Below, piece by piece: positions 1-46,625 of a stretch of DNA of 46,625 nt. The position numbers were made by a program, and so were the translations under genes. Origin of the DNA: an uncultured Rhodobiaceae bacterium (lineage in GTDB: Bacteria; Pseudomonadota; Alphaproteobacteria; Parvibaculales; Parvibaculaceae); contig CAJXOU010000017.1 in assembly GCA_913057645.1 (NCBI GenBank), positions 1-46,625 of the forward strand, given 5' to 3'. Numbering within the stretch: position 1 is the stretch's first letter; every line of letters begins with the position of its first letter. Under the pieces are notes generated by a model. That model saw only the letters and a program-made list of their open reading frames with translations, did no database searches and was not told where the DNA came from.

Positions 1-1112
1 GGGCGGCGGGGGAGGGGTAGAAGGGGGGGGTCTGGAAGCAGGTCTGGCTCGGGTGGATGGGGATGCGCGGGGCGCGCGCGGCCGGCGGGGGGCCGGGGCG
101 GGACGAACCCCTCGAAAGACCGAGCGCCTGTCAGGAGGTGGCTGACCGGGTCGACGACGCTGTAGCTGAACAGCCCCTCGTCGGACAGCACCGGGCCGGA
201 GGACGCGGTCTGCGCGCCCTCCCAGGTGTGGGGAAGCAGCACCTTCATCGTCTCGTCGTGCTCGTCCGGAAACATGAATCCCCAGGCAGGCGGTGGCGTC
301 CGCGACACCAGCCAGTAGCTCGACGAGTTGAGCATCACGGGGTAACCGGTCGACAGGTCGGCTGCGCCTTCCACGGCGGTCAGCATCGACGAGGCGAGAT
401 AGTTCAGGACGATGACGCCGACCTGCTTGCCGTCCGCCGTCTCCAGAGGCGTCGAGATGCGGATCGTCGGCTTGTACGGTCGCACGACAACGCCATCTTC
501 GACGTTCAGATCGAGCGGCGAGACGTAGATCTGATCATGGGGCAACTGCAGCGGCGCGGTCACATAGGCGCGATCGCCCTTGTACTGCAGCCGCCCCGGG
601 GCCGCGGTGATGGGGGATCCGCCGTTGTAGTTGACCCGCAGAAATTCCATTCCGGAGGGCAGGATGATGCGGACCTGATCGTAGATTTCACGGGATCTGG
701 AAAAATTCTTGAACGCGTTCTCCGCCTTGTCACTGGCGCTCTCGATCGTCTCTCCCGGGGTGTTCAGCAGGAACTCGAACTCGTCGCGCAGATAGAGCAG
801 GTCGGAACGCACCAGCTTGAGGCGTTCGCGGATTGCGCCCAGTTGCGCGAACACGATCCCGCCCTCTTCGGATTTGAGTTGGGCAAGCCGCCTGGCGTGC
901 TCGCGATCCTGGACCACATAGAGGCCCGCTCCGGCCAGAAGCATCGAGCCGAAAAAGAAAATGCTGAACCAGACCAGCACGGATCGCCGGAAATCGCGGT
1001 CGGCGCCGAACCGGTTGGTGATCCGCAGGCGCGCCCTGCCGCTGTCGTCATGGGGACGACGCACGGTTCGCGCTGGGCGGTCCTCTGCGATCGGGTCGGT
1101 GCCTGAAACCAT
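1..1112 (-). CDS. Membrane sensor protein, N-terminal part (runs off window)
   Basis: An open minus-strand frame begins at an ATG at 1112 and runs to the window edge without a stop, about 370 residues. It has a charged cytoplasmic start of about 45 residues, one hydrophobic segment (about residues 47-70, core VWFSIFFFGSMLLAGAG), a helical stretch with KLVRSDLLYLRDE, and then a mixed alpha/beta region that looks like a periplasmic double-Cache sensor (core PTIRISTPLETADGKQVGVI). This is the layout of the input half of a sensor histidine kinase, diguanylate cyclase or chemoreceptor. The output domain lies outside the window, so the class is open. The last roughly 40 codons before the edge become almost pure Pro/Arg/Ala with long G and C runs, which may be poor sequence at a contig end rather than protein. 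The plus-strand frame over the same bases is its antisense shadow. Confidence 0.6.
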   Translation of the reverse strand, partial: MVSGTDPIAEDRPARTVRRPHDDSGRARLRITNRFGADRDFRRSVLVWFSIFFFGSMLLAGAGLYVVQDREHARRLAQLKSEEGGIVFAQLGAIRERLKLVRSDLLYLRDEFEFLLNTPGETIESASDKAENAFKNFSRSREIYDQVRIILPSGMEFLRVNYNGGSPITAAPGRLQYKGDRAYVTAPLQLPHDQIYVSPLDLNVEDGVVVRPYKPTIRISTPLETADGKQVGVIVLNYLASSMLTAVEGAADLSTGYPVMLNSSSYWLVSRTPPPAWGFMFPDEHDETMKVLLPHTWEGAQTASSGPVLSDEGLFSYSVVDPVSHLLTGARSFEGFVPPRPPAGRARPAHPHPPEPDLLPDPPLLPLPRR

Positions 1113-1295
1113 GTCACCTTCCTCTGGTGTTTGTCGGATGATCGTGCATTCGCACCGTCCAGTGCAAATCAGAAGGTGTGTCCGGGCTCCGATCCGCCAA
1201 ATTTCTCGGTCTTGCGGCCGCGCGGCGGGCCCGGCGCACATCAGATGATCGTTCCGGATACCGTCGTTTCCGGGTGCACTGCGAAACCTGTCGAA

Positions 1296-1406
1296 CCATT
1301 TCTGATCGATCAGGTGGAATCACCTGATCGATCAGAAATGGCTCAAGATTCTATCCTTGAGCAATTCCTCTTCGTTCAGATCGGTTCGATCTGAACGGGA
1401 AATGCT

Positions 1407-1407
<1 letters not shown>
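1296..1407. repeat. Cluster of three palindromes (REP-like)
   Basis: Three inverted repeats follow each other between the sensor gene and moxR. The first has perfect 21-base arms (1296-1316 and 1321-1341, core CTGATCGATCAG) around a 4-base loop. The second pairs 1341-1347 with 1356-1362 (GCTCAAG/CTTGAGC). The third pairs 1374-1383 with 1387-1396 (GTTCAGATCG/CGATCTGAAC) and is enclosed by an 8-of-9 matched outer stem at 1360-1368 and 1399-1407. The block ends at the moxR stop codon, so it could terminate or stabilise that transcript. Dispersed palindromes ending in similar GAGCATTT-type sequences are common in Hyphomicrobiales genomes; I infer this is one of them. The rest of 1113-1406 shows nothing else recognisable. 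Confidence 0.75.
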
Positions 1408-2252
<845 letters not shown>

Positions 2253-2416
2253 GATCTGGCTTTCCCCTGGACGCGCGAGGCGACCGTTACCGAATTGCTA
2301 AACGGGAAGGAACCTAAAGGCAGGGCTGTGCCGGTTCAAGGAAAAGGCCTGTTCGGGCATGGGCGGAGCGCTCTCGAGATTTGAGCGGCGGCGGGCCCGG
2401 CCCCGCGCCGCCGCGA

Positions 2417-2463
2417 CGGCAGTTTTTGCCGGGCGGGAACGGGCGAAGCGGCAGCGACTGCAG
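2417..2463. promoter_or_regulatory. ftr-like enhancer pair upstream of flgE
   Basis: Two palindromes of the form CGGCA-N5-TGCCG lie 55-100 bases upstream of the flgE sigma-54 promoter. The one at 2417-2431 (CGGCA gtttt TGCCG) is perfect; the one at 2449-2463 ends TGCAG and matches 9 of 10. They resemble the ftr sites bound by the Caulobacter sigma-54 activator FlbD; the binding protein here is inferred. The remainder of the 2253-2592 gap holds the IHF and sigma-54 sites listed separately. Confidence 0.6.
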
Positions 2464-2486
2464 CCCCGGGCATGGTTTTCGAAATC

Positions 2487-2499
2487 TAACCCATTGTTT
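2487..2499 (-). promoter_or_regulatory. IHF-like site, flgE promoter
   Basis: Read on the minus strand this is AAACAATGGGTTA, one mismatch from the IHF consensus WATCAANNNNTTR. The CCATTG core on the coding strand begins exactly 26 nt before the TGGC of the flgE sigma-54 promoter, the same spacing as at the flagellin and flgF promoters. IHF bends DNA so that a distant activator can touch sigma-54 RNA polymerase. Confidence 0.6.
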
Positions 2500-2516
2500 T
2501 CATTGAAAGAAAACCT

Positions 2517-2532
2517 TGGCCCGCTCCTTGCT
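2517..2532 (+). promoter_or_regulatory. Sigma-54 promoter of flgE-flgK-flgL
   Basis: TGGCCCGCTCCTTGC has GG at 2518-2519 and GC at 2530-2531 separated by exactly ten bases, close to the consensus TGGCACGN4TTGC. Transcription would start near 2543, leaving a leader of about 50 nt before the flgE ATG. Confidence 0.75.
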
Positions 2533-2592
2533 CCCAATGGGCCAGCACGTGTCCCGCTGCGCATTGACGGGACCCACCGCATGGAGAGAGCC

Positions 2593-3957
2593 ATGAGCTT
2601 TTTTGGATCGATGACCACCGCCGTTACCGGTATCCGCGCCCAGTCGAGCGCGCTCGGTCACATCTCGGACAATATCGCGAATTCGCAGACCATCGGCTTC
2701 AAGCGGACGGACACGAATTTCCAGGACATCGTGACGGCCTCGACGAGCCGCAACCACCTGCCGGGCGCCGTGCTCGCGGCACCGGCCTTCACCAACGGGG
2801 TGCAGGGTTCGATCGACGCCTCGGAATCGCCGACCCACATGGCGATCAACGGCGAGGGCTTCTTCATCGTGTCCGCGCGGGCCGGCACCATCGACGGCAA
2901 CCCGGTCTTCGACGGCGTGAACTACTACACGCGGCGCGGCGACTTCGCGATGGACAAGCACGGCTATCTCGTCAATGGCGGCGGCTACACGCTGCAGGGC
3001 CTCGAGATCGATCCGACGACGGGCAACCCTGTCGGCGACACGCCGGGCCGCATCCAGATCAACCGCGACTTCCTGGCGGCGCGGACGACGAGCTCCATCG
3101 GCCTCGAGGCGAACCTGCCGCTCTGGCCGAAGACCGTGAACGCCGATCCGGACGTCGCGAACAGCGAATTGCTGACGGTGGGCCGCTTCACACCGGCGCT
3201 GGCGGACCTCAGCGTGATCTCCGCCGACAATGAAGACATCTTCCTCGACAACTCGCTCTCGGGCGGCGCCGTGACGGCCTATGACGACCTCGGCGCGCCG
3301 GCCAATGTGCAGTTCCGCTGGGCGAAGACCGACAATGCAGCCGGCGGCGGCGATACCTGGAACCTGTTCTACAAGACGAGCGACAGCGCGACCGGCGCGA
3401 CCACCAAATGGACCAATGTCGGACAGGACTATGCTTTCGATGCCCAGGGCCGTCTCAGCCCGGCCGTCGACGCGACCACGGTCACCGGCATGACCGTGAA
3501 CGGGATCGCGCTCGGCAATGTGACGCTCAATCACGGTTCGTCGAACATCACGCAGTACAATGACGAGAACGGCACGGTGTCGACCAACCAGCTCGACCAG
3601 AACGGCTATCCCTCGGGCGAACTGGTGAGCATCGCGGTTTCGGAGAACGGCCGCGTGACCGGCACCTATTCGAACGGCAAGACCATCGACCTCGCCGAAA
3701 TCTCGCTCGCGCGCTTCAACGCGGCCGACAAGCTGAAGAAGATGGACGGCACGGCCTTTGCGGCGACGCAGGAATCCGGCGAGCCGATGCTCGGCGGCGG
3801 CGGCGATATCATCGGTTCGGCGAAGGAAGCCTCCAACGTCGACATCGCCGACGAATTCTCCAAGCTGATCGTGACGCAGCAGGCCTATACGGCGGGCACG
3901 CGCATCGTGACCACGGCGGACGAACTGATCCAAGAAACGCTCAACATGAAGCGCTAA
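2593..3957 (+). CDS. flgE: Flagellar hook protein FlgE
   Basis: FlgE polymerises into the hook, the flexible joint outside the outer membrane. The 454-residue protein starts with the helix found in rod and hook proteins (SFFGSMTTAVTGIRAQSSAL) followed by NIANSQTIGFKR. It has the central GEGFFIV motif and ends with a C-terminal coiled-coil segment (VDIADEFSKLIVTQQAYTAGTRIV). The ATG at 2593 is preceded by GGAGAG; the longer upstream frame lacks these features. It is the first gene of flgE-flgK-flgL, served by a sigma-54 promoter with IHF and ftr-like sites. Confidence 0.96.
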   Translation: MSFFGSMTTAVTGIRAQSSALGHISDNIANSQTIGFKRTDTNFQDIVTASTSRNHLPGAVLAAPAFTNGVQGSIDASESPTHMAINGEGFFIVSARAGTIDGNPVFDGVNYYTRRGDFAMDKHGYLVNGGGYTLQGLEIDPTTGNPVGDTPGRIQINRDFLAARTTSSIGLEANLPLWPKTVNADPDVANSELLTVGRFTPALADLSVISADNEDIFLDNSLSGGAVTAYDDLGAPANVQFRWAKTDNAAGGGDTWNLFYKTSDSATGATTKWTNVGQDYAFDAQGRLSPAVDATTVTGMTVNGIALGNVTLNHGSSNITQYNDENGTVSTNQLDQNGYPSGELVSIAVSENGRVTGTYSNGKTIDLAEISLARFNAADKLKKMDGTAFAATQESGEPMLGGGGDIIGSAKEASNVDIADEFSKLIVTQQAYTAGTRIVTTADELIQETLNMKR

Positions 3958-3964
3958 CGAGACC

Positions 3965-3993
3965 GTGACGGGCGCTCCCTGACGGGGCGCCCG
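3965..3993 (+). terminator. GC-rich hairpin between flgE and flgK
   Basis: GGGCGC and its partner in GGGGCGCCC form a stable stem just after the flgE stop. No U-run follows, so it is more likely a stabiliser or partial attenuator that keeps hook mRNA abundant than a full terminator. Confidence 0.35.
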
Positions 3994-4039
3994 GCGCGAG
4001 GCTGCCACCACCCACAGCATCGAGCCCACAGGTTCAAAG

Positions 4040-5890
4040 ATGAGTCTCTCTTCCGCACTCGGCGCCGCGATGAGCGGGTTGAACGTCTCCCAGGCCGGGA
4101 TCGACGTTACCTCGCGCAACATCGCCAATGCCGGTACCCCGGGCTACACCCGCAAGGTGCAGAACCAGGTCAACGCGCTGGCGGGCGGCGAGGGCATCGG
4201 CGTGCGCCGGGAAGCCGCGCAGCGCCAGATCGACACTTTCCTGCAACAGCAGCTCCGCACCTCCACGGCAAGTGCGGCGAGCCTCAACCTCAAGTCGGCC
4301 ATGCTGGGCCGGATCGACCGCATGTTCGGCACGCCGGATTCGAATTCGTCCATCGCGGGCTCGATCAGCGCGCTTGCGACCATGCTGCAGGAGCTGGCGG
4401 ACAATCCGGAATCGGACGCCGCGCGGCAGTCGCTTCTCGGCGAAGCGGGCAACCTCGCCGCGAAAATGAACACCATGTCCGACACGATCCAGGACATGCG
4501 GCTGGAAGCGGAACGCAACATCGCGGACGGCGTCGAGCAGGCGAATGCGCTGCTGAAGACCATCGCGGACGTCAACAACCAGATCGCGCAGCGCCAGGCG
4601 GGCAACCAGTCGGTCGGCGACCTGCAGGACAAGCGCGACATGGCCATCGACGAACTGTCGCGGCTGATGGACGTGAAGGTCGTCAACCGCGACGACGGGA
4701 CGGTCACGGTCTTCACCTCGGGCGGGCAGTTGCTGCTCGACCGGACGCCTGTCGAACTCGCCTTCGACGAGCGCACGCAGATCGACGCGACCTCCACGCA
4801 CGAGAATGGCGGCGTCGGCACGATCCGGCTCATCTCGGGTTCGAACAGCATCGACCTGATGGCGGCGGGAGCGATCCGCTCCGGCGCGCTGGCGGGCTAT
4901 ATCGAGATGCGCGACGAGGTGCTGACGCAGGCACAGACGCAGCTCGACGAACTGGCGGCGCAGCTTGCGCTCTCCATGTCGGAAGAGACGATTGCGAGCG
5001 ACCCGGTGACGGCCGGTGCGGCGACCGGCCTCGAGATCGATACGAGCTCGATGCTTTCAGGCAACACGATCAGCCTCTCCTATACCGTGGGCGGGGCGCG
5101 GCAGGACGTGACGATCGTGCGGGTGGACGACCCGTCGGTCCTGCCGCTTACCAACAGCGCGACGGCGAACCCGGACGACACGGTGATCGGCGTCAACTTC
5201 AACCAGCCGATGGCCAACATCATTGCCGACCTGCAGGCGGCGCTGCCGGCGGATGTCGTGGTGTCGAACCCGGCGGGCAACACGATCCGTTTTCTCGACG
5301 ACGGCGCGGTGGGCAACAGCGACATCAATTCGCTGAGCGCGACCGTGACGCCCGCGGCGCTCGCGGACGGGACCACGGGCATGGCGCTCTTCGTGGACGG
5401 GCCGACCGGCAAGATCTTCTCGAACAGCCTCGACGTTCCGCCGCAGAAGGCGGGCTTCGCCTCGCGCATCGCGATCAATCCGGCCGTCATCGCGGACGAC
5501 TCGCTGCTCGTCGCCTACGACACCGATACGCCGATGGGCGACACGACGCGGGTGCTGGATCTGATGGCGCGGCTGACCTCGAACAGCCGGACCTATGCCC
5601 CGGAAGCGGGCATCGGCAGCACGGCGACGCCGTTCAGCGGCTCGATCGACGAATTCGCGCGGCGGATCGTTTCCTTCCAGTCCAGCCAGGCGGCAAATGC
5701 GACCCGCGACGCGGAAGCGCAACAGGTGGTGGCCTCGTCGCTGCAGGAGCGTTTCGACGCGGAGACGGGCGTCAATATCGACGACGAGATGTCGAACCTG
5801 CTGCTGCTGCAGAACGCCTATTCGGCCAATGCGCGCGTCATTTCGACGATCCAGGACCTCTTCAATGTGCTGATGAGCATCGGCAGGTAA
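4040..5890 (+). CDS. flgK: Hook-associated protein 1 FlgK
   Basis: FlgK forms the first junction ring between hook and filament. The 616-residue protein opens with SLSSALGAAMSGLNVSQAGIDV and NIANAGTPGYTRK, the flagellar rod/hook signature. It has a heptad-rich helical region (about 80-190, with LQDKRDMAIDELSRLMDVKV) and closes with the conserved C-terminal helix (MSNLLLLQNAYSANARVIST). Length is normal for alphaproteobacteria. It lies 82 bases after flgE and 4 bases before flgL, so flgK and flgL are surely co-transcribed. Confidence 0.95.
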   Translation: MSLSSALGAAMSGLNVSQAGIDVTSRNIANAGTPGYTRKVQNQVNALAGGEGIGVRREAAQRQIDTFLQQQLRTSTASAASLNLKSAMLGRIDRMFGTPDSNSSIAGSISALATMLQELADNPESDAARQSLLGEAGNLAAKMNTMSDTIQDMRLEAERNIADGVEQANALLKTIADVNNQIAQRQAGNQSVGDLQDKRDMAIDELSRLMDVKVVNRDDGTVTVFTSGGQLLLDRTPVELAFDERTQIDATSTHENGGVGTIRLISGSNSIDLMAAGAIRSGALAGYIEMRDEVLTQAQTQLDELAAQLALSMSEETIASDPVTAGAATGLEIDTSSMLSGNTISLSYTVGGARQDVTIVRVDDPSVLPLTNSATANPDDTVIGVNFNQPMANIIADLQAALPADVVVSNPAGNTIRFLDDGAVGNSDINSLSATVTPAALADGTTGMALFVDGPTGKIFSNSLDVPPQKAGFASRIAINPAVIADDSLLVAYDTDTPMGDTTRVLDLMARLTSNSRTYAPEAGIGSTATPFSGSIDEFARRIVSFQSSQAANATRDAEAQQVVASSLQERFDAETGVNIDDEMSNLLLLQNAYSANARVISTIQDLFNVLMSIGR

Positions 5891-5894
5891 GATC

Positions 5895-7391
5895 ATGCAA
5901 GTTTCCACACTTTCCCAGTCCCTCGCGCTGCGCCAGTCGATCAACGACATGCGCGCCCAGTTCGACGACCTGCAGCGTCAGCTTTCGACGGGGCTGAAGA
6001 CAGACTCCTATGCGAAGCTCGGGACGGACCGGAACACGGTTCTCTCGCTGTCGCACCAGCTGTCGCAGCTTTCGACCTATACCAACACGATCTCGAAGAC
6101 GAACATGCGCATCGAGGTGATGACCGATGCGCTGACGCGCGTGAACTCGATCGCGAGCGAAACGAAGACGACGCTGGCGACCTCCGGTTTCGAACTCGTC
6201 AACGGCACGCAGACGACCGCGCAGGTGCAGGCGGGGATGCAGTTCGACGAAATCGTCAACCTGCTGAACCTGCAGGTGGAGGACCGCTATCTCTTCGGCG
6301 GCAAGGACACGCAGACGCGGCCCGTTGCGCTGCCTTCGGACATCCTGAACGGGACGAACGGCAAGGCGGGGCTCAAGCAGTTCATCGACGAGCGGGCGCA
6401 GGCCGATCTCGGCGCGGACGGACGCGGGCGGCTGACGCTCGGCACCGTGGGCGCGGTGACGACGCTGGCGGAAGACGCCGATCCGAGCGTGTTCGGCTTC
6501 AAGCTCGCAAGCGTCGACTCGACGCTCGCCAACGCGACCGTGACGGGACCGGCGGGAACGCCGCCCGCGCTCGGCGTGGAGTTCACCGGGCTTCCGGTGG
6601 CGGGACAGAAGATCGATATCGAGTTCGACCTGCCGGACGGCACGACCACGACGATCTCGCTGAAGGCGACAGCGGCGAGCCCGGCGGGCGAGGGCGAATT
6701 CACCATCGGCGTGGATGGCAACGCGACGGCGGCGAACTTCCAGGCGGCGCTCGACACGGCGATCCAGGAGCAGGCGCAGACGAGCCTCAAGGCGGCGTCG
6801 GCGGTGGAAGCGGCGGACAATTTCTTCGACTATGCCGCGGGCGGTGCGCCGCAGCGCGTGGACGGACCGCCTTTCGACACGGCGACGGGCCTGATCGACG
6901 CGACGGAGGACGACACGATCTTCTGGTACCGCGGCGACCTCACGGGCACGGCCGGCAACAATTTCACGGCGCAGATCGACGAGGGACGGCAGCTCAATTA
7001 CGGCGCGCGGGCCGACCAGGCGGCGATCCGCGACATGCTGAAGAGTTCGGCGCTGCTGACGGCCGTCGAATATTCGGACGAGAACGATGCGGCACAGGAA
7101 AAGTCCTACAAGGCGCTGACGGGCCGCGTTTCCCAGGTGCTGAACTTCAACGGCGTGCAGTCGCTCGAAAGCATCGTGACGGGGCTCGGACTCGGCGCCT
7201 CGACGCTGGCGAAGACGCAGGAGCGGCACGACCTCGTGATGGCCTCGGCGAACGAGCTCATGGGCGACATCCAGAACGCGGACCCCTATGAGGTCGGCGT
7301 GAAGCTCACCACGCTGCAGACGCAGTTGCAGGCGAGCTACCAGGTGACGGCGATGCTGTCGCAGATGTCGCTGGTGAACTTCCTCAGATAG
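5895..7391 (+). CDS. flgL: Hook-associated protein 3 FlgL (flagellin-like)
   Basis: FlgL is the second hook-filament junction protein. The N-terminus (QVSTLSQSLALRQSINDMRAQ, then LQRQLSTGLKTDSYAKLG) and the C-terminal helix (YQVTAMLSQMSLVNFLR) are flagellin-like D0/D1 segments, and DRYLFGGKDTQTRP is the conserved FlgL motif near residue 135. The variable middle (about 190-370) is rich in Ala, Thr and Gly. At 498 residues it is longer than the enterobacterial protein, as is usual in this group. Last gene of the operon; a hairpin with a T-run follows. Confidence 0.93.
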   Translation: MQVSTLSQSLALRQSINDMRAQFDDLQRQLSTGLKTDSYAKLGTDRNTVLSLSHQLSQLSTYTNTISKTNMRIEVMTDALTRVNSIASETKTTLATSGFELVNGTQTTAQVQAGMQFDEIVNLLNLQVEDRYLFGGKDTQTRPVALPSDILNGTNGKAGLKQFIDERAQADLGADGRGRLTLGTVGAVTTLAEDADPSVFGFKLASVDSTLANATVTGPAGTPPALGVEFTGLPVAGQKIDIEFDLPDGTTTTISLKATAASPAGEGEFTIGVDGNATAANFQAALDTAIQEQAQTSLKAASAVEAADNFFDYAAGGAPQRVDGPPFDTATGLIDATEDDTIFWYRGDLTGTAGNNFTAQIDEGRQLNYGARADQAAIRDMLKSSALLTAVEYSDENDAAQEKSYKALTGRVSQVLNFNGVQSLESIVTGLGLGASTLAKTQERHDLVMASANELMGDIQNADPYEVGVKLTTLQTQLQASYQVTAMLSQMSLVNFLR

Positions 7392-7411
7392 GAGCGCGGC
7401 GGCGCGGCGAC

Positions 7412-7439
7412 AAAGGGCCCCTTTCCGGGGCACTTTTTT
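7412..7439 (+). terminator. Rho-independent terminator after flgL
   Basis: GCCCC and GGGGC pair around a 5-base loop, extended by AAAG/CTTT flanks, and the hairpin ends in a run of six T. It lies about 20 bases after the flgL stop codon and closes the hook operon. Confidence 0.75.
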
Positions 7440-7577
7440 CATGCGCGCGTTCCGGGGAGGCGAGGGCGCCGCGACGTCAGGGCCGGCGGCGGCGCGCGGC
7501 AGCTTGCGCAGGCGGGAAAAGGCGGCATGCTGGGCGCCATCACGTCATGCACAAGAAACGGCAGGGAGGAATTTTCC

Positions 7578-8369
7578 ATGAAACTCGACGGCTCCATTTC
7601 CGCGGTCGTGACCGGGGGTGCCTCCGGTCTCGGCAAGGCGACCGTCACGGCGCTGCGCGAGCAGGGCGTGAAGGTCGCGATCTTCGACGTCAACACGGAG
7701 AATGGCGAACGGGTCGCGAAGGAACTCGGCGCGACCTATTGCGAGGTCAATGTGATGGACGAGGCGTCGGTCGATGCGGGCTTTGCAAAGGCGCGCGCGG
7801 CGAACGGGCAGGAGCGCTGCCTCGTCAACTGCGCGGGCGGCGGGCGCGGCGGCAAGACGATCGGCCGCGACAAGAAGACGGGCGAGATCGTGCCGTTCAA
7901 GATTGCCGATTTCGAATATGTGCTGGGGCTGAACACGGTCGGCACGTTCCGCTGCATCGTGAAGAGCGCGGCGGGGATGGCGGCGCTCGACCCGCTGGAA
8001 GGCGGCGAGCGCGGCGCGATCGTCAACACAGGGTCGGTCGCGGCGGAAGACGGGCAGATCGGGCAGGTGGCCTATTCGGCGGCGAAGGCGGCAATCAAGG
8101 GCATGACGCTGACCATCGCGCGCGATCTCTCACGCGAGGGCATCCGCATCAACACGATCCTGCCCGGCATCATGGCGACGCCGCCGATGCTGGGCGTGAA
8201 GGACCGCGCGCCGCAGATCTTCGAGAACCTGGCGGCGTCGGTGCCGTTTCCGCAGCGGCTCGGCGATCCGTCGGAATATGCGGATCTTGCGCTGACGATG
8301 CTCCGGAACGGCTATTTCAACGGGGAAACGGTGCGCCTCGACGGCGCGATCCGGATGCCGCCGCGGTAG
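7578..8369 (+). CDS. Short-chain dehydrogenase, 3-hydroxyacyl-CoA dehydrogenase type 2-like
   Basis: A 263-residue classical short-chain dehydrogenase. The NAD-binding motif TGGASGLG is at 12-19, and the catalytic Ser153, Tyr166 and Lys170 (YSAAK) are all present. PFPQRLGDPSEYADLA and a C-terminus with GETVRLDGAIRM resemble the type-2 3-hydroxyacyl-CoA dehydrogenase/HSD10 group, which oxidises 3-hydroxyacyl-CoA in fatty acid or isoleucine breakdown. The exact substrate is inferred. The ATG at 7578 follows AGGGAGG. It has no evident link to the flagellum although it sits between flgL and flaF, and its stop codon nearly touches that of convergent flaF. Confidence 0.85.
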   Translation: MKLDGSISAVVTGGASGLGKATVTALREQGVKVAIFDVNTENGERVAKELGATYCEVNVMDEASVDAGFAKARAANGQERCLVNCAGGGRGGKTIGRDKKTGEIVPFKIADFEYVLGLNTVGTFRCIVKSAAGMAALDPLEGGERGAIVNTGSVAAEDGQIGQVAYSAAKAAIKGMTLTIARDLSREGIRINTILPGIMATPPMLGVKDRAPQIFENLAASVPFPQRLGDPSEYADLALTMLRNGYFNGETVRLDGAIRMPPR

Positions 8370-8370
8370 A

Positions 8371-8748
8371 TCAGGCGCGGGCGTAGAGGCCGGCGGCGAT
8401 TTCGCGGTTGATCATGATGAGCGTGTCGAGGAGCTGCGGCGCGGGGTCCGTCGCGGTTTCGATCTCGCTGGTGCGCTTGAAGATGAAGATGGCGAGGTTG
8501 GCGATGTTCTGCTTGATCTCGCGGGGGAGCGGGTGCTCCTTTTCGGCCGCGGAGGCGGCGAAGACGGTCCAGATGCGGCGGTTGTAGAGAAGCGCGTCGT
8601 TGAGGGCGCTGGCCTGTTCTTCCGCCCAGTTATCGCGGATGCGCTGCAACTGGCCCGCGGCCCGCGTCAGGATCGAGGCTTCGAATTCGCGCGGATCCTT
8701 CGGTGCGTTGCGTGAGGCGCTTGCGTATGCCTCATGTGCTCTTGACAT
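8371..8748 (-). CDS. flaF: Flagellar biosynthesis regulator FlaF
   Basis: A 125-residue helical cytoplasmic protein with the family signature NRRIWTVFAASAAEKEHPLP and a C-terminal LLDTLIMINREIAAGL. FlaF is needed for flagellin synthesis or secretion in Caulobacter and Brucella, where it works with FlbT. Its start overlaps the end of flbT by 17 bases, so the two are translationally coupled; both follow the flagellin genes in the same direction. Confidence 0.93.
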   Translation of the reverse strand: MSRAHEAYASASRNAPKDPREFEASILTRAAGQLQRIRDNWAEEQASALNDALLYNRRIWTVFAASAAEKEHPLPREIKQNIANLAIFIFKRTSEIETATDPAPQLLDTLIMINREIAAGLYARA

Positions 8749-9124
8749 TCTCCAGCAACCCTCGTTCGTACTCGATCAGCTTGCGAGCTTCCTTGAGGGC
8801 TTTATACATTTCGCCAGTTAAGATTTTACTGTTGATGGCATCGATATAGGCGGATGTCGACGGGGCGGCCTGCACGACATCCTTAACGATCTGGAAATAA
8901 AGCTCGTGATGCGGGCGCGGGTCGGGCGAGAGATACATCATCTGGACGAGCAGATAGAGGCGCTTGCAGGGCGTGTCCGCGTCGGCGGCGCGGAGAATGT
9001 CCTTCTCGCGCAGGATCGGCGTGTCGCCCTCGATGAAGAGGCGGGTGCGCTGGTCGTCGTTGGTGATGACGCTGTCGCCGAGAATGAAGCGTTCGCCGGG
9101 CTTGAGTTCGACCTTGAGAGCCAT
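8732..9124 (-). CDS. flbT: Flagellin mRNA regulator FlbT
   Basis: A 130-residue FlbT protein (LKPGERFILGDSVITNDD near the start, then LYLLVQMMYLSPD). In Caulobacter FlbT binds the 5-prime leader of flagellin mRNA and promotes its decay until the hook is complete; in some other genera it activates translation. The flagellin gene upstream at 10607-11788 has a predicted leader of about 200 nt, which is a natural target. It overlaps flaF downstream. A strong terminator separates it from the flagellin gene just upstream, so it may need its own promoter in 9125-9208, where I see no clear motif. Confidence 0.93.
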   Translation of the reverse strand: MALKVELKPGERFILGDSVITNDDQRTRLFIEGDTPILREKDILRAADADTPCKRLYLLVQMMYLSPDPRPHHELYFQIVKDVVQAAPSTSAYIDAINSKILTGEMYKALKEARKLIEYERGLLENVKST

Positions 9125-9208
9125 GTGAGAGCCGTCCTGGGGGAGAATCCTTCTGCCCCGCCATCCTACCCTGAATCGGCCCGAAGGGGCAGAGCGGCCG
9201 CAGAAGCC

Positions 9209-9243
9209 AAAAAGAAGCGGCGGGAACCGAAGTTCCCGCCGCC
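9209..9243 (-). terminator. Rho-independent terminator of flagellin gene 1
   Basis: An 11-bp perfect stem (9218-9228 with 9233-9243) closes on a UUCG tetraloop in the transcript and is followed by a U-rich tract (TTCTTTTT). It sits 22 bases beyond the flagellin stop codon. Confidence 0.88.
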
Positions 9244-9265
9244 CTGTTCGTTACCGGTATCCGGA

Positions 9266-10414
9266 TTAGCGGATCAGGTTCAGGACCGACTGTTCCGCCT
9301 GGTTGGCGAGAGACAGCGAGCTCTGAGCGAGCGACTGGCGGGTCTGCAGAGCGAGCAGGTTGGCCGCTTCCTCGTTCGTGTCGGCGAGCGTCAGGTCGCC
9401 GGCACCGCCTTCGAGAACGCCGATCAGGTTCTTGGTGAAGTCCTGACGGTTCTGCACGACCGAGAGGTTCGCACCGAAGGTCGAGGACTGCTTGCGGAGC
9501 GTCGAGGTCGCCGTATCGAGGAGGGCAACGTCGGCTTCGATGTCGCTGAACGTCGTCTCCGCGATGCCGAGACCGGCCGCGTTGTAGGTCACGCCCGTGA
9601 TGTCGAGCTTGGACGAACCGGACTCGTTGAACTTCACCGTCAGGCTGTCGCCGTTCAGCAGGTTGATGCCGTTGAAGCTGGCATCGGTCGCGAGCTGGTC
9701 AATCTGCGTGCGCAGGTTGTTGTAGTCGGTCGCGTAGGTCGAACGAGCCGAGGCAAGCGTCTCGCCGTTCGTGCCCTGCGTGCCGGACGTCGCGATGCCG
9801 AAGCCCGCCGCACCCGTCGCCGCAGCCGTACCGGCGATCACGAGATCTTCACCGGAAGCCACTTCGAACGCGATGTCGTCGCCGTCGACCGTGACGCTCA
9901 GACCGGCGAGCGTACCGCCGGCCGAAACGAGGCCCGCGAGCTCGGATTCGATGGCAGCAGCCGAAGACGCGGCCGTCGCATAGGTCGCCGTATCGAAGAC
10001 GACCGAAACGGCGGAGGCGGTGCCGATCTGGAAGGTGACCGTGCGCGCACCGGCGGAACCGGCGATGGCAGCGGCTTCAGCCGTCTTGCTGAGCGTGGTC
10101 TCGGTGGCCTTCGCCTGGAGCGCCTGGTTGGCGACCGACTTGGCCTGGTTGACGAGCTTCTGGATGGCCTTGATGCCTTCGTCGGCAGCGTTCAGCGTCT
10201 TGGTGCCGAGGCTGAGCGAGTCCTGAATGGCGCTGAGGTCGCTTGCACGCGAGTTCAGGCCAGCAGCCGTGAAGAAGGACTGCGGATTGTCGAGGGCGCT
10301 GGAAACCTTGAGGCCGGTGGCCAGACGGTTCTGCGTCTGAGCCATGAGTTTCGCTGTGCTCTGCAGGGTCTGCAGGTTCGAACGCACGGCGCTGTTAATG
10401 ACGATATCACCCAT
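9266..10414 (-). CDS. Flagellin (copy 1)
   Basis: A 382-residue flagellin, the filament subunit exported through the flagellar type III system. The conserved N-terminal D0/D1 segment (SAVRSNLQTLQSTAKLMAQT, then NRLATGLKVSSALDNPQSFF) and C-terminal segment (FTKNLIGVLEGGAGDLTLAD, ending SLSLANQAEQSVLNLIR) are both intact. The Ala/Thr/Gly-rich middle (about 130-240) differs from copy 2, and no cysteine is visible. It lies 192 bases downstream of copy 2 with a terminator between, so it needs its own promoter. The best candidate (TGGC-N8-GC on the minus strand at 10448-10462) is weak and has no IHF-like site at the expected position. Confidence 0.95.
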   Translation of the reverse strand: MGDIVINSAVRSNLQTLQSTAKLMAQTQNRLATGLKVSSALDNPQSFFTAAGLNSRASDLSAIQDSLSLGTKTLNAADEGIKAIQKLVNQAKSVANQALQAKATETTLSKTAEAAAIAGSAGARTVTFQIGTASAVSVVFDTATYATAASSAAAIESELAGLVSAGGTLAGLSVTVDGDDIAFEVASGEDLVIAGTAAATGAAGFGIATSGTQGTNGETLASARSTYATDYNNLRTQIDQLATDASFNGINLLNGDSLTVKFNESGSSKLDITGVTYNAAGLGIAETTFSDIEADVALLDTATSTLRKQSSTFGANLSVVQNRQDFTKNLIGVLEGGAGDLTLADTNEEAANLLALQTRQSLAQSSLSLANQAEQSVLNLIR

Positions 10415-10554
10415 TTGTCGTGTCCTTTCCTAGGAACGGTAGCCACGGCTCTTCCTGAGCCATGAGAGGAGCATGAGGGACAGCGGTTAAAGGGTCGTAA
10501 AAAGGCCGGTTTTTTTCGGAAATTCATCGAATAAATTCTGCGCTCCGCATTAAG

Positions 10555-10583
10555 CAAAAAGGGCGGACCTTGCGGTCCGCCCC
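10555..10583 (-). terminator. Rho-independent terminator of flagellin gene 2
   Basis: A 9-bp GC-rich stem (10561-10569 with 10574-10582) with a 4-base loop is followed in the transcript by five T. It lies 24 bases past the stop codon of the upstream flagellin gene. Confidence 0.88.
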
Positions 10584-10606
10584 TTTGTTCAAGCGCTGTT
10601 TTATCC

Positions 10607-11788
10607 TTAACCGAAGAGACGCAGCACGCTCTGTTCTGCCTGGTTCGCAAGCGAGAGCGCGGTGGTTCCGAGCTGCTGGCGGGTCTGCAGGGCGAGCATT
10701 TTCGCCCCTTCTTCGTTGGTGTCGGCGACGGTGAGTTCCGAGGCGCCGCTTTCGAGCGTGTTGACCAGCGACGAGGTGAAGTCCTGGCGGATCTGCACCA
10801 CGCCGAGGTTCGCACCGAAGGTCGAGGACTGCTGGCGCAGCACGCCGGTTGCGGCGTTCAGCGTGTCGACGAAGGTCTTGATGTCGGCGTCGGCGGCGAA
10901 GCCGTGGTCGCCGGACTCATTGGGAACCGTGCCGATGTTCAGCAGGCCCGCAGGCGTCAGGTTGATACCCTCGATGTCGAGCTTCGAGGTCTGCTCGGAA
11001 TTGAAGAACACGCTGAGCAGATCGCCCTTCAGGAGGTTCACGCCCTTGTAGCTGGCGTCGCTGGCGAGCTGTTCGATCTGTTCGCGGAGGCTGTTGAAGT
11101 CGGATTCGAACTTGTCGCGGTTCACGCCGTTGGTCGACGAGGTATGCGTCCCCAGAAGACCGGCAAGGCTGACCGCGGTGCCGCCATTGTCGGCGGCGAT
11201 CGAGAGTTCGCGGCCATTGGCGGCGGAGAATTCGAGCTGACCGTCGTCGTTGATGACGGCTTCGAGCGGTTCGTCGCCAACGAAGGTCGCGGCGACCCAG
11301 TCGATCAGATCCTGCACCGTTTCAACTTCGCCGGTGGCCGCGCCGATATCGACCGTAGCCGTGACTTCACCGACTGAGACCGTGAGGCTGTGGCCGGTCG
11401 CCAGCGCGCCGAGGCCGGCAAGTGCGACACCGCCTGTCAGGGCGGCTCCGGACTGGTTGCCGACGATGGTCGTGGCGTTGATCTTGGTTTCGAGGGCCTG
11501 GTTCGCGACGGCCTTCATGCTGTCGACCAGCTTGAGGATCGACTTGATGCCCTGATCCGCGGCTTCCAGCGTCTTCACTGCCTGACCCATCGAGTCGAGC
11601 ATGTTGTTCAGATCGGAGGCCCGGTTGTTCAGGCCCTGCGCCGTGAAGAACGAGGTCGGGCTGTCAATCGCGCTGCGGACACGCAGGCCCGTTGCCAGGC
11701 GCAACTGCGTCTCATCGAGCAGTCGCGTCGTATTCTGCATGCTGAGCAGATTTGACCGGATCGCACCGGAAAGGACCACATCAGCCAT
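10607..11788 (-). CDS. Flagellin (copy 2)
   Basis: A 393-residue flagellin with intact terminal segments (SGAIRSNLLSMQNTTRLLDE, then LRLATGLRVRSAIDSPTSFF; C-terminal SSLVNTLESGASELTVAD, ending in LANQAEQSVLRLFG). The middle third (about 115-230) is unrelated in detail to copy 1, so the filament may be built from two distinct subunits. It has the strongest promoter of the cluster: a sigma-54 element at 12006-12020 with a perfect IHF consensus and ftr-like sites upstream. This places the transcription start near 11994, giving a leader of about 205 nt. Confidence 0.95.
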   Translation of the reverse strand: MADVVLSGAIRSNLLSMQNTTRLLDETQLRLATGLRVRSAIDSPTSFFTAQGLNNRASDLNNMLDSMGQAVKTLEAADQGIKSILKLVDSMKAVANQALETKINATTIVGNQSGAALTGGVALAGLGALATGHSLTVSVGEVTATVDIGAATGEVETVQDLIDWVAATFVGDEPLEAVINDDGQLEFSAANGRELSIAADNGGTAVSLAGLLGTHTSSTNGVNRDKFESDFNSLREQIEQLASDASYKGVNLLKGDLLSVFFNSEQTSKLDIEGINLTPAGLLNIGTVPNESGDHGFAADADIKTFVDTLNAATGVLRQQSSTFGANLGVVQIRQDFTSSLVNTLESGASELTVADTNEEGAKMLALQTRQQLGTTALSLANQAEQSVLRLFG

Positions 11789-12005
11789 CGTCTTTACCCT
11801 CCAGGGTTTGGCCCAGCCGTCTCATGGCGGCACGAGCACTACACTCGGTGTTAATCATTAATTCGACGTAAACGGCCCGTTTCCGATTTCAGCCTGGCGA
11901 TCATCCGCCTCAGAGAACCCAACCGGTCTTGCCGTGCCGCCGAACCGGGTGCATGAGTGGCTGTGCCGGGCTCCGCATCCGTCGATTGCATCTGGCCCTG
12001 CTGTC

Positions 12006-12020
12006 GCAAACAGCGGGCCA
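12006..12020 (-). promoter_or_regulatory. Sigma-54 promoter of flagellin gene 2
   Basis: On the minus strand TGGCCCGCTGTTTGC has GG and GC separated by ten bases. It shares TGGCCCGCT with the flgE promoter. The transcription start is expected near 11994, about 205 nt before the flagellin ATG. The rest of the 11789-12160 gap contains this leader, the IHF and ftr-like sites, and a GTCCCC/GGGGAC hairpin at 12127-12144 downstream of the next gene. Confidence 0.75.
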
Positions 12021-12037
12021 GTTTTAAAACTCAATGA

Positions 12038-12050
12038 AATCAATGGGTTA
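12038..12050 (+). promoter_or_regulatory. IHF consensus site, flagellin promoter
   Basis: AATCAATGGGTTA matches WATCAANNNNTTR at every defined position. Seen from the minus strand its CCATTG core starts 26 nt before the TGGC of the sigma-54 promoter, as at flgE and flgF. Confidence 0.68.
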
Positions 12051-12072
12051 CGTTTGTTTCGGCCTGCGGAGC

Positions 12073-12132
12073 TGGCAGGAAGTTCCCGTTTGCGGGGAAA
12101 GTTTTGCCGGGCCGGGGCGGCAAGTTGTCCCC
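12073..12132. promoter_or_regulatory. Degenerate ftr-like sites upstream of flagellin promoter
   Basis: Three imperfect versions of CGGCA-N5-TGCCG start at 12073, 12095 and 12118 (two to three mismatches each). They lie 55-110 bases upstream of the flagellin -24 element, the position where an enhancer-binding activator would sit. Each is weak alone; their position is the main support. Confidence 0.35.
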
Positions 12133-12160
12133 GGTTATGGGGACGGAGGCCGCCGGGCTT

Positions 12161-13783
12161 CTAGCCGAGAAGGAAGCGGGCGACGTCGCCGGCAATTTCA
12201 TCGGCGAGCTTTGCCTTGTCGGTCGAAGGAGCGATCGAGTAGCAGCGAATGCTGGGGAACCACGGAAGATGGTCCGTCCCCAGCTTCGTCCAGCCATGCG
12301 GCGCGGTGTAGTGGAAGCTGGGGATACCCAGCGCGCCCGCGACCGTCACCGGGAAGCTTGATGGCCCAACGATGGTGTCCATGCAGGCCGAGAGAGCGGC
12401 GGCGCCTTCCAGGTCCTGGAAGAGATCGAGGCCTGGCATGCGGTGGAGCGTCAGGCCGTGCTCACGCTGCAGAGCATCGGCTTCCTCGTCCACATTGGTG
12501 TACTGGAGGTTCACGACCTTGATGCCTTCGATCGCGAAGAGCGCTTTCCAGTCGGCAAGCCGTGTGTAGTAGACGGAACGGACGTCATCCACCTTCTTCG
12601 AGGTCCAGGAAATGCCGACTTTGGGGCCGGGGCCAAGGCTTGCAAGCCAGTCCCGGCATTCGGCGACGCGGGCGGGATCCGGCACGAGCGGGCTCACCGA
12701 GGGCGGAAAATCGGAAACGTGGCGGCGAAGTTGCGCGGCGACGAGGCCGGCGGGCGCTGTGTAGTCGAAATCCACTTCGCCGTAATTGCCGAGGCCGGTC
12801 GATTTCCACTCCTCCGCGCGCACCGTCGCCGCGGGCCAGGTGCGCTGGTAGAGCGGCACAAGCCGCGGATCCGTCTCGATGATGACGTGACCCGCACGTG
12901 CGATGAGATCGGTGTAGCAGGTGGAAAAAAGGAGATCGTCGCCAAGGCCCTGCTCGCGCCAGACCATGATGGTCTTGTCCGTCAGGTCCTGGCCTTCCCA
13001 GATCAGACCGGGGAAGGGGCGGTAAGGCTGGCGCTGACCGCAGGCAAAGCCGAAGCCGTACATGTCCCAGCCCTCTTGCGTGTGACCGGTGGACAGGAGC
13101 GAACGGGCAAGATTCCAGCGGGCGGCGTCGCACTCGGGATCGATGGAGAGACTGCGTTGAAGTGCGTCCAGCGCTTCGTGATGACGGCCGAGAATTTCAA
13201 GAAGGGCGGCGAGATTGGTCCATGTCTGGGGAATACCGGGATCGATTTCAATGGAACGGCGGTAACAGGCCATCGCATCGTCGTAGAGCCGGGTGCCCGT
13301 GAGGACCTTGCCGAGCATGCCGTAGGCGCGCGCCGACATCGGCCGCAGTTCGATGGCGCGGGAGATGAGATCGACCGCGCGCTGCGTTTCCCCGTCGTCG
13401 TCGAGAATGGTGCCGAGGTTGAGGAGTGTGGCGACGTTGTCGGGATCGCGTTCGAGCACGCGCTCGTAGAGGCTGCGCGCTCGCGCGGTGTGCTTGACGG
13501 AAGCGCAGAGACCCGCGAGATCAAACATATAATGAAGGTCCTCGCCCGCGTCCTTTGCAGCCCGGTCGAGGACGCCGACCGCATCCCCTTCGCGCTTTGC
13601 CGCAATGAGGCATTGGGTGAGGCCGGTGAGTGCGCCGATATGCGCCGGGTTTACGGCAAGCACCTTGCGGTAGCGGCTTTCGGCGTCGTCATAACGTTCG
13701 CGCGCCTGAAGGCGCTGGCCCTGCGCGAATTTCTTTTCGATTTCGCTGTCGCCGCCAGCGCGCCGCTTCATCATGGTCGACAT
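12161..13783 (-). CDS. TPR protein with glycosyltransferase-like C-terminal half, possible flagellin modification
   Basis: A protein of about 540 residues. The N-terminal half is a series of tetratricopeptide repeats (such as YDDAESRYRKVLAVNPAHIGAL, ARSLYERVLERDPDNVATLLNLG, and YDDAMACYRRSIEIDPGIPQTW). The C-terminal half resembles the GT-B fold of O-GlcNAc-transferase-like proteins: VWREQGLGDDLLF, VGISWTSKK, then MDTIVGPSSFPVTVAGALGIPSFHYTAP. Proteins of this build are required for flagellin glycosylation or flagellin levels in Caulobacter (FlbA group). Its place beside the flagellins supports that role, which remains an inference. I prefer the ATG at 13783 over one at 13828, because a CtrA-like box at 13844-13858 would put the transcription start at or after 13828. 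Confidence 0.75.
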   Translation of the reverse strand: MSTMMKRRAGGDSEIEKKFAQGQRLQARERYDDAESRYRKVLAVNPAHIGALTGLTQCLIAAKREGDAVGVLDRAAKDAGEDLHYMFDLAGLCASVKHTARARSLYERVLERDPDNVATLLNLGTILDDDGETQRAVDLISRAIELRPMSARAYGMLGKVLTGTRLYDDAMACYRRSIEIDPGIPQTWTNLAALLEILGRHHEALDALQRSLSIDPECDAARWNLARSLLSTGHTQEGWDMYGFGFACGQRQPYRPFPGLIWEGQDLTDKTIMVWREQGLGDDLLFSTCYTDLIARAGHVIIETDPRLVPLYQRTWPAATVRAEEWKSTGLGNYGEVDFDYTAPAGLVAAQLRRHVSDFPPSVSPLVPDPARVAECRDWLASLGPGPKVGISWTSKKVDDVRSVYYTRLADWKALFAIEGIKVVNLQYTNVDEEADALQREHGLTLHRMPGLDLFQDLEGAAALSACMDTIVGPSSFPVTVAGALGIPSFHYTAPHGWTKLGTDHLPWFPSIRCYSIAPSTDKAKLADEIAGDVARFLLG

Positions 13784-13843
13784 TCGAGAATTGCCCCGTG
13801 CAGCGCGGAAATGGTTGGTACACGCCATTTCGGCGCGACATGG

Positions 13844-13858
13844 TTACCACCCGGTTAA
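13844..13858. promoter_or_regulatory. CtrA-like box upstream of the TPR/glycosyltransferase gene
   Basis: TTAC-N7-TTAA (one mismatch from TTAA-N7-TTAA) lies 60 bases before the preferred start codon. A CtrA site here would make the gene cell-cycle regulated. It is weaker than the perfect boxes near fliX, flgB and the large TPR gene. Confidence 0.4.
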
Positions 13859-13885
13859 CGAGCGGCGACGATAGCCGATTCGACG

Positions 13886-14362
13886 TCAGATACGGGCGTC
13901 GAGCGTGAGCGAGCCCGTGCCGGTGGCGCTGCCGGAGCGGCGTGCGGCGGGCGCTGCGTTGCTGCCATAGCCGAGGGCAGGGGCAGTGCGTTCGCTCATG
14001 GCGTCCGCGACCATGCGGATGAGGCTTTCGGAAACCGACTTCGCGGCACCGAGCGCTTCTCCGTTTTTCGCAAGCATGCGATCCAGCTCGCTCATCGCCG
14101 TCTTGAGACGCGAAATGCGCTCGGAGGGTGCGCGGTCGAGCAGGTCCTTGCGGGCGCGGACGGCCTGGACGTCCATCGCATAATCGTTGGCGAGGCGGAT
14201 CTTTTCCGGCTGGAGCGCGGCGACCTCCGCCTGCGCGCGGTCGCGCAGAAACTCGGTTTCGCGGGCAATCAGGCCGGTAAGGTCCATTGTGAGGCCCAGC
14301 ATCCGGTCGACGAGATCGGCGGGGGCGAGCGTTTCGGCGGGGACGCGGCGCGGGTCGCTCAT
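13886..14362 (-). CDS. flbY: FlgN/FlbY-like flagellar protein
   Basis: A 158-residue, mostly helical cytoplasmic protein. LGLTMDLTGLIARETEFLRDR and LQPEKIRLANDYAMDVQAVRA fit the FlgN-like fold of export chaperones for hook-associated proteins. The C-terminal third is low in complexity (Ala, Gly, Ser). It is the third gene of the set flgI-cheL-flbY, an order I recognise from Caulobacter, and overlaps cheL by 4 bases (ATGA). The name rests on position as much as on sequence. Confidence 0.7.
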   Translation of the reverse strand: MSDPRRVPAETLAPADLVDRMLGLTMDLTGLIARETEFLRDRAQAEVAALQPEKIRLANDYAMDVQAVRARKDLLDRAPSERISRLKTAMSELDRMLAKNGEALGAAKSVSESLIRMVADAMSERTAPALGYGSNAAPAARRSGSATGTGSLTLDARI

Positions 14363-14688
14363 CGGGAGACCTCCTGCATTTTCAGGATTTCGCGGTAGAT
14401 GTCGTCGGCAATGCCGACGCCGCCGGACTTCGCGACCTGACGGCCATACTGGTCGACGAGAACCGAGCGGAACATGCTTTCGCCGGGGCCGCCGCCAAAG
14501 GGATTGTCGTCCGAGACGCCTTCGAACATCGACTGGAACATGCTCGAGACGAACTGGGCCTCGAAGTCCTGGGCGGCTTCCCAGCCGCGGGGATCGCGCG
14601 CGCCGTCTTTCGCGGGCCCTTGCGCGGCGGCCGACTGGCCGGCGGGCAGGTGCATGAAGACGGGAAGGGAGGCGGAGACCGTTTCCAT
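14359..14688 (-). CDS. cheL: Rod-binding protein, FlgJ N-domain/CheL type
   Basis: A 109-residue protein equivalent to the N-terminal rod-binding domain of FlgJ (FEAQFVSSMFQSMFEG, then GESMFRSVLVDQYGRQVAKS and GGVGIADDIYREIL). It lacks the C-terminal muramidase domain of enterobacterial FlgJ. It is thought to cap the growing rod in the periplasm, so the peptidoglycan-cutting step must come from another protein. Its start overlaps the flgI stop by one base and its end overlaps flbY by four, showing tight translational coupling. Confidence 0.88.
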   Translation of the reverse strand: METVSASLPVFMHLPAGQSAAAQGPAKDGARDPRGWEAAQDFEAQFVSSMFQSMFEGVSDDNPFGGGPGESMFRSVLVDQYGRQVAKSGGVGIADDIYREILKMQEVSR

Positions 14689-15839
14689 TACATCACCTCG
14701 ATTTCGGCCTGCAACGCGCCTGCCGACTTGATCGCCTGAAGTATGGTGATCATGTCGCGGGGGCTGACGCCGAGCGCATTCAGGCCGTCGACCAGTTCGC
14801 TCAGGCTGATGCTGCCGTCGATGATGCCGAGCTGCTTGCCCTGTTCCTCGTCGACCTGAACGTCGGTGCGGGGCACGGTGACCGTGTCGCCTTGCGTGGA
14901 GAAGGGCGAGGGCTGGCTGACCTGCGGGGTTTCGCTGACCGAAATGGTGAGGTTCCCCTGCGCGATCGCGACCTTGCTGACGCGCACGTCCTGTCCCATC
15001 ACGATGACGCCGGAGCTTTCGTCGATGACGACCTTTGCGGCGAGATCGGGCTGAACGCGGAGCTGTTCGATTTCAGTGAGAAGGCCGACCACGCCGCCGC
15101 GAAAGGCGGGCGGCACGGTGAGAGCGACCGTTGTCGGATTGTCGGCGGTCGCGGTGTTCGCGCCCAGGAAAGCGTTGATGGCGGCGGCGACGCGCTGCGC
15201 GGTGGTGAGGTCCGGATTGCGCAGCGAGAGGCGCAGCGAGCGGAGATCGGCAAGTTCGAAATCGAGTTCGCGCTCGACGATGGCGCCGTTCGCGATGCGG
15301 CCATTGGTGGGAACGCCGCGCGTGACAGAGGCCGCCTCGCCCTTGGCGGAAAAGCCGCCGGTCGCGAGCGAGCCCTGGGCGACGGCATAGACCTCGCCGT
15401 CGGCGCCCATGAGGGGGGTGACGAGGAGGACGCCGCCCTGAAGATTGGTCGCATCGCCGAGCGCGCTTACCGTGACGTCGATGCGCGTGCCCTGGGGGGC
15501 GAAAGCGGGAAGATTGGCCGAAACCATGACGGCGGCGACGTTGGCGGTCTTCAGCGTGGTGCCGCGCGTGTTGACGCCGAGGCGCTCCAGCATGCCGATC
15601 AGGCTCTGCTGTGTGAACGGCGCGTTGCGGAGCGTGTCCCCCGTACCATTGAGACCGACGACGAGGCCGTAGCCGACCAGCATGTTGTCGCGGATGCCCT
15701 CGACATCGACGATGTCCTTGATGCGCGAGCTCGCTTCCGCCCGGCCGGGGGCGCCAAGCGCCATCAGGCAGAGCGCGAGCGCCAGCGCGAGCCAGGTGGA
15801 GAAGCTGGGAAGGGAAAGGCGGGACAACTGCCAGGACAT
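14688..15839 (-). CDS. flgI: Flagellar P-ring protein FlgI
   Basis: FlgI forms the P ring, the bushing around the rod in the peptidoglycan layer. The 383-residue protein begins with a Sec signal peptide (FSTWLALALALCLMALGAPGRAEA), then SSRIKDIVDVEGIRDNMLVGYGLVVGLNGTGDT, the family signature, and ends ISLSELVDGLNALGVSPRDMITILQAIK. I chose the ATG at 15839: an upstream TTG at 15854 would leave only about 14 nt of leader after the sigma-54 promoter. Lead gene of flgI-cheL-flbY, divergent from fliX. Confidence 0.95.
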   Translation of the reverse strand: MSWQLSRLSLPSFSTWLALALALCLMALGAPGRAEASSRIKDIVDVEGIRDNMLVGYGLVVGLNGTGDTLRNAPFTQQSLIGMLERLGVNTRGTTLKTANVAAVMVSANLPAFAPQGTRIDVTVSALGDATNLQGGVLLVTPLMGADGEVYAVAQGSLATGGFSAKGEAASVTRGVPTNGRIANGAIVERELDFELADLRSLRLSLRNPDLTTAQRVAAAINAFLGANTATADNPTTVALTVPPAFRGGVVGLLTEIEQLRVQPDLAAKVVIDESSGVIVMGQDVRVSKVAIAQGNLTISVSETPQVSQPSPFSTQGDTVTVPRTDVQVDEEQGKQLGIIDGSISLSELVDGLNALGVSPRDMITILQAIKSAGALQAEIEVM

Positions 15840-15879
15840 GGAACGACCGATCAATCGCTTGCGATACGCGGATCTTGAA

Positions 15880-15894
15880 GCGAAAGCCGTGCCA
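15880..15894 (-). promoter_or_regulatory. Sigma-54 promoter of flgI-cheL-flbY
   Basis: On the minus strand TGGCACGGCTTTCGC has a perfect TGGCACG -24 block, ten bases between GG and GC, and one change in the -12 block (TCGC for TTGC). The start site is expected near 15868, about 29 nt before the flgI ATG. Confidence 0.78.
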
Positions 15895-15920
15895 GCGGCC
15901 CGGGTGGGGTGTCATGAGGT

Positions 15921-15933
15921 CAAGTATATGATT
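15921..15933 (-). promoter_or_regulatory. IHF-like site, flgI promoter
   Basis: AATCATATACTTG on the minus strand is one mismatch from WATCAANNNNTTR. It lies within an AT-rich stretch about 28 bases upstream of the -24 element. Spacing differs from the other three promoters, so it is less certain. Confidence 0.4.
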
Positions 15934-15979
15934 TTGTTGTATATTTTATTTCGGTGCGTGGCCGGAAACCGGCGCGCGA

Positions 15980-16014
15980 GGGCAGCTCCTGCCGCCGACC
16001 GGCAAAAGCTGCCC
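15980..16014. promoter_or_regulatory. ftr-like enhancer pair between flgI and fliX
   Basis: Two palindromes of type CGGCA-N5-TGCCG with one mismatch each: GGGCA-GCTCC-TGCCG at 15980-15994 and CGGCA-AAAGC-TGCCC at 16000-16014. They are 90-120 bases upstream of the flgI -24 element and about 30 bases before the fliX CtrA box, so one pair could activate flgI and affect fliX. Confidence 0.55.
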
Positions 16015-16042
16015 GGCGGCCCGTGTGAGCCAGGGTTTAAGC

Positions 16043-16057
16043 TTAACGCCGCTTTAA
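16043..16057. promoter_or_regulatory. CtrA box upstream of fliX
   Basis: TTAACGCCGCTTTAA matches TTAA-N7-TTAA exactly; an extra TTAA half-site lies just before it at 16037-16040. It is 71 bases upstream of the fliX ATG. CtrA, the target of the CckA phosphorelay, controls early flagellar genes in Caulobacter through such sites. Confidence 0.65.
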
Positions 16058-16127
16058 GACCTCCACTCCATTCTGGAGGCATCGAGTGACGGCCCACCTA
16101 TTCCGGACCGCATCGGGGGCGGAACAG

Positions 16128-16553
16128 ATGAAAATCGGTCAAACCAGAGGAACATCCCAGTCCGGCCCGTCGCGCGCCTCGCAGGCGCGAAGCGGCGGCA
16201 GTTTTTCGGTTTCCGACGCTCCGGCCGCGCGCGGCGGCGCGGGGCTTTCGGGACCGGCCTCGCTTGGGGCGGTCGATGCGCTGCTGGCCCTGCAGGAGAC
16301 GGCGCCCAACGACGACGCGCTCAATGCGCCGAAGCGCCGGGCGATCCGGCGGGGCGAGGACATGCTCGACATTCTCGATGAGATCAAGCTCGCGCTGCTG
16401 GCCGGGCAACTGCCGAAAGCCAAGCTTTCCCGCCTGGTTTCGGTGGTGGAACGGCAGCAGGGCGCGTTCAGCGACCCGCAACTGCGCGAGGTGCTGGACC
16501 AGATCGAACTCAGGGCGCGCGTCGAGCTGGCGAAGTTTGGAACCTATACTTAA
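16128..16553 (+). CDS. fliX: Flagellar assembly regulator FliX
   Basis: A 141-residue FliX. The Ser/Gly-rich N-terminus (from KIGQTRGTSQSG) is typical, followed by GGFS-like SGGSFSVSD and a conserved helical C-terminal half (DILDEIKLALLAGQLPKAKL, then LREVLDQIELRARVELAKF). In Caulobacter FliX couples early basal-body assembly to activity of the sigma-54 activator FlbD. The ATG at 16128 is preferred to a GTG at 16086, since family members begin MKI or MKV. It is divergent from flgI, as in Caulobacter, and has a perfect CtrA box upstream. This fits an early gene that licenses the sigma-54 class found all over this window. Confidence 0.88.
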   Translation: MKIGQTRGTSQSGPSRASQARSGGSFSVSDAPAARGGAGLSGPASLGAVDALLALQETAPNDDALNAPKRRAIRRGEDMLDILDEIKLALLAGQLPKAKLSRLVSVVERQQGAFSDPQLREVLDQIELRARVELAKFGTYT

Positions 16554-16723
16554 GGCTAGGTTCGGCACCCTTTCCGGCAAGCCCGGATCAGGGACTTGAA
16601 ATCCGGCATATTTCACAGATATTTCACCCGCCTGGCCCGGGCCGGGCGGTTGAGAATCGTAGGGGCGCTCCCTATACTCCGCGCGCTTCAGCGAAGGTTT
16701 GTGTCAGAGAGAGATTGCCAGGA

Positions 16724-17140
16724 ATGGCTGTGCGTTTGCCCAAAGGCTATATGCCGTCCGACGACGAACCGTTCATGAACAAGCGGCAGAAGGAGTATTT
16801 CCGCCGCAAGCTTGAGCAGTGGAAAGAGGACATCCTGATCGAGAACAAGGAGACGCTGCAGCATCTGCAGGACGACTCGGTGCAGCATCCCGATCTTGCC
16901 GACCGCGCCTCTTCCGAAACGGAGCGTTCACTCGAACTCAGGACCCGCGACCGCCAGCGCAAGCTGATCTCGAAGATCGACGCCGCGCTGCGCCGGCTCG
17001 ACGACGGCACCTATGGCTATTGCGAGGAGACGGGCGAGCCGATCAGCCTGAAGCGGCTCGATGCGCGGCCGATCGCGACGCTCTCCATCGAAGCGCAGGA
17101 GCGTCACGAGCGCCGCGAGAAGGTCTATCGCGACGACTGA
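16724..17140 (+). CDS. dksA: RNA polymerase-binding transcription factor DksA
   Basis: A 138-residue DksA, which reaches into the RNA polymerase secondary channel and works with ppGpp in the stringent response. The coiled coil carries the tip motif DLADRASSE (about 57-65), followed by the globular end YGYCEETGEPISLKRLDARPI. Of the four cysteines that bind zinc in enterobacterial DksA only Cys100 remains; the others are Thr, Ser and Ala, a pattern usual in alphaproteobacteria. The ATG at 16724 gives a start of the form MAVRLPKGYMPSDDEPF typical of the family. A terminator follows. Confidence 0.93.
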   Translation: MAVRLPKGYMPSDDEPFMNKRQKEYFRRKLEQWKEDILIENKETLQHLQDDSVQHPDLADRASSETERSLELRTRDRQRKLISKIDAALRRLDDGTYGYCEETGEPISLKRLDARPIATLSIEAQERHERREKVYRDD

Positions 17141-17168
17141 GCGACCCGGCAGCGAATAGCCGATGAAG

Positions 17169-17196
17169 AACGCGGCCCCGGCGGGGCCGCGTTTTT
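17169..17196 (+). terminator. Rho-independent terminator of dksA
   Basis: A 9-bp stem (17171-17179 with 17183-17191, CGCGGCCCC/GGGGCCGCG) with a 3-base loop and a run of five T, 29 bases after the dksA stop codon. The remaining bases to 17366 contain no other recognisable element. Confidence 0.9.
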
Positions 17197-17366
17197 CGTT
17201 TCAGGCGGGCGCGAGTATTCAGCAGAGAAATAATCCGCAGGCTGAAAGCGATTCCGGTCGCTTTCCGGCACGACTTTCCGCCTGTGCGCTGGCCTCGCGC
17301 GCGTCCGTCGACTACCATTCCGCCCAACAAACCGGTGGGGACCGGGCAATACGGGGGGCGACGGGG

Positions 17367-20168
17367 ATGGGGAAGTCCACGATAAAGCGTATCGAGGATA
17401 TGGTTTTCGGCGCGCGGGCAGTCATTCTGCTGCTTCTTGCCGCGATCACCATCGTTGCGGGCTTTTATGCGACGCAACTGCGCCTGTCGACCGGCTTCGA
17501 CAAGGTCCTGCCGCTGGAACACGAATATATAAAGACGTTCCGGGAATATCGCGACCAGCTCTACGGTTCGAACAGCGTCATCATCGTCCTCGAACCGAAA
17601 GAGGGCACGATCTGGACGCCCGAGTTCTTCAAGACCTATCGGGGTCTGACGGACGACATCTTCTTCCTTCCCGGCGTATCGCGTTCGACCGTCACGTCGC
17701 TGTGGACCTCCAACGTCAAGTTCATCGAGATCACCGAATTCGGCGCCGGCGGCGAGGACGTCATCGACAGCCGTGTCGACCCGACCGCGCTGACGCCCGA
17801 GGAACTGGCGACGATCCAGGAGCACGTGATACGCGGCGGCTTCGTCGGACGGCTTGTTGCGAACGACTTCAAAGGCGCGATGGTCTGGGCGAACCTGCAG
17901 GACTACAACCCTGCGACGGGCGAGTCGCTCGACTATTTCGATCTCGCGAACAAGCTCGAAACCGAGATCCGCGGCAAATACCAGAACGACGACTACACGG
18001 TCCGGATCATCGGCTTCACCAAGGCGATGGGCGACATGGCGGAGGGCGCGAGAGCGGTCTTCACCTTCTTCGCGATCGCCTTCGTCCTGACAGCGCTGGC
18101 GCTCTATCTCTATTCGCGCTCGGTGCTGCTCACCGGCGCGACGCTGCTGGCATCGCTGACATCGGTCGTCTGGCAGTTCGGCGTCCTGAAACTTCTCGGA
18201 TATGGCATCGATCCGCTGGCGATCCTCGTGCCGTTCCTCGTCTTCGCGATCGGCGTCAGCCACGGCGTCCAGCAGATCAACCGCGTCACGGCGGCGATCA
18301 GCGTGGGCGCGACGAGCGAGCAGGCCGCCCGCGCCGCCTTCACCGCGCTTCTCGGGCCGGGCGCCATGGCGCTGACGGCGACGCTGATCGGCTTCGGCAC
18401 GCTCTATCTCGTGCCCATCGCAATGATCCAGGAACTCGCGATCATCGCCGCCATCGGCGTCGGCTTCAAGATGGTGACGAACCTCATCATGCTGCCGCTG
18501 ATCGTGAGCTACATCCCGTTCGGGGAGGGATATGCACGTCGCGCCGCGAAGGCGCGCGAGTTCCGGCTCCGGGTGATGGAGCGGCTCGGAGCGATTGCCA
18601 ATCCCGCGATCTCGGTCGCCGTGCTTTGCGGAGCGGGCGCGCTCTTCGTGCTGGCGTTCATGGGAAGCCGCGACCTGCCCATCGGCGCGCTGCATGCGGG
18701 CGTGCCGGAGCTCAGGGAGGATTCGCGCTACAACATCGATTCCCGCGCCATCACCGAGAGCTATTCCCTCGGCCTCAACATCCTGGTCGTGGCGGTGGAA
18801 GCACCGGTCGATGCCTGCGTCGACTATCCGACGCTCGACTATCTGCACAAGTTCTCCTGGTACATGGAGAATGTCCCGGGCGTGCGGCATGTGACGTCGC
18901 TGCCGTCGTCGATCGCCTCGCTCAATGTGCTGTTCAGCGAGGGCAACCTCAAATGGCACACGATACCGAAAGCACAGGAAGCTCTGGCGCAGGAGCTCGC
19001 CGTCATGCCGGGCGCGCGCGCGCTCATGAACGACGACTGCACACTGCTGCCGGCGATGATCTTTCTGGAGGACGCGAAGGCGACAACCATCGAGACCGCC
19101 GTTGCAGCGGTGAAGAAGTTCCGGTCCGAAAGGCCGCGGGAAGGCGTCACGCTGCGCCTCGCCGCCGGCAACATGGGCGTTCAGGCGGCCGTGAACGAAG
19201 TGGTGGAGCGTTCCGAACTGACGATGATGCTGCTCGTCTATGCCGTCGTCATCGTGCTTGTCGGCGTCGCCTTCCGCGATTTCCGGGCCGTCATCTCGTG
19301 CTGCCTGCCGCTCGCGCTTTCGACCTTCCTCGGCTACTGGTTCATGGACGCGATGGGGATCGGGCTCACGCTCGCGACGCTGTCCGTGATGGTGCTCGCG
19401 GTCGGTATCGGCATCGACTATGCGATCTATACGCATAACCGCATCCAGTATCATCTGGCATCGGCCCGCGACGTGACGGGAAGCGTCCGGGTGACGCTGC
19501 TCGAAACCGGCATGGCGACGGTGTTCACGGCGATCACGCTGGCGGTGGGCGTTTCGACATGGGCGTTTTCGCCGCTCAAGTTCCAGGCCGATATGGGGCT
19601 GCTGCTCGGCTTCATGTTCATGACCAACATGATCGTCGCGATCACCCTTCTGCCCGCGCTCGTCGTCGTGCTGAACAGGGTCTTTCCGCAGAAGCGGGAA
19701 GGGCATCTCGACAAGATCACCGGCAGGCTCAAGGGCGGTTCCGCGTCCACCCGCACGGCGGCGACGCCCGAGGCCAAGCGGCTGGCGGCGGCGGCGCTGC
19801 TCGTGGAAGCGGCGCAGCGCGACGACGAGTTCACCGGCGACGAGCGCGCGACGATCATTCGCGTCATCGGCGAGAAGTTCGAGCTCTCCCAGGAAGACGC
19901 GGAAGAGCTGGTCGGCGTCGCCGAGCAGCGGCAGCGGCTTCCCTATGGCGAGTCGGTGTTCACGCACACCGTGGCGGGCAGCTTCACCATCGAGGAGCGC
20001 AAGGAAGTGCTTCACATGATCTGGGAAGTCGCGCTTGCCGACGGCCGGGTCGACTTCGTCGAGGATGTGATGATCGCGCGGCTCGCGGCCGAGATCGGGC
20101 TCGACAAGGCGACCTTCGACGCCATCCGCGCCGCGGCTGCGGGAAAGAGCGAAAACCAGACCGGCTGA
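17367..20168 (+). CDS. MMPL/RND-type membrane transporter with C-terminal TerB-like domain
   Basis: A protein of about 933 residues. It has the RND/MMPL plan: one helix at the N-terminus (ARAVILLLLAAITIVAGFYATQL), a large periplasmic loop, a five-helix block (about 220-400, including VPFLVFAIGVSHGVQQINR), a second loop, and another helix block (about 615-770, with LSVMVLAVGIGIDYAIYTHNR). Relatives move lipids or hydrophobic molecules. After about residue 800 comes a soluble helical domain (AAALLVEAAQRDDEFTGDER, then VLHMIWEVALADGRVDFVED) that looks like TerB, normally a separate protein. The ATG at 17367 is the first in frame past the dksA terminator that keeps the whole first helix. Substrate unknown. 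It is convergent with flgH. Confidence 0.82.
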   Translation: MGKSTIKRIEDMVFGARAVILLLLAAITIVAGFYATQLRLSTGFDKVLPLEHEYIKTFREYRDQLYGSNSVIIVLEPKEGTIWTPEFFKTYRGLTDDIFFLPGVSRSTVTSLWTSNVKFIEITEFGAGGEDVIDSRVDPTALTPEELATIQEHVIRGGFVGRLVANDFKGAMVWANLQDYNPATGESLDYFDLANKLETEIRGKYQNDDYTVRIIGFTKAMGDMAEGARAVFTFFAIAFVLTALALYLYSRSVLLTGATLLASLTSVVWQFGVLKLLGYGIDPLAILVPFLVFAIGVSHGVQQINRVTAAISVGATSEQAARAAFTALLGPGAMALTATLIGFGTLYLVPIAMIQELAIIAAIGVGFKMVTNLIMLPLIVSYIPFGEGYARRAAKAREFRLRVMERLGAIANPAISVAVLCGAGALFVLAFMGSRDLPIGALHAGVPELREDSRYNIDSRAITESYSLGLNILVVAVEAPVDACVDYPTLDYLHKFSWYMENVPGVRHVTSLPSSIASLNVLFSEGNLKWHTIPKAQEALAQELAVMPGARALMNDDCTLLPAMIFLEDAKATTIETAVAAVKKFRSERPREGVTLRLAAGNMGVQAAVNEVVERSELTMMLLVYAVVIVLVGVAFRDFRAVISCCLPLALSTFLGYWFMDAMGIGLTLATLSVMVLAVGIGIDYAIYTHNRIQYHLASARDVTGSVRVTLLETGMATVFTAITLAVGVSTWAFSPLKFQADMGLLLGFMFMTNMIVAITLLPALVVVLNRVFPQKREGHLDKITGRLKGGSASTRTAATPEAKRLAAAALLVEAAQRDDEFTGDERATIIRVIGEKFELSQEDAEELVGVAEQRQRLPYGESVFTHTVAGSFTIEERKEVLHMIWEVALADGRVDFVEDVMIARLAAEIGLDKATFDAIRAAAAGKSENQTG

Positions 20169-20173
20169 AATGC

Positions 20174-20202
20174 AAAACGCGGCCCCTGACGGGCCGCGTT
20201 TT
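20174..20202. terminator. Bidirectional terminator between the MMPL gene and flgH
   Basis: An 8-bp stem (20178-20185 with 20191-20198, CGCGGCCC/GGGCCGCG) is flanked by AAAA on the left and TTTT on the right. It can therefore act for the plus-strand transporter gene and for minus-strand flgH. Confidence 0.85.
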
Positions 20203-20224
20203 CATTTCGGAGTGAGATTTCTTC

Positions 20225-20962
20225 TCAGAACGGCATGACGATGTCGAAGAGCTGCTGGCCGTAGCGCGGCTGCTGCACGTCGCTGATCTGGCCTTCGCCG
20301 CCATAGGAGATGCGGGCTTCGGCAATCTGGGAATGCTGGATCGTGTTGATGCTCGAAATGTCTTCCGGCCGCACGATGCCGGTGACGAGAAGGTCGCGGA
20401 CCTCGTAGTTGACGCGGACCTGCTGGCGGCCGGCGATCACCATGTTGCCGTTCGGAAGGACGTCGGTGACGACGGCGGCGATGGTGAGTTCCACCTGTTC
20501 CTTGCGGTCGACCGACCCGGCGCCCGCGCTTGAGCTCGTGCTTTCGAGATCGGCGAGGCTCGTGTTGTCCACGGCGCCCGGGAAGACCTTGCCGAGATAG
20601 GATTCGTAGCCGAAGAGATTGTCCACACCGGCATTCTCGGCGTTCGAGCGGCTGCGCTTCGTGGTGTTGTCGACCTTGGCGCTGTCGGTGATGTCGATGA
20701 GGACGGTCAGGATGTCGCCGACGCGGGCGGCGCGCTGATCGCGGAAGAAGGCGCGCGACCCGGAGCGCCAGAGGGAGTTCGGCTGATACACGACCTGTTC
20801 GGGCTGCGGCATCGGCATGACGACGGAAGGCCGTTCCGTGCCGATGGGCGCGAGATCGGGCGCCTTGCCGATGTTCGAAATGCGGTCGGCAGCATTGCAG
20901 CCGGCAAGCGTTGCGGCGAGAAGCGCGATCGAGACGAGGCGGGAAACTTTACCGGCAAACAT
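20225..20962 (-). CDS. flgH: Flagellar L-ring lipoprotein FlgH
   Basis: FlgH forms the L ring in the outer membrane. The 245-residue protein has a lipoprotein signal with lipobox LAGC (Cys22), then SLWRSGSRAFFRDQRAARVGDILTVLI, the family signature, and ends SYGGEGQISDVQQPRYGQQLFDIVMPF. It is the last gene of flgF-flgG-flgA-flgH, 30 bases after flgA, which suits delivery of the L ring after the distal rod and P ring. Confidence 0.96.
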   Translation of the reverse strand: MFAGKVSRLVSIALLAATLAGCNAADRISNIGKAPDLAPIGTERPSVVMPMPQPEQVVYQPNSLWRSGSRAFFRDQRAARVGDILTVLIDITDSAKVDNTTKRSRSNAENAGVDNLFGYESYLGKVFPGAVDNTSLADLESTSSSAGAGSVDRKEQVELTIAAVVTDVLPNGNMVIAGRQQVRVNYEVRDLLVTGIVRPEDISSINTIQHSQIAEARISYGGEGQISDVQQPRYGQQLFDIVMPF

Positions 20963-20992
20963 GGGTTCGGCCTTTTCGGTCTGATTTGTTCT

Positions 20993-21982
20993 TTACGAGT
21001 TGCTGGCGGCGCGCGCGAGATGTGCGGCACGGGCGGCGCCGGGCGCATCGACACGGATCATGTTCGGGCCTTCGATCACACCCTGGATCGTGCGGTTGGA
21101 GCGGATGTTGAGCACGTTGACAACATCGCCGACGGCGCCGCTGTCAAGCGCACGGCCGCGCGCGACCAGCGTCAGGGCGCCGGACGAGAACAGCATGTCG
21201 ACCTGCGCGCCCTTTTCGACGACGAGCGGCGGCGTCATGTCGGAGACGCGCATCGGTTCGCCCGCCCGGGCAGGATGGCGCGGCGACATGCCGAGAAGGC
21301 CGTCCAGCGAGGTGATGACGTTCTGACCGACGCGGTTCGCGGGCAGGCGCACCCAGTCGATGTCGTTCTGGCGGACGATGTCGCCCGGCAGCATGTCGCG
21401 GACGAGAACCGGCACCTCGGCGACCGGATAGGCGCGGCCGGTGACGCGGTGAAGCGGGCTCAGCATGTCGCCGGCGGGCGCACGCAGGATTGCCGTGAAC
21501 GCTCCGTTGCGGCGATTGAAGGCGAGCTGTTCGACATTGACGGTGAGGTCGGCGTCATCGGCGACCTGGATGCCGGCCATGCCGTTGGTGAAATCGACCT
21601 GAAGCGTCGAGGCGGAAGGCATGGCGGATGATTGCGCGGAGATTGCCGCCGCGATGGCGCCGGCGACGTCTTCGTCCGGTACGGGCGTGCCGCTGCGGGC
21701 AACGACGACATGGCTGAGGCCCGCGTCGTTGCGCCAGTCGACGCCGTTGCGGCGCGCGGCGAGCGAAATGCGCGAGACGGAAATCTCGGAGCGGACGCCG
21801 GGAGCGGGCGCGTTCGCGACGACGACGCCGGCGGCGGAGCCCGCATCGTCGAAGAGGTCGCCGAGCGTGACGGTGGCGCCCGTCACGGTGACGGCGGGAC
21901 GGAGCTCGGCCGCACCGGCGGCGCAGGCAAGGCCCGCGACGGCGGCAATCGTGGCGAAGAAGGAGGCGGTACGCGCGTACAT
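20993..21982 (-). CDS. flgA: P-ring assembly chaperone FlgA
   Basis: FlgA is a periplasmic chaperone for P-ring formation. The 329-residue protein has a signal peptide (FFATIAAVAGLACAAGAAE), an N-terminal part with GATVTLGDLFDDAG, and the C-terminal SAF domain (PVLVRDMLPGDIVRQNDIDWV, then LLGMSPRHPARAGEPMR and VLNIRSNRTIQGVIEGPNMI). It is larger than enterobacterial FlgA, as in other alphaproteobacteria. I chose the ATG at 21982; a GTG at 21991 would add three residues. It begins within 13 bases of the flgG stop. Confidence 0.93.
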   Translation of the reverse strand: MYARTASFFATIAAVAGLACAAGAAELRPAVTVTGATVTLGDLFDDAGSAAGVVVANAPAPGVRSEISVSRISLAARRNGVDWRNDAGLSHVVVARSGTPVPDEDVAGAIAAAISAQSSAMPSASTLQVDFTNGMAGIQVADDADLTVNVEQLAFNRRNGAFTAILRAPAGDMLSPLHRVTGRAYPVAEVPVLVRDMLPGDIVRQNDIDWVRLPANRVGQNVITSLDGLLGMSPRHPARAGEPMRVSDMTPPLVVEKGAQVDMLFSSGALTLVARGRALDSGAVGDVVNVLNIRSNRTIQGVIEGPNMIRVDAPGAARAAHLARAASNS

Positions 21983-21994
21983 GAGTTTCACCGC

Positions 21995-22780
21995 TTACTT
22001 AATGTTCGAGGTTACGGACATCATCTCGTCGGAGGCCGTGATGACCTTGGCGTTCATCTCGTAGGCCCGCTGGGCGGTGATGAGCGAGGTGATTTCGCTT
22101 ACCGCGTTCACGTTCGAGGTTTCGAGGAAGCCCTGAAGAACGCTGCCGATGCCGTTGTTGGCCGGGATGCCGACGGTCGGCGCGCCGCTGGCGGCCGTTT
22201 CGGCGAAGAGGTTGTCGCCGAGCGGATCGAGGCCGGCGTCGTTGGAGAAGGTGGTGAGCTCCATCTGGCCGACGACCTGCGCATCGGTCTGGCCGGGGAT
22301 CATCACCTGCACCTGGCCGTCGCGGCTGATGGTGATGTCGGTCGCTTCCGGCGGAATGTTGATGCCGGGGGCGAGCGTGTAGCCGTCCGCCGTCACGAGC
22401 TGGCCGTCCGGGCTGATCTGGAAGGAGCCGGCGCGGGTGTAGGCGTCCTCGCCGCTCGGCATCTCGACGCGGAAGTAACCGCGGCCCTGAATGGCGACAT
22501 CGAGCTTGTTCTCGGTATTGTCCATGTTGCCCTGGGTCATGATGCGGTTGACCGCCGCGGTCTTGACGCCGAGACCGACCTGAACGCCGGCCGGCACGAT
22601 GGTGCCCGCGTCCGAGGAGTTGGTGCCGACGCGGCGGAGGTTCTGGTAGAGCAGATCCTGGAACTCCGCGCGCTGACGCTTGAAGCCCGAGGTGCTCATG
22701 TTGGCGATGTTGTTCGAAATCACCTCGACATTGAGCTGCTGGGCCATCATGCCGGTGGCGGCGATGCTGAGCGACTGCAT
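21995..22780 (-). CDS. flgG: Distal rod protein FlgG
   Basis: FlgG makes the distal rod. The 261-residue protein starts MQSLSIAATGMMAQQLNVEV followed by NNIANMSTSGFKRQRAEFQD, has the central GRGYFRVEMP motif near residue 95, and ends with the C-terminal helix (SEITSLITAQRAYEMNAKVI). Length is normal (about 260). Second gene of its operon, 43 bases after flgF; expression depends on the sigma-54 promoter upstream of flgF. Confidence 0.97.
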   Translation of the reverse strand: MQSLSIAATGMMAQQLNVEVISNNIANMSTSGFKRQRAEFQDLLYQNLRRVGTNSSDAGTIVPAGVQVGLGVKTAAVNRIMTQGNMDNTENKLDVAIQGRGYFRVEMPSGEDAYTRAGSFQISPDGQLVTADGYTLAPGINIPPEATDITISRDGQVQVMIPGQTDAQVVGQMELTTFSNDAGLDPLGDNLFAETAASGAPTVGIPANNGIGSVLQGFLETSNVNAVSEITSLITAQRAYEMNAKVITASDEMMSVTSNIK

Positions 22781-22823
22781 GGGTGTTCTTCCTTACTCTG
22801 CGTTTCCTGCGGGGGGCCGGCGG

Positions 22824-23555
22824 TCAGGCCGGTGTCCCGAGTTCCTGAATGGCCTGGCGGCGCATCTGGTCCGCCTGGTCGATAAGTTTCTGCGCGCTCG
22901 CGTAGGAGCGCATGACGTCGATCATGTTGGTCATCTCGACGATGGGCTGCACGTTGGAGCCTTCGAGCACGCCCTGAACGAGGCGGGTGTTCTCCGCCGG
23001 AAGTTCCGGCTGCTCGGTGTCGAGGAGCGAATTGCCGACGGTCTGCATCGCCTGGGGATTGTCGAAGGTGACGATGGCGAGCTTGCCGCGCTGGCCCTGA
23101 TCGGAAGAGATGGTGCCGTCGCGGGCGATGGCGATGCCGGTTTCGTCGTTGGCGAAGGTGATGGCGGCGCCCGCATCCGTGAGGACGGGGTTACCGGCGG
23201 AGGTGACGAGCTGGCCCTCGGCATTCAGGCTGAAGTTGCCGTTGCGCGTGTAGAGAACGCCGTTTTCCGTCTCGACGCGAAAGAAGCCTTCGCCGGCGAT
23301 GGCGACGTCGAAGGGGTTTCCGGTCGTCTGCAGCGCGCCGTCGCGCATGTCGCGGTGCTGGCCGACGTCCTGGACGAAGGTGATCTGCTTGTCGATGCTC
23401 TGTTCGGAGGCATCCGGCATGAGGTACTGCTCGAACAGCATCGCTTCCGACTTGTAGGCGGTCGTGTTCATGTTCGCGAGGTTGTTCGCGATGGTCGCCA
23501 TGTCGCGCGTCATCACCATCTGGCGCGAGAGACCTATGAGCAGTGCGTTTTCCAT
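22824..23555 (-). CDS. flgF: Proximal rod protein FlgF
   Basis: FlgF is a proximal rod subunit. The 243-residue protein starts ENALLIGLSRQMVMTRDMAT then NNLANMNTTAYKSEAMLFEQ, has GEGFFRVETENGVLYTRNG near residue 88, and ends NMIDVMRSYASAQKLIDQAD. It is the first gene of flgF-flgG-flgA-flgH, with a sigma-54 promoter of consensus quality about 55 bases upstream. It is divergent from fliL. Confidence 0.95.
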   Translation of the reverse strand: MENALLIGLSRQMVMTRDMATIANNLANMNTTAYKSEAMLFEQYLMPDASEQSIDKQITFVQDVGQHRDMRDGALQTTGNPFDVAIAGEGFFRVETENGVLYTRNGNFSLNAEGQLVTSAGNPVLTDAGAAITFANDETGIAIARDGTISSDQGQRGKLAIVTFDNPQAMQTVGNSLLDTEQPELPAENTRLVQGVLEGSNVQPIVEMTNMIDVMRSYASAQKLIDQADQMRRQAIQELGTPA

Positions 23556-23609
23556 GTCGGGTCCGGCGGTTTTGTCCGTTCGGCGCAGCTGTCGCGCCGC
23601 CCAATCATG

Positions 23610-23625
23610 TGCAGGGCCTGTGCCA
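23610..23625 (-). promoter_or_regulatory. Sigma-54 promoter of flgF-flgG-flgA-flgH
   Basis: On the minus strand TGGCACAGGCCCTGCA has a TGGCAC -24 block, ten bases between GG and GC, and CTGC at -12. The start is expected near 23599, 44 nt before the flgF ATG. Confidence 0.8.
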
Positions 23626-23642
23626 GAGAGAAATGTGAATCA

Positions 23643-23655
23643 AATCAATGGTTTG
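23643..23655 (+). promoter_or_regulatory. IHF consensus site, flgF promoter
   Basis: AATCAATGGTTTG matches WATCAANNNNTTR at every defined position. On the minus strand its CCATTG core begins 26 nt before the TGGC of the flgF promoter, exactly as at flgE and the flagellin gene. Confidence 0.68.
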
Positions 23656-23687
23656 ATGTCTGGCGAACCGGCGCTGGAGGCGCCTTC

Positions 23688-23716
23688 GGGCAGGCTTTAC
23701 CGGGCAGTTTCTGCCG
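23688..23716. promoter_or_regulatory. ftr-like enhancer pair between flgF and fliL
   Basis: GGGCA-GTTTC-TGCCG at 23702-23716 is one mismatch from CGGCA-N5-TGCCG, and GGGCA-GGCTT-TACCG at 23688-23702 has two. They are 65-90 bases upstream of the flgF -24 element. The rest of the 23556-23888 gap holds the promoter sites listed here and a weak CtrA-like half-site (CCAA-N7-TTAA) at 23806-23820 toward fliL. Confidence 0.5.
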
Positions 23717-23888
23717 TGTCCGGCCCTCTCCGGCGGGCAGGGCGGGGGGAGCGTTCCGAAAGAGTCTAAAGACAATTCAGCCCAGCGCGTTTCTGCCAAC
23801 GCTTCGTTAACCAACGTCGGCGAGTATCCGGTTGTAGTGCATGGGATGGCGCGGATGCGCCGTCGCGAACCGGTGGGGCGAAATCGAA

Positions 23889-24392
23889 ATGGCTGCAGTC
23901 GACGCCGACATCTCGGAAGAAGAGGCTGGCGAAGAGCCGGCACCCGCAAAGCGCAGGCTCGCGGGCAAGGTGCTCGTTCTCTACGTCGTGCTGCCGCTGC
24001 TGCTGATCGGCGGCGCGGGGGCGGGCGTCTACATGTCCGGCATTCTGGGCGGAGGCGAGGCGGAAGAAGAGGTCGCGAAGGTTGTCGCCGAGCCCGTCTT
24101 CTACGACATGCCGGACTTCCTGGTGAACCTCTCGGGACCGCCGCCACAGCACTATCTGAAGATGCGCGTTGCGCTGCAGCTTGCCGACAAGGAATCCGTG
24201 CCGCGCCTCGAAGCGGAGATGCCGCGTATTCTCGACGGCTTCCAGACCTTTCTGCGCGAGCTTCGTCCCGAGGACCTCGAGGGGTCGCAGGGCATGCTCA
24301 ACCTCAAGGAAGAGCTGATGCGGCGCCTTGCTCTCGCGACGCAGGAACCGATCGTGAAGGACGTGCTCTTCAAGGAAATCATCGTTCAGTAA
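23889..24392 (+). CDS. fliL: Flagellar basal body-associated protein FliL
   Basis: A 167-residue single-pass inner-membrane protein: an acidic N-terminal tail, one helix (VLVLYVVLPLLLIGGAGAGV, about 29-48), and a periplasmic domain with DMPDFLVNLSGPPPQHYLKM and VKDVLFKEIIVQ at the end. FliL surrounds the stator units and supports torque or stator opening. I chose the ATG at 23889; the frame extends upstream to 23841 but that part is not FliL-like. It is followed by fliM after 25 bases. Confidence 0.93.
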   Translation: MAAVDADISEEEAGEEPAPAKRRLAGKVLVLYVVLPLLLIGGAGAGVYMSGILGGGEAEEEVAKVVAEPVFYDMPDFLVNLSGPPPQHYLKMRVALQLADKESVPRLEAEMPRILDGFQTFLRELRPEDLEGSQGMLNLKEELMRRLALATQEPIVKDVLFKEIIVQ

Positions 24393-24417
24393 CAGCTTCA
24401 GTCGCAGACAGGTTTTC

Positions 24418-25506
24418 ATGACCGCCGCCGATACCGAAGAACAGACCAAAGACACGCTCGCCGCCGCAACAGAGGCTGCCTCCAAGGCGCCGGAGCGCGT
24501 GCTCAACCAGGACGAAATCGACAGCCTTCTCGGCTTCGAGGTCGATGAGGAGGCCGCGCCCGAGCGGCATGGCATCGACGCCATCGTGAATTCCGCGCTT
24601 GTGTCCTACGAGCGCCTGCCGATGCTCGAAATCGTGTTCGACAGGCTGGTACGCCTGATGACGGTTTCGCTCAGAAACTTCACCTCCGACAACGTCGAGG
24701 TGTCGCTCGACAACGTGTCGTCGATCCGCTTCGGCGACTATCTCAATTCCATACCGCTGCCCGCCATTCTCGCGGTCTTCCGCGCGAAGCAGTGGGACAA
24801 TTACGGCATGTTCACGGTCGACTCGAACCTGATCTATTCGATCGTCGACGTGCTGCTCGGCGGACGGCGCGGCACGGCCGCGATGCGGATCGAGGGCCGG
24901 CCCTACACGACCATCGAACTCAACCTCGTGCAGCGCATGATCGAAGTGGTGCTGCAGGACGTGCAGGCGGCCTTCGAGCCGCTGTCGCCGGTAACACTCG
25001 AACTCGACCGGATGGAAACCAATCCGCGCTTCGCCGCGATCGCACGTCCGGCGAATGCCGCGATCCTGGTCAAGCTGCGCGTGGACATGGAAGACCGCGG
25101 CGGGCGCATCGAGATGATGCTGCCCTATGCGACGCTCGAACCGATCCGCGAACTTCTGCTGCAGATGTTCATGGGCGAGAAGTTCGGCCGGGACTCGATC
25201 TGGGAAAGCCATCTCGCGACCGAACTCTGGTCGACCAAGGTGCCGCTCGAGGCGGTGCTCGACGAACAGCAGTTGACGCTGCGCGACGTGATGCAGTTCG
25301 AAGCCGGGCAGACGCTGATGCTGAACAACGGTCCGGACGGCACGATCGATCTTCGCTGCGGCGGCGTCCCGCTCGGCAAGGGCCGGATGGGCCGCGTCGG
25401 CAATCATGTCGCCGTACGTGTGGAGCACGGCATCCGTCATGTGAAGCGCCCTGCGATTACGCAGCCGGACGCGCCGGATACCAAACCTTCAGGAGCGGGC
25501 AAATGA
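24418..25506 (+). CDS. fliM: Flagellar motor switch protein FliM
   Basis: FliM forms the C ring and binds phosphorylated CheY. The 362-residue protein has the N-terminal CheY-binding motif NQDEIDSLLGF (about 29-39), a CheC-like middle domain (DRLVRLMTVSLRNFTSDNVEV, then FGDYLNSIPLPAILAVF) and a C-terminal SpoA domain (TLRDVMQFEAGQTLMLNNGP). Its stop overlaps the next start by four bases (ATGA). Confidence 0.96.
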   Translation: MTAADTEEQTKDTLAAATEAASKAPERVLNQDEIDSLLGFEVDEEAAPERHGIDAIVNSALVSYERLPMLEIVFDRLVRLMTVSLRNFTSDNVEVSLDNVSSIRFGDYLNSIPLPAILAVFRAKQWDNYGMFTVDSNLIYSIVDVLLGGRRGTAAMRIEGRPYTTIELNLVQRMIEVVLQDVQAAFEPLSPVTLELDRMETNPRFAAIARPANAAILVKLRVDMEDRGGRIEMMLPYATLEPIRELLLQMFMGEKFGRDSIWESHLATELWSTKVPLEAVLDEQQLTLRDVMQFEAGQTLMLNNGPDGTIDLRCGGVPLGKGRMGRVGNHVAVRVEHGIRHVKRPAITQPDAPDTKPSGAGK

Positions 25507-25955
25507 CGCTGCCATTCGATGTCTTTCTCGAGATCGTCGTCTGCGTATTTCTCGCGGCGACCATCGCCTATTGCGCCATGCTCGACCGCCGACTCCGGGC
25601 GATGCGCTCGGGCCAGGACGGGCTGCGCGAGCTTGTCGGCGAACTGAACACCGCGACGCAACGAGCCGTTTCGGCCATCGACGGGCTGAAGCAGGCAAGC
25701 GAGGCGACCAACGAGGAACTGGGCGAACGGGTGCGAACCGCCCGGGCGCTCGCGGACGAACTTTCGCTGATGGTGGAAGCGGGCAACAGCATTGCGGACA
25801 AGCTCGGCCGGACGGAGCGTCCGTCGCCGCAGAGCACGCCTGTGCAGGCCGCCGCTCCACGCTCCACGCCACAGGCAGCTTCGCCCCGCGACGCCGCCGT
25901 GGCCGCGCGTGCCGCCAACCAGCTTCTCGAAGCCCTGAAAAAGAAGGCCCGCTGA
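25503..25955 (+). CDS. DUF6468-type flagellar-cluster membrane protein
   Basis: A 150-residue protein with an N-terminal membrane helix (FLEIVVCVFLAATIAYCAML), a coiled-coil segment (about 30-100, with LVGELNTATQRAVSAIDGLK) and a Pro/Ala/Ser-rich tail ending in a basic helix. It matches the family of small proteins found after fliM in alphaproteobacterial flagellar operons (DUF6468). No biochemical function is known to me. Translation is coupled to fliM by a 4-base overlap, and motE follows 22 bases later, so a role at the switch or stator is plausible. Confidence 0.72.
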   Translation: MTLPFDVFLEIVVCVFLAATIAYCAMLDRRLRAMRSGQDGLRELVGELNTATQRAVSAIDGLKQASEATNEELGERVRTARALADELSLMVEAGNSIADKLGRTERPSPQSTPVQAAAPRSTPQAASPRDAAVAARAANQLLEALKKKAR

Positions 25956-25977
25956 TTTCCGGGACAGGCCGACGCAA

Positions 25978-26733
25978 ATGTTCAATCGCCTCCGTCTTCT
26001 TCCGACTGTCATGCTGTGTGCGGCGATGCTGCTGACACTGAAGCTCGCCGACATCGCATCGGGCGGCGCGGCGATATCGCCCGCGCAGGCGAGCGCGTCC
26101 AAGGCGGCCGAGGAAGCGGCGTCCGAAGCGGAGACAGAGGACACAAAGGCCGAAGCCGAAGTCGAAGCCGAAAGTGAGGGCGAGGGGCCCGCGGAGGGCG
26201 ATTCCGCCGTTGCCACCCAACCGGCGGCGCCCGCAGAGGAAGCTGCCGCACCGATCAGCAAGTCGGAAATGACCGTTCTCGAAAGCCTCTCGGAGCGCCG
26301 CAAGGAACTCGCGACGCGCGCCGAGGCGCTCGATACGCGCGAGCGGCTTCTCGCCGCCGCCGAAAAGCGGGTCGAGGACCGGATCGCGGAACTGAAGGAA
26401 ATCGAAGCGCGCATCAATGCGCGGATCGGCGAGCAGGATGCCGAGAACGAGGCACGGCTGGCCGGTCTCGTCGCGATGTACGAGACGATGAAGCCGAAGG
26501 ATGCCGCGCGGATCTTCGAGCGGCTCGACATGGGCGTGCTGCTCGACGTCGTGAAGCGGATGCAGCCGCGCAAGATGGCCGCGGTGATGGCCGCGATGGA
26601 TCCCGTTACGGCACAGGACCTCACCGTGGAACTCGCGCTTGGCGAGAAGTTCGATGCCGAAACCGTACCGCCTGCCCAGGCTCCCGAAACGGCACCTGCC
26701 GCGACCCTTCGCTCAAGCGAAAAAGCCAGTTAA
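25978..26733 (+). CDS. motE: MotE-like flagellar protein (MgtE N-domain)
   Basis: A 251-residue protein with an N-terminal hydrophobic segment (LLPTVMLCAAMLLTLKLADI), a very acidic Glu/Ala linker (about 40-85), a long coiled coil (ERRKELATRAEALDTRERLL), and a C-terminal MgtE-N type domain (YETMKPKDAARIFERLDMGV, then VVKRMQPRKMAAVMAAMDP). In Sinorhizobium MotE is the periplasmic chaperone of the stator protein MotC. Here it closes the fliL-fliM-DUF6468 operon; motC is not in the window. Confidence 0.8.
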   Translation: MFNRLRLLPTVMLCAAMLLTLKLADIASGGAAISPAQASASKAAEEAASEAETEDTKAEAEVEAESEGEGPAEGDSAVATQPAAPAEEAAAPISKSEMTVLESLSERRKELATRAEALDTRERLLAAAEKRVEDRIAELKEIEARINARIGEQDAENEARLAGLVAMYETMKPKDAARIFERLDMGVLLDVVKRMQPRKMAAVMAAMDPVTAQDLTVELALGEKFDAETVPPAQAPETAPAATLRSSEKAS

Positions 26734-26754
26734 ACCGCGCCAAAGCGCCGTTCC

Positions 26755-26769
26755 TTAAGCCCCACTTAA
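26755..26769. promoter_or_regulatory. CtrA box upstream of the large TPR gene
   Basis: TTAAGCCCCACTTAA followed by CC matches TTAA-N7-TTAA exactly. It lies 72 bases upstream of the preferred start of the large TPR protein and 22 bases after the motE stop, so that gene has its own CtrA-type promoter. Confidence 0.65.
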
Positions 26770-26840
26770 CCGGCGCGGCCTAGACTGACCGCTTGCCGCG
26801 GCAGGAAGCCGCGATCTGCTGGCAGAAGCTACAGGGGCGC

Positions 26841-29800
26841 ATGGGCGTGAACGGATTCTTCCGATATACGGGCCGGGGTGAGGAAGGCGGGCTGCTCCGC
26901 CGTATCCTGGGCCTTGCCGTGTTCGCGCTGCTGTTGTCGGCATTGCCGCTTTCCGCACAGGCTGCCGACGGCGTCCGCATCGACGTTGCTGAAAAAGACG
27001 GCTATGGCCGGGCGATCTTCACCTTCCCCGACGGTGTGCCGGAATATCGCGCCTCGATCAATTCGGGCATTCTCGTTCTCGATTTCGACAAGACGTTCGA
27101 TGTCGAGCCCGACGTCTTTCTGCGCCAGATGCCGCGCTATGTCGCCATCGTGCGGCAGAGCGAGGACCGCCGTTCGCTCCGGCTTGCGCTGACCACGGAA
27201 TTCACGCTCGATACCAAGACCGCCGAAAACGCGCTCTATGTCGATCTGCTGCCGCCGAGCTGGACGGGCAATCCGCCGCCGCTGCCGCAGGAAGTCCAGG
27301 CACGGATCGATGCGGCGCAGGAAGCCCGGCGGAAAGAGGAAGACGCGAAACTTGCGGCCGAGGCGCAAGGCATCGTCGAGCCCGAAGCGCCGCAGCCCGG
27401 TCTTTCCGTGCGCGTGGCGGAGCGGGCCGGCATGACGCGGCTCGTGTTCGACTGGAACCAGCCGGTGCTCTATTCGCTGGTGCAGCGGCAGGGGCTGGCC
27501 ACAATCACTTTCGACCGGACGGCCGCCGCCGATCTCTCGATGCTTCGCGTCAACCCGCCGGCCTATCTTTCCAGCGCAACGGCGATCGAGCATGACGGGC
27601 GTCTCGCCGTCGTATTGACGCTGAAGCCGGGGGTCACGATCAGCGATTTCCGCGAGGACCTGAATGTGGTGCTCGACCTGAAGCCGTCCTCGGCGGATGC
27701 GATGCCTGCGCTTGAGGAAGAGGCGGACGGGGATGCGCCGGACGATGCCGGCGATCAAGTGACGACGGTCGCGGGCGCGCCGAAGAATTTGCTGCCCGAC
27801 GCCGCGCATGGCGAGGAAGACGAAGAAGATCACGCGCGCGAGACCTCCGGGGCGATTCCGGCGGAAACGGCGCCCGAAGCGCAAGCGCCCCTCGCCGCCA
27901 ATCCGCTGCCGCAGGGCAAGCGTCCCGAAGGCAAGGCGGTGGTGCGCTTCGTCGCAGGCCGGAGCGGTACGGACATCCTTGTCGACTGGCCGGAGCCCGT
28001 CGGCGCGGCGGTGTTCGAGCGGGCCGACAGGCTGTGGGCGGTATTCGACCGCGTGCTTCCGCTCGATATTTCCGAAGTGACGGCCCAGGAGCTTGGACCG
28101 TTCGGTTCGCCCGAGGCCGTGAGCTTCGATGGCGGAACGGCGCTTGTCGTGCCGCTTCGCGAAAAAGTTCTGATAGGCGCCGTCGAGGAGGGCGCTTCAT
28201 GGCGGATTTCGGCGGGCGAGACGATCCCGACGACCGGCCGTCCCATCGGCATTTCGCGCAACTGGCGCGACGATGGGCGCGGCAGCGTCGTCTTCGATTT
28301 CAGGGCACCGAGCATGGTGCTGCGGGTTCGCGACCCGCTGGTCGGTGACGAGATCATCGTCGCGACCGTGCGCGGACCGGGGCAGTCGTTGCAGACGCCG
28401 CGGAGCTTCGTCGAATTCCAGGCATTGCAGACGGCACATGGTCTCGCCATCGTGCCGGTTGCCGACGACCTCAATGTCGCCGCCGCGCCGGACAATGTAC
28501 TCGTGTCGCGTCGCGATGGGCTGACGCTGTCGGCCGACGACCATGAGGACGCGGCAAAAGTCATGGGCGAGGCCCTGGCGGCGATGCCCGCACCGGCTGA
28601 AATGCATTTCGCCGAATGGCGCAAGGCGCCGGGCGAGACCTTCACCGAACGCCGGCAGCATTATCTGACGAAGCTCGCCAATGCGCAGACGCAGGAACAA
28701 GGCGAAGTACGTTTCGAGTACGGGCGCTTTCTGCTTGCCTACGGGCTCGCGCCGGAAGCCCGCGCGGCATTCGACGCCGCCAAGGAAGCGCGTGCCAAGT
28801 ATGCATCCGAGCCGGCTTACCTTGCGGCACGAGGTGTCGCTTCCGTATTGAGTGGTCATTATGTCGAAGCGATCAACGACCTGTCCGGGCCGGGCCTCGA
28901 CAATGCACCGCATGCGGCGGCGTGGCGCGGCCTGGCGCGCGCGGAGCTTGGACACTGGGAAGCGGCGCGGGCCCAGTTCAGCCTTGCGGGCGCGATCGTC
29001 GACGCGTTTGGCGACGACCTCCGTACGGACTTCCGGACGATGGCTGCCATTGCGGCGTTGAAAGGCGACGATGCCAGCTCCGCAGAACATTACGCGTCAG
29101 GTTTTCCCGCCGATCCCCAGAGCCAGAAGGCGAAAGCCGAAATCCTGCTTGTGAAGGCAATGATTGCCGATGCGCGCGGCAATGCCGGTGCTGCTGCCGG
29201 CCGATACGATATGGCGATTGCCAGCGGTTATCCGCCTGTGGCGGCGCGCGCGCGCTTCGGCAAGGCGCTGATGCTGCACAAGGCGGGCGAAATGGACAAC
29301 GATGCGTTGGCCAGGGAACTCGAAAGCCTGCGCTATGCCTGGCGCGGTGACGCACTGGAACTCGATGTGCTGACGCGGCTGGCCGCGCTCCGGCTGGAAC
29401 AGGGAAAGACCGGCGATGCGCTGAAGCTGATGAGAACGGCGACCGACAATTTTCCGGACAGCGACGAAGCGCACCGGATGAACATGCGCATGTCCGATAT
29501 CTTTGCCGACTATTTCCTGAGCGAAGCGGCGCGGGAGATGCAGCCGGTGCAGGCGCTCGCCTTCTTCGAAAGCTTCAAGGAACTGACGCCCATCGGGCAG
29601 AGGGGCGACGAACTGATCCGCAACCTCGCCGAACGGCTGGTCGAGGTGGATCTGCTGGCGCAGGCTGCCCATCTTCTCGACTACCAGGTTGCGAACCGGC
29701 TGCATGGGGGCGTCGCGAAGGCGCAGGTGGCGGCGCGGCTTGCCTCGATTTTCCTTTCGGACCAGCAGCCCGCCCGCGCGCTCGCCGCCCTTCGCGCGAC

Positions 29801-30296
29801 GAAGCAGAACCTGCTTCCCGAGGCGCTCGCCGAACGGCGGATGCTGCTGGAGACGAGGGCACTTGCCGACCTGAAGCAGTACGACAACGCGCTTGAACTG
29901 ATGGATGGCAAGAGCGGCAAGCTCATCGAACGCCTGAGGGCCGATGTGCTGTGGGACGCGGGACGCTGGCCGGAAGCGGGCGCCGCCATCGAGGCGGTCC
30001 TCGGCGATACATGGAAGGCCGATGAACCGCTTTCCACCGAAGCGCGGCTTCTGGCGATGCGCGGCGCGATTGCCTATTCGCTGGCGGGGGACGAAGCCGG
30101 GCTCTCGAGCCTGCGGGCGAAATACGGTCAGGCGATGGCCGAGAGCCCGGACGCGAGCTCCTTCGCGGTCGTCTCCGAACCCATCGTGAAGCAGGGGGTT
30201 GCGTTCCGGGAGATGGCAAGCCGCATCGCCTCTGTCGATACGCTTGACCGCTTCCTCGCCACGCTGAAGGCCGACGAGACGGTCGCGGTCAACTGA
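26841..30296 (+). CDS. Large exported TPR-repeat protein, function unknown
   Basis: A protein of about 1151 residues that I do not recognise as a named factor. It has a signal peptide or anchor (RILGLAVFALLLSALPLSAQ, about 16-35). Three beta-rich segments of similar style follow (about 38-150, 205-300, 370-500; for example GYGRAIFTFPDGVPEYRASI and TRLVFDWNQPVLYSLVQRQG), like AMIN/secretin-associated repeats. They are separated by acidic or Pro-rich linkers. The C-terminal half (from about 600) is helical with TPR-like repeats. It is probably periplasmic. The ATG at 26841 has GGGGC upstream; a TTG at 26793 is less likely. Its position between motE and fliP and a perfect CtrA box suggest a flagellar or polar assembly factor. 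Confidence 0.7.
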   Translation: MGVNGFFRYTGRGEEGGLLRRILGLAVFALLLSALPLSAQAADGVRIDVAEKDGYGRAIFTFPDGVPEYRASINSGILVLDFDKTFDVEPDVFLRQMPRYVAIVRQSEDRRSLRLALTTEFTLDTKTAENALYVDLLPPSWTGNPPPLPQEVQARIDAAQEARRKEEDAKLAAEAQGIVEPEAPQPGLSVRVAERAGMTRLVFDWNQPVLYSLVQRQGLATITFDRTAAADLSMLRVNPPAYLSSATAIEHDGRLAVVLTLKPGVTISDFREDLNVVLDLKPSSADAMPALEEEADGDAPDDAGDQVTTVAGAPKNLLPDAAHGEEDEEDHARETSGAIPAETAPEAQAPLAANPLPQGKRPEGKAVVRFVAGRSGTDILVDWPEPVGAAVFERADRLWAVFDRVLPLDISEVTAQELGPFGSPEAVSFDGGTALVVPLREKVLIGAVEEGASWRISAGETIPTTGRPIGISRNWRDDGRGSVVFDFRAPSMVLRVRDPLVGDEIIVATVRGPGQSLQTPRSFVEFQALQTAHGLAIVPVADDLNVAAAPDNVLVSRRDGLTLSADDHEDAAKVMGEALAAMPAPAEMHFAEWRKAPGETFTERRQHYLTKLANAQTQEQGEVRFEYGRFLLAYGLAPEARAAFDAAKEARAKYASEPAYLAARGVASVLSGHYVEAINDLSGPGLDNAPHAAAWRGLARAELGHWEAARAQFSLAGAIVDAFGDDLRTDFRTMAAIAALKGDDASSAEHYASGFPADPQSQKAKAEILLVKAMIADARGNAGAAAGRYDMAIASGYPPVAARARFGKALMLHKAGEMDNDALARELESLRYAWRGDALELDVLTRLAALRLEQGKTGDALKLMRTATDNFPDSDEAHRMNMRMSDIFADYFLSEAAREMQPVQALAFFESFKELTPIGQRGDELIRNLAERLVEVDLLAQAAHLLDYQVANRLHGGVAKAQVAARLASIFLSDQQPARALAALRATKQNLLPEALAERRMLLETRALADLKQYDNALELMDGKSGKLIERLRADVLWDAGRWPEAGAAIEAVLGDTWKADEPLSTEARLLAMRGAIAYSLAGDEAGLSSLRAKYGQAMAESPDASSFAVVSEPIVKQGVAFREMASRIASVDTLDRFLATLKADETVAVN

Positions 30297-30324
30297 CGGC
30301 AGGCAAGAAAACTCCCGCCGTCAG
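30293..30324. terminator. Inverted repeat spanning two convergent stop codons
   Basis: CTGACGGC at 30293-30300 and GCCGTCAG at 30317-30324 are perfect 8-base arms. The left arm contains the TGA of the large TPR gene and the right arm the TGA of fliP read from the other strand. There is no clear T-run, so it is only a possible two-way terminator. Confidence 0.4.
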
Positions 30325-31100
30325 GTGCCGAAGCTCTGGACGAGGCTTCCCGCGATCAGCGACCAGCCGTCCACCAGCACGAAGAAGATCAGCTTGAACG
30401 GCAGTGAGATGATGATCGGCGGCAGCATCATCATGCCCATCGACATGAGCACCGATGCGACCACCATGTCGATCACGATGAAGGGCAGGAAGACGAGGAA
30501 GCCGATCTCGAAGGCGCGGCGCAGCTCGCTGATCATGAAGGCGGGCACGAGCACCTGAAGGCCGATCTCGGTTGCTTCCTCGGGCTCCTCCGTTTCCGAC
30601 AGATCGACGAAGAGCTTCAGATCCTCCTTGCGGACCTGCTTCAGCATGAAGGCCTTGAAGGGCACGCTGGCGCGGTCGAAGGCTTCGCCCGTTTCGATCT
30701 CCTGATTCATCAGGGGCTCGATGCCGTCATTATAGGCCGTGGTGAAGGTCGGCGTCATGACGAAGGCGGTCAGGAAGAGCGCGAGGCTCACCAGAACGGC
30801 ATTCGGCGGCGACTGCTGCATGCCGAGCGCGGTGCGCAGAAGCCCCAGCACCACGATGATCCGGACGAAGGACGTCACCATGATGAGGATCGACGGTGCG
30901 AGGCTCAGTACGGTGACCAGCGCGACGATCTGGACGACGTGATCGGTGAGGCCAAGATTGTCGGAGAGGTCGACCTGGATGGTCTCCGCGAACGCCGGAT
31001 GCGCGAGGCCGAAACTCAGCAGAACGAGCGCGGCGACGCCGGCGAGGTGTTTCGCGCGCGGCGCGGCAGCGGCGAGTATGTCACGAACAGGAGAGATCAC
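30321..31100 (-). CDS. fliP: Flagellar export gate protein FliP
   Basis: FliP forms the core of the type III export gate with FliQ and FliR. The 259-residue protein has a cleavable signal peptide (VAALVLLSFGLAHPAFAE), then VTVLSLAPSILIMVTSFVRI and LGLLRTALGMQQSPPNAVLV, a periplasmic loop, and two C-terminal helices (FLVFLPFIVIDMVVASVLMS, PPIIISLPFKLIFFVLVDGW). All fits the family. It overlaps fliO by four bases. It is unusual only in being on the strand opposite fliQ-fliR-flhB. Confidence 0.97.
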   Translation of the reverse strand: MISPVRDILAAAAPRAKHLAGVAALVLLSFGLAHPAFAETIQVDLSDNLGLTDHVVQIVALVTVLSLAPSILIMVTSFVRIIVVLGLLRTALGMQQSPPNAVLVSLALFLTAFVMTPTFTTAYNDGIEPLMNQEIETGEAFDRASVPFKAFMLKQVRKEDLKLFVDLSETEEPEEATEIGLQVLVPAFMISELRRAFEIGFLVFLPFIVIDMVVASVLMSMGMMMLPPIIISLPFKLIFFVLVDGWSLIAGSLVQSFGT

Positions 31101-31471
31101 GCGCGGCGCTCCTTGATGAATTCGACGATGCGCTGGAACTGGACGACATGAGCCGGTGCGGCGAACCCCGGCTGCTGCGGCGCCGACGGTTCGACGACAG
31201 CCGGCTCGGGCGCGTCGATACCGCTTTCGAGAAGAAGGGGCGTGTCGCCGCCCATGAGAACGAGATGCTCCTTGCCATCGCGGCGAACAAGCACCAGGCG
31301 ATGCTTCGCGTCGATGGGCTTCACCTCGACGATCCCGAGGCGGCGCTGCGATCCCATCGCGGAGGCGCCCGGCGCGAGGCCGAAGCGGCGAGCGAGCATC
31401 GCGCAGACCCCGATCAGTCCAAGGATGAACGCCAGCGCGGCGACGAAGCGGAAGATTTCCGAGAAGTCCAT
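31097..31471 (-). CDS. fliO: Flagellar biosynthesis protein FliO
   Basis: A 124-residue protein: one N-terminal helix (FVAALAFILGLIGVCAMLAR) and a cytoplasmic part with RRLGIVEVKPIDAKHRLVLV and KEHLVLMGGDTPLLLESGI, the FliO signature. FliO helps FliP assemble. I chose the ATG at 31471; a GTG at 31489 would add six residues. The 4-base overlap with fliP means the two are co-translated. It is divergent from flgB, sharing the intergenic region with CtrA and ftr-like sites. Confidence 0.9.
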   Translation of the reverse strand: MDFSEIFRFVAALAFILGLIGVCAMLARRFGLAPGASAMGSQRRLGIVEVKPIDAKHRLVLVRRDGKEHLVLMGGDTPLLLESGIDAPEPAVVEPSAPQQPGFAAPAHVVQFQRIVEFIKERRA

Positions 31472-31543
31472 TTTGGATTGCACCCCCACCCGAGGGACGG
31501 CCGCCCGGCCGGTCCCGAATGGGTAGAATTTGCCGCGTCAGAC

Positions 31544-31558
31544 TTAATGCCCGGTTAA
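31544..31558. promoter_or_regulatory. CtrA box between fliO and flgB (first)
   Basis: TTAATGCCCGGTTAA matches TTAA-N7-TTAA exactly, 73 bases upstream of fliO and about 190 upstream of flgB. Position suggests control of fliO-fliP. Confidence 0.62.
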
Positions 31559-31607
31559 AGGCGAGCGCTTCCGCGCCTTTTCCTGGTTACCCGTTTCTCA
31601 ACGTGCC

Positions 31608-31622
31608 CGGCAGCTTTTGCCG
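31608..31622. promoter_or_regulatory. ftr-like palindrome between fliO and flgB
   Basis: CGGCA-GCTTT-TGCCG, a perfect copy of the CGGCA-N5-TGCCG motif seen upstream of flgE. It lies between the two CtrA boxes. No sigma-54 promoter is visible here, so the bound protein may repress the early promoters, as FlbD does at fliF in Caulobacter. Confidence 0.58.
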
Positions 31623-31624
31623 CG

Positions 31625-31639
31625 TTAGCGCGATGTTAA
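31625..31639. promoter_or_regulatory. CtrA-like box upstream of flgB (second)
   Basis: TTAGCGCGATGTTAA has one mismatch from TTAA-N7-TTAA and lies 111 bases upstream of the flgB ATG, directly next to the ftr-like palindrome. Position suggests control of the flgB operon. Confidence 0.5.
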
Positions 31640-31749
31640 CTCCGGGACGGTGAAACTTCCCCTGCCGCCAAGGAATGCGTGGCTTCGGATCGACCCTCTC
31701 CTGCGCCGAGAATGCGTGCGCAAAGAGCGGATCGCAGGGGCACGCGCAA

Positions 31750-32178
31750 ATGGCAATCGGCGACCTTCCCATTTTCGAGATGATGAAGCAGAAGATGCAC
31801 TGGCTTGCCGCGCGGCAGCAGGTGCTGTCGCAGAACGTCGCCAATGCCGATACGCCGGGCTATACCGCGCGCGATCTGAAGGAGCTCGATTTCGGCGCGA
31901 TGGTGAAGCGGGCGGGGCCGGCGCTGAAGCCCGCCGCGACGCAGGCCGCGCATATCGGCAGTCCGGTCGCGGGCGCCGGTCACGGACTTCATGCCGGGCA
32001 GGCGAAGGGCGGCGAAGTCATCAAGAAGCCGGACTTCGAAACCTCGCCCTCGGGCAACTCGGTCGTGCTCGAAGACCAGATGATCAAGGTCGCCGAGACG
32101 CAGATGGATTACCAGACAGTCACCGGGCTCTATTCGAAGAGCCTCGGTCTCATCAAGATCGCGCTCGGCCGAGGCTGA
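31750..32178 (+). CDS. flgB: Proximal rod protein FlgB
   Basis: FlgB is a proximal rod subunit. The 142-residue protein has LPIFEMMKQKMHWLAARQQV, then QNVANADTPGYTARDLKELD, the rod signature, and a C-terminal helix (TQMDYQTVTGLYSKSLGLIK). Length is normal. The ATG at 31750 is preferred to an upstream TTG-type start. First gene of flgB-flgC-fliE-fliQ-fliR-flhB. Confidence 0.95.
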   Translation: MAIGDLPIFEMMKQKMHWLAARQQVLSQNVANADTPGYTARDLKELDFGAMVKRAGPALKPAATQAAHIGSPVAGAGHGLHAGQAKGGEVIKKPDFETSPSGNSVVLEDQMIKVAETQMDYQTVTGLYSKSLGLIKIALGRG

Positions 32179-32199
32179 GCCGCCCTGAAAGGACGCATC

Positions 32200-32619
32200 A
32201 TGAGCGCCATGGACCTTATCAAATCGATGATGGTGGCGGCTTCGGGCCTGAAGGCCCAGAGCGGCCGCATGCGCATCATCGCCGAGAACATCGCCAATGC
32301 GGACTCGACCTCGCGCGTGCCGGGCGGCGACCCCTACCGGCGCAAGGTCGTCACCTTCGAGGACAAGCTCAACCGCGAGATCGGCGCGCATACCGTCTCG
32401 CTCGGGCGGCCGGTGATGGACAATACCGAATTCAAGCTCAAATACATGCCGGGCCACCCCGGCGCCGACGAGAACGGCTATGTGAAGATGCCGAACGTGA
32501 ACGGCATGGTGGAAGCAATGGACATGCGCGAGGCGCAGCGCAGCTACGAAGCCAATCTCAATCTCATCCAGGCATCGCGCCGCATGATTTCGCAGACCAT
32601 CGAAATCCTGCGGAAGTGA
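32200..32619 (+). CDS. flgC: Proximal rod protein FlgC
   Basis: FlgC, 139 residues: MVAASGLKAQSGRMRIIAEN, then IANADSTSRVPGGDPYRRKV, and the C-terminal MREAQRSYEANLNLIQASRR. All the rod-protein landmarks are present. It begins 21 bases after flgB with AAAGGA as ribosome site and is followed by fliE after 14 bases. Confidence 0.96.
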   Translation: MSAMDLIKSMMVAASGLKAQSGRMRIIAENIANADSTSRVPGGDPYRRKVVTFEDKLNREIGAHTVSLGRPVMDNTEFKLKYMPGHPGADENGYVKMPNVNGMVEAMDMREAQRSYEANLNLIQASRRMISQTIEILRK

Positions 32620-32633
32620 CGGGGGACTGAACC

Positions 32634-32954
32634 ATGACCACCATTCCGGCATCCATGGCTCTCAACGCCTATGCCCGCGCGGCGGGGATGGGCGGCGGCG
32701 CGCAGGCGCCGCAGAACGGGCCCAAGGAAGCGGACGGCGCCTTCGGCGATGTGCTGAAGCAGGCGATGAACCAGACCGTCAGCACCTCGAAGGCCGGCGA
32801 AACGCAGATGGCGGCCGTGACCGGCGGCGTCGGCGGCAACATCGTCGATGTGGTGACGGCGGTCGCGGAAGCGGAAACCACGCTGCAGACCGTCGTGACC
32901 GTTCGCGACAAGGTCATCACGGCCTATCAGGAAATCATGAGGATGCCGATCTAG
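32634..32954 (+). CDS. fliE: Hook-basal body complex protein FliE
   Basis: FliE, 106 residues, links the MS ring to the proximal rod. The Gly/Ala-rich N-terminus is followed by GAFGDVLKQAMNQTVSTSKA and the conserved C-terminal NIVDVVTAVAEAETTLQTVV ending QEIMRMPI. Order flgB-flgC-fliE is the usual one. Confidence 0.95.
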   Translation: MTTIPASMALNAYARAAGMGGGAQAPQNGPKEADGAFGDVLKQAMNQTVSTSKAGETQMAAVTGGVGGNIVDVVTAVAEAETTLQTVVTVRDKVITAYQEIMRMPI

Positions 32955-32982
32955 CGGCGGTTCAAGGGGCGGGCAACCAGGT

Positions 32983-33246
32983 ATGAGTGGACCGGAAATT
33001 CTCGATCTCGGGCGGCAGGCGATCTACGTGCTGCTCGAAGTCTCGGCGCCGATGATGATCGTCGCGCTGGTGGTCGGCCTTGCGATCGCGCTGTTGCAGG
33101 CGCTGACGCAGGTGCAGGAAATGACGCTCGTCTTCGTGCCGAAGATCGTCGCGATCTTTCTCACCATGCTGATCGCGCTGCCTTTCATGGCGCAGGCGCT
33201 GCACGGCTTCATGATGCTGATCTCCCAGAAGATCGTGACGGGCTGA
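32983..33246 (+). CDS. fliQ: Flagellar export gate protein FliQ
   Basis: FliQ, 87 residues with two membrane helices: VLLEVSAPMMIVALVVGLAI and IVAIFLTMLIALPFMAQALH, joined by the conserved QALTQVQEMTLVFVPK. Part of the FliPQR export gate. It sits 28 bases after fliE and 12 before fliR. Confidence 0.96.
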   Translation: MSGPEILDLGRQAIYVLLEVSAPMMIVALVVGLAIALLQALTQVQEMTLVFVPKIVAIFLTMLIALPFMAQALHGFMMLISQKIVTG

Positions 33247-33258
33247 CGGGCCGGGCGC

Positions 33259-34020
33259 ATGATCAGCATCGACTTCCTGCCGCAGACGGCCTTCACCTTC
33301 ATGCTGATCTTCTCGCGGCTGGCGGCGATGCTCATGCTGATGCCGGCGCTCGGCGAGACCAGCATCCCCGCCAATGTGCGGCTGATCCTGGCCCTGCTGC
33401 TCTCCTTCGTGATGATGCCGCTCGTCGCCTCGTCCTATGGCGCGATACCCGACACCGTTCCCGCGCTCGCCTTCCTCGTGTTGACGGAAATCGCCGTCGG
33501 CCTCTTCATCGGCGGTGCGGCCCGCATCATCATGAGCGCGCTGCATGTGGCGGGCAACATCATCGCGCTGCAGATGAGCCTTGCTTTCGCGCAGAACGTC
33601 GATCCGACGCAGGGCCAGCAGGGCGTCCTGATCGCGAACTTCCTTTCGCTGACCGCCGTCACGCTGATCTTCGCGACCAATCTCGACCATCTGATGATCG
33701 CGGCGATGCGCGACAGCTACGAGCTCTTCGTGCCGGGGCAGGCGCTGCCGATCGGCGATTTCTCGCAAATGGCCGTGCAGATGGTGTCGGGCGCGTTCAA
33801 GCTCGGGCTGCAGCTCGCGGCGCCGTTTCTCGTGTTCGGGCTCATCTTCTATCTCGGCATCGGCATCCTTTCGAGGCTGATGCCGCAGATCCAGATCTTC
33901 TTCATTGCGATGCCGGCGAACATCATGCTCGGCTTCGTGCTGCTGCTCTTCCTGCTCGGCGCCATGATGACGTGGTTCCTGCAGGGCTTCGAGCAGTCGA
34001 TTTCCATGTTCGTCGGATAG
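33259..34020 (+). CDS. fliR: Flagellar export gate protein FliR
   Basis: FliR, 253 residues with six predicted helices (first FMLIFSRLAAMLMLMPALGE; last MLGFVLLLFLLGAMMTWFLQ). MSLAFAQNVDPTQGQQGVLI is the family signature near residue 105. With FliP and FliQ it forms the channel through which rod, hook and filament proteins leave. It is followed by flhB after 15 bases. Confidence 0.96.
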   Translation: MISIDFLPQTAFTFMLIFSRLAAMLMLMPALGETSIPANVRLILALLLSFVMMPLVASSYGAIPDTVPALAFLVLTEIAVGLFIGGAARIIMSALHVAGNIIALQMSLAFAQNVDPTQGQQGVLIANFLSLTAVTLIFATNLDHLMIAAMRDSYELFVPGQALPIGDFSQMAVQMVSGAFKLGLQLAAPFLVFGLIFYLGIGILSRLMPQIQIFFIAMPANIMLGFVLLLFLLGAMMTWFLQGFEQSISMFVG

Positions 34021-34035
34021 GCCGGGAGTACACGC

Positions 34036-35118
34036 ATGGCCGATCAGGACGATTCGGAAAAAACAGAAGAACCGACACACCGAAAACTGGAAGAGGCCGA
34101 AAAGAAGGGCGACGTCGTCAAGAGCCAGGAGATCGGCACCTGGTTCGTGATGATGGGGGGCGCCGTCGCGCTCGCGCTTCTCGGCCCCTCGACCGCGAGT
34201 TCGCTCGCGGGCTCCCTGAAAATCTTTCTGGCCCAACCCGACGCCATTCCGATGGATGCCGAGCATCTGCGCCGCATCTGGCTCGGGATCGGCCGCGACG
34301 CCTTCGGCGCGGTGCTTGCGCCGCTCGCCATTCTGGTCGGCGCGGCCCTGATCGGGCATCTGGTCCAGCATGCGCCGGTCTTCACGGCCGAAAACATGAA
34401 GCCGAAGCTCTCCAAGATCTCGCCGAAGGAGGGGCTCAAGCGCCTGTTCGGGGCGAAGAGCCTGATGAACCTCGCCAAGGGCATCGTGAAGCTCGGCGTG
34501 GTCGGGACGGTCGCCTTTCTCATCGTCTGGCCGGAGCGCGACCGCCTGGCGCTGATGATGACCTGGGACATCGCCCAGCTCCTGCCGCTGGTGCAGGCGA
34601 TGGCGCTCAAGATGTTCGCCGGCGTGATCGCCGTCATGACGGTGGTTGCGGCGCTCGACTATCTCTTCGAACGCATGCAGTGGATGAAGAAGCAGCGCAT
34701 GTCCGTTCAGGAAGTGAAGGACGAATACAAGCAGATGGAAGGCGATCCGACGGTGAAGGCGAAGCTGCGCCAGATCCGCGTCGAGCGCGGCCGCAAGCGC
34801 ATGATGGCCGCCGTGCCGACCGCCACCGTCATCATTACCAACCCGACCCATTATGCCGTGGCGCTCAAATACGAGCAGGGCATGGGCGCGCCGGTGGTGG
34901 TGGCCAAGGGTGTCGATTCCGTCGCCTTCAGAATCCGCGAAATCGGCGAGGAAAACAACGTGCCGATCGTCGAAAACCCGCCGCTTGCCCGCGCGCTCCA
35001 TGCGACCGTCGAGATCGAGCAGGAGGTCAAGCCCGAGCACTACAAGGCCGTGGCCGAGGTGATTGGATATGTCATGCGTCTTAAGGCTAAGATGACGGGC
35101 GGTCGCGGCCGGAGGTGA
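34036..35118 (+). CDS. flhB: Flagellar export switch protein FlhB
   Basis: FlhB sets export specificity, switching from rod/hook to filament proteins. The 360-residue protein starts DSEKTEEPTHRKLEEAEKKG, has four helices (about 35-220), and a cytoplasmic domain with the self-cleaving motif NPTH (Asn269-Pro270-Thr271-His272), followed by YAVALKYEQGMGAP. The motif is intact, so the switch should work. Last export gene; cckA follows after 62 bases. Confidence 0.97.
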   Translation: MADQDDSEKTEEPTHRKLEEAEKKGDVVKSQEIGTWFVMMGGAVALALLGPSTASSLAGSLKIFLAQPDAIPMDAEHLRRIWLGIGRDAFGAVLAPLAILVGAALIGHLVQHAPVFTAENMKPKLSKISPKEGLKRLFGAKSLMNLAKGIVKLGVVGTVAFLIVWPERDRLALMMTWDIAQLLPLVQAMALKMFAGVIAVMTVVAALDYLFERMQWMKKQRMSVQEVKDEYKQMEGDPTVKAKLRQIRVERGRKRMMAAVPTATVIITNPTHYAVALKYEQGMGAPVVVAKGVDSVAFRIREIGEENNVPIVENPPLARALHATVEIEQEVKPEHYKAVAEVIGYVMRLKAKMTGGRGRR

Positions 35119-35180
35119 TTCGGCCGGTGAGGCGCCATGCGCCCGCCATGGGACCGGCAGGGTAGAAGCGGGAGCAGAGT

Positions 35181-37703
35181 ATGGCCGAGACGCCGGCCGA
35201 TTACGCCGACGCCGTGGAAGGCGCCGACACCCCGGTCGGGAACGGGGCGGAGGCGGCGTGGTCGCTGCCCGCGCGGCGCTGGGTCGTGATCGCCGCGGTC
35301 GCCACCGGCATTGTGACGACATTGCTCGATACGCTCGGCGTTCATGTCTTCGGCCTGCCGGGGGTGCTCACCGCGTTCGGTCTCGTCGCCATCGGCGGCG
35401 CGGTTCTCTACGGACTTTCCGGCAGCAATGCGGATGCGCTGAGCCGCTCGCCGATTGCCGCCGCCGAGGCGCTGATGGCGCTTCCCGATCCCTGCTACGT
35501 GACCGACCGGCGGGGCTCCCTTCTTTTTGCCAATGCGGCCTATCGCGCGCTGACCGGCGGCTTCGACGGCGACCGGACGGTGCCGGTCGAGCGGCTGCTC
35601 GCGGGGCGGGGCGAGGGCGCGGAGGTTTCCTTCCGGCTGGCGCAGGCCGCGCGGACCGGCTTTGCCGCCGAAGAAGACGTGACCATCGGCCCGCGCAACG
35701 CGGAGCGCGTCTACCGCGCCATCGTGCGGCCGCTGAGCGGAATGTCCGGCGGCGCGGTATGGCTGTTCCGGGACCTCACCGCCGAGCGGGAACGGGCCGA
35801 GTCGGCCGAGCGTATGCACAAGCGCTCGCTTGCCTATGTGGAGCATGCCCCGTTCGGCTTCTTCGCCGCCGACCCCGACGGCGCGCTCATTTTCATGAAT
35901 GCGCGGCTGGGCAACTGGCTCGGCGTCGAGCCGCAGCAGATCACCGAGCGGCGGGTGAAGCTCGCCGAACTCGTGATCGGCGACGTGCCGGCGCTGGCGG
36001 AAGGCGAGGCGAGCGACGGCGACCAGTTGCCGCCGCTCGATGTCGACCTGCGCGGGCCCGACGACAAGGCGATCCCGGTCCGCATCATGCGGACGCGCGT
36101 CGCGGCCACGGCCGGGCGGCCGCCGCGGATCTTCGCGCTGGTGCTGAACCGCACGACGGGCGACAAGGCGGAAGAAACGGTGCGCGACGCGGAGATGCGT
36201 TTTGCCCGCTTCTTCAACAATGCGCCGGTCGGCATCGCGACGGTCGATGCGGAAGGCCGGATCGACAACGCCAACCGTTCCTTCGTCGCTTACGCAGGCG
36301 AAGAGGTGGCGCGCGGCGCGGAGCTTGCGAGCCTCATGATGGAAGAGGACAGGGCGGGCGTCGAAGAGGTTCTCGACAATGCGAGGGCGGGACGGCCCTC
36401 CGGGGCGCCGGTCGATGTGCGGCTCGCGCGGAACCCGGATCGCGTCGGCCAGCTTTATGCCGCGCGGGTCGACACCGGGGCGGGGGCATCCATTGTCGTC
36501 TATCTGGTCGATGCGACGGAGCAGAAATCGCTCGAACTGCAATTCGCGCAGTCGCAGAAGATGCAGGCCGTCGGCCAGCTCGCGGGCGGCGTGGCGCACG
36601 ACTTCAACAACCTGCTGACCGCCATCATCGGTTTCTGCGACCTGCTGCTCGCGCGGCACCAGGCGGGCGACCCCTCCTTCGCCGATGTCGTGCAGATCAA
36701 GCAGAACGCGAACCGCGCGGCGAACCTGACGCGGCAGTTGCTTGCCTTCTCGCGCAGGCAGACGCTGCGGCCCAAGGTGCTTTCGCTGACCGACGCGCTC
36801 GCCGAACTGCAGAACCTGCTGGCGCGCCTTCTTACCGAGAAGGTCGAGCTCAAGATCGTGCATGGCCGCGATCTGGGTCTCGTGAAAGTCGACCAGAACC
36901 AGCTCGAACAGGTCATCATCAATCTCTCGGTGAATGCCCGCGACGCGATGCCCGATGGCGGACGGCTCACCATTCGCACGGCGAACGTGTCGGAAGCCGA
37001 CAGCCGCGCACTCGACCACCCGCTGATGCCGCATGCCGAATATGTGCTGATCGAGGTGGGCGACACCGGCACCGGCATTCCCAAGGAAAATCTCGGCAAG
37101 ATCTTCGAGCCCTTCTACACGACGAAGGACCCGTCCAAGGGCACGGGGCTCGGTCTTTCCACGGTCTACGGCATCGTGAAGCAGACGGGCGGTTTCATCT
37201 TCCCCTACTCGACGCTCGGCAAGGGCACGATCTTCCGCATCTATCTGCCGCGCTACATCGAAACGGCGGCGGACAAGGCGGCGGAAGCTGCGGCAGCCGC
37301 CGCCGTGCCTGCGGAAGCGGCGGACCTCACCGGCAAGGGCACGATCCTGCTTGTCGAGGATGAAGACGCGGTGCGCACCTTCGCGGCCCGGGCGCTTGGC
37401 ACGCGCGGCTATGAAGTGCTGCAGGCCGAGAGCGGGGAGATCGCGCTCGACGTGGTGCGCGAACATGACGGCCGAATCGACCTCGTCGTCTCCGACGTGG
37501 TGATGCCCAACATGGACGGGCCGACCATGGCGAAGGAACTGAAGACGCTGCTTCCCGGCACGCCGATCATCTTCGTTTCCGGCTATGCGGAAGACGCTTT
37601 CGCGAAGAACCTCGATCCCGATCAGGAATTTCACTTCCTGCCGAAGCCCTTCTCGCTGAAGCAGCTTGCTGCCGCCGTGAAGGACGTCATGGGCAGGAAG
37701 TAG
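35181..37703 (+). CDS. cckA: Hybrid sensor histidine kinase CckA
   Basis: CckA controls phosphorylation and stability of the cell-cycle regulator CtrA through ChpT. The 840-residue protein has two membrane helices (about 33-80), three PAS-like domains (from about 93, 212 and 335; for example FNNAPVGIATVDAEGRIDNA), the kinase core with His473 (GGVAHDFNNLLTAIIGF), ATP-binding motifs (NLSVNARDAMPDGG, then GTGLGLSTVYGIVKQTGG), and a receiver domain with Asp772 (VSDVVMPNMDGP) and GYAEDAF. Order and motifs are those of CckA. CtrA-type boxes elsewhere in this window make it likely that this kinase governs the neighbouring flagellar genes. Confidence 0.93.
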   Translation: MAETPADYADAVEGADTPVGNGAEAAWSLPARRWVVIAAVATGIVTTLLDTLGVHVFGLPGVLTAFGLVAIGGAVLYGLSGSNADALSRSPIAAAEALMALPDPCYVTDRRGSLLFANAAYRALTGGFDGDRTVPVERLLAGRGEGAEVSFRLAQAARTGFAAEEDVTIGPRNAERVYRAIVRPLSGMSGGAVWLFRDLTAERERAESAERMHKRSLAYVEHAPFGFFAADPDGALIFMNARLGNWLGVEPQQITERRVKLAELVIGDVPALAEGEASDGDQLPPLDVDLRGPDDKAIPVRIMRTRVAATAGRPPRIFALVLNRTTGDKAEETVRDAEMRFARFFNNAPVGIATVDAEGRIDNANRSFVAYAGEEVARGAELASLMMEEDRAGVEEVLDNARAGRPSGAPVDVRLARNPDRVGQLYAARVDTGAGASIVVYLVDATEQKSLELQFAQSQKMQAVGQLAGGVAHDFNNLLTAIIGFCDLLLARHQAGDPSFADVVQIKQNANRAANLTRQLLAFSRRQTLRPKVLSLTDALAELQNLLARLLTEKVELKIVHGRDLGLVKVDQNQLEQVIINLSVNARDAMPDGGRLTIRTANVSEADSRALDHPLMPHAEYVLIEVGDTGTGIPKENLGKIFEPFYTTKDPSKGTGLGLSTVYGIVKQTGGFIFPYSTLGKGTIFRIYLPRYIETAADKAAEAAAAAAVPAEAADLTGKGTILLVEDEDAVRTFAARALGTRGYEVLQAESGEIALDVVREHDGRIDLVVSDVVMPNMDGPTMAKELKTLLPGTPIIFVSGYAEDAFAKNLDPDQEFHFLPKPFSLKQLAAAVKDVMGRK

Positions 37704-37707
37704 CCCG

Positions 37708-38208
37708 GTGCTCGTCATCCTTTCCGGACTGCCCGGCACCGGCAAGACGACGCTCGGCCGGGCGCTCGCGGAAGCGACGGGCGCCGTTCATGTCCGGATC
37801 GACAGCATCGAGCAGGCGCTCAAGCGGTCGAGCCTTCGTCTCGACCCTGTCGAGGATGCCGGCTATGCCGCGGGGATGGCGCTCGCGGAAGACAATCTTC
37901 GCCTCGGGCATTCCGTCATCGCCGATTCCGTCAATCCGCTCGACGTGACGCGGAAGGCCTGGCGCGCCGTGGCGGAGCGGGCGGGCGTGCCCCATGCCGA
38001 TGTCGAGATCGTCTGTTCGGACGAGGAAGAGCATCGGGCCCGCGTCGAAACACGGGTGAGCGACATAGAGGGGCTCATCCAGCCGAAATGGGCCGATGTC
38101 GCGGCGCGGCACTACGAGCCGTGGACGGAACCGCGCATCCTGATCGACACGGCCGGGCGGGACGAGGCCGGGTGCCTCGCGGAATTGCGGGCAAAACTGC
38201 CGCTCTGA
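37708..38208 (+). CDS. Small P-loop kinase
   Basis: A 166-residue P-loop protein starting at GTG 37708. Walker A is GLPGTGKTT (about 7-15). ADSVNPLDVTRKAWRAVAER and the basic patch around EEHRARVETRVSD fit the AAA_33 group of small kinases that phosphorylate nucleosides, sugars or related molecules. The substrate cannot be read from the sequence. It is only 4 bases after cckA and is likely co-transcribed, but I know of no functional link. Confidence 0.8.
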   Translation: MLVILSGLPGTGKTTLGRALAEATGAVHVRIDSIEQALKRSSLRLDPVEDAGYAAGMALAEDNLRLGHSVIADSVNPLDVTRKAWRAVAERAGVPHADVEIVCSDEEEHRARVETRVSDIEGLIQPKWADVAARHYEPWTEPRILIDTAGRDEAGCLAELRAKLPL

Positions 38209-38323
38209 AGCCTTGCGGCCGTTAAGCATGAACGCAATGCCGCAGGGCGCCATGCTGGTTTCACCCCGCCGGACCATGTATTCTGTGCCTGTTTGAAACG
38301 GTTCGACCCAGGCGTCTCGCGGC

Positions 38324-39388
38324 ATGTCCACGGATCACCTCAGCGCTCTCCAGCCCGACAGTTCGCGCCCGGCGCGGACGAGCGCGGAAAACCACCGCGC
38401 GGCGCTCGCCATTGCGCGCCGCCACATGGGACATGTCGCCTGGCCCACCGTTTTCGTGTCGCTCGGCTCGCTTGCCGGGCTTGCCGTCTCGAGTGCGGCG
38501 GCGCTTGCCGGGCTCTGGCCCATGTGGGTGGCGATGCTCGTCAATGGCTACCTGCTGCTGATGCAGTTCATGGCGGTCCATGACGGCATTCACGAAGCGA
38601 TCTCGGGCGACAACCGGCGCTACAAGTGGCTGAACGATCTTCTCGCCTGGATCGGCGGCATCGCGACGCTCATTCCCTATCGCGGCTATGACGTGATGCA
38701 TCTCGTGCATCACCGCTACACCAATGATTTCGAGCGCGATCCGGACACCTGGTGCGCCGGGCGGAACCCGCTCGTGCTCATCGTCCGTTTCTTCACGCAG
38801 ACGCCGCATTACGTCTGGGTGATGACGCGGATGGGGATGTGGCGCGACAGGGCGCGCCGGCGCGAATATTTCATCGCGGGCGCCCATCACCTTACCGCCT
38901 GGACGCTGGTCGCTGTCGGGTTCGTCTATGGCTGGGGCTGGGAGATCCTGATGCTCTGGATATTCCCGACCTTCCTCAACGTTGCGCTGATCGGGCTGGT
39001 CTTCAACTACCTGCCGCACCGGCCGCATCTCTCGCAGGAGCGCTACAAGGATTCCGGCGTCTTCCTGCTGCCGCGCGCCATTCACCGGCTGGTGAGCGTG
39101 CTCGACATGTATCAGACCTACCACCTGATCCATCACCTCTTCCCGCGCATCCCGTTCTACCGGATCGGCGCCGCCTTCCATGAAATGCGGCCGGTGCTCG
39201 AGGCGGAAGGGGCAACGATCCATGACTGGACCCATGCCTGGGACAGGAAACCGGCAAGGGCGGCGGCGGCGTCCGCGACGGGTGTTGCGCCCGCCGCGCG
39301 GGCTGCCCGGACGGGCGCCGCGGCGAAGACGGTCGCAACGGTTGCAGGCGAAAGCAGTCGCCCGGAACGTCGCGCGAACACGAACTGA
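38324..39388 (+). CDS. Membrane fatty acid desaturase/hydroxylase family protein
   Basis: A 354-residue membrane di-iron enzyme. Three histidine boxes are intact: HDGIH (86-90), HLVHH (126-130) and HLIHH (268-272), with LPHRPH at about 232-236 as a likely extra ligand. Hydrophobic segments lie at about 40-85, 105-118 and 190-232. Such enzymes introduce a double bond or hydroxyl group into fatty acyl chains or carotenoids; the pattern does not separate these. The Ala/Arg-rich tail (about 303-354) is low in complexity. Its last 40 bases, including the stop codon, are repeated at 43447-43486 beyond the mobile island, showing that the insertion happened at this gene end. Confidence 0.85.
   Translation: MSTDHLSALQPDSSRPARTSAENHRAALAIARRHMGHVAWPTVFVSLGSLAGLAVSSAAALAGLWPMWVAMLVNGYLLLMQFMAVHDGIHEAISGDNRRYKWLNDLLAWIGGIATLIPYRGYDVMHLVHHRYTNDFERDPDTWCAGRNPLVLIVRFFTQTPHYVWVMTRMGMWRDRARRREYFIAGAHHLTAWTLVAVGFVYGWGWEILMLWIFPTFLNVALIGLVFNYLPHRPHLSQERYKDSGVFLLPRAIHRLVSVLDMYQTYHLIHHLFPRIPFYRIGAAFHEMRPVLEAEGATIHDWTHAWDRKPARAAAASATGVAPAARAARTGAAAKTVATVAGESSRPERRANTN
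39349..39388 (+). repeat. 40-bp direct repeat, left copy (3-prime end of desaturase gene)
   Basis: The last 40 bases of the desaturase gene, ending in its TGA, recur without a mismatch at 43447-43486. The first 13 bases (CGAAAGCAGTCGC) also occur at 40580-40592, directly before the left end of the intact transposon. The sequence preceding this copy is desaturase coding sequence, so this is the resident copy. Confidence 0.95.
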
Positions 39389-39413
39389 TAAAGTCTTTAT
39401 CGGATCAGGCCGG

Positions 39414-39476
39414 AACCTTCGGAAGCAGCCGCACCTGATGTTCGACCTTCTTTTGCAGGCTTTTCCTCGCCCTTGA
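39414..39476 (+). pseudogene. Transposase C-terminal fragment (IS1595 family)
   Basis: Translates as N-L-RKQPHLMFDLLLQAFPRP and stop, against RKQPHLMFDMLLAAFPRP at the end of the intact transposase at 40652-41509. Only these 20 codons survive. Codon differences from the intact copy show it is a relative, not a recent duplicate. Confidence 0.85.
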
Positions 39477-39582
39477 TCATCATGGACAGGAGAAAGTCGA
39501 AACGGGAAACGACATTTACCTGTTTCCTTCCTGGCCTAACGGCTGACAATGACACCCTGGAAGTTTGGGGTGGGGATTGGGA

Positions 39583-40473
39583 ATGGGTAGGGGCTACAAG
39601 GTCGCAGCGATTGCGCTTGGGGTATGCATAGCGTTCATTCTGGCGCTCGGGTTGGTCGTGTCTTTGTGGCAGTGGCCCGCCAATCAATCTACCTATCAGC
39701 AAGCCCAGCAGGAGCAGGCCGACGGCCCCCAAGATGACAATGGGACCAGCGTAGGGATGGGTTTTTGGGACACCTACGCTTGGCCTAGAGATTCTCTCAC
39801 ACAGTGGATCATGGCGGCCCTTGCCGTTGCCGCCACAGGCGTAAGCATTTGGGCTGTGTTGCTCTTGAAGGCTACCTTGAAGGCGACACGTGACGCACTT
39901 CTCGACACCCGTGCCATGACCGAGGCGGCCCTTGAGGCCAACGACATTTTGCGCGCTGAGCAAAGGGCGTGGCTCACAATCACCCTGACTTCGGTTGCCG
40001 AAACGGGAAACGACAGAAACAAGATCGAGGCCCACGTCACCTACCGAATAGACAATCTCGGGAAAGCGCCAAGCCTCGTTGCAAGGGAATACATTGGCAT
40101 CTTCCCGTTGATTGGTGAGGCAAATGTCGCTGAAGACCTGGAGAGGTTTGCCTTGAAGTGCAGGGAGAACTTTGAAACCGAAGAAAACAGGTTTGAAAGA
40201 CGCATTTTCCCCGGCCACCCCTTCGAAGGGCCCATCTACAACGCAAGACCTGTAGATGCTGACGTGGCCAGAAGTGACCCATCCGGCTTTTACATTTTTT
40301 GCTGCATCGTTTACCGGCACTCTCCAGACAACAGTATTGGGTGCACCGCTGAGGCCTATGTTGCAGGGAGGAGCAACAGCATCCTTTCTTGGCTGCACAA
40401 CTCCTTGGGCAACTACCCTACAAGGAATGTTCGCACCCAGTTCGCCAGCACTACCTTCAGCTATATGACCTAA
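39583..40473 (+). CDS. Two-helix membrane protein, transposon passenger, function unknown
   Basis: A 296-residue protein that I cannot assign. It has an N-terminal helix (VAAIALGVCIAFILALGLVV, about 7-26), a polar segment, a second helix (IMAALAVAATGVSIWAVLLL, about 73-92), a coiled-coil stretch (KATRDALLDTRAMTEAALEA) ending in RAEQRAWLTITL, and a C-terminal beta-rich domain with several Cys. The two-helix hairpin, coiled coil and RAWL-type motif form a plan common in proteins found near IS elements in alphaproteobacteria. The ATG at 39583 is preferred to a TTG 18 bases upstream. It lies inside the older IS remnant, downstream of its transposase fragment, so it is read as passenger DNA. Confidence 0.65.
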   Translation: MGRGYKVAAIALGVCIAFILALGLVVSLWQWPANQSTYQQAQQEQADGPQDDNGTSVGMGFWDTYAWPRDSLTQWIMAALAVAATGVSIWAVLLLKATLKATRDALLDTRAMTEAALEANDILRAEQRAWLTITLTSVAETGNDRNKIEAHVTYRIDNLGKAPSLVAREYIGIFPLIGEANVAEDLERFALKCRENFETEENRFERRIFPGHPFEGPIYNARPVDADVARSDPSGFYIFCCIVYRHSPDNSIGCTAEAYVAGRSNSILSWLHNSLGNYPTRNVRTQFASTTFSYMT

Positions 40474-40579
40474 CAGCACCGCCAGTAGGGCCACCGCCGC
40501 AAGACCGCTCACCTAGCACCCCTTTCGGGGAGGGCGCTACTTCCCGGCTTTGCGTCCCCATGTTTCAAGGGGATATATG

Positions 40580-40592
40580 CGAAAGCAGTCGC
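40580..40592 (+). repeat. 13-bp target repeat, left of intact transposon
   Basis: CGAAAGCAGTCGC abuts the left end of the intact element at 40593 and recurs at 43447-43459, one base beyond its right end, and at 39349-39361 in the desaturase gene. It behaves as a target-site duplication of 13-14 bases, longer than the 8 bases usual for this family. Confidence 0.75.
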
Positions 40593-40620
40593 AGTGTTCC
40601 CCTTGAAGTACGTAAGGGCT
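40593..40620 (+). repeat. Left terminal inverted repeat
   Basis: Starts AGTGTTCCCC and includes TTGA and TACGTA blocks that recur, inverted, at 43418-43445. It lies 31 bases upstream of the transposase start codon. Confidence 0.85.
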
Positions 40621-40651
40621 GAGGCTATATTAAGTCCATAGGAGGTGCCCT

Positions 40652-41509
40652 ATGGCCAAGTTCGGTATTCAACAGTTCTTCAAGCGGTTTCCCGATGACG
40701 ACGCCTGTCTCGACCATCTCATGAAGGTCCGGTACGGCGAGGTTCTGGACTGCCCGAAGTGCGGCAAGCGGGGCAAGTTCTCCCGGCTCTCCAAGGTGCT
40801 GGCTTACTCCTGCCCCTCATGCGGGCATCATATCCACCCGATGGAAGGCACGATCTTTGAGCGGTCGCATACGCCCTTGCAGAAGTGGTTTTACGCCCTG
40901 TTCCTGTTCACCACGACGCGCCACGGGGTTTCCTCCCGTGAGTTGCAGCGTCAGCTTGGTGTCACCCTCAAGACGGCATGGCGCATCGGACACGAAATCC
41001 GTAAGTACATGGCAGAAGTGGACGGCGACGATCTCTTGGGCGGCAAGCGCGTTGTGGAGGCCGACAAGGCTTTCATCGGCGGCAAGGACAAGCGCGGCAA
41101 AGACGACAAGACGGTCGTACTCGGCATCGTGGAGCGCAACGGCGACGTAGTGGCCCGCGCCATCCCCTCGAAAGAAGCCCGCTTCGTCATTCCCCGGATC
41201 ATGGCCCATGTGAAGCCCGGTTCGCGGATCGCTACCGACGAGGCCATGTCCTTCAAGCCGCTCATCGCGGAAGGCTTCCGGCATGGCACGGTTGCCCATC
41301 GCACCAAGGAATACGTTCGCGGCGACGTTCACACCAACAACATCGAAGCCTTCTGGGCGATCCTCAAGCGGGGCATTTCAGGCTGTCATATCTGGGTATC
41401 GCCCCAGCACCTTCCGAAGTACCTTGGCGAGTTCGAGTTCCGCTTCAACATGCGGAAACAGCCCCACCTCATGTTCGACATGTTGCTTGCTGCGTTCCCG
41501 AGACCGTAA
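40652..41509 (+). CDS. IS1595-family (ISXO2-like) transposase
   Basis: A complete 285-residue transposase. An N-terminal zinc ribbon has Cys34, Cys37, Cys54 and Cys57 (CPKCGKRG and CPSCGHH), and a helix-turn-helix like segment follows (SSRELQRQLGVTLKTAWRIG). The catalytic domain has Asp138 (VEADKAFIGG), Asp196 (IATDEA) and the Asn230/Lys239 pair (NNIEAFWAILKRG), the D-D-N-K pattern of the IS1595 family. The end is RKQPHLMFDMLLAAFPRP. It has an excellent ribosome site (AGGAGGT 7 bases before ATG). No frameshift is seen, so the element may still be active. Confidence 0.95.
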   Translation: MAKFGIQQFFKRFPDDDACLDHLMKVRYGEVLDCPKCGKRGKFSRLSKVLAYSCPSCGHHIHPMEGTIFERSHTPLQKWFYALFLFTTTRHGVSSRELQRQLGVTLKTAWRIGHEIRKYMAEVDGDDLLGGKRVVEADKAFIGGKDKRGKDDKTVVLGIVERNGDVVARAIPSKEARFVIPRIMAHVKPGSRIATDEAMSFKPLIAEGFRHGTVAHRTKEYVRGDVHTNNIEAFWAILKRGISGCHIWVSPQHLPKYLGEFEFRFNMRKQPHLMFDMLLAAFPRP

Positions 41510-41527
41510 CAACAATAGGCGGACAAG

Positions 41528-41803
41528 ATGGAAAACAGTGGCGGAAATCTCCGCGATTCCGAAATCGCACTCATGGACGCTATCAAGACTATCGCTGAAA
41601 TCATCATGACGGCCGGAATAGCCAAGCCAGCAATTTTTGACCGAATGTTCGCGGCTCAACGAGATGGTTATCTAGCCAAACAGATGCCAAACGCTGCCGG
41701 GGTAGTTGAGACGTTGAGACTGTTTTGCGTTGATCCTTCGCGAGAAGCACACCGACAACAACTAAACCAGATTCTAGGAAGTCCGCCTCAGGGCGAAGCC
41801 TGA
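41528..41803 (+). CDS. Small passenger protein, function unknown
   Basis: A 91-residue predicted cytoplasmic, mainly helical protein (SEIALMDAIKTIAEIIMTAG, then IFDRMFAAQRDGYLAKQMPN). It starts 18 bases after the transposase stop in the same direction and probably shares its transcript. It has no recognised domain. Given its length and position it could be a transposition accessory factor or an unrelated cargo gene; nothing in the sequence decides. Confidence 0.5.
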   Translation: MENSGGNLRDSEIALMDAIKTIAEIIMTAGIAKPAIFDRMFAAQRDGYLAKQMPNAAGVVETLRLFCVDPSREAHRQQLNQILGSPPQGEA

Positions 41804-41938
41804 GGTCAACTAACGGGGGATCGACGCATCTATTGTCGCGCATGAATCAGCAAGGGCACCTCTCCGGTGTCCTTCTCCCTTTCTGCAATTCCAGTTTCTC
41901 GCTCTCGACTCTTTCCCGGCCCGGCGCAAGATGCGCTC

Positions 41939-42232
41939 ATGTCCAAACGCCCTTGGGAACCTGCACCGCCCCGCCCGACGCTGAAACAAATCAGCGAGGC
42001 TCCCGGCTGGTTCCGCGTCTACTGCAATGAGATTGGATGCGGTCACAAAGCCGCGCTCCCTATGGCCCCGTTTGTTATCCGATGGGGACCGGAGACGCCT
42101 AGCGACGTTCTCAGGCGCTCGCTCAAGTGTACGAAGTGCGGCAAGAAGAGCGCGTCTATCCAGCGTCCCGGCTTTATCGGCACAAGCGGACTTAACGAGC
42201 CCTTCCCGGTCGACTGGTTGCCGAAGGAATAG
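41939..42232 (+). CDS. Small zinc-ribbon-like passenger protein
   Basis: A 97-residue protein with two cysteine pairs, CNEIGCGH (about 29-36) and CTKCGKK (about 64-70), spaced like a zinc ribbon. It has Trp and Pro rich flanks (WEPAPPRPTLKQISEAPGWF). The likely role is binding nucleic acid or protein, but no known family is evident to me. The ATG at 41939 gives a compact protein; an ATG at 41867 would add 24 residues of less ordered sequence. Its stop codon touches that of the convergent 51-residue gene. Confidence 0.55.
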   Translation: MSKRPWEPAPPRPTLKQISEAPGWFRVYCNEIGCGHKAALPMAPFVIRWGPETPSDVLRRSLKCTKCGKKSASIQRPGFIGTSGLNEPFPVDWLPKE

Positions 42233-42388
42233 CTACTTGCCCGGCTTCTGTGGGTTGTCGCGCGCAATATCTTTCAAGAGCGCGTCGAACTTTTTCTCGT
42301 CGCCTTCGGCCTCATGCTCTTTCGCAAACTGATCCAGCTTGCCGAGTTTTCGGGCTTCTTCAAGGGAGAGGTGTTTACCGCGTGACAT
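42233..42388 (-). CDS. 51-residue passenger protein, charged and helical
   Basis: A short frame, MSRGKHLSLEEARKLGKLDQ and then FAKEHEAEGDEKKFDALLKD, ending NPQKPGK. It is strongly charged and predicted to be helical. I recall similar short proteins beginning with RGxHLSLEEARK in other alphaproteobacterial genomes, without a known function. It starts 4 bases after the stop of the larger minus-strand passenger gene, so the two form an operon; its stop codon abuts that of the zinc-ribbon gene. Confidence 0.6.
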   Translation of the reverse strand: MSRGKHLSLEEARKLGKLDQFAKEHEAEGDEKKFDALLKDIARDNPQKPGK

Positions 42389-42392
42389 AGCT

Positions 42393-43403
42393 CTACTGAC
42401 ACCTGTTCTCTGCTAACCACTTCGCCGCCGCCGAACGCTCAATATGCAAATCGCGATACCGCTTTCCGGCTCCCCAGTTGGCAAGTGCCGGGTTGTAGCT
42501 GCGCATTTGCATGTTCTCGACTCCCGCGAGCATGCCTAGATATTCGATTTCAAAGTCTCGCCAATGATCGGCGGGGATGGGCTCTCGCGGCTGCTTTGCC
42601 AAAAGTTCAGCGGCGTTGGAGACTTCTGGGCGTCCCCATAGTTGAACCCAATTATTTCTAGCAGACTCCCGCAGGCGGTCTTTCAGATCGATCCACCTTT
42701 TATCATTCCGGTCCTCCGGCCAACCTGTAGTCACGGCCATATCATAGAACGTCAGGAACGGTATCAAATCCGGTGCCGATGTTCGCGCGCCCTCGCCAAT
42801 CTCTCTAATTTTGGCCTCTAGATCACTGCGCCGTATGTGCAAGTTCCGATAAGTGGGCTTTTTGTCAGACAGAAATTGGAATGATTTTCCGCCCCCAACT
42901 GCATCGCCCTCTTTCTTGATACTCAGTGGAATCTCGATAATTTTCTCAGATGGTGGGCGGCTCCCGAATAGGGGGATACTTTCGTCGTAGACGATAGAGT
43001 TGATGTAGTGGCGCAGAAGGGAGTCGCCGGGCTCCTCTCCATTATCGGCGTCGGAGCGATCTAGACGATCCGCGAGCTTCGCCTCAAACCCCGTTCTGGT
43101 CTGCTCATAGAGAGCGATTGCCGCCTCCGGCAGTGGGATAAGATCGTCTCTGTTTTCTTGTTTAGGCGTTACGTGTGGTGGTTTGTTTGTCGACGGCTTC
43201 CGAAAATATTCCCAGACCAGAAGCCCGACATATCCTGCGGTAATGAGCACTGCCGCTGCCAGCAACCCCATCCCGATACCTGGCGAGATGTTTGGAAACG
43301 CAGCCTGTGTGCCGATCAGGACTAAATCCATAACCAGCACCCCAATGTGAGTGTGCATACCTGTGCGCATTCCCATACCCTCCGATTCCTTATCGGCGAG
43401 CAT
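42393..43403 (-). CDS. Membrane-anchored passenger protein, function unknown
   Basis: A 336-residue protein with two N-terminal hydrophobic segments (about 17-35, GVLVMDLVLIGTQAAF; and about 45-66, GLLAAAVLITAGYVGLLVWE), then a hydrophilic domain to the end with many Trp and Arg (TGWPEDRNDKRWIDLKDRLR, RESARNNWVQLWGRPEV). No family recognised. Like the passenger of the older element at 39583-40473 it is a two-helix anchor plus cytoplasmic domain, though the sequences are not obviously alike. Its start lies only 15 bases inside the right inverted repeat, so its promoter must overlap the transposon end or lie in the flanking DNA. The exact start is uncertain. Confidence 0.6.
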   Translation of the reverse strand: MLADKESEGMGMRTGMHTHIGVLVMDLVLIGTQAAFPNISPGIGMGLLAAAVLITAGYVGLLVWEYFRKPSTNKPPHVTPKQENRDDLIPLPEAAIALYEQTRTGFEAKLADRLDRSDADNGEEPGDSLLRHYINSIVYDESIPLFGSRPPSEKIIEIPLSIKKEGDAVGGGKSFQFLSDKKPTYRNLHIRRSDLEAKIREIGEGARTSAPDLIPFLTFYDMAVTTGWPEDRNDKRWIDLKDRLRESARNNWVQLWGRPEVSNAAELLAKQPREPIPADHWRDFEIEYLGMLAGVENMQMRSYNPALANWGAGKRYRDLHIERSAAAKWLAENRCQ

Positions 43404-43417
43404 ACATCATCGGGGTT

Positions 43418-43445
43418 TTGACCTACGTATGTCAAAGGGAACACT
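43418..43445 (-). repeat. Right terminal inverted repeat
   Basis: Reverse complement begins AGTGTTCCCTTTGACATACG and pairs with the left repeat at 40593-40620 (20 of 24 outer bases). Confidence 0.85.
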
Positions 43446-43446
43446 C

Positions 43447-43486
43447 CGAAAGCAGTCGCCCGGAACGTCGCGCGAACACGAACTGA
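43447..43486 (+). repeat. 40-bp direct repeat, right copy
   Basis: Identical to 39349-39388, the end of the desaturase gene including its stop codon. It starts one base after the right end of the intact transposon. The bases that follow (ATTCCCCTTTG) are presumably the original sequence downstream of the desaturase, leading into the recA promoter. Confidence 0.95.
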
Positions 43487-43530
43487 ATTCCCCTTTGTTT
43501 TCAGTAGTTTGAATTTTTCATTGCCAAGGA

Positions 43531-43545
43531 GAACAAAATAAGTAC
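43531..43545 (+). promoter_or_regulatory. LexA-like SOS box of recA
   Basis: GAACAAAATAAGTAC fits the alphaproteobacterial SOS operator GAAC-N7-GAAC (the inverse of GTTC-N7-GTTC) with one mismatch. It lies 64 bases upstream of the recA ATG and within 90 bases of the transposon end. LexA repression of recA is expected from the family; the site is an inference from the match. Confidence 0.55.
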
Positions 43546-43608
43546 ATTGATCGTCATGAACAGCGCGTTGCGCGACTCGGGCGGCGATGAAATAAGGGGA
43601 AATCACCC

Positions 43609-44706
43609 ATGTCCAAGAATGTTGTGAATCTCGTGGCCAAAGACGATACGGACAAGAAAAAGGCGCTGGACGCCGCGCTCAGCCAGATCGAGCGTTCGTT
43701 CGGCAAGGGTTCCATCATGCGGCTCGGCAAGAACGAGCAGGTGGTGGAGATCGAATCCATTTCGACGGGCTCGCTCGGGCTCGACATCGCGCTCGGCATT
43801 GGCGGGCTGCCCCGCGGCCGCGTGATCGAGATCTACGGGCCGGAATCTTCGGGCAAGACGACGCTCGCCCTCCAGACCATTGCCGAAGCCCAGAAGAAGG
43901 GCGGCATCTGCGGCTTCGTCGACGCGGAACATGCGCTTGACCCGATCTATGCCCGCAAGCTCGGCGTGACGCTCGACGAACTTCTGATTTCCCAGCCCGA
44001 CACCGGCGAACAGGCGCTCGAAATCGCCGACACGCTGGTGCGCTCGGGCGCGGTCGATATTCTCGTCATCGACTCGGTGGCGGCGCTGACGCCGAAGGCC
44101 GAACTTGAAGGCGAGATGGGCGACAGCCTGCCGGGCCTTCAGGCCCGCCTCATGAGCCAGGCGCTCCGCAAGCTCACCGCCTCGATTTCGAAGTCGAACA
44201 CGATGGTGATCTTCATCAACCAGATCCGCATGAAGATCGGCGTGATGTTCGGCAGCCCGGAAACGACGACGGGCGGCAATGCCCTCAAGTTCTACGCCTC
44301 CGTCCGCCTCGATATCCGCCGCATCGGCGCGATCAAGGACCGCGACGAGGTGGTCGGCAACCAGACCCGCGTGAAGGTGGTGAAGAACAAGGTCGCGCCG
44401 CCTTTCAAGCAGGTCGAGTTCGACATCATGTATGGCGAGGGCATTTCCAAGATGGGCGAGCTTGTCGATCTCGGCGTCAAGGCCGGCATCGTCGAGAAGT
44501 CCGGGTCCTGGTTCTCCTACAGCAGCCAGCGCATCGGGCAGGGCCGCGAAAACGCCAAGCAGTTCCTCAGGGACAATCCCGACATGGCCGCCGAAATCGA
44601 AGCCGCCATCCGCGAGAATGCGGGCCTCATCGCCGAGAAGATCATGGACATCTCGAGCAGCGAGACGGAAGAGGACGAAGGCGGCGACATGGAAGCGAGC
44701 GCCTGA
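43609..44706 (+). CDS. recA: Recombinase RecA
   Basis: RecA, 365 residues, coats single-stranded DNA, drives homologous recombination and triggers LexA cleavage. Walker A is GPESSGKTT (about 79-87) in the conserved [15 protein letters not shown]. Other landmarks are [30 protein letters not shown] and the loop [20 protein letters not shown]. The acidic C-terminal tail ([16 protein letters not shown]) is typical. An AAGGGGA ribosome site precedes the ATG. The gene is intact although the island ends 160 bases upstream. Confidence 0.98.
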
Positions 44707-44755
44707 CGGCCTGAAGACAATTTCTCTGGCTCCGGTCTTTCGGCCGGGCATGAGA

Positions 44756-44791
44756 CGGCGCCGGGTACCCTCCGGCGCCGTTTTCGTTTTT
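44756..44791 (+). terminator. Rho-independent terminator of recA
   Basis: A 9-bp stem (44756-44764 with 44772-44780, CGGCGCCGG/CCGGCGCCG) with a 7-base loop is followed by TTTTCGTTTTT, 50 bases after the recA stop codon. A smaller hairpin (44732-44746) lies just before it. The rest up to 44997 has no recognised element. Confidence 0.88.
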
Positions 44792-44997
44792 GAGCGGCGG
44801 ACAGAAACCCTGTCCGGCCAGGCCGCGTTTCCTGTTCCCTCTCCGGGCCGGCCTCGTTTCAGGCCCGGCTTCCCTTTCTGGACAGGGGATGGGGCGACAG
44901 GTAAAAGCTGACACCCTATATTTGTTAATGAAACCCGGCGGATAGGGGCTCGCGGAGCCTTTCCCGCCTTCTGTGAACGAGCGGAAGCGCAAGCGAC

Positions 44998-46625
44998 ATG
45001 GACGGCCTCAACGAGATCCGACGCAAGTATCTGGACTTCTTCCGCGCGCAGGGCCACGAGGTCGTGCCGTCGGGCCCGCTCGTCCCGAACAACGACCCGA
45101 CGCTGCTCTTCACCAATGCCGGCATGGTGCCGTTCAAGAACGTCTTCACCGGTCAGGAGACGCGGCCCTATGTCCGCGCGGCGAGTTCGCAGAAATGCGT
45201 GCGCGCGGGCGGCAAGCATAACGACCTCGACAATGTCGGCTACACGGCGCGGCATCACACCTTCTTCGAGATGCTCGGCAATTTCTCCTTCGGCGACTAC
45301 TACAAGGACGAGGCGATCAGGTTTGCCTGGGACCTGATCACGAAGGAATTCGCCCTCCCCGAAAGCCGCCTCCTGGTCACGATCTACGAGGATGACGACG
45401 AGGCGCACGGGCTCTGGAAGAAGATTGCCGGACTTTCCGACGACAGGATCATCCGTCTCGGCGCCAAATCGAATTTCTGGCAGATGGGCGACACCGGCCC
45501 CTGCGGTCCCAATTCCGAAATCTTCTACGATCACGGCGACAGGATCCCCGGCGGCCCGCCCGGCAGCCCGGACGAGGACGGCGACCGTTTCATCGAGATC
45601 TGGAATCTCGTCTTCATGCAGTACGAACAGCATGAGGACGGTTCGCGCACGCGCCTGCCGAAGCCCTCGATCGATACCGGCATGGGGCTCGAGCGCATGG
45701 CGGCCGTCATGCAGGGCACCTACGACAATTATGCGACCGACCTGATGCGCTCGCTGATCGTCGCTTCCGCCGAGGCGTCGAAGAGCGACCCCGACGGGTC
45801 CCACGCGGTCAGCCATCGCGTCATCGCCGACCATCTGCGTTCGTCCTCCTTCCTGATCGCGGACGGCGTGATGCCGTCCAACGAAGGCCGCGGCTACGTG
45901 CTTCGCCGGATCATGCGCCGCGCCATGCGCCATGCGCAGCTTGTCGGCGTCAGCGAGCCGCTCATGTACCGGCTCGTGCCGGCGCTTGTCCGGCAGATGG
46001 GCGAGGCCTATCCGGAGCTTCGCCGCGCCGAGGCGCTCGTCACCGAAACGCTGAAGCTGGAAGAAACGCGCTTCCGCGAAACGCTGACGCGCGGCCTCAA
46101 GCTTCTCGACGAGGAAGTCGAGAAACAGCAGGGCAAGGGCGTGCTGCCGGGCGAAGTCGCCTTCAAGCTCTACGATACCTACGGCTTCCCGCTCGATCTG
46201 ACGCAGGATGCGTTGCGTGCCCGCGGCATGAGCGTCGACCAGACGGGGTTCGACGCCGCGATGGCGAAGCAGCGCCAGGATGCGCGCGCGGCCTGGGCGG
46301 GCTCGGGCGAAAAGGCGACCGAGGCCGTCTGGTTCGAACTGCGCGACAAGGTCGGCGCCACCGAATTTCTCGGCTACGAGACGGAGGTCGCCGAGGGCAA
46401 GATCGTCGCGCTTCTCGTCGACGGTGCGCCGGTCGACACGGTCGAGGCGGGCACGGAAGCGGCCATCGTCACCAACCAGACGCCGTTCTACGGCGAGAGC
46501 GGCGGCCAGATCGGCGATACCGGCCTCATCCTCTCCGCGGCCGGTGCGGAATTCCCCGTGATCGATCCGGTGAAGAGGCTCGGCGACATGCATGTCCTTA
46601 TCGTCAAGCTCGACGCCGGGGCGCT
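44998..46625 (+). CDS. alaS: Alanyl-tRNA synthetase AlaS, N-terminal part (runs off window)
   Basis: AlaS charges tRNA-Ala. About 542 residues of an expected 880 or so are in the window. Landmarks in order: [60 protein letters not shown] (class II motif), [29 protein letters not shown] (motif 3), [20 protein letters not shown], and the start of the editing region ([15 protein letters not shown]). The order recA-alaS is common in alphaproteobacteria. No truncation is seen other than the window edge. Confidence 0.97.

Follow-up and report, generated by a model that had tools for sequence, protein, structure and literature searches.

Insertion sequences of the IS1595 family (for example ISApl4, IS1016 subgroup) resemble the elements described here in their DDE transposase domain, zinc ribbon, short inverted repeats and 8-bp direct repeats, and the passenger genes that Siguier reportedly noted in the family in 2009 are said to be a further likeness. 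ISApl4 makes 8-bp direct repeats at preferably A/T-rich sites, and in the accessible portion of its description (PMC12561309) no mention of an operator target was found; the clade considered here, unlike ISApl4, prefers LexA-type boxes at a fixed spacing. Insertion at a set distance from a regulatory site is known from Mutator-like DDE elements, namely TnGBS, ISLre2 and some ISKra4 members, which according to the available text of PMC3942029 insert 15-17 bp upstream of sigma-A promoters. As portrayed there, these elements are likewise DDE transposons at a fixed distance from a landmark (here, 14-16 bp from element tip to box), but they belong to another transposase family, their landmark is the promoter -35 region and not a repressor operator of the form GAAC-N7-GAAC, and TnGBS and ISLre2 insertions are oriented whereas the elements here point either way; Pfam and NCBIfam list no Mutator-type match for the transposase studied here and assign it to IS1595. 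Tn7, at attTn7, inserts at a fixed spacing beside a conserved gene, which stays intact, by means of a dedicated target selector protein; the present insertions also lie at fixed spacing beside a conserved gene without destroying it, but differ in that neither Pfam nor NCBIfam recognised a target selector among the five passenger ORFs scanned. No description of an operator-homing transposon group was found in the literature searched, which excluded most subscription papers and the ISfinder notes.

The window, a 46,625-nucleotide contig of an uncultured Rhodobiaceae bacterium, carries an intact IS1595-family element and the remnant of an older one between a fatty acid desaturase gene and recA (Table 1). 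The intact transposase contains an ISXO2-like DDE domain (PF12762, 116.7 bits with a cut-off of 27; NF033547, 183.8 bits with a cut-off of 75) and an N-terminal zinc ribbon (PF12760, 38.4 bits, cut-off 25.4), and residues D138, D196 and E232, invariant in alignments of 5 and of 16 members, probably constitute the conserved acidic triad; terminal inverted repeats and an 8-bp target duplication are present as in the IS1595 family. Comparison of this locus with related insertions makes it very probable that an alphaproteobacterial clade of the family inserts preferentially at fixed spacing beside SOS (LexA) operators. LexA presumably binds these operators and likely guides the transposase from there.

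Table 1. Features of the desaturase-recA region (window coordinates).
Feature	Position	Strand	Basis or remark
Fatty acid desaturase gene	38324..39388	+	PF00487, E 5e-44; ORF; 3' end overlaps recA upstream operator
Host segment, 38 bp, left copy (target AAAGCAGT, spacer, LexA-type box, stop codon)	39351..39388	+	Identical to 43449-43486
LexA-type box GAACGTCGCGCGAAC, left copy	39365..39379	+	Sequence match
Filler, 25 bases, at broken left junction of older element	39389..39413	.	No match outside window in the collections searched
Transposase remnant of older element, last 20 codons	39414..39473	+	85% identical to intact transposase residues 266-285
302-aa passenger ORF of older element	39565..40473	+	ORF list; no Pfam/NCBIfam family at cut-off
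Right-end inverted repeat plus tip (...CAAGGGGATATATGCG), older element	40556..40581	+	Tip ATATATGCG common with G008 element
8-bp target duplication AAAGCAGT, boundary of old tip and new element	40582..40589	+	Element-end comparison
Intact younger IS1595-family element, 2859 bp	40590..43448	+	Tips CGCAGTGTTCCCC and CGGAGTGTTCCC
IS1595-family transposase, 285 aa	40652..41509	+	PF12762, NF033547; ORF
91-aa passenger ORF	41528..41803	+	ORF list; no Pfam/NCBIfam match
121-aa passenger ORF	41867..42232	+	ORF list; no Pfam/NCBIfam match
51-aa small ORF	42233..42388	-	Relatives among ORFs of many other elements
336-aa passenger ORF	42393..43403	-	ORF list; no Pfam/NCBIfam family at cut-off
8-bp target duplication AAAGCAGT, right copy	43449..43456	+	Element-end comparison
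LexA-type box GAACGTCGCGCGAAC of recA	43463..43477	+	Begins 6 bp past duplication
Second, variant box GAACAAAATAAGTAC, closer to recA	43531..43545	+	Sequence match
recA	43609..44706	+	TIGR02012, 579 bits

Spacing between insertion sites and LexA-type boxes

Ends could be set with confidence, and a perfect 8-bp duplication was present, at 57 of 77 genome-collection loci; the other 20 were dropped, as were 2 of 79 loci without room on their contig. From a further set of 20 loci, 11 were not added (repeats of known loci, poor ends or judgement); L233, whose best ends lack a TCCC-type tip, and L237, with 7 of 8 bases, were left out by judgement, and 13 of 21 viral-contig loci had no confident ends by script score. 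Fifteen of the 71 related insertion sites with fixed ends have a perfect GAAC-N7-GAAC box 6-8 bp from the duplication (6 bp, n = 10; 7 bp, n = 4; 8 bp, n = 1), against an expected 0.013, and 6 more sites have a one-mismatch box, every one at offset 6, while boxes of the same polarity at the other 38 offsets between 0 and 40 number 8 in all, 2 perfect and 6 with one mismatch. The hypothesis of a box at 6 bp was set from four loci (the window, L095, L098 and L105) ahead of the genome scan, and sites new after it contributed 6 perfect boxes at that offset; offsets 7 and 8, accounting for 5 sites, were included only after the data had been seen. The duplication lies on one side of the direct-repeat operator, whatever the orientation of the element, and spacer and duplication are weakly conserved (at most 0.5 bit, 18 sites). 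The targets match the alphaproteobacterial LexA operator consensus, given as GTTC-N7-GTTC / GAAC-N7-GAAC in the accessible parts of the Caulobacter papers (PMC9578287, Table 1; PMC12700426), the 15 perfect boxes at offsets 6-8 rising in proportion from 15/71 overall to 15/25 within the clade defined below; no E. coli-type box (CTG-N10-CAG) was found within 40 bp at 57 loci.

All 21 script-scored box sites fall in a single transposase clade of 28 rows (support 100/94, in a tree without L102, L153, L159 and L163), whose remaining rows are 4 sites that lack a box and 3 with unknown ends. Two of the latter, L111 and L100, were placed by hand reading after the script gave no ends, and both fit offset 6 (L111 perfectly, from its left end only; L100 with one mismatch), so that with them a box is present at 23 of the 27 clade sites with readable ends, 7 of the 23 boxes having one mismatch. 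Outside the clade, none of 46 sites has a box at 6-8 bp, perfect or with one mismatch. Since four clade sites (L067, L117, L128 and L225) and two viral-contig members assigned by best BLAST match (L242 and L245) are without it, the box is a preference and not a rule; the counts may also overstate how sharp the clade border is, because outside sites do carry boxes, four of them perfect, of opposite polarity and within 40 bp (L166, L071, L161 and L169), and two with two mismatches at offset 6 (L147 and L072). Some sites may not be independent, L129 and L131 being one locus in two Methylocystis genomes. No new clade members emerged from the orders of four other genomes (2 to 4 genomes per order) or from plasmids, whose 2 members are distant (47.6 and 49.3% identical); the only additions were L242 and L245 from viral contigs, both lacking the box.

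In these hosts LexA presumably binds the box, and it is likely LexA protein on the operator, and not the DNA letters alone, that guides the transposase. We see an even chance that operator-bound LexA is the landing mark itself, in which case the transposase would dock on the SOS repressor and insert 6-8 bp plus the 8-bp duplication away. The transposon would thereby home to the SOS regulon, chiefly to recA and lexA, and the removal of LexA upon DNA damage could alter its targeting. A tentative alternative, which we regard as possible but not probable, is that the transposase or another protein of the element reads GAAC-N7-GAAC itself, LexA protein being uninvolved: all the evidence is DNA evidence, eight residues are frequent within the clade and rare outside it, and other clades of these elements adjoin other repeated motifs, which suggests that a transposase can itself determine the choice of target. 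Against such direct reading, however, it is the LexA operator letters that are matched, the 7-base gap and the spacer being nearly free, and variant boxes are used at the same spacing (GAAC-N7-GCAC at recA in L103; GAAC-N7-GTAC in L110). Among the ORFs encoded by 21 clade elements, no shared passenger was found that could act as the clade's target selector; the only small ORF to be widely shared occurs outside the clade as well, its matches being partly antisense to the transposase end.

The desaturase-recA junction

The 13-base target CGAAAGCAGTCGC pointed out in the initial annotation occurs three times in the window (39349, 40580 and 43447) and nowhere else in the 3.75-Mb draft genome (193 contigs), and the annotation's view that two related IS1595 elements used one target in turn is borne out; over its 20 codons the remnant is 85% identical to the intact transposase. 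The 40-base identity that it took for a duplicated desaturase end (39349-39388 and 43447-43486, reaching the stop codon) is real, but the duplicated host DNA amounts to only 38 bp (39351-39388 and 43449-43486), because the CG before AAAGCAGT in the right copy forms the intact element's right tip; AAAGCAGT itself starts at 39351, 40582 and 43449, and the remainder of the 13-bp match is flank coincidentally equal to element tips. The empty site proposed there as a check exists in the close relative G024 (desaturase protein 95% identical), which has one copy of the segment and is collinear with the window to 39388 and again from 43447; the 8 desaturase-recA loci read that have an empty site all retain the box. 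The reason for the common target, missing from that annotation, is the LexA-type box at fixed spacing.

At the box sites of the clade the 8-bp duplication lies 6 bp, or for some members 7 or 8 bp, before GAAC-N7-GAAC. The operator in the window is that of recA, lying within the desaturase 3' end. Under operator targeting, the old element would have entered at AAAGCAGT; a second, related element would later have entered the same 8 bp, because the operator spacing still marked the adjoining AAAGCAGT copy, and shoved the old element outward, the two sharing a target because both measured from one operator. Tandem pairs with a single 8-bp copy between two tips are found in the window, L137 and L221 and, by eye, in L124 and L102.

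The initial annotation had instead proposed a sequence-specific duplication of 13-14 bp at a favoured 13-base target, followed by loss of the old left part through empty-site recombination, a course of events that the empty site in G024 and the 13-base identity would suit and that we nevertheless hold to be improbable. Of 10 elements compared, 8, the window's among them, are fitted by an 8-bp duplication with symmetric tips 8 nt outside TCCC (L068 and L069 are without an exact 8-bp duplication), and the targets in G008 and G022 differ from the window's word and keep the box spacing. These symmetric ends rule out the 13-14-bp length as such, the comparison of these elements having returned the family's ordinary 8 bp.

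The left junction of the older element, whose remnant DNA is 97% identical over 88 bp to the element in G008, another genome of the genus, is not accounted for by operator targeting. Separately, and less surely, recombination or repair using an empty-site copy of the chromosome may have removed its left part and re-created the desaturase end, which would fit the structure seen; an empty-site donor, however, should run ATTCCCC after the stop codon, where the window has the 25-base filler instead, and no divergence shift marking foreign recombination was seen at the desaturase in comparison with G024. The first 21 bases of the filler, with up to 3 mismatches, occur in this genome only among 41 genomes, its first 20 gave no exact match in the genome-contig collection, and a comparison with all loaded loci at up to 5 mismatches returned nothing outside the window; folded as single-stranded DNA, it pairs weakly with the region of the stop codon in a hairpin (z -1.5). 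Tandem inverted-repeat junctions sought by exact pattern in 385 genomes were matched in 3, the arms being 24 bases apart only in this genome and 31 and 33 in the other two.

Neighbouring genes and the operator as a probable address

The box-side gene is recA at 14 and lexA at 4 of the 23 box sites (eight of these by family models), and because recA or lexA stands on the box side, operator and gene stay together in these 18 sites. Such neighbours might also be expected had there been no special targeting, insertions at recA and lexA being favoured or tolerated because the promoters there are open and active or the intergenic positions safe; this disfavoured account is rendered highly improbable by a spacing held exactly to 6-8 bp and a polarity restricted to one side, by the single recA and single lexA neighbour among the 46 sites outside the clade, and by the use of boxes away from both genes (L097, L099 and L105, the element in L105 splitting the box from a YifB-like ORF). 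Scarcely credible is the idea that the 38-bp repeat served an integrative element with a recombinase as its attachment site and was invaded later by IS elements, although direct repeats that lie at the 3' end of a gene and restore its stop codon might recall such a site: apart from the IS transposase, no recombinase was recognised in the six ORFs that were scanned between them, and the old right tip directly abuts the 8-bp target, like other insertions.

If operator targeting is true, these elements would represent a group of transposons for which the operator of a host repressor serves as the address, next to the master genes of the response to DNA damage, and their repeated and tandem insertions at recA would arise because they target the operator. 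They would also provide a simple, testable insertion system, be it protein-guided or operator-guided, and raise the question of whether DNA damage, by removing LexA, switches targeting.

A LexA-type box at a fixed distance from the insertions

Elements related to those of the window lie upstream of recA in two relatives of the same genus, G008 and G022, with transposases 65% and 67% identical, 8-bp targets that differ from the window's and, in G008, the opposite orientation. At these three recA loci, and at another locus in G003, a perfect GAAC-N7-GAAC starts exactly 6 bp from the target duplication; this predicted operator matches the LexA box of Caulobacter, listed as GTTC-N7-GTTC (PMC9578287, Table 1; PMC12700426), the consensus being that of Caulobacter.

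The box hypothesis was drawn from these four discovery loci before a wider scan, in which a genome collection searched with five aligned transposases returned 79 loci, kin of the four included. A script blind to the boxes fixed the ends at 57 of the 77 loci with room; the window, four genus or class elements and a further nine found by searching 385 genomes bring the set to 71 sites. Perfect boxes start at offset 6 in ten sites, at 7 in four and at 8 in one, while the six one-mismatch boxes at offsets 6-8 are all at 6; the other 38 offsets (0-40, both flanks) hold two perfect and six one-mismatch boxes of the same polarity, and the opposite polarity yields four perfect boxes, none in the clade described below. 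With the discovery loci removed, 11 perfect and six one-mismatch sites are left among 67. Box density in the same loci gives an expectation of 0.013 perfect boxes at offsets 6-8 for sites that are not strictly independent; offset 6 was predicted, and offsets 7 and 8 (five sites) were admitted after the data had been seen.

Across the 21 box sites, both the spacing and the operator side are fixed in the sequences and the orientation of the element is free, with the box at the transposase side of nine elements and at the opposite side of the remaining 12. The spacer and the duplication are poorly conserved, and the GAAC positions are conserved through the selection of rows. From this arrangement we infer that LexA on its operator would guide the transposase; the rival explanation is that the transposase itself reads the DNA of the box. 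Insertion at a fixed distance from a regulatory site is already known, in that TnGBS, ISLre2 and ISKra4 elements are described as inserting at a fixed distance upstream of sigma-A promoters (PMC3942029). The literature searched yielded no description of targeting to LexA boxes.

One transposase clade and its chromosomal neighbours

A single 28-row clade (support 100/94) in a tree of 89 transposases contains every one of the 21 box sites, together with four sites without a box and three rows with unfixed ends; the 61 rows outside comprise 46 sites without a box, two of them (L147, L072) with a two-mismatch box at offset 6, and 15 with unfixed ends. Reading by hand adds two clade loci, L111 (perfect box at 6, right end off the contig) and L100 (AAACACCA at both ends, one-mismatch box at 6), which brings the clade to 23 of 27 sites with a box, L124 left out, or to 23 of 29 if the viral-contig loci L242 and L245, assigned to the clade by best match and lacking the box, are counted. 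Eight transposase residues, such as D152 and V179, occur in at least 85% of the clade and in no more than 35% of the sequences outside it; they are candidates only.

On the box side lies recA at 14 sites (window, L095, L096, L098, L100, L101, L103, L108, L111, L112, L120, L137, L221, L226) and lexA at four (L129, L131, L132, L139); family models were run on eight of these 18 neighbours (window, the G022 copy on the contig of L095, L129, L139, L108, L101, L103, L100), and the remaining ones were identified by tblastn, the query being the RecA of the window or the LexA of L129. Five further box sites (L105, L099, L097, L110, L115) include L105, with a YifB-like ORF start opposite the box side (an incomplete piece below the model cut-off), L099, with PlsY on the box side and DprA opposite, and L097, with MnmA opposite. 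Within flanks of at most 1.6 kb, the 46 outside-clade sites show recA once (L166) and lexA once (L169); these two and L161, all sphingomonad elements from outside the clade, lie near recA or lexA or have GTTC-N7-GTTC at other spacings.

Other outside-clade elements (L109, L119, L122, L144, L232) have TATAAAC/TATAACC-type inverted repeats, and their insertion sites hold TGTC-ACA-like repeats, e.g. AAATGTCTACATTTGTCTACATT, possibly another operator-like target. The word GYCTGSTTCTTGCT directly adjoins all three insertions of the gammaproteobacterial L127, L145 and L146. Many elements inside and outside the clade carry an ORF of 50-75 aa, placed downstream of the transposase gene or facing it tail to tail, whose matches are in many cases partly antisense to the transposase end; no Pfam family was found for the two tested.

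Element ends, the empty site and stacking

By the features tested, the elements belong to the IS1595 family. Among ten elements compared (two from the window genome, the rest from seven other genus or class genomes), eight have symmetric tips beginning 8 nt outside the conserved TCCC and an exact 8-bp duplication, the sole 8-mer match in five of the eight; no exact duplication was found for L068 and L069. The window, with AAAGCAGT, is among the eight, and the duplication of 13-14 bp proposed in the initial annotation is thereby reduced to 8 bp. The additional bases of the 13-base match, CG and CGC, belong to an element tip at one side and to the chromosome at the other. The right tip of the older element, ...GGGGATATATGCG, adjoins the same AAAGCAGT and is identical to the tip of the G008 element. 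In L071 the left-tip bases CGCAAT equal the chromosomal bases just past the other target copy. G001 carries two copies, L067 and L068, with identical tips and, in each, a transposase match over residues 1-253 only and the C-terminal part some 400 bp downstream; no box was found within 150 bp of either.

Coordinates of features in the window and in related loci
Feature	Position	Strand
Blocks aligned with G024	1416-39388; 43447-46611	
Host segment (38 bp), two copies	39351-39388; 43449-43486	
Filler	39389-39413	
Older element, end of right tip	40581	
Intact element	40590-43448	
Small recurrent ORF	42233-42388	(-)
Small recurrent ORF, other instances	L064 942-1130; L099, L101, L096 and others	
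Tip bases matching chromosome, L071	5617-5630 (G004)	

Desaturase, elements and recA follow one another in the window, where the 13-base word occurs three times and the repeat of 40 bases is present, both as initially described. The empty site that was to be sought in relatives exists in G024, which is collinear with the window but lacks the elements; the repeated segment, common to both aligned window blocks, is single there. Desaturase is followed by recA with no element between in eight genus relatives' loci (L005, L006, L007, L008, L010, L012, L013, L014), and all eight, read by eye, retain the box.

The left host copy ends precisely with the stop codon; 25 bases, for which the searches made found no relative, separate it from the transposase remnant. 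Repair of a break from an empty-site copy, or recombination with one, would regenerate the host segment; the left junction may also be an assembly error in this draft of 193 contigs. The filler and the stop codon before it make up a near-palindrome (CTGATAAAG / CTTTATCggATCAG), which gives only a weak hairpin.

Stacking recurs at L137 and L221, both at recA, where a box, an adjoining intact element, one 8-bp copy and the tip of another element follow one another, no second transposase being found within either locus; L124 and L102, read by eye, also have two tips around 8 bp. The tandem-tip test flagged L166 as well, which was rejected, its TCCC belonging to a box and not to a tip. If the box served as the reference point for insertion, its neighbouring 8-bp copy would be offered anew after every insertion, and elements would become stacked for this reason.
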